Virus record (IMG/VR): IMGVR_UViG_3300025138_000326
Coordinates: 1-24,966 of that record
Source of the DNA: a virus
Direction: 5' to 3' (one strand)
DNA length: 24,966 nucleotides
The position numbers and the translations under genes were made by a program. The notes below the pieces were generated by a model that saw only the letters and a program-made list of their open reading frames with translations, did no database searches and was not told the origin of the DNA. Positions 1 through 24,966 of the stretch are shown one piece after another (the first letter of the stretch is position 1; every line of letters begins with the position of its first letter).

Positions 1-2
1 AT

Positions 3-149
3 TTTGATCCTAATACTCAAGTATATTTAAATTTAAGATTACTTAATGTGGGAATTGGATTTACACCTGTTATTGTTACTGAGACATACGCAGCAATTAA
101 AACAATATTGGATAGTATTGATTGTACAAAACTTTGCACAGATACATAA
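3..149 (+). CDS. C-terminal end of an unidentified protein (partial)
   Basis: An open frame enters from the left edge of the window and stops with TAA at 147-149, leaving 48 residues of the C-terminus. The tail contains a beta-type stretch (NVGIGFTPVIVTETYA), a short helix-like stretch and two cysteines near the end (DCTKLC). The next gene starts 12 bases downstream after an A-rich run, which is the spacing seen throughout this region and supports the frame being real. The fragment is too short to assign to a family. Its position next to a fibre-like gene suggests a structural role, but that is inference only. Confidence 0.6.
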   Translation, partial: FDPNTQVYLNLRLLNVGIGFTPVIVTETYAAIKTILDSIDCTKLCTDT

Positions 150-161
150 AAAAAAAATAAA

Positions 162-1778
162 ATGGGAAATATATTAATAGACATGATGGGTCTACTCAAT
201 AGAAAAAGAGTAGTTAAAAAAACCGAAGACACAGATTATTTAGTATTGGGTAGAAGGCCTAATCCAGATGATGGCATGTTTAATACACCTAAAATGTATA
301 ATGAGCTCATATCTATAAAAGATCTTAAAGCAGGTATTAACTCAGGTGAGGTTACTGGTAGTGGTACTACTAATTTTATACCTGTTTATACAGATGGGGC
401 AAATAGCGTTATTGGGAATAGCCAATTACAACAATCACCACAACTAAGTAGTGGTTTATATCAAATAAGATTAAACAATGCAGATAGATTTATTATAAAC
501 AAACCTAGCTCTGTAACTTCAGGTGATCCTGAGTATTTGATTCAACAAGATGGAACCTCTAAGGTGAGTTTTGGTTGGGATGATGATGGCGATGGTTTTG
601 GTTTTATATATAATTGGGCAGGAAACGGTTTAAAGTTAGGAGCAGCAGGAAATAATCCAATGCTTGAAATTAAAACTACATCTGGCTCAGAAGAAATTGA
701 TTTACACAAGTCAATAAAGTTTGTAGATTATGGATCCGGAACTTATACTGGTACGGTAGCCTATACATTAGCTGTAGATTCATCAGGTAATGTAATTGAA
801 ACAACAGACGGTGGTGGTACAGTAACTGGAACCGGAACAGCTAACACTTTGACTAAATGGTCAACGGGTGGTACTGGTATAGAAAATTCTGTTGTAAACG
901 ATACAGGAAGTGAAGTAATAATTGATAAAGCAGGTATAGTAATTCCAACAGCCTTAACAACTAAACTTCAAGTTAATGGAGATATAGGTATATTTACTTT
1001 AGACACTAGTGCTAATCCTATATATATGACACTAGGATTTGGTGGTGGCGCACATTTTTCTAATATGGCTTTAGGTAGGGATGCTTTAAAAGATAATACA
1101 TCTGGAATAAGTAATATTGCTATAGGTCCATATGCATTAGATCATCCAACAGATGCTGATAGAAATACAGCAATTGGACAATATGCTTTATCATTAATAC
1201 AAGGTGATAATAATACTGCAATAGGATATGCTGCAGGTTATAATAGACCAGGAGGAACTAATGGAGGTGATAACAGAGAATCTATTTATATAGGATCACT
1301 GTCTCAACCTGGACCAGCATCAGGAGGGAGTTCTATAGCTACTGAAAATCAAATTGTAATAGGATATGCTGCCACTGGTTTTGGCTCTAATACTGTAACA
1401 TTAGGTAATGATTCTATAGTAGGTACTTATTTAAAGGGAAACGTTGTTATTGGTTCTGATTTATCTAGTTCTTATAAATTAAACGTTTCAGGTGATTTTA
1501 AATTTAATGATCCAGTATCAGGTTCAGGTTATATGCAATCTGACTACGGTGACCATAGAATTTCAATATTTGACGTAAATAATAACAGAGTTTTTACAGT
1601 AGGAGATTTAGATAGTGGTACTGCAGATCTTTTAAATATTAATGCTTCAAATGTTAATATTGCTAAATTAAAAATATCAGGTGTCCCTGTACATGCAGAC
1701 AATAATGCTGCTATAACTGCAGGTTTAACAACAGGAGAAGTTTATAGAACGGATGACTTTTTAAAAATAGTACATTAA
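162..1778 (+). CDS. fibre-like structural protein with YadA-head-like repeats
   Basis: This 538-residue protein is probably a virion fibre or adhesin subunit. The first 60 residues form a charged, non-repetitive head, possibly the virion-attachment end. The middle is Gly/Thr/Ser/Asn-rich beta sequence. Residues about 317-430 contain repeated motifs of the type NTAIGxxA (SNIAIGPYAL, NTAIGQYAL, NTAIGYAAGY, NQIVIGYAA, NTVTLGND). This pattern is known from the left-handed trimeric beta-roll heads of YadA-type adhesins and occurs in phage fibres. The C-terminus (AAITAGLTTGEVYRTDDFLK region) resembles a terminal motif I recognise from marine phage tail proteins. It follows the partial gene by 12 bases and is separated from the next start by 2 bases. 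I infer host-surface contact. A head fibre or baseplate spike is also possible. No catalytic motif was seen. Confidence 0.7.
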   Translation: MGNILIDMMGLLNRKRVVKKTEDTDYLVLGRRPNPDDGMFNTPKMYNELISIKDLKAGINSGEVTGSGTTNFIPVYTDGANSVIGNSQLQQSPQLSSGLYQIRLNNADRFIINKPSSVTSGDPEYLIQQDGTSKVSFGWDDDGDGFGFIYNWAGNGLKLGAAGNNPMLEIKTTSGSEEIDLHKSIKFVDYGSGTYTGTVAYTLAVDSSGNVIETTDGGGTVTGTGTANTLTKWSTGGTGIENSVVNDTGSEVIIDKAGIVIPTALTTKLQVNGDIGIFTLDTSANPIYMTLGFGGGAHFSNMALGRDALKDNTSGISNIAIGPYALDHPTDADRNTAIGQYALSLIQGDNNTAIGYAAGYNRPGGTNGGDNRESIYIGSLSQPGPASGGSSIATENQIVIGYAATGFGSNTVTLGNDSIVGTYLKGNVVIGSDLSSSYKLNVSGDFKFNDPVSGSGYMQSDYGDHRISIFDVNNNRVFTVGDLDSGTADLLNINASNVNIAKLKISGVPVHADNNAAITAGLTTGEVYRTDDFLKIVH

Positions 1779-1780
1779 TT

Positions 1781-2071
1781 ATGGCAAAGACAAAGGATAG
1801 CAGATTGGCAAGAGCGGGTGTAGCAGGGTTTAATAAACCTAAACGTACCCCATCACACCCAAAAAAGTCACATGTTGTTGTAGCTAAAGTAGGTGATAAA
1901 GTAAAAACAATTAGATTTGGTGAGCAGGGCGCTAGTACAGCAGGTAAACCAAAAGCTGGTGAATCAGCTAAAATGAAAGCTAAACGTAAGTCATTTAAAG
2001 CTAGACATGGAAAGAATATAAAAAAAGGAAAGATGTCTGCAGCGTATTGGGCAGATAAAGTTAAATGGTAA
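1781..2071 (+). CDS. small, highly basic conserved phage protein
   Basis: The 96-residue product is very rich in Lys and Arg, with stretches such as FNKPKRTPSHPKKSH and KAKRKSFKARHGKNIKKGK and the ending YWADKVKW. I recognise this sequence type as a conserved hypothetical protein in many environmental phages, but know of no established function. The composition would allow nucleic-acid binding or packaging with the genome; that is inference. The ATG lies two bases after the preceding stop, in the context AATTATGGCA used by many genes here. It has no cysteines, membrane segments or signal peptide. Confidence 0.8.
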   Translation: MAKTKDSRLARAGVAGFNKPKRTPSHPKKSHVVVAKVGDKVKTIRFGEQGASTAGKPKAGESAKMKAKRKSFKARHGKNIKKGKMSAAYWADKVKW

Positions 2072-2102
2072 GCAAAGAAATAATAAAGTACAATAAACTT
2101 TT

Positions 2103-2129
2103 TTGATTTAAACATTTTTTATATATTTG
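2103..2129 (+). promoter_or_regulatory. candidate Bacteroidota-type promoter
   Basis: The only intergenic gap in the first 4.4 kb longer than 20 bases carries TATATTTG at 2122-2129, an exact match to the Bacteroidota -7 consensus TAnnTTTG. A TTG lies upstream at 2103-2105. The 16-base spacing is slightly shorter than the usual range. The start codon at 2155 is 25 bases downstream. It would drive the small helical protein and the endolysin. In such AT-rich DNA a chance match is quite possible. Confidence 0.4.
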
Positions 2130-2154
2130 TTATTATTAACTTAAATTTATAAAA

Positions 2155-2454
2155 ATGGCTGATACAAAAACCAACCCTGAATTATCTGAGAAAGATCCTC
2201 AATTAACTAAAGAACAACTTGCAGAACGTAGAGAGGAAATAACTGCATTCTACAAAGACAACATCCCACATTTAGAAGTACAAGCTGATTATGAAATGCT
2301 TTTATCTGCTATAGAAAAAGCAAGAGCAGAACGTATGCAAGCTCAAATGTATATGGCACAACAATATGCTGCACAAAAAGAAGGAGGACAACCATCAACT
2401 CCTGAAGCAGATGAGTTTAAAGCTGCAATGGAAGATGCAGTAAATCCAAAGTAA
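2155..2454 (+). CDS. small acidic helical protein, unknown function
   Basis: I do not recognise a named family for this 99-residue protein. It is predicted to be mostly helical and charged. The N-terminus is Glu/Lys-rich; the centre (YEMLLSAIEKARAERMQAQMYMAQQY, quoted only in part here as AIEKARAERMQAQMYMAQQ) reads as an amphipathic Ala/Met/Gln-rich helix that may self-associate; the tail is acidic. It sits one base upstream of the endolysin start and downstream of a candidate promoter, so the two are probably co-transcribed. There is no membrane segment, so it is not an obvious holin. A minor structural or chaperone-like role is possible but unsupported. Confidence 0.7.
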   Translation: MADTKTNPELSEKDPQLTKEQLAERREEITAFYKDNIPHLEVQADYEMLLSAIEKARAERMQAQMYMAQQYAAQKEGGQPSTPEADEFKAAMEDAVNPK

Positions 2455-2455
2455 A

Positions 2456-3376
2456 ATGCAAATGTTAAAAATTGGATCAAAAGGTTCAAGAGTAGCAGCA
2501 CTTCAAAGTAAATTAGGAATAAAATCTGATGGAGTTTTTGGCCCTAATACAGAGAAGCATGTTAAACGTTTTCAACTTACACGTCATTTAGATGTGACTG
2601 GAATGGTTGATAATGATATGTGGGTTCTACTAACTCATTTAGAGAATACAATCCCTGAAGAAATAGATGAAGATACTGATTTACAAGGTCAATATTATAA
2701 AACAAATTATGATCAGGTAATACATAGACATTATTTACCTAAAGGAGAATATGTTAATGGTCCTGTTAATAATGAGTATATATTTTTACATCATACCGCT
2801 GGTCATGCAGATCCTTATAGATGTATTGACCATTGGGGTAGAGATTCACGTGGTAGAATAGCCACTGAATTTGTATTAGGCGGTATAGATCATAGAAATA
2901 ATAATGATGAAAATGATGGTGTAATGGTTCAAGCTTTTCCTACAGGTGCACAAGGATGGCATTTAGGTAAAACAGGATCAGGATATATGAACCGTCATTC
3001 AGTAGGTTTAGAGATATGTTCTATGGGATATCTAACTCATAATAACAAAACATATGTAAACTCTACATGTAAAGAAGAACAAGTTCAAATATTATCTGAA
3101 CCATTTAATAGTTATACCAAATGGCATAGTTATTCAGATGCACAAATTAAAGCAACTGAGAAATGGATTAAATATATAGGTGAAAGAGATCAAATTGATG
3201 TTAGGTTAGGTTTAAAACAATTTATACAAAAACATGGACCTACAAAAGGATTTGGATTTCAACTTGATGCACACCTAGGAAAAGTAAAAGGATTATTAAC
3301 ACATACCAATGTAAGGAAGGATAAATCTGATTGTTATCCTCACCCGGACTTAGTTGATATGATATTAAGTTTATAA
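2456..3376 (+). CDS. endolysin: peptidoglycan-binding domain plus N-acetylmuramoyl-L-alanine amidase
   Basis: This 306-residue enzyme should cleave the amide bond between N-acetylmuramic acid and L-alanine in host peptidoglycan at lysis. Residues about 4-60 match a PG_binding_1 domain (KIGSKGSRVAALQSKLGI, then DGVFGPNTEKHVKRFQ). Residues about 105-300 form an Amidase_2 / T7-lysozyme-like domain: LHHTAG gives the first zinc ligand (His112 or His113), and THTNVRKDKSDC gives His283 and Cys293, the His/His/Cys set expected for zinc amidases. GWHLG and SVGLEICS are also typical family blocks. There is no signal peptide, so export presumably needs a holin, and none is visible here. The ATG at 2456 is one base after the previous stop; Met3 is an alternative start. 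A structural, virion-associated lysin cannot be excluded. Confidence 0.9.
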   Translation: MQMLKIGSKGSRVAALQSKLGIKSDGVFGPNTEKHVKRFQLTRHLDVTGMVDNDMWVLLTHLENTIPEEIDEDTDLQGQYYKTNYDQVIHRHYLPKGEYVNGPVNNEYIFLHHTAGHADPYRCIDHWGRDSRGRIATEFVLGGIDHRNNNDENDGVMVQAFPTGAQGWHLGKTGSGYMNRHSVGLEICSMGYLTHNNKTYVNSTCKEEQVQILSEPFNSYTKWHSYSDAQIKATEKWIKYIGERDQIDVRLGLKQFIQKHGPTKGFGFQLDAHLGKVKGLLTHTNVRKDKSDCYPHPDLVDMILSL

Positions 3377-3377
3377 T

Positions 3378-3749
3378 ATGGCAATAGTAAACAAAGTTGA
3401 TATAAAAATGAAAGTTGATATTGATAAAACTATTCAATATCAAATAATGACTTATTGTTTTTTTAATAATATATTTATAAGCAATTCAGATATGAAGTTT
3501 TTAGCAGAGTTATCTAAATATAAGAATATTGAGTTAACTAAATTTTGTTTAAAATTAGTTGAGGGTAATATATTTAAAAGCCCTCAATCTGCCAGGAATG
3601 CAATTACTAAAGCTGAAAAAAAGAATTTACTTAATAAATCAGGTAATAATAAAAAAACAATTTCACTTCAAAAAGATATTAATGTTCAAACCAGTGGATT
3701 AGTATTACTGGATTATAAAATATTAGGCAGTGAATCCAAAGAGTCATAA
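3378..3749 (+). CDS. winged-helix-like putative DNA-binding protein
   Basis: The 123-residue product has a helical N-terminal half followed by SPQSARNAITKAEKKNLL, which reads as a recognition helix. Next comes a short polar turn (NKSGNNKKTISL) like the wing of a winged helix, and a C-terminal beta segment. I infer sequence-specific DNA binding, possibly a regulator or packaging accessory protein. There is no catalytic motif. The start lies one base after the endolysin stop. The last 20 bases overlap the HU/IHF-like gene in another frame, indicating translational coupling. The family assignment comes from secondary-structure reading only and could be wrong; the reading frame itself is well supported by tight packing. 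Confidence 0.65.
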   Translation: MAIVNKVDIKMKVDIDKTIQYQIMTYCFFNNIFISNSDMKFLAELSKYKNIELTKFCLKLVEGNIFKSPQSARNAITKAEKKNLLNKSGNNKKTISLQKDINVQTSGLVLLDYKILGSESKES

Positions 3750-4083
3750 AGAACTTAGAAAAGATATAGCTGATGAAGTAGGAGTGCATAATTCTGTAGT
3801 AGATGAATTTATAACTTTTTACTACAGTAAGTTAAGAAAGAAATTATCTGATATAGATTTTCCAAGGGTACATGTAGATGGACTGGGAACTTTTTATTTA
3901 AGAAAAAATAAACTTGAAAAAGCAATTAAAAAAAATAAAAGTATTCTGGGTAATTTAGCTAAAAGAACTTATATAGGTTTTGCTAAAAGTCAAGAAATTA
4001 ATAATAATGTTAAGCAAATGGAAGCTGCATTAAAACAAATGGAAATAGATATTTTAAACAAAAAAATATTTAAAGAGAAATGA
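3730..4083 (+). CDS. HU/IHF-like DNA-binding protein
   Basis: This 117-residue protein resembles the HU/IHF family of DNA-bending proteins. Residues 7-41 (KELRKDIADEVGVHNSVVDE and on) match the helical dimerisation region, and VHVDGLGTFYLRKN (residues about 47-60) matches the family GFGSF strand. The usual beta-arm with its Arg-x-Asn-Pro tip is replaced by a Lys-rich helical stretch, and the C-terminus adds a charged helix (about 88-117). It starts with GTG at 3730 because no earlier in-frame ATG fits, and it overlaps the previous gene by 20 bases. IHF-like genes are also found in crAss-like phages. It probably shapes DNA for packaging, replication or transcription. DNA bending is uncertain because the arm proline is missing. 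Confidence 0.75.
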   Translation: MNPKSHKELRKDIADEVGVHNSVVDEFITFYYSKLRKKLSDIDFPRVHVDGLGTFYLRKNKLEKAIKKNKSILGNLAKRTYIGFAKSQEINNNVKQMEAALKQMEIDILNKKIFKEK

Positions 4084-4409
4084 AAAAATGGGAAAAATAT
4101 CTTAGTATATTTAAAAATGCTGATAAAATTGCAGATGGTATTGCAAATAGTATTTTTAAAAAAGAACATATTGAAGCTGTTGCAACAGACAGATTTCAAA
4201 TATGTATAAGATGCTCATTGTTTGATGCAGAAGGGAAAGATTGTTTAGCACCTGGATCACAACCATGTTGTTCTGATTGTGGATGTAGTTTAGCATTTAA
4301 AGTAAGATCAACAGCATCTGAGTGTCCAAAAGGATATTGGGATGCTTACACAACTGAAAAAGAAGAGGAGTTAATAAATAATCAAATTGAAAATAATGAT
4401 AGAAATTAA
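4080..4409 (+). CDS. Cys-rich zinc-ribbon-like small protein
   Basis: The first 40 residues of this 109-residue protein are a basic amphipathic helix. The core carries Cys42 and Cys45 (CIRC), Cys55, Cys63, Cys64, Cys67 and Cys69 (CCSDCGC) and Cys82, a spacing typical of proteins that bind one or two zinc ions. The C-terminus is acidic and disordered. The start overlaps the stop of the HU/IHF-like gene in ATGA, so the two are translationally coupled. I recognise the general pattern as a small phage Cys-rich protein but cannot name a family. A nucleic-acid or protein-binding role is likely for a zinc ribbon. No enzyme motif is visible. Confidence 0.75.
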   Translation: MKKWEKYLSIFKNADKIADGIANSIFKKEHIEAVATDRFQICIRCSLFDAEGKDCLAPGSQPCCSDCGCSLAFKVRSTASECPKGYWDAYTTEKEEELINNQIENNDRN

Positions 4410-4485
4410 TTATTACACAGGTAGTGAGATAACCACAGTAACCACGGGTAATGAAAATAGCTGGTGGTATACTACAATAGTATAA
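4396..4485 (+). CDS. possible 29-residue microprotein
   Basis: A short frame begins at ATG 4396, inside the last codons of the Cys-rich gene, and stops at TAA 4483-4485, four bases before the nuclease start. It fills almost exactly what would otherwise be an 80-base gap, matching the tight packing of this operon. The peptide is neutral, rich in Thr, Tyr and Trp (NSWWYTT), and looks beta-forming. There is no recognised homologue or membrane helix. Codon bias alone cannot decide it at this length. Confidence 0.35.
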   Translation: MIEINYYTGSEITTVTTGNENSWWYTTIV

Positions 4486-4489
4486 TATT

Positions 4490-5299
4490 ATGGCAATAAA
4501 ATTTCAAGAAGAAGGTCACATTTATGAAAGCATTGATAATGATAATATTCAATGGACTGGAGTAACATCTTTTATAGGTAAATTTAAACCTAAATTTGAT
4601 AGAGATGGACAAGCAAAAAAATCATCAAAAAATAAAAGATCTAAGTGGTATGGAATGACCCCAAAAGAAATTATTGCAGCATGGGATGGGGAAACAGATA
4701 GAGCAATTACACTAGGTAATTTTTATCACAATCAAAGAGAAGCAGACATGCTTGACTTTAAAACTATTGAGCGTAATGGTATTGAAGTGCCTATTATTAA
4801 ACCAATAATAGATGATGAGGGAATAAAACTTTCTCCAAATCAAAAATTAGAAAATGGTTTATATCCTGAACATTTAGTATATTTAAAATCTGTTGGATTA
4901 TGTGGACAAGCTGATGTTGTTGAAATAGTAGATGGATTAATAAATATTAATGATTATAAAACTAATAAAGAAATAAAAGAAAAAGGATTTACTAATTGGG
5001 AAGGTATAACTAATAAAATGTATAAACCTATAAGTCATTTAGATGATTGTAATCTAAATCATTATAATTTACAATTAAGTATGTATGCATATATAATTAA
5101 AAAGCATAACCCTAAATTAAAAATTGGTAAATTAACTATTCAACATGTTAAATTTAAACAAGTAGGTGAAGACAAGTTTGGTTATCCAATAAATGAACAT
5201 GTTAATGGAGAACCTGTATTAGATACAATAAAGATATATGAACTTCCATATTTAAAAGATGAAGTCATGTCATTAATAAAGTGGATAAAAGATATATAA
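4490..5299 (+). CDS. PD-(D/E)XK superfamily nuclease (RecB/Cas4-type)
   Basis: This 269-residue protein has the ordered motifs of RecB-type PD-(D/E)XK nucleases. GNFYH (His80) is the N-terminal His motif. YPEHLVY contains Glu127. GQADVVEI gives the metal-binding Asp142, and NDYKTNK gives Asp155-x-Lys157. QLSMYAY (Gln195 to Tyr199) is motif IV. No Fe-S cysteine cluster of the Cas4 or AddB kind is seen, and no helicase domain is fused. It likely acts on DNA ends or branched DNA during replication, recombination or packaging. It sits immediately upstream of the terminase region, which would fit trimming of packaging substrates, but that is inference. The ATG has the local AATATTATGGCA context. 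Confidence 0.85.
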   Translation: MAIKFQEEGHIYESIDNDNIQWTGVTSFIGKFKPKFDRDGQAKKSSKNKRSKWYGMTPKEIIAAWDGETDRAITLGNFYHNQREADMLDFKTIERNGIEVPIIKPIIDDEGIKLSPNQKLENGLYPEHLVYLKSVGLCGQADVVEIVDGLININDYKTNKEIKEKGFTNWEGITNKMYKPISHLDDCNLNHYNLQLSMYAYIIKKHNPKLKIGKLTIQHVKFKQVGEDKFGYPINEHVNGEPVLDTIKIYELPYLKDEVMSLIKWIKDI

Positions 5300-5306
5300 A
5301 ACAATT

Positions 5307-5825
5307 ATGATAGTAAGATTATTTGATATACAAAATAGTGAATTGATAGTGACTGAACATTGTCATGCATTACCTTTTCTTAAAAAAATAATGGATGAAT
5401 ATCCTGATACGCATATGACAGTATATAAATATTTGTTTTATATGACATGTCCTAATCCTGATGCCAATCCATTTTTTAATTTACCAGAACATGAAAAGGA
5501 AGATATTATTATTGAAGAGATTCAACTTGAAGATTCAACAGAAGATCCACCAATAAGATATGCTAAAGCAATGTGTGAGAAAATGTATCAAACACCAACA
5601 TATAGAGCATATGTAGGTATAAAATCTATGTTAGATAGACTAGCAAAGTATATGGAAGTTACCGCTATAGAACATGGTAGAGATGGAAATATAAATTCTA
5701 TGGTAAATGCTGCTGCAAAGTTTGAAGCAATAAGACAATCTTATAAAGGTGCATTTACTGATATGAGACAAGAACAAGATAGCTCTGTGCGTGGTGGTGC
5801 AGGTTTAGCATATGACCAAATATAA
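5307..5825 (+). CDS. candidate small terminase subunit (function from position)
   Basis: The 172-residue product has a mixed N-terminal region, an acidic linker around residues 65-85, and a long helical C-terminal half (residues about 90-150). A Gly-rich tail follows (SVRGGAGLAY). It lies between the nuclease and the GroES-like gene, one gene upstream of the large terminase. Phage small terminases usually occupy this position. No clear N-terminal helix-turn-helix is visible, so the assignment rests on position, length and helical content. It could be another packaging or head protein. The ATG is seven bases after the nuclease stop, within AACAATTATG. Confidence 0.75.
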   Translation: MIVRLFDIQNSELIVTEHCHALPFLKKIMDEYPDTHMTVYKYLFYMTCPNPDANPFFNLPEHEKEDIIIEEIQLEDSTEDPPIRYAKAMCEKMYQTPTYRAYVGIKSMLDRLAKYMEVTAIEHGRDGNINSMVNAAAKFEAIRQSYKGAFTDMRQEQDSSVRGGAGLAYDQI

Positions 5826-5836
5826 AATCAAAAATT

Positions 5837-6112
5837 ATGGCACAAAAAATTATTCCAGTAGGACAAAAGTTATTAATTAAAGAAATTAAAGCAGCAACAA
5901 AAACTGCATCAGGACTTATTATTCCCACAATTGCACAAAAAATAACTTATGAAGGTCAGGTAGTAGGAAGAGGTGAATCAGTAAGTGAAATACAGATTGG
6001 TGATGTAGTAAGATATGCAGAACATGCTATGCCTACACCTATGAAACATGATGGAGAAGAACATTTATTATTACAAGTTGGTGATGTTTATGCCATTATA
6101 AGAGATGAGTAG
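5837..6112 (+). CDS. GroES-like co-chaperonin (Cpn10 family)
   Basis: This 91-residue protein matches the Cpn10 fold in length and landmarks. Residues 6-15 (IPVGQKLLIK) resemble the GroES N-terminal strand. ATKTASGLIIP (residues 20-30) matches the mobile loop, with hydrophobic Leu27-Ile28-Ile29 where GroES has the GroEL-contacting Ile-Val-Leu. GQVVGRGE and QIGDVVRY match the core strands, and LLQVGDVYAII the C-terminal strand. It should cap host GroEL and help fold phage proteins, as gp31 of T4 does for the T4 capsid protein. It is encoded directly upstream of the large terminase, overlapping it by 8 bases, in the same run of genes as the portal and capsid. A structural role cannot be strictly excluded, but the mobile loop makes a co-chaperonin much more likely. 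Confidence 0.85.
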   Translation: MAQKIIPVGQKLLIKEIKAATKTASGLIIPTIAQKITYEGQVVGRGESVSEIQIGDVVRYAEHAMPTPMKHDGEEHLLLQVGDVYAIIRDE

Positions 6113-8294
6113 GGTTATACCTATTTTTGAAAATCAAAAGTGGTCTACTGTTGAGTTTTCTTCTGATAATGAATTTAGAGGTTTTTTAGAATCTTTATTT
6201 AAAGAGCCTGGTCAATATAACTTTGATTCTACAGCATTGCTTTTTAATGAAGAAGCTAAACGTTTTAATACAGAAGGTAATTATTGTAATGCCCCTTTTA
6301 GATCTAAAGATTTTACAGCTTATTGGGAAGACCAAAAAAGTAAATGCAGAACAGGGGTTTTGTATAAAAATAAAGACAATACATGGTACCTTACTAGGGA
6401 CTATTATATGTGGCTTAATTTCTTACCTATATTTGATAAAGAAGAAAAGCATTATGGTTTTGCAAAGGTAAGAGATGCACAATATCATATGGCATTGTAT
6501 GAAGTAATAGCTGAATTAAATAATCAACATGTTGCTATACTTAAAAAACGTCAGATTGCTTCTTCATATTTTCATATGGCAAAGATTATCAATCAATATT
6601 GGTTTGAAGAAGGATCAATATGTAAAATAGGAGCATCTCTTAAAGATTACATAAATGATAAAGGTTCTTGGAAATTTTTAGAAGAATATAAGACATTTTT
6701 AAATGAACATACTGCATGGTATAGACCTAGTAATCCTGAGAAAGTATTATTATGGCAACAGCAGATTGAAGTAAAAATAAATAACAGAAAAACTTCAAGA
6801 GGTTTAAAATCAAAAATTCAAGGAGCTTCATTTGAAAAAAATGCTACCACAGGAGTTGGTGGACCATGTACATACTTCTTTCATGAGGAGGCAGGTATTG
6901 CTAAAAACATGATGCAGACGTATGAGTACCTACGTCCTGCAATGTCTTCAGGTATGATGACAACTGGTCAATTTATTGCAGCCGGATCAGTGGGAGATTT
7001 AGAACAATGCAATCCTTTAAAGGAAATGATTCTTAATCCTAATGCAAATGATATATATGCAGTAAAAACTAATTTAATGGATGCTGACGGCACTATTGGT
7101 ATGGCTGGTTTGTTTATACCAGAACAATGGTCAATGCCTCCATACATAGATAAATACGGTAACTCAGAGATTGAAGAAGCAATTAAAGCTATAAAGATTG
7201 AAAGAGATAGATGGAAAAATGAATTAGGCGGAGAACAGTTTCAATTAAGAATATCTCAAAAACCTTTAAATATTGCTGAGGCATTTGCCTATAGAAAAGA
7301 ATCTGTTTTTCCACAAGGTATATTAAGTAAACAACTTAAAAAAATTGAGGAGAAAGAATACCCATATGAACTTATTGAACTTGACAGAGATCAATCAGGT
7401 ATTATAGCTAAAAGGACAACTAAATTACCAGTTAGTACTTTTCCAGTAAATAAAAAACAACAAGATAAAACAGGAAGTATAGTTGTATGGGAAAGACCTA
7501 TACCCAATCCTGGATTTGGAGCATACTATGGATCTATTGACCCTGTGTCAGAAGGTAAAACAACTACATCAGATTCATTATGTAGTATATATATTTACAA
7601 GAATGCAACTGAAGTAACTAGAGAAATAGGTGGTGGTGATGTTGAACAATTTATTGAGAAAGATAAAATTGTTGCAGCATGGTGTGGTAGATTTGATGAT
7701 ATAAACAAAACACATGAAAGACTTGAGTTATTAATTGAGTGGTATAACGCTTGGACTATTGTTGAGAATAATATTTCATTGTTTATTCAACACATGATAG
7801 CCAGAAAAAAACAAAGGTATTTAGTTCCAAAACAACAAATACTTTTTCTAAAAGATTTGGGATCAAATAGAACAGTTTATCAAGAGTATGGTTGGAAAAA
7901 TACAGGAACATTATTTAAAAGCCATTTAATATCTTATGCTATTGAATTTCTAAGAGAGAGTATTCATGAAGAAACAGATGAGCATGGTTCTGTTATGTCA
8001 CAAACGTTAGGAGTAGAGAGGATACCAGATCCTATGCTTATTAAAGAAATGATGGCCTACTATCCTGGATTAAACGTAGATAGATTAGTTACATTCGGTG
8101 CATTAATTGCTTTTGTTAAAATACAACAATCAAACAGAGGGTATTCTAAAAGACGTGAATCAGACGATAATTCCTTGGTAAACTCAGAAAAAATAAGTAA
8201 ATTAAAGTATAGTAGTCCGTTTAAAAATATTGGCCGTAGAAGAAGTATGGGAGGAACCAAAATTAATAGATCAGGATTCAAAAATATTAAATAG
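6105..8294 (+). CDS. terL: terminase large subunit
   Basis: The 729-residue protein is the packaging motor, which translocates DNA into the prohead using ATP and cuts concatemers. ILKKRQIASS (residues 145-154) sits where the terminase Walker A lies but has Ala152 in place of the usual Gly. TYFFHEEAG (256-264) matches Walker B plus catalytic Glu. The C-terminal nuclease is recognisable from GSIDPVSEG with Asp479, IVENN (552-556) and NVDRLVTFGALIAF with Asp659, the three RNase H-like acidic sites. The length is at the upper end for the family. The start overlaps the GroES-like gene by 8 bases and the portal begins 11 bases downstream, the usual terminase-portal order. Confidence 0.93.
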   Translation: MSRVIPIFENQKWSTVEFSSDNEFRGFLESLFKEPGQYNFDSTALLFNEEAKRFNTEGNYCNAPFRSKDFTAYWEDQKSKCRTGVLYKNKDNTWYLTRDYYMWLNFLPIFDKEEKHYGFAKVRDAQYHMALYEVIAELNNQHVAILKKRQIASSYFHMAKIINQYWFEEGSICKIGASLKDYINDKGSWKFLEEYKTFLNEHTAWYRPSNPEKVLLWQQQIEVKINNRKTSRGLKSKIQGASFEKNATTGVGGPCTYFFHEEAGIAKNMMQTYEYLRPAMSSGMMTTGQFIAAGSVGDLEQCNPLKEMILNPNANDIYAVKTNLMDADGTIGMAGLFIPEQWSMPPYIDKYGNSEIEEAIKAIKIERDRWKNELGGEQFQLRISQKPLNIAEAFAYRKESVFPQGILSKQLKKIEEKEYPYELIELDRDQSGIIAKRTTKLPVSTFPVNKKQQDKTGSIVVWERPIPNPGFGAYYGSIDPVSEGKTTTSDSLCSIYIYKNATEVTREIGGGDVEQFIEKDKIVAAWCGRFDDINKTHERLELLIEWYNAWTIVENNISLFIQHMIARKKQRYLVPKQQILFLKDLGSNRTVYQEYGWKNTGTLFKSHLISYAIEFLRESIHEETDEHGSVMSQTLGVERIPDPMLIKEMMAYYPGLNVDRLVTFGALIAFVKIQQSNRGYSKRRESDDNSLVNSEKISKLKYSSPFKNIGRRRSMGGTKINRSGFKNIK

Positions 8295-8305
8295 ATAAAA
8301 ATAAT

Positions 8306-11053
8306 ATGAGAGTATTAAACGCCATGCAACTGAAGAATGGGGCAAAAGCAGAAAGCGGGCCTACATTTTCTAGCTTAACTCAACCAGTTCAGTTTTTGTC
8401 ATATAAGGAAAAAACTGATGATTGGGCAGCTTGGAATTTAGATTGGTTAGAACTTCAAGGTATAGAGTTTTTGCGTTTAAATGCTAGAAGATTACTTAAA
8501 AATTATAAACTTGCTCAAGGGTTAATTGACAAATCAGATTACATTGTAGAGCCAGACAATGATTACAAAGACATGATGGATGTTTTAACAAAAGAAAATG
8601 ATTCTGCGTTAGAACTTAAATTTTATCCAATTGTACCTAATGTAATAAATGTTCTTACAGGTGAATTTGCTAAACGTTATACAAAAGTACAATTTAGAGC
8701 AGTAGATGACGCATCTTATAATGAGATGTTAGAACAAAAAAGAATGCAAGTAGAAGAATCTTTACTTGCTGATGCTGAGGCAAACTTAGTACGTAAGATG
8801 ATTGAAATGGGTATGGATCCCTCATCTGAAGAAGCTCAACAACAATTATCACCAGAAGGATTAAAATCTTTACCAGCTATAGAAGACTTTTTTAGTAAGT
8901 CATATAGAAGTATGGTTGAAGAGTGGGCATCACATCAACTTGCAGTTGATGAAGAAAGATTCAAGATGCAAGAACTTGAAGAAAGAGGATTTAGGGATAT
9001 GCTTATTGCAGATAGAGAGTTTTGGCATTTTAGAATGTTAGAAGATGATTATGATATTGAACTATGGAATCCAGTATTAACTTTTTATCAGAAATCACCA
9101 GATCAAAGATATATTGCAGATTCAAATTATTGTGGTAAAGTAGATTTGATGACTGTATCAGATGTAGTAGATAAGTTTGGATATCTTATGGATGAAAAAC
9201 AATTAAAATCTTTACAGAAAGTTTATCCAGCTAGATCTGCTCAATATCAAGTAAATGGATATCAAAATGATGGTGCATATTATGATGCTACTAGATCTCA
9301 TGAGTGGAATACAAATTCACCTGGGTTAGCATATAGACAATACACAAGTAATTATTGGAATAACCCCGCTGCTGGTGGAGATATACTTAGTGAAATACTT
9401 GATGAGACAGAAGATGTATCAATGTGGGGTGAAGGTAACTTAATGCGTATATCTACTATCTATTGGAAGACACAGCGTAGAATAGGTCATTTAACAAAAA
9501 TAGAAAATGACGGGGAAGTTACTCAAGAGATAGTTGATGAAACATTTAAAATTACTAAAAAAGGTGTATTTGATACATCAATTTTTAAACAAAAATCTAA
9601 AGAAAATTTATTAGAAGGTGAACATATAGAATGGATATGGATTAATGAGGTTTGGGGTGGTGTAAAAATTGGTCCAAATTTACCAGCTATGTGGCAATCT
9701 ACTATGGGTGATAATGTTAATCCAATATATATAGGTATTAACAGAACTAAACCTGGTAGATTACCCTTTCAATTCAAAGGTAATAATACACTTTATGGAT
9801 GTAAACTTCCAGTAGAGGGTAGAGTATTTTCTGATAGAAATACAAGATCTACTTCTTTAGTAGATTTAATGAAAGCATATCAAGTTGGTTATAACATGGT
9901 TAATAATCAAATTGCTGATATACTAATTGATGAATTAGGTACAGTAATTATGTTTGATCAAAATGCTTTACCACGTCACTCAATGGGTGAAGACTGGGGT
10001 AAAAACAATTATGCTAAAGCATTTGTAGCAATGAAAGATTTTCAGATGCTTCCATTAGATACTTCTATTACTAATACAGAAAATGCAACTAACTTTAATC
10101 ATTATCAGACTCTAAACATGGAGCAGACTAATAGATTAATGTCTAGAATACAATTAGCTAATTATTTTAAACAACAATGTTTTGATGCCATTGGCATTAA
10201 TCCTCAGCGTCTTGGTGGTGCCGTATCAGCACAAACTGCAACCGGGGTTGTACAAGCTATGCAACAGTCATATGCCCAAACAGAAATGTATTTTGTACAA
10301 CATTCAGACCATTTAATGCCAAGGGTTCATCAAATGAGAACTGATTTAGCACAATACTATTATAGCACTAATCCAAGTGTAAGACTTTCCTATATCTCTA
10401 CAGAAGCTGAGAAGGTTAATTTTTCTATTAATGGTACTGAACTATTACTTAGAGATTTTAATGTATTTGCAACTACTAAAACAAACCACAGAGCTATATT
10501 AGAGAATTTAAAACAAATGGCTCTTACAAATAATACAACTGGTGCAAGTATATATGAACTAGGAAATATTGTTAAAGCTGATTCAATTGCTGAAGTAACA
10601 GACATACTAAAAGATTCTGAAACAAGAATGCAACAGCAACGTCAGCAAGAAATGCAACAACAACGTCAAATGCAAGAACAACAATTGCAAGCCAAATCAC
10701 AAGAAGAACAACAAAAATTACAAGTTGAAATGCAGGAAAATGCAAAAGACAGACAGAATGATGTCACTATTGCTGAAATTAGATCTGCAGGATTTGGTTC
10801 TCAGGTTGATATAAATCAGAATCAACAGTCTGATTTTCAAGATGCTATGAAAGATATTAGAGAAACTACTCAATACCGTGAGCAAATGAATATTAAACGT
10901 GAAGAAAATAGCGCTAAATCATTAATGGAAAATAGTAGGCTCCAAGTTGAAAGAGAAAAAATAAATGCTCAAAAAGAGATAGCTAATACCAAACTTCAAA
11001 TAGCTAAAGAAAATAAAAATAAGTATGATTCTAAGGATTCAAACAAAAAATAA
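8306..11053 (+). CDS. portal-like protein
   Basis: This 915-residue protein would form the dodecameric portal ring through which DNA enters and leaves the head. It directly follows the large terminase. Residues about 629-665 contain GINPQRLGGAVSAQTATGVV and then YAQTEMYFVQH, a block like that of Bacteroidota and crAss-like phage portals, followed by a helical wing. From about residue 770 the chain becomes a Gln/Glu/Lys-rich helix (QQQRQQEMQQQRQMQEQQ) that looks like a coiled-coil barrel reaching into the head. No cysteine cluster or catalytic site is seen. It is larger than many portals because of the long C-terminal helix. The ATG lies in AATAATATGAGA with no Shine-Dalgarno. Confidence 0.85.
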   Translation: MRVLNAMQLKNGAKAESGPTFSSLTQPVQFLSYKEKTDDWAAWNLDWLELQGIEFLRLNARRLLKNYKLAQGLIDKSDYIVEPDNDYKDMMDVLTKENDSALELKFYPIVPNVINVLTGEFAKRYTKVQFRAVDDASYNEMLEQKRMQVEESLLADAEANLVRKMIEMGMDPSSEEAQQQLSPEGLKSLPAIEDFFSKSYRSMVEEWASHQLAVDEERFKMQELEERGFRDMLIADREFWHFRMLEDDYDIELWNPVLTFYQKSPDQRYIADSNYCGKVDLMTVSDVVDKFGYLMDEKQLKSLQKVYPARSAQYQVNGYQNDGAYYDATRSHEWNTNSPGLAYRQYTSNYWNNPAAGGDILSEILDETEDVSMWGEGNLMRISTIYWKTQRRIGHLTKIENDGEVTQEIVDETFKITKKGVFDTSIFKQKSKENLLEGEHIEWIWINEVWGGVKIGPNLPAMWQSTMGDNVNPIYIGINRTKPGRLPFQFKGNNTLYGCKLPVEGRVFSDRNTRSTSLVDLMKAYQVGYNMVNNQIADILIDELGTVIMFDQNALPRHSMGEDWGKNNYAKAFVAMKDFQMLPLDTSITNTENATNFNHYQTLNMEQTNRLMSRIQLANYFKQQCFDAIGINPQRLGGAVSAQTATGVVQAMQQSYAQTEMYFVQHSDHLMPRVHQMRTDLAQYYYSTNPSVRLSYISTEAEKVNFSINGTELLLRDFNVFATTKTNHRAILENLKQMALTNNTTGASIYELGNIVKADSIAEVTDILKDSETRMQQQRQQEMQQQRQMQEQQLQAKSQEEQQKLQVEMQENAKDRQNDVTIAEIRSAGFGSQVDINQNQQSDFQDAMKDIRETTQYREQMNIKREENSAKSLMENSRLQVEREKINAQKEIANTKLQIAKENKNKYDSKDSNKK

Positions 11054-11098
11054 TTGACGTTAGCTATATACTGCTTATTATTTTTATTTTTCCACAAA

Positions 11099-11116
11099 TA
11101 TTATAAGTTTATAATA
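11099..11116 (+). repeat. perfect AT-only inverted repeat between portal and scaffold genes
   Basis: TATTATAA and TTATAATA flank a GT spacer, forming a perfect 8-base dyad in the 120-base gap between the portal and scaffold genes. It ends five bases before a TTTG element. It could be an operator or simply a low-complexity AT palindrome. Confidence 0.35.
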
Positions 11117-11121
11117 CAAAC

Positions 11122-11144
11122 TTTGCGTATATTATATATGTAAG
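11122..11144 (+). promoter_or_regulatory. TTTG/TATATTA motif, variant copy, upstream of scaffold gene
   Basis: TTTGCGTATATTATATATG followed by TAAG is a two-base-inserted variant of the TTTGTATATTA motif found before three later genes. It lies 49 bases upstream of the scaffold ATG in the longest non-coding gap so far (11054-11173). I infer a promoter for the scaffold-capsid unit. No clean -33/-7 pair is present. Confidence 0.4.
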
Positions 11145-11173
11145 GAATATTAATTATTAAAACCAACATAATT

Positions 11174-12475
11174 ATGAGTACAACTCAAACACAACAAGTG
11201 AAAAGTAACGTAGAACAAGTAGACGTTAATTTAGATGAAATATTCAATGCTGCTCCAAGTGGTGCTGATATGATTTCAGATGACTCAAGTAAACCTAAAA
11301 ATATTTTTAGTGGTTTAACTGAGAAAGCAGATATGTCATTTGCAGATCCTGACAAGGATGATAAAGATGATTTAAATGCTAAAGTAGAAAAAGATGATGA
11401 ATCAGGTGAACCTTCAGATACAAATGAACCTGTAGCAGAAGTAAAAGCTGAAGAAAACGCTAATGATATTTTAGATACATTAGATGGTATTGAAGAAGAA
11501 GATGAAAATAATATTGAATTAAAAACAAAAAAAGGTAGAAAACCTATTAATGGTATATCTGATGTTTTTTCAAAATTAATCAAAGAAGATAAAATTGTTG
11601 CATTTGATGATGATAAAGATTTATCAGAATACAGTGCTAAAGATTGGGAAGAGTTAATTCAAGCTAATTTAGAAGAAAAAGCTAATCAAGTAAGACGTGA
11701 AACTCCTAAACAATTTTTTCAATCTTTACCAGAAGAATTACAAATAGCAGCTAAATATGTTGCTGATGGAGGTAAAGATCTTAAAGCATTATTTTCTACA
11801 TTATCACAAGTAGAGACAAGTAAAAGTTTAGATGTTAAAAAAACAAATGACCAAGAACAAATTATTAGTCAATATTTAGGTGCAACAGGATATGGTACTC
11901 AAGAAGAGATCCAAGAAGAAATTGAGATATGGAAAGATTTAGGTAAGTTAGAACAACAAGCAAATAAGTTTAAACCTAAATTAGATAAGATGCAAGAAAA
12001 AGTTGTTGCTCAAAAACTCCAAGAACAAGAGTTAAAAAAGAAACAACAAGAACAAGCATCTAAAGCTTATATGAAAAATGTATATGATACATTAAAAGAT
12101 GGTAAGTTAGGTGAATTAAAAGTTGATAGAAAGACACAAGCCATGTTATATAATGGTTTAGTTCAACCAAATTATCCATCAGTAAGTGGACGTAATACAA
12201 ATTTGTTAGGTCATTTATTAGAAAAGTATCAATTTGTTGAACCAAATTATTCTCTTATATCTGAAGCATTATGGTTACTACAGGATCCTGTAAGCTATAA
12301 AGCAAAAATTATGGATAAAGGAGCTCAGAAAAGTGTTGAGAAAACGGTGAGAAAATTAAAAACAGAACAAACAAATGCTGGTGGAACATCATTAGGTGTT
12401 GACAGAGCAGAAGCAGAAAATAAAAATTCTAAGAGAAAATTAGCTAGACCAACAAATATTTTCAAAAGAATGTAA
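11174..12475 (+). CDS. scaffold-like head assembly protein
   Basis: The 433-residue product lies between the portal and the capsid protein, where prohead scaffolds are usually encoded. Residues 1-125 are strongly acidic and low in complexity (DPDKDDKDD, GIEEEDENN), consistent with disorder. The centre includes a Gln/Glu/Lys-rich coiled coil (residues about 255-300: QKLQEQELKKKQQEQ). The C-terminal part is basic (SKRKLARPTNIFKRM), a typical capsid-binding end for scaffolds. No His/Ser protease triad is obvious, so a fused maturation protease is not supported. It would act as the internal core around which capsid subunits assemble and then be removed. The function comes from position and composition, not from a recognised family. 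Confidence 0.75.
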   Translation: MSTTQTQQVKSNVEQVDVNLDEIFNAAPSGADMISDDSSKPKNIFSGLTEKADMSFADPDKDDKDDLNAKVEKDDESGEPSDTNEPVAEVKAEENANDILDTLDGIEEEDENNIELKTKKGRKPINGISDVFSKLIKEDKIVAFDDDKDLSEYSAKDWEELIQANLEEKANQVRRETPKQFFQSLPEELQIAAKYVADGGKDLKALFSTLSQVETSKSLDVKKTNDQEQIISQYLGATGYGTQEEIQEEIEIWKDLGKLEQQANKFKPKLDKMQEKVVAQKLQEQELKKKQQEQASKAYMKNVYDTLKDGKLGELKVDRKTQAMLYNGLVQPNYPSVSGRNTNLLGHLLEKYQFVEPNYSLISEALWLLQDPVSYKAKIMDKGAQKSVEKTVRKLKTEQTNAGGTSLGVDRAEAENKNSKRKLARPTNIFKRM

Positions 12476-12513
12476 AAGAATTTAATTAGATAGATTAAAT
12501 ATAAACAGAGTAA

Positions 12514-12540
12514 AACAATTATTAACAATTAAAAACAATC
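12514..12540 (+). repeat. three AACAATY repeats with 10-base phasing before the capsid start
   Basis: AACAATT at 12514, AACAATT at 12524 and AACAATC at 12534 are spaced exactly 10 bases apart, and the last ends six bases before the capsid ATG at 12547. In the mRNA this is an unstructured A-rich leader, which could aid translation initiation in Bacteroidota. In DNA the helical phasing could give curvature or stacked protein sites. AACAATT also precedes the ATG at 5307. Confidence 0.6.
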
Positions 12541-12546
12541 AAAATT

Positions 12547-14166
12547 ATGGCAACTCCAGTTTTAAATAATGGGATTTTCCTACGTGATACAAGCTACAAA
12601 GCTAGTTCTCATGTTGATTCGTATCACCTAACCCAAATGCTTGGTAACCCTGAGCCTATGGATATGGGACCAATTGATCTATGGGCTATGACCCAAAAGG
12701 TAGAAATGCCTTTGTATCAAATGGCTTCATTTGGTGGTAAGAATACTATCATGGTGGATAACGCTAGAGGTGAGTACAAGTGGCAAACTCCTATTGCACA
12801 AGATCTTCCGTACATTGTAGCGGATATTGAACCAGCATCAACCAATAAAGGTATTGATGGTACTTTATTTAAGATCAAAATTAACAAAAGAACATTTGGA
12901 CACGGTGACATTATTACTTATGATAAGTATAATGGACTAGAACTTTACATCACAGCTGATGATATTATCCCAGCAGGTGACGGTTTTGTTTATACTGTTC
13001 AATTAGTTAACAACAACAATGCGGCTATCTTGGATAACAAGTATTTAGCTAAAGGTACAAAGTTCTTCAGAAAAGGTTCTGCAAGAGGTGAGTACGGAGA
13101 ACGTTTCTCAGATATTGAAACTGGATCTGGTTTCCGTGAATTCTACAATTTTGTAGGAGGAGCAGAAGCACACGTTCATTATTCAATTTCTTCAAGAGCA
13201 GATTTAATGATCAAAGGCGGATTAAATGCTGATGGTACTGTACCTGTTACTGAGATCTGGAGAAACTTCAACACTGATCCAAACAATCCATCTGTACCTA
13301 GTATAGAAGGACTTGTAGCAAACATGGGTAAAGCTGGTGCTAGAGAAGCATTTGAGAATGGAACTCTTACAAGAACTTTCATTACAAATATGGAAGCAGC
13401 TCACTTATCTAAAATTGCAACGGATATTGAAACTTACCTAATGTGGGGTAAAGGTGGTAGAATTAAACAAGATGGTCCAGATGATATCAGACTATCAGTA
13501 GGTTTATGGTCACAGTTAGATAACTCTTTCAAAAGAGTATATAACAAGTCATCATTTACACTTGACATGTTTAAATCAGAACTTTATAACTTCTATCAAG
13601 GTAAAGTTGAATTTAAAGGGCCAGACCCAAAAAGATCACTTGTTGTACAAACAGGTATTGGAGGTATGCAACTTATCAACAAAGCAATTGCTGATGAAGT
13701 GTATGGTTCAGGTCTAGTACAAAATGCATCAGATATTGGAGCTGTTACAGGTTCTGGTATGGATTTAGATTATGGTTTTGCTTACACAAGCTTTACTATT
13801 CCTTTCTTAGCTAACGTTAAGTTTGTATTGAATCCAGCATTTGATAATTTAAATACTAATGATATTGAGAATCCATTAATTGATGGAAGACCTCTAAGTT
13901 CATTTAGCTTTATTATCTTTGATGTAACAGATGAAGGAAATGATAACATTCACTTGTTAAAACTTTCTTGGGATAATCAACTTAAATGGTTCTACCAAAA
14001 TGGTACTATGGACTATATGGGAAGAACTCAAGGTTTTGCTTCTACTGGACAATTCAATGGATATAGAGTTTATATGACTCAGACTATGCCAGCTATATGG
14101 GTTAAAGATCCAACCAAAGTTCTTAAAATTGTAATGAGAAACCCTGTTACAGGAGGATCATTCTAG
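12547..14166 (+). CDS. major capsid protein candidate
   Basis: This 539-residue protein sits directly after the scaffold and before a strong terminator, the usual place and length for an HK97-fold major capsid protein. It is rich in mixed beta sequence with a characteristic block at residues about 105-145 (FKIKINKRTFGHGDIITYDK, then GLELYITADDIIPAGDG). I associate this block with Bacteroidota phage capsid proteins. There are no cysteines or coiled coils. Codon choice has more C-ending codons (AAC, ATC, TTC) than neighbouring genes, as expected for a very highly expressed product. Three phased AACAATY repeats precede its ATG, and a hairpin terminator starts 12 bases after its stop. A tail sheath is an alternative, but gene order argues against it. 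Confidence 0.8.
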   Translation: MATPVLNNGIFLRDTSYKASSHVDSYHLTQMLGNPEPMDMGPIDLWAMTQKVEMPLYQMASFGGKNTIMVDNARGEYKWQTPIAQDLPYIVADIEPASTNKGIDGTLFKIKINKRTFGHGDIITYDKYNGLELYITADDIIPAGDGFVYTVQLVNNNNAAILDNKYLAKGTKFFRKGSARGEYGERFSDIETGSGFREFYNFVGGAEAHVHYSISSRADLMIKGGLNADGTVPVTEIWRNFNTDPNNPSVPSIEGLVANMGKAGAREAFENGTLTRTFITNMEAAHLSKIATDIETYLMWGKGGRIKQDGPDDIRLSVGLWSQLDNSFKRVYNKSSFTLDMFKSELYNFYQGKVEFKGPDPKRSLVVQTGIGGMQLINKAIADEVYGSGLVQNASDIGAVTGSGMDLDYGFAYTSFTIPFLANVKFVLNPAFDNLNTNDIENPLIDGRPLSSFSFIIFDVTDEGNDNIHLLKLSWDNQLKWFYQNGTMDYMGRTQGFASTGQFNGYRVYMTQTMPAIWVKDPTKVLKIVMRNPVTGGSF

Positions 14167-14177
14167 AACTTATAATT

Positions 14178-14209
14178 AAAGGGGAGGGGTTAATCCTCCT
14201 CCCTTTTTA
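14178..14209 (+). terminator. rho-independent terminator after the capsid gene
   Basis: AAAGGGGAGGGG pairs with CCTCCTCCCTTT around a short TTAAT loop, with one bulge and one G-U pair, followed by TTTTTATTTT. It lies 12 bases after the capsid stop. No clear promoter lies in the 24 bases before the next gene, so partial read-through probably sets the lower expression of downstream genes. Confidence 0.85.
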
Positions 14210-14233
14210 TTTTAATCTTTAAAACAAATAATC

Positions 14234-14482
14234 ATGGGAAAGCCTAAACAAGTAAATAAATTAAGTCAGAAGTTTGAAAGCGCTGCCTATGAAGGAGTAT
14301 CAAGAGCTCAGACAGGTAACGCTAGATTATTACATGTAAATGAAGTAATTAGTTGGATCCGTGATCTTGCTGATTCTACTACATATGCTGATGAAGATGC
14401 TGCAAAAGCTGATGGATTAAAAAAGGGAGACCTCTATATTCAAACAGGTAATGGAGCAATTAATGTTGTATTGACAACATAG
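14234..14482 (+). CDS. small structural protein, possible head accessory
   Basis: The 82-residue protein has a basic N-terminus (MGKPKQVNKLSQKFE), a central helix (LLHVNEVISWIRDLA) and a C-terminal motif (DGLKKGDLYIQTGNGAINVV). The last resembles short end segments of phage structural proteins, and a weaker relative ends the 538-residue fibre-like protein (GLTTGEVYRTDD). It follows the capsid terminator, so expression probably depends on read-through. A head-decoration or head-closure role is plausible by position but not shown. The frame is supported by typical codon use and the AATCATGGGA start context. Confidence 0.7.
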   Translation: MGKPKQVNKLSQKFESAAYEGVSRAQTGNARLLHVNEVISWIRDLADSTTYADEDAAKADGLKKGDLYIQTGNGAINVVLTT

Positions 14483-14493
14483 TCAAAAACTTT

Positions 14494-14514
14494 AGCAAGA
14501 CTAAACATCTTGCT
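14494..14514 (+). other. hairpin downstream of the 82-residue gene
   Basis: AGCAAGA and TCTTGCT form a perfect 7-base stem with a 7-base loop (CTAAACA), 11 bases after the stop at 14482. No T-tract follows on the + strand, so it is better read as a weak terminator or an mRNA 3'-end stabilising element. Confidence 0.4.
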
Positions 14515-14557
14515 TTAGAAATATTAGTAATAATAAGATGTACACATAAGTGTATTA

Positions 14558-14571
14558 TTTGACTAGAGTAA
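14558..14571 (+). promoter_or_regulatory. candidate promoter element upstream of the 339-residue gene
   Basis: TATTATTTG (TA, three bases, TTTG) ending at 14561 approximates the Bacteroidota -7 element and is followed by ACTAGAGTAA, echoing the AGTAA that follows the TTTGTATATTA motif elsewhere. It lies 40 bases before the ATG at 14602, after a hairpin. No convincing -33 TTG is present. Confidence 0.35.
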
Positions 14572-14601
14572 TAATTATTAATTTTTTTAAACCAAACACA
14601 A

Positions 14602-15621
14602 ATGGAAGATTACACAATTGTTGAGAAGTATCAACACACAAAGAAGAGTAGCTCAATAGCTATACGCCCTTATTTTAACCAACAAATAGAAAATATGGGA
14701 TTAGAAACTTATGGGTTAGCATTACATGATGGCGTATGGCATCAAGAAAGTTTAGCTTGTTTAGAAATGAATGGGGTAAAAAGGTACATAACAGGACTTA
14801 ATGAATTTGATCCTAAAGTTAAAATGTTACCTGCTAAAGAAAAAAAAGCAAAAATTGCAGAAATTAGAAAAGTAGTTTCTGAACTTGAGGCTGAATTAGC
14901 TGCTAATGTAGTTGACCCAGAAGATAAAGATTTTTGGAATAGGTTAACTGTAATGAAACCTGATAATTCTAAGTTTTGGGATAAAATAGAATTGAGATGT
15001 GGTAATGATCCAGTGTTTTTAGAACCTGAAGTAGATCCTTATGATAAAATAAAGTTATATGCTATCAAAGCAGGTGGATTTTCTATTGTAGCAAAATCAT
15101 TAGCAGAAGCTAAAAAGGCACAAACTAGTCCTAAGTTTTATTTAGATACAGTTAAAGAAACATTATCTACTAGAACAGAATTAACAAAATTAAAAAACAA
15201 ATCAATTGCATTATTACAAAAGCTGTATGATACTAATACAACTAAATTAATGTATGTTTCTAAAGTAGTAGATATTGATAGTGTACAATACACTAAAAAT
15301 ACACCTAATGATATCATGTATGAAAACATGGATACTTATATTTTAGGTGATGGTGCAGAGAATAATAAAAAACGTGCTGCATCAAACTTTTTAGAAGTTG
15401 CACAATTAGATATGGAAGAGTTAAAACTTAGAGCGTTAGTTAAAGATTCTTTGTTTTATAGATTTTTATTAACTAAAGCTGGAGGTTGGATAGAACCAAT
15501 GGATAGTGGAATTAGATTGGGTAAACGTCCTAATGAATGTTTAGAATTTTTAAAAGATCCATCAAATGAGGAAACATTATTATCTTTATTAGATAAAGTT
15601 GAACCATATTGGAATTCATAA
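14602..15621 (+). CDS. unidentified head-tail region protein
   Basis: I do not recognise a named family for this 339-residue protein. It has a polar beta-type N-terminus and a helical segment rich in Lys, Glu and Ala at about 73-100 (KEKKAKIAEIRKVVSELE). A central region (about 110-150) contains several Trp/Phe and acidic residues, and the C-terminus is a long helical segment ending in DKVEPYWNS. Cysteines are few and no catalytic motif is evident. It follows the capsid and a small accessory protein and precedes a candidate connector, so a virion assembly or connector role is plausible. The start is preceded by AAACCAAACACAA with no Shine-Dalgarno. Confidence 0.75.
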   Translation: MEDYTIVEKYQHTKKSSSIAIRPYFNQQIENMGLETYGLALHDGVWHQESLACLEMNGVKRYITGLNEFDPKVKMLPAKEKKAKIAEIRKVVSELEAELAANVVDPEDKDFWNRLTVMKPDNSKFWDKIELRCGNDPVFLEPEVDPYDKIKLYAIKAGGFSIVAKSLAEAKKAQTSPKFYLDTVKETLSTRTELTKLKNKSIALLQKLYDTNTTKLMYVSKVVDIDSVQYTKNTPNDIMYENMDTYILGDGAENNKKRAASNFLEVAQLDMEELKLRALVKDSLFYRFLLTKAGGWIEPMDSGIRLGKRPNECLEFLKDPSNEETLLSLLDKVEPYWNS

Positions 15622-15630
15622 TATATAAAA

Positions 15631-16335
15631 ATGGAAAATAGTACACTCTTAATTAAACTTAAACAACGGCTAAATAAATTAGACAGCAATGATTATGATA
15701 ACATTGAATGTTGGCAATTTATTGAGGCGTTTAATAAAGCACAAATAGAGTGGTGTAGACGTAATCTACATGGGGGTAATATGTATAAGGAAGGAGATGA
15801 GCTATCTAAAAAAAGAATAGATGATCTCCAACCTTTACTTATTGAATTATCTTTACTAGGAAGTGTAACAGATACATATTTTGAAACAAACAATTTTCCG
15901 GTTGATGAATATTTAGAATTTAAAAGAGTTACTACACAAGCAAAAGATGAATGTTGTCCTGCTAGATCAATGACAGTATATTTAGCTGAAGAAGCTAATG
16001 TACCATTGTTACTTAGAGATCCATTAAAAAACCCTAGTTTTGAATGGGGTGAAACATTTTGCACAATGTTAAATAATACTATAAGAATTTATAAAAACAA
16101 AAATTTTGAAATAGTTCTTCCAGTATTAACGTATTATAGAAAACCAACATTAATACAAATAACAGGGTGTGTTGACCCTTATACAGGTTTAGTAAGTACT
16201 ACTAATGTAAATAGTGAATTTAAGGATGATTTAGTAGAAGTTATACTTGATGATACAGCTGCATTAATTGCTGGTGATATAGAAAATATGTATCAACAAC
16301 AAAGAGGTACGCAAGCAGCAGAAAGAAATAACTAA
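15631..16335 (+). CDS. putative head-to-tail connector (ring) protein
   Basis: The 234-residue protein begins with a helical domain (LIKLKQRLNKLDSNDYDNIE, then CWQFIEAFNKAQIEWCRR). It continues with a mixed region holding ECCPARSMTVYL and LRDPLKNPSFEWGETFC, and ends with TYYRKPTLIQITGC followed by an acidic tail. I recognise this arrangement as a conserved structural protein of Bacteroidota phages, where it lies downstream of the capsid gene like the head-tail ring proteins of crAss-like virions. The exact role is inferred. It begins nine bases after the previous gene and is followed by a 128-base regulatory gap. Five cysteines are present, more than in the capsid. Confidence 0.75.
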   Translation: MENSTLLIKLKQRLNKLDSNDYDNIECWQFIEAFNKAQIEWCRRNLHGGNMYKEGDELSKKRIDDLQPLLIELSLLGSVTDTYFETNNFPVDEYLEFKRVTTQAKDECCPARSMTVYLAEEANVPLLLRDPLKNPSFEWGETFCTMLNNTIRIYKNKNFEIVLPVLTYYRKPTLIQITGCVDPYTGLVSTTNVNSEFKDDLVEVILDDTAALIAGDIENMYQQQRGTQAAERNN

Positions 16336-16360
16336 TATATATTAAAATGATATTTATTTT

Positions 16361-16392
16361 TTTGTATATTATTATAGTAACACATATGTTAC
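16361..16392 (+). promoter_or_regulatory. TTTGTATATTA motif plus GTAACA dyad, candidate late promoter
   Basis: TTTGTATATTATTATAGTAA at 16361-16380 is one of three strict copies of the intergenic motif. It runs into a perfect 6-base inverted repeat, GTAACA-CATA-TGTTAC (16377-16392). Together they sit about 75-100 bases before the 504-residue structural gene in a 128-base gap. I infer promoter activity with a possible operator or 5' mRNA hairpin. Confidence 0.5.
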
Positions 16393-16429
16393 GAGCAGAG
16401 TAAACTGGAAAAATCATTATATATAACTA

Positions 16430-16460
16430 GTGGGGGTAATGGTCCTCACACAAATTTTTT
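16430..16460 (+). other. leader hairpin followed by T-run just before the 504-residue gene
   Basis: GTGGGG pairs with CCTCAC (one G-U pair) around an 8-base loop, then ACAAA and six T residues. The T-run ends three bases before the ATG at 16464. This has the form of a weak terminator or attenuator placed inside the likely 5' leader, or a stem that stabilises the mRNA. Confidence 0.45.
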
Positions 16461-16463
16461 ATT

Positions 16464-17978
16464 ATGGCATATTTTAATAATGCGTTTAACAAGACGTTTA
16501 TTGCAGACAGCACGCTGGCCGTAGCTGGAACTGCAACAAGTGCTCTTACCGCAGGAGAAGTTGCTTTAGTTAGTGATGGAACTTGGGCATCTGTCAATTT
16601 ACCTGGAGCTCCGGCTGCTGGTGATCTTGGCTACATTGTACAAGGTTCATTTTATACTAAAGACACTATTGGAAACAATCCTGGACATGGTGGGTACAAA
16701 GAATCAGTAAAATCTAAAGGGATTAACCCAAGATATATTACTAGATTATGGAGTGCAAATTGTACTTCGGCATCACAAGCAACAGCTAGTTTATCATTAG
16801 CTTCTGATTGTGCACCATGTGGTAAAACACAATTTATGAGAATTGATGTAAAGGGTTCACCTGCACTAAGATTCTTAAATCACAATGCTTATGCAATTGC
16901 TGATTCAGCAAATGTATGTTGTATTGATGGACAAGAGTATATTGATCCAGCACTTGTTTTAGCAGTGATGGCAGATATGGCTCTTATGGATCCATTAATC
17001 AAACCATTTGTAGCAGAAGGAGATATAAACGGACTTCTAGCTGGAGCTGGTCTTACATTGGCTGGTGGTACAGGTTATGCTGTAGCACTTTCAGCTACAA
17101 CTGCTGTTGATTCATTAGGTACTGCAATTTCTGCTTCTTCAAGACCAGGATTTGTTGATGCTCAAGTTAGTGTACTATCTGTAAATGCAGGTGTTATTTT
17201 AACTTATGAAATTTCACAAGCTGGATCTGGTTATCAAGCAGGTGATGTTGTTACTTTATCAGCTGGAAATGCTGATGCAACTTTAACTGTTGCTGCTGCA
17301 GGATTAACTGCAGGAGGAGTAATTATTACTTCAGTAACTGGTGGTGTATCTACAAGTGCTGTATATTCTATTGCTCAGGCAAAAGGAACTGCTGCATCTG
17401 GGAACTATGTACCATCAACGGATCCAAACGGAGCTACTAAAATATCTGCTAAGGTGGAATTTGTTGGAGCTTATGTAGATACTACATTTGGTAATTGTTC
17501 TTTTGATACAAGAGATCACTACAATGCTGAGCCTGTTGAGATTATTCTTTCTCAATTAGATGAGACTGGTAATCCATGTAATGACTGTGGTGTTGAAGCA
17601 AGAACTCCTGGGTCAATGCAACAAACTCAAGGTGAAGAAGTAATTAGAGAATTAATTATGTCTGAAAGATACCGTCAATCTCCTTATAATCAAGGAAATC
17701 GTGACAGTGCTAGAATCAGAGAAATTGAAATGTCTGATGAACTTTTAGCTGCTGTAGATAGAACTGCAACTTACAAAGCATATTATGTACAACATTCTGT
17801 ACCAAGATTCAACAATCCTAGTGGAGTGTTTGATAATGATCAGTATGTATATAAGATCTATGTAAAATGTTCTGATGCTGCTGCACAAGCTGAGGCACTT
17901 GCATTATTGAATGCATTGTCTGCATGGGCAACAAGTACAGGTAACTTTGTACCAGTGGAAAATAATTTATATTGGTAG
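16464..17978 (+). CDS. abundant structural protein (tail tube or tail-associated candidate)
   Basis: This 504-residue protein has its own leader and strong terminator and relatively C-rich codons, like the capsid gene, so it is probably a major virion component. Residues 1-195 and 320-504 look like a split core (KGINPRYITRLW and MALMDPLIKPFVA; later NCSFDTRDHYNAEP and QSPYNQGNRDSARIREIEM). Between them lies a Gly/Ala/Thr/Val-rich beta insert at about 200-315 that contains AGSGYQAGDVVTLSAGN, a phrase seen in marine phage surface proteins. Nine cysteines occur, including NVCCIDG and PCNDCG. It could be a tail tube, tail sheath or head fibre protein; I cannot choose from sequence alone. The insert probably projects outward. 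Confidence 0.8.
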   Translation: MAYFNNAFNKTFIADSTLAVAGTATSALTAGEVALVSDGTWASVNLPGAPAAGDLGYIVQGSFYTKDTIGNNPGHGGYKESVKSKGINPRYITRLWSANCTSASQATASLSLASDCAPCGKTQFMRIDVKGSPALRFLNHNAYAIADSANVCCIDGQEYIDPALVLAVMADMALMDPLIKPFVAEGDINGLLAGAGLTLAGGTGYAVALSATTAVDSLGTAISASSRPGFVDAQVSVLSVNAGVILTYEISQAGSGYQAGDVVTLSAGNADATLTVAAAGLTAGGVIITSVTGGVSTSAVYSIAQAKGTAASGNYVPSTDPNGATKISAKVEFVGAYVDTTFGNCSFDTRDHYNAEPVEIILSQLDETGNPCNDCGVEARTPGSMQQTQGEEVIRELIMSERYRQSPYNQGNRDSARIREIEMSDELLAAVDRTATYKAYYVQHSVPRFNNPSGVFDNDQYVYKIYVKCSDAAAQAEALALLNALSAWATSTGNFVPVENNLYW

Positions 17979-17982
17979 TCAC

Positions 17983-18000
17983 TTAAACTATAAAGTTTAA
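17983..18000 (+). repeat. TTAAACT/AGTTTAA hairpin
   Basis: A perfect 7-base stem with an ATAA loop begins four bases after the stop at 17978 and directly precedes a stronger terminator. In AT-rich DNA it may be incidental, or it may form a tandem 3'-end structure with that terminator. Confidence 0.4.
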
Positions 18001-18005
18001 ATAAT

Positions 18006-18040
18006 AGAGCAGGGGAGAAATCTCCTGCTCTTTTTATTTT
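18006..18040 (+). terminator. rho-independent terminator after the 504-residue gene
   Basis: AGAGCAGG-GG-AGA pairs with TCTCCTGCTCT, an 11-base stem with only a GG bulge and an AA loop. TTTTTATTTT follows. It is the clearest terminator in the window and separates the 504-residue gene from the Cys-rich block. Confidence 0.92.
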
Positions 18041-18056
18041 ACATTGTCTGTTATTT

Positions 18057-18082
18057 TTTGTATATTATCTATATAGTATAAT
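18057..18082 (+). promoter_or_regulatory. TTTGTATATTA motif, candidate promoter of the Cys-rich block
   Basis: TTTGTATATTATCTATATAG followed by TATAAT starts 17 bases after the terminator and ends 14 bases before the ATG at 18097. A promoter is expected between a strong terminator and the next gene, which strengthens the reading of this motif as one. Confidence 0.5.
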
Positions 18083-18096
18083 AAAGTAAATAGAAA

Positions 18097-18672
18097 ATGG
18101 CAAGTAGACATATATTAAGTTTAGAAATACCTACAGTATCTAACTGTGATTTGTTATGTATAAAAGATACAAGTCAATATTCAAAAGAGTTAGCTGTTGA
18201 TTGTGAAGAACTTTTAATTACCCTTCCTGGATATTCAGTTCCTGTATTAATTAAAGTTGATAAAGATTTTGATATGTGTTTAACAGCATGTACATTGGCA
18301 TTACAAACAGTGGATTGTGGTACAACACAAGCACAAATACCAGATGGTATATATATAATTAAATATAGTGTATCTCCAAACTCTAAAGTGTATGTAGAAT
18401 ATAATCATTTAAGAGTAACTAAATTACTTACTACTTATTATGAAGTATTATGTGATTTAAATGTACAGCCCTGTCAACCAGATATAAATAAACAAGAGTT
18501 GTTATCAGAAATGTATTATATAAGAACAATGATTGATGCAGCAGTATCTAATGTAGAATACTGTCAATCATCCGCTCACGGTATGCAACTTTATAACTAT
18601 GCAAAACAAAGATTGAATAAGGTAAGCTGTCCTTCAGGGAATTGCGGATCAAGTTCAAAATATTTAATTTAA
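18097..18672 (+). CDS. Cys-rich structural-region protein, unknown
   Basis: The 191-residue product has eleven cysteines, high for a phage protein. They are spread over the chain (NCDLLC, DMCLTAC, DCG, LCDLNVQPC, YC, SCPSGNC). The N-terminal half reads as beta strands with a jelly-roll or Ig-like rhythm (LLITLPGYSVPVLIKVDKD; GIYIIKYSVSPNSKVYVEY). The C-terminal third is helical. There is no signal peptide, so disulphides could form only after release from the cell; metal binding is another possibility. I do not recognise a named family. It opens the unit after the terminator and is followed by a zinc-ribbon microprotein, suggesting a tail or baseplate component. Confidence 0.75.
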   Translation: MASRHILSLEIPTVSNCDLLCIKDTSQYSKELAVDCEELLITLPGYSVPVLIKVDKDFDMCLTACTLALQTVDCGTTQAQIPDGIYIIKYSVSPNSKVYVEYNHLRVTKLLTTYYEVLCDLNVQPCQPDINKQELLSEMYYIRTMIDAAVSNVEYCQSSAHGMQLYNYAKQRLNKVSCPSGNCGSSSKYLI

Positions 18673-18683
18673 ACCAACGGAAT

Positions 18684-18860
18684 ATGGCTAATTGTGCACA
18701 TTGTAATGTAACATTTACTTGCGGATGTCAAAAGGTTAGTTTTAATGGAGTAGTGATATGTAAAAATTGCAGAGCAACAGCTGAAGCAAATGTGTCAACA
18801 TCACGTGACTTAAATTTAGAACTAGCTAAACAACGGATACAAGATTTAAGAAATAAGTAG
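18684..18860 (+). CDS. 58-residue zinc-ribbon-like microprotein
   Basis: The start is set at the ATG at 18684, in AATATGGCT, which resembles other starts here. A longer frame from 18642 would overlap the upstream gene and add 14 non-conserved-looking residues. The protein has Cys4, Cys7, Cys13, Cys15, Cys26 and Cys29 (CAHC, CGC, CKNC), a compact zinc-binding arrangement, then a charged helix (NLELAKQRIQDLRNK). It could bind one zinc with four ligands and possibly a second. Its function is unknown. It sits 11 bases after the Cys-rich 191-residue gene and 7 bases before the next, so all three are probably co-translated. It could be a virion component or a host-directed factor. Confidence 0.7.
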   Translation: MANCAHCNVTFTCGCQKVSFNGVVICKNCRATAEANVSTSRDLNLELAKQRIQDLRNK

Positions 18861-18867
18861 ATAAAAT

Positions 18868-19413
18868 ATGGCAACATCAACGATAGTAGCATCATCAAAT
18901 GCAGCTCAGGAAAAAGAGCTTAAATTGTTAAAGCAAATTAAGGTTGAGCAAAATTTTGCTAATCAAGCTTATGCAAATTTCCAATCAATTAGATTTGGGA
19001 TAGAAGCTTGCTGCTACACTGATTTTGCAAATGCTGTAGTTGAGAAAGGTTTATGTGATTGGCAAAATGCAGCAAGTAGTAAAGTTGTTGTTGCAACTGA
19101 AGATAAAGGAGTATTTGTAGAACCTTTAGCAAAAATAAATATTAAAGCAAGCATGAGTTGTCCTGTTACGCCAACTAATGTCTGTACAATAATAGATTTA
19201 GCAGATATATTAGCTGATGAAGGTACATATGCTCAATGTTTTGAAGTTGCATCTAGTACATGGACGGTAACACATAATTTAGGAGGATACCCTTCTGTAA
19301 CAGTAGTAGATAGTGGAAACACAGTAGTTGTTGGTAATGTAGATTATAAGGGTTCTCAACAATTAGTAATAACATTTAATGCAGCATTTTCAGGTTGCGT
19401 TTATTTAAATTAA
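18868..19413 (+). CDS. tail-associated structural protein with C-terminal beta domain
   Basis: This 181-residue protein has a helical N-terminus (AAQEKELKLLKQIKVEQNFA), a Cys-containing middle (ACCYTDFANAVVEKGLCDW), and a C-terminal beta segment. The last, WTVTHNLGGYPSVTVVDSGN followed by a strand ending in GCVYLN, matches a motif I know from phage tail and fibre C-termini. Seven cysteines are present. The gene lies just upstream of two long fibre genes and may encode a fibre-attachment or baseplate subunit. That role is inferred; the C-terminal motif only shows it belongs among tail proteins. No enzymatic signature was seen. Confidence 0.75.
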   Translation: MATSTIVASSNAAQEKELKLLKQIKVEQNFANQAYANFQSIRFGIEACCYTDFANAVVEKGLCDWQNAASSKVVVATEDKGVFVEPLAKINIKASMSCPVTPTNVCTIIDLADILADEGTYAQCFEVASSTWTVTHNLGGYPSVTVVDSGNTVVVGNVDYKGSQQLVITFNAAFSGCVYLN

Positions 19414-19433
19414 AAAACATAAAATAAAATAAA

Positions 19434-21353
19434 ATGGCAATACAATTTTTAACAGGTTTAAATGTTACAGGAAATGTAAATTTAAATGAGAACCAATTAC
19501 AGAACTTTATTGTTCAACCATTAGGGTCTGATCCCACCGGGATTGCTGGTAGAGTTTATTACAATTCAAGTATTAATGCCTTAAAATTGTATAATGGCAC
19601 GGCATGGGTAGCAATAGATTCAGATACAAAATATGATCTTACAGGTGTTGGATCAGCAAATGGTTCAGCAGGTGTAAGATTAACTGAGACAGGGACAAGC
19701 AATCACGATGATGTATTAATTGTTGGTGCAGGTACAGTAGGAGTAACTAGAAGTGGTAATACACTTACAGTTACAGGAACTGATTCAGCAGCTGGTACTG
19801 TTACTTCTGTGGCAGCTACACATGCTGGTAATGCATTTACAGCAAGTATAGGAAATACAGCTACAATAGATCCATCTGTTGATATAACAATGAATGGTGC
19901 TTCAACAGATTATATAAATGGTTTAGGTAATATAGCAGCTTTTCCAAGTATTCCACAAGGAGATATTACAAAAGTTGATGTTACAGCTCCAATAACAGGT
20001 GGTGGAGCTACGGGTGATATTACTATAGGTCATGCTGCACAAGCTGATTCAGCTTCTACAGATACTGCTACTTTAACATTTGGAGGAACTTTTGATGCAT
20101 ATACTGATGTAACAACAAATGCAACTGGACACGTTACAGGACATGAGGTAACAACATTTACAATGCCTTCTAATCCAAATGTAAATACAACATATGCATT
20201 AGATAAAGCTGCTGGAGATGCAACTTTAATTTTATCTGCTAATGGTGTTACTCAAGATTCTATAGAATTTAAGGGTTTTAGTAATCAAGTAGTAATAGAT
20301 GTTTCTACAGAAGATGAATATGAATTTAAGTTAGCTGATGATTTATCAGTTACAACCAGTATAGCAGTTAATGCAGGAGCAGCAACAACTAGATCTTCAT
20401 TTGGATATCAAGTAACAATACCAGGAACGCCATTAGTTTCAACAGATGCAGCTTCAAAAGGATATGTTGATGGTTTAGTTTCGGGTGGTCTAACGTTTAA
20501 AGGAACATTTAATGCTTCTACGGGTGCGATTGTATCAGGAAGTAACTCAGGATCTAATTTATATAACTGTCCAGGTGGTGCAGGTACTAGAGTAGCTGTA
20601 ACACAAGGTGATTACTATGTAGTTGCAACAGCAGGTAATTTTTATTGTTCATCTCCTTTACTAGATATAGGGGATTCAATTATAGCCGTAGATGATGCAG
20701 CTGCTAATGCTTCAGATGCAGCTGATTGGTCAATTGTACAGTCTGATGAAGGTGTCACTGATTTTACTAATACTAATGGTGGTACTTATGTAGCTTATGA
20801 AACTGTATTTAATGCACAAGCAGGAAGTATAGATATAGGAGATGTAGATTTAACAGCGGTAGATGGAACTTCAAGTACAGCAACAAGATTTTTATCTAAA
20901 GATAATACATGGGATGTACCTTCTTATACTACTAATTCAGATGCTAAGTATGAATTAAAAGCTCAAGCAAAATCTGGAACAAGTGTTCCATTACTTTTAG
21001 ATGGAACAGCTGGTGGTGCAGATAGTACTGTAAATTTAACAGAAGGAACAGGTATTACATTAACAAGAAATAGTGCAACTGAAATAACAATTACAGGTAC
21101 TGCACAAGGAGCTTTAGGAGATAAAGTTGTTTTAACAGGTGGAAGTACTTCAACTGGAGTTACTACATTTACATATGATGTTACTAATTCATTTTCTACA
21201 GCAACTGCTGAAGATGTAAAATGTGAAGTTATAACTAACGCAGGTGAAACTGTATATGCAGGTATTACAAGATCTTCTAATGATTTAATTGTTAAATTTA
21301 ATGGAACAATTGCTGATAGTACTCATAAAGTGTTGCTTACATTTATTGGGTAG
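19434..21353 (+). CDS. tail fibre protein 1
   Basis: This 639-residue fibre is rich in Thr, Gly, Ser, Asn and Val and is nearly all beta-type sequence. The N-terminus (MAIQFLTGLNVTGNVNLN) is shared in pattern with the next gene and may be the virion-attachment end. Residues about 40-60 (GRVYYNSSINALKLYNGTAW) form a common phage fibre entry module. Residues about 353-438 form a domain of the type TFKGTFNAST to GDYYVVATAGNFY to GDSIIAVDD, ending DWSIVQSD. A fibre-like repeat follows (TRFLSKDNTWDVPSYT), and the C-terminus is a compact strand-rich cap. It should form trimers that contact host receptors. No endosialidase or depolymerase signature was seen. Confidence 0.85.
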   Translation: MAIQFLTGLNVTGNVNLNENQLQNFIVQPLGSDPTGIAGRVYYNSSINALKLYNGTAWVAIDSDTKYDLTGVGSANGSAGVRLTETGTSNHDDVLIVGAGTVGVTRSGNTLTVTGTDSAAGTVTSVAATHAGNAFTASIGNTATIDPSVDITMNGASTDYINGLGNIAAFPSIPQGDITKVDVTAPITGGGATGDITIGHAAQADSASTDTATLTFGGTFDAYTDVTTNATGHVTGHEVTTFTMPSNPNVNTTYALDKAAGDATLILSANGVTQDSIEFKGFSNQVVIDVSTEDEYEFKLADDLSVTTSIAVNAGAATTRSSFGYQVTIPGTPLVSTDAASKGYVDGLVSGGLTFKGTFNASTGAIVSGSNSGSNLYNCPGGAGTRVAVTQGDYYVVATAGNFYCSSPLLDIGDSIIAVDDAAANASDAADWSIVQSDEGVTDFTNTNGGTYVAYETVFNAQAGSIDIGDVDLTAVDGTSSTATRFLSKDNTWDVPSYTTNSDAKYELKAQAKSGTSVPLLLDGTAGGADSTVNLTEGTGITLTRNSATEITITGTAQGALGDKVVLTGGSTSTGVTTFTYDVTNSFSTATAEDVKCEVITNAGETVYAGITRSSNDLIVKFNGTIADSTHKVLLTFIG

Positions 21354-21363
21354 TTAATGGATA

Positions 21364-21386
21364 TTTGTATATTAGCAGTTAGTAAC
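21364..21386 (+). promoter_or_regulatory. TTTGTATATTA motif before fibre 2
   Basis: TTTGTATATTAGCAGTTAGT followed by AACATATAAT is the third strict copy of the motif and lies 44 bases before the second fibre gene, in a 57-base gap. TAGTAA follows at nearly the same spacing as in the copy at 16361. It may allow the second fibre to be expressed separately from the first. Confidence 0.5.
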
Positions 21387-21410
21387 ATATAATAATTAAA
21401 TTTATTAAGA

Positions 21411-24400
21411 ATGGCAATACAGTTTATTAATGATCTTAGTGTAACAGGAAATGCAACGTTTTCTACAACAGGAGTTACTGACAATATAGTTTTAACTTCT
21501 ACAGATACATCTGCTTCTTCTGCACCAGATTTAGTGTTATATAGAAATGCTGCTGTTGCAGACTCAGACACGTTAGGTGTTGTAGAATACAAAGGTAAGA
21601 ATGGTATGGTTCCAGGTTCGGGGACTCCATTAACTTATAATGCTATTTACTCAAGAATAGCTGATGCTTCAAATAATCAATCTATATTAACTTTATCTGC
21701 TCACAAAGGAAACGGTAGTGGATCTTTTATTCACGCTGTTAATGTTTCTGCTATTGGTACAAATAACTCAGCTACAGGAGCAATACTTATAAATCCTTCA
21801 AGTGATTTTCAATTACCTTCATATAATTTAGATGTAAATGGAGATGCTTATATATCAAATGATGTACTTATAAATGGTGATCTTTCATTAGATAACATAA
21901 CAAACGCCTCTACCGATACTGATAAGTTTGTAGTTGCAGACAATGGTGTGATTAAATACAGAACTGGAGCACAAGTACTAAGTGATATTGGTGGTGCTCC
22001 TGCAACTGGTGGTGCTTACTTACCACTTGCTGGAGGAACAATATCAGGAAATCCAGGAACCCTGCTTATTAGTGGTCTTTCTAATTACACAGGTTTAACA
22101 GTTAAAGGCTCTGGAGCAGCAAGGCCTGGTATTACTTGGTCAAATGTAAATCAGGGAGACTTAGGAATTATATATGGTACAGAAAACAATGCTTTAGTTA
22201 TTGCAACAGGCGCCAGCGGGTTAACTGCTTTAACTTTAGACTCTTCACAAAACGCAACTTTTGAAGGAACAATAACTGCTTCAAAAAATCAAAATGCTAC
22301 AAGTAGTTTTACATTCCAAAATACAGATACAACTGGAACAAGCGTTAGAACACATTTAAACGCTACTGCAGGAAATAGGTCAATAAGATTAGAAGCTATC
22401 CATAGCGATTACAGTTATGTTGTAAGTAATAATGCAAGAATGTATTTACAAACTAATAATGGTTCTAATAATGCCTTATTCTTAGATGGTGATAACGCAA
22501 CTTTTGCAGGTTTAGTATCTGGTATAACACCTACTGCTGCTGCTAACTTTACAACTAAAGCTTACGTAGATGCTCAAGGAGGTGTAGGTGTTTACTTACC
22601 ACTAGCCGGTGGGACAATGACAGGCGTAACACAATTTAATGATCACACGCAACACGGAGACCAAGTATCAGCAAAATGGGGAGCTGGCAATGATTTAACA
22701 ATTGATCATGACGCTACAGATAGTTATATTACAAATAAAACAGGCGATTTATATATTACAAATCAAGCAGATGATAAAGATATTGTATTTAGAACAGACA
22801 ATGGTCAAGGTGCAGAAGAAGTTTATTTACGCCTTGATGGCAGCAACAGGTCTATAATTGTAACAGCAGCTTTAGGAGTGTACCATAATGATGGTATTGC
22901 ATCTAGATTTGGTGATGATGGAGATCTTCAAATCTATCACGATGGCAGTAATAGTTATATAGATGAAACAGGAACAGGTAGTTTATATATTAAAAGTGCT
23001 GGTGCAATAAGATTGCAAAGTGATACTGGTGAAAATATGATTTACGCAGTAAATGATGGTGCTGTAAATTTATATCATAATGGTGCAAAAAAGTTTGAAA
23101 CAACAAGCACAGGGGTTAATGTGGTAGGAGAAGTTGTTTCAGGTTCTTCTTTAGTAAGTTTATCAACATCAACAGGTTCAATAATAAGAACTACTACAAA
23201 TGTAGAACCTTTTTTAGCATTTCAAAGAAACTCAGGAACTAATGGGGTAGGTGTTTTAAGATTATTAGATGGTGGCGATTTAGCATTTGATACAGGTGCT
23301 ACAGGAGCTGGTCAATCAACAAGATTAACTATTGATGGATCAACAGGCAACGCAACTTTTGGAGGAAATATAACAATAGATAAAGCAAGTCCTTATATAA
23401 GATTAAATGATTCATCTGTAGCAAATCAAGAACTTGCAATAACACAATCTGGTTCAACCGCTAATTTCCAAACTAGAGGCGGAGCAAGTACTCAAGGTCA
23501 ATTTATATTTAAACAGACAGATGGAACAACAAGTAGTAATACTTTAATTCTAGATCAACAATTTAATGCAACTTTTGTAGGAGATTTAACTGTTTCAGGA
23601 GGAGACATTACTCTTGGAGGTACAGGACGTATTCAAGGGGTAGATACAGTAAGTTCTGGAACTGACGCAGCAAATAAAACTTATGTAGACAATGCTGTTT
23701 CAGGTGTAGGTACAGTAACAAGTGTTACAAGTGGTAATGCTAGTACTATAACTATGGGTGGTACCAGTACAGATCCAACTGTTAGTGCTAATACAGGTAC
23801 AGTTAGTGCTTCTTCATCAAACTTAGCAACTGGGGCTCAAATACAAACAGCTATTAATACAGCTACAACAGGAGCTTTAAAATTTGTAAGTGAATGGGAT
23901 GCTTCAGGTTTAGGTGGTGGTGGTACTCCAGATTTAACACAAACTTCAACACACATACCAGGTAGTTACTATATAGTAAGTGCGTCTGGTAGTGCTACAC
24001 CAAATGGATCAGGCACAACTCCTAATAATTGGGCTATAGGTGATTGGTGTATTAGAGCAGATTTAGCTACAGATACATGGCAAAAACTTGACAATACACA
24101 AGTAGGTAATGTGCAAGGTTCACGTTTAACTACAAGAGGTGTTGCACTTTGGACAGGTATAAATGATATATCATCAACTTCAGTATTTATTACTTCAGGC
24201 GCAAACTTAGAGGCTGGAACAACAACAGCTACTCAAGATAGAGCTATTAGATCTTTAGCTGGAGATGGATATAAAGCTGGGTTTGAAGCATATGGTAACT
24301 CTCAAGGTACAGGATATGTTTATGTAGGACAATCAACTACTTATGGTGGAGGTATGTTTTACAATGGTGATGGATCACCTGCTTTCCCAGCAACTGGAGA

Positions 24401-24966
24401 GAGTAGTGATACAATTGCTTTCTATAGAAAAAATGCTGGTACAAATGAAGTTGTATTTTATTATGGTTATAGTTCTAATCATGTATATTTTAGAGGAGGT
24501 ATTAATATAGGTACTATTACAAACGTCACATTTGATACTGATAAATTTTTGGTATCAAACTCAGGAGAAGTTATGTATAGGACTGGTGCTGAAGTAAGGA
24601 GTGACATTGGAGCTGGTACATCTAGTTTAACTTTAGGAACAACATCAACTACAGCATTAGCTGGTAATACAACAACTATATCCTCAACTCAAGCATCTGA
24701 TATAACTGCTAATAACGCTAAAGTAACTGATACAGGTGTACCAGCTATATTAAGTGATGGTACTTCACCATCATTGAATTCAGGTATATCAGCTGCTGAG
24801 GTGCGTTCATTAATTGGTGCTGGAACAAGCTCATCAACTGGTAATGTTACAACAAGTGGATTAACAGCAGGAAGAGTTTCCTTTGCTACATCAGGAACAA
24901 ATATAGAAGACCAAGGTAATTTTACTTATAATAATTCTACACAAACTTTAGATGTAAATGGATTAA
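21411..24966 (+). CDS. tail fibre protein 2 (runs off the window)
   Basis: An uninterrupted frame of at least 1185 residues starts at ATG 21411 and has no stop before the window ends. The N-terminus MAIQFINDLSVTGNATF is paralogous to that of fibre 1. The chain then carries modules seen in marine phage fibres: DKFVVADNGVIKYRTGAQ (residue 171 on), YLPLAGGT twice, TKAYVDAQGG, DLQIYHDGSNSYIDETGTGS and NLYHNGAKKFETTSTGVNV. A domain homologous in pattern to fibre 1 residues 353-438 lies at about 821-895 (FVSEWDAS to GSYYIVSASG to GDWCIRAD to TWQKLDN). Another copy of the DKFVV module occurs at 1044. The likely role is host-receptor binding. The C-terminus, which often carries the receptor-specific tip or a chaperone, is outside the window. 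Confidence 0.85.
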   Translation, partial: MAIQFINDLSVTGNATFSTTGVTDNIVLTSTDTSASSAPDLVLYRNAAVADSDTLGVVEYKGKNGMVPGSGTPLTYNAIYSRIADASNNQSILTLSAHKGNGSGSFIHAVNVSAIGTNNSATGAILINPSSDFQLPSYNLDVNGDAYISNDVLINGDLSLDNITNASTDTDKFVVADNGVIKYRTGAQVLSDIGGAPATGGAYLPLAGGTISGNPGTLLISGLSNYTGLTVKGSGAARPGITWSNVNQGDLGIIYGTENNALVIATGASGLTALTLDSSQNATFEGTITASKNQNATSSFTFQNTDTTGTSVRTHLNATAGNRSIRLEAIHSDYSYVVSNNARMYLQTNNGSNNALFLDGDNATFAGLVSGITPTAAANFTTKAYVDAQGGVGVYLPLAGGTMTGVTQFNDHTQHGDQVSAKWGAGNDLTIDHDATDSYITNKTGDLYITNQADDKDIVFRTDNGQGAEEVYLRLDGSNRSIIVTAALGVYHNDGIASRFGDDGDLQIYHDGSNSYIDETGTGSLYIKSAGAIRLQSDTGENMIYAVNDGAVNLYHNGAKKFETTSTGVNVVGEVVSGSSLVSLSTSTGSIIRTTTNVEPFLAFQRNSGTNGVGVLRLLDGGDLAFDTGATGAGQSTRLTIDGSTGNATFGGNITIDKASPYIRLNDSSVANQELAITQSGSTANFQTRGGASTQGQFIFKQTDGTTSSNTLILDQQFNATFVGDLTVSGGDITLGGTGRIQGVDTVSSGTDAANKTYVDNAVSGVGTVTSVTSGNASTITMGGTSTDPTVSANTGTVSASSSNLATGAQIQTAINTATTGALKFVSEWDASGLGGGGTPDLTQTSTHIPGSYYIVSASGSATPNGSGTTPNNWAIGDWCIRADLATDTWQKLDNTQVGNVQGSRLTTRGVALWTGINDISSTSVFITSGANLEAGTTTATQDRAIRSLAGDGYKAGFEAYGNSQGTGYVYVGQSTTYGGGMFYNGDGSPAFPATGESSDTIAFYRKNAGTNEVVFYYGYSSNHVYFRGGINIGTITNVTFDTDKFLVSNSGEVMYRTGAEVRSDIGAGTSSLTLGTTSTTALAGNTTTISSTQASDITANNAKVTDTGVPAILSDGTSPSLNSGISAAEVRSLIGAGTSSSTGNVTTSGLTAGRVSFATSGTNIEDQGNFTYNNSTQTLDVNGL
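21921..21992 (+). repeat. fibre module repeat, copy 1
   Basis: Residues 171-194 of fibre 2 (DKFVVADNG to RTGAQVLSDIG) align without gaps to 24 residues near the window end, with 15 identical positions. It is followed by a YLPLAGGT segment. Confidence 0.8.
24540..24611 (+). repeat. fibre module repeat, copy 2
   Basis: Residues 1044-1067 of fibre 2 (DKFLVSNSG to RTGAEVRSDIG) form the second copy of the 24-residue module. The related phrase AAEVRSLIGAGTSS follows shortly after, so this end of the protein may be built from further decayed copies. Confidence 0.8.

Follow-up and report, generated by a model that had tools for sequence, protein, structure and literature searches.

The stretch of DNA analysed here, referred to as the window, is a fragment of 24,966 bases from IMG/VR. 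Nearly all of its genes are oriented on the + strand, and its terminase and portal proteins match the head-and-packaging families of PHROG. The major capsid protein (12547..14166, + strand) matches the Crass_capsid family of Pfam and identifies the phage group. Along with this capsid protein, a crAss portal and terminase, ring proteins and a DFDxD polymerase, all of which are features of crAss-like membership, are present in this phage group. Judged by its capsid, portal and terminase, the window comes from the genome of a marine crAss-like phage. It has no nucleotide-level match among sequenced phages, and the named relatives recovered by terminase and portal are crAss-like phages, Lightbulbvirus phi17:2 and csAssE-Sib, with an identity of about 31% at most. 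Close relatives are abundant in IMG/VR, some of them on contigs of 75–116 kb.

The gene g11174 (11174..12475, + strand; 433 aa) is located between the portal and major capsid genes, and an intrinsic terminator (14178..14207, + strand) follows the latter. Directly 3' of the structural gene g15631 lies g16464 (16464..17978, + strand), which encodes 504 aa with no family match and is predicted to form its own transcription unit. A second intrinsic terminator, with a folding energy of -14.2 kcal/mol and a z-score of -4.05, is present 3' of g16464 (about 18006..18041, + strand). It is followed by g18097 (18097..18672, + strand), a gene of 191 aa that is conserved in relatives and whose function is unassigned. 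The last gene, g21411 (21411..24965, + strand), runs off the contig after at least 1185 aa; it is repetitive and probably encodes a fibre or large structural protein. In the relatives, the opposite strand carries genes for a DnaB-like helicase, Toprim/primase, ribonucleotide reductase, an exonuclease and a helicase. Because replication and nucleotide metabolism are encoded there, the strand described above is taken to be the late strand.

Copies of the motif in the window

In an initial annotation of this DNA, a repeated intergenic motif, TTTGTATATTA, was proposed as a possible phage late promoter. Its exact copies at 16361, 18057 and 21364 are indeed intergenic, and all of them are on the + strand, which is the coding strand, with none on the - strand. 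The ATG is 103, 40 and 47 nt from the start of the motif, which is near the 37–100 claimed earlier, and the TAGTAA described after two of the copies is located at 16375 (offset 14) and at 21380 (offset 16).

The putative late promoter of g16464 (16361..16372, + strand; 21.7 bits) is composed of TTTG at 16361–16364 and a -7 box, TATATTAT, at 16365–16372, with TTA at 16342–16344 (N20) and a predicted +1 at 16377; it is kept upstream of 40/49 orthologues. For g18097, the candidate promoter (18057..18068, + strand) reads TTTGTATATTAT and scores 22.3 bits, with TTT at 18038–18040 (N20) and a predicted +1 at about 18073. It is retained in 54/57 orthologous upstream regions, 47 of which are exact, and it stands immediately 3' of the terminator of g16464, an order of terminator and promoter that is kept in relatives. 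The third copy, TTTGTATATTAG, is a weaker candidate for the promoter of g21411 (21364..21375, + strand; 10.1 bits), with TTG at 21346–21348 (N19). Only two orthologous upstream regions are comparable in this case; a strong copy is present before a gene encoding about 1,200 aa in three relatives (G002, G003 and G005).

Of the looser versions that had been suggested at 11122, 14558 and 2126, the first was correct apart from a shifted register. The core TATATTAT is at 11128–11135, and the predicted late promoter of g11174 (11124..11135, + strand), TGCGTATATTAT, scores 19.7 bits and is kept in 44/56 relatives. The other two were rejected, as a score of at least 12 bits was reached in 0/67 orthologous upstream regions for 14558 and in 1/26 for 2126. 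For the other window genes with enough relatives, the promoter was seen in 0 or 1 orthologous upstream regions. A scan of these regions showed no own copy of the motif before the major capsid, portal and terminase genes, which would therefore need read-through or another signal.

It can be argued that such copies are a chance repeat in AT-rich intergenic DNA. Versions with two mismatches are indeed no commoner in the window than chance would give (50 vs 45 expected from shuffled sequence), and loose copies therefore cannot be judged from the window alone. However, an order-3 model trained on the intergenic DNA of the window and its relatives predicts 0.009 exact copies in the 1.09 kb of gaps, and the reversed control of TTTGTATATTA has no copy in the window. 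Together with the conservation between orthologues described above, this refutes the idea of a chance repeat.

Strand bias among the relatives

In a set of 16 related records, the motif shows a strong bias to one strand and greatly outnumbers its reversed control. For nine long relatives, the complete sequence was examined, with the capsid gene defining the orientation. Of their 50 exact copies, 39 lie between genes on the structural-gene strand, even though intergenic DNA makes up only 3–8% (about 5%) of these genomes, and the gaps contain no copy on the other strand. The coding copies, 4 on the structural-gene strand and 7 on the other, are at background level. According to the initial annotation, the proposal would fail if the motif were just as dense within genes or on the opposite strand; this was looked for, and the proposal withstood it.

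De novo counting of 8-mers in the relatives also places GTATATTA, TGTATATT and TTGTATAT first; GTATATTA, at the top, was observed 46 times with 4 expected and 0 in the reverse complement. With a weight matrix at a threshold of 14 bits, 0.9 Mb gave 60 late-strand intergenic, 0 early-strand intergenic and 3 coding sites. As the matrix was trained on these same late-strand upstream regions, the evidence lies in the contrast between the categories and not in the absolute count. Among 157 loci retrieved through capsid and terminase, some of which overlap, 115 motifs were on the gene strand and 4 on the opposite one. A motif score of at least 14 is absent from phi14:2, phi17:2, crAss001 and the 50 kb part of csAssE-Sib.

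Other signals were also considered. The host-type TAnnTTTG was rejected as the general late signal of the clade, as it occurs 34 times vs 19 expected, but 26 times in the reverse complement, and is thus not clearly strand-specific. A special form, TATCTTTG, shows an excess on the early strand (8 vs 0.5). An EM search for an early-strand motif did not converge to a promoter-like element.

It is proposed, with a probability of roughly 80%, that a clade of marine crAss-like phages uses TTTGTATATTAT as the promoter element of its late genes; the lateness is deduced from gene content and strand. The comparison of relatives shows that the element stands at fixed places before transcription units of structural genes and is confined to one strand. 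Its strand, its intergenic and orthologous conservation, its restriction to the structural-gene strand and the co-varying 5' hairpin described below together strongly support the late promoter that had first been suggested.

Architecture of the element and the leader of g16464

The refined element can be written as TT(T/G)-N20-TATATTAT, with TTTG directly upstream of TATATTAT. In the weight matrix, the values of the TTTG extension are T-16 0.97, T 0.75, T 0.72 and G-13 0.74, and those of the -7 box are T-12 0.98, A-11 0.95, T-10 0.87, A-9 0.89, T-8 0.97 and T-7 0.96. The next two positions are A-6 (0.68) and T-5 (0.71), where the host form has T-6 G-5. A weaker T(A/G)TA is also seen near the start. 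TTG is present exactly 20 nt 5' of TATATT in 7/29 non-redundant promoters and TT(T/G) in 17/29, against a TTG background of 2.9% per position, and counting of gapped pairs gives the same N20 spacing. As TT(T/G) exceeds the background at this spacing, the upstream element appears to be degenerate and not absent. The earlier statement that the upstream TTG is missing thus holds in the window for TTG at N20, but TTA and TTT do occur there (16342 and 18038), and TTG is found at N19 (21346).

Downstream of the element, g16464 has a conserved leader RNA (predicted at 16377..16449, + strand) with three hairpins: a 5'-terminal GTAACA..TGTTAC, an invariant CAG(AGTAAA)CTG, that is CAGAGTAAACTG, and GTGGGGG..TCCTCAC. 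In the g16464 group, the first hairpin begins 11–12 nt after the first T of TATATT, which is +1 in the F. johnsoniae numbering. Stems of five pairs at offset 12 were observed in 26/43 unique segments, in comparison with a mean of 3.5 and a maximum of 8 in shuffles. Offsets 0 and 2, which fall within the AT-rich core of the promoter itself, score as well; the probable cause is pairing of TATATT with itself and with the nearby TATA. The stem arms are compensated (GTAAC/GTTAC, GTGAC/GTCAC, GTCC/GGAC and GTGC/GCAC).

Across the nearest group (24 sequences), the complete leader of 90 nt folds into three hairpins, and 5/15 pairs have changes on both sides; the few pairs that fail do so through gaps or a single mismatch. 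The leader of the window alone is not unusually stable (z -1.1), whereas its 5' hairpin has a z-score of -3.8. A search of the leader against Rfam gave no match. The possibility that the 5' hairpin accompanies all late promoters was dropped, as it belongs mainly to the g16464 group. For this gene, the position and covariation of the leader support a predicted transcript start at 16377.

The many copies at fixed intergenic places would also suit other DNA signals, and the motif could be imagined as an operator, a packaging or recombination signal or an RNA processing site. Such a non-promoter role is very improbable in view of the strict orientation with the gene, the -33 spacing, the order of terminator and promoter, and a hairpin at a fixed offset from the putative transcript start.

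Candidate polymerases for the proposed late promoter

In F. johnsoniae, the -7 element has nearly invariant T-12 A-11 T-8 T-7 T-6 G-5, and there is little signal at -33 (PMC6847099). In comparison with the Bacteroidota sigmaABfr promoter (TTTG at -33, TAnnTTTG at -7), the phage element has the same T-12 A-11 T-8 T-7, a degenerate TT at -33 with a spacing of N19–20, and a predicted start about 12 nt after the first T. It differs in having A-6 T-5 and a strong TTTG directly 5' of the -7 box. The initial annotation had called it a poor match to the host -33/-7 pair. This is right for positions -6 and -5, but the -33 spacing and four of the -7 positions are retained.

In 60 Bacteroidia genomes, whose totals are hand sums over tables, TTTGTATATTAT is not enriched (92 vs 92 for the reversed control), whereas the host form TTTGTATATTTGCA is (29 vs 3). 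Two of the records, G058 and G018, at first looked enriched for the 12-mer, but the matches are mostly coding. With no enrichment in the host class and a sigma-like layout, the element is thus private to this phage group in form and sigma-like in layout.

The search for a phage factor was also carried out. Sigma70_r2/r4 domains were found in 0/17 phage records with positive controls, though very divergent factors could escape such a search and some records are fragments. A Pfam/PHROG scan of 74 small proteins of one relative (G003) gave matches to chaperonin, nuclease, ring-protein and HTH families; among the families listed, none was an obvious transcription factor. The search for a T7-like polymerase (PF00940) gave no match and is uninformative, as the control set was equally silent. 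The idea that the motif is read with a phage factor is hence favoured in one respect, as the 12-mer is not a host-class promoter in the sampled genomes, and weakened in another by the sigma-type -33/-7 spacing and the lack of a detected phage sigma-70.

The preferred explanation is that a sigma-type holoenzyme reads the element, most likely the host sigmaA (sigmaABfr) RNA polymerase, since T-12 A-11 T-8 T-7 and the -33 spacing are kept. A phage-made co-factor would help this enzyme to accept A-6 T-5 in place of T-6 G-5 and to use the TTTG extension. Initiation is predicted 12 nt downstream of the first T in TATATT. Dependence on such a co-factor would postpone the expression of these genes and set them apart from host promoters. 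The odds that a phage-made co-factor assists the host enzyme are about even. The broader proposal is that marine crAss-like phages redirect the RNA polymerase of their Bacteroidota host, or employ one of their own, via an unrecognised phage factor, with the late genes placed under a private -7 box (TTTG-TATATTAT) that is not used by host genes. It is put forward tentatively, with a likelihood a little under one half.

A simpler possibility is that the unassisted host polymerase reads TT-N20-TATATTAT as an ordinary sigmaA promoter variant, aided by the TTTG extension and AT-rich DNA. The -33/-7 spacing and the four of six -7 positions kept (PMC6847099) would be expected of such a variant, as would the failure to find a phage sigma in 17 records, and the sigmaA of some host lineage may accept TATATTAT. 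The late promoters of crAss001 have the canonical TTG-N20-TAnnTTTG, which also favours it. On the other hand, A/T stands at -6/-5 in place of the nearly invariant T/G, and the Bacteroidia genomes are enriched for the host form and not for the 12-mer. The unassisted host enzyme is, hence, considered rather unlikely.

The phages could also make their late genes independent of the host enzyme. A giant late-strand ORF of 4.5–5.5 kaa carries DFDID and aligns with gp66 of phi14:2. These phages thus encode a crAss-type RNA polymerase, and this enzyme might read the element itself. However, its gene is on the late strand and of the virion type, and in phi14:2 this polymerase is linked to early genes (PMC8375218). 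A two-part spacing of the sigma type would be unexpected for it, and related phages with the same type of polymerase lack the motif. Recognition by the phage polymerase is thus held to be less probable still than an unassisted host enzyme. For the late genes of crAss001 and phi14:2 themselves, transcription by the host RNA polymerase has been suggested (PMC8375218).

The host polymerase with a phage-made helper thus remains the favoured reading, and it can be compared with known systems. The literature that was searched contained no comparable promoter element. As in crAss001, the element stands before structural genes of a crAss-like phage with the TTG-N20-TA spacing, but crAss001 has the complete host TAnnTTTG box. 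The late promoters of the T4 type (TATAAATA), which are read with the phage sigma gp55, are AT-rich, extended -10-like elements with little or no upstream element. The present element is likewise AT-rich, extended -10-like and located before late genes; it differs in its weak -33 element, and no phage sigma-70 family protein was detected in the 17 records. Its core is AT-rich, as in the phiKZ-type promoters, and may resemble the early core of phiKZ. Unlike the phiKZ-type promoters, which are used by phage RNA polymerases, it has sigma-type spacing; the late promoter of phiKZ is TATG at the start site (PMC12809450).

The element bears on the control of late transcription in crAss-like phages outside the gut, and the contrast with crAss001 shows a change of promoter between related phages. 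A defined element with a predicted start offers a direct test of which polymerase makes the late mRNA. It also helps to mark out transcription units when abundant uncultured marine phages are annotated, and it could serve as a compact late promoter for Bacteroidota genetics.

Possible early-strand promoters and the relatives' RNA polymerase

In the related phage records G001, G002, G004, G006, G011 and G014, the host-type element TATCTTTG, which resembles the promoter of the Bacteroidota primary sigma factor, is enriched in the regions upstream of early-strand genes (8 occurrences against 0.5 expected). This enrichment suggests that ordinary host promoters serve the early or middle genes of these relatives. 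In G002, G003, G004, G005, G006, G011 and G014, the DFDID motif lies in single late-strand ORFs, 4,565-5,462 aa in length. Each is a fused crAss-type RNA polymerase, larger than the 2,180-aa catalytic subunit of the related phage phi14:2.

Host of Leptolyngbya phage Lbo-JY46

The portal protein of this phage (PP438436, locus L209) gives the closest database match, at 31%. Its stated host is a cyanobacterium, whereas the record contains Bacteroidota-like TATCTTTG elements; thus, the host assignment may be worth checking.

Conserved non-coding elements

Immediately 3' of the portal stop codon lies a conserved non-coding element, GTTAGCTATATACTGC (11059-11074), also present in G001, G004, G005, G006, G008 and G011. 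Similar copies (GTTAGCTATATATGC) occur in relatives ~100 nt upstream of an early-strand gene of 86-94 aa, and further ones in a second intergenic region.

Upstream of g16464, a window gene without a family match, there is a conserved leader RNA (16377-16449) of three hairpins with covariation. An Rfam search with this leader returned zero matches; within the leader, CAGAGTAAACTG is invariant.
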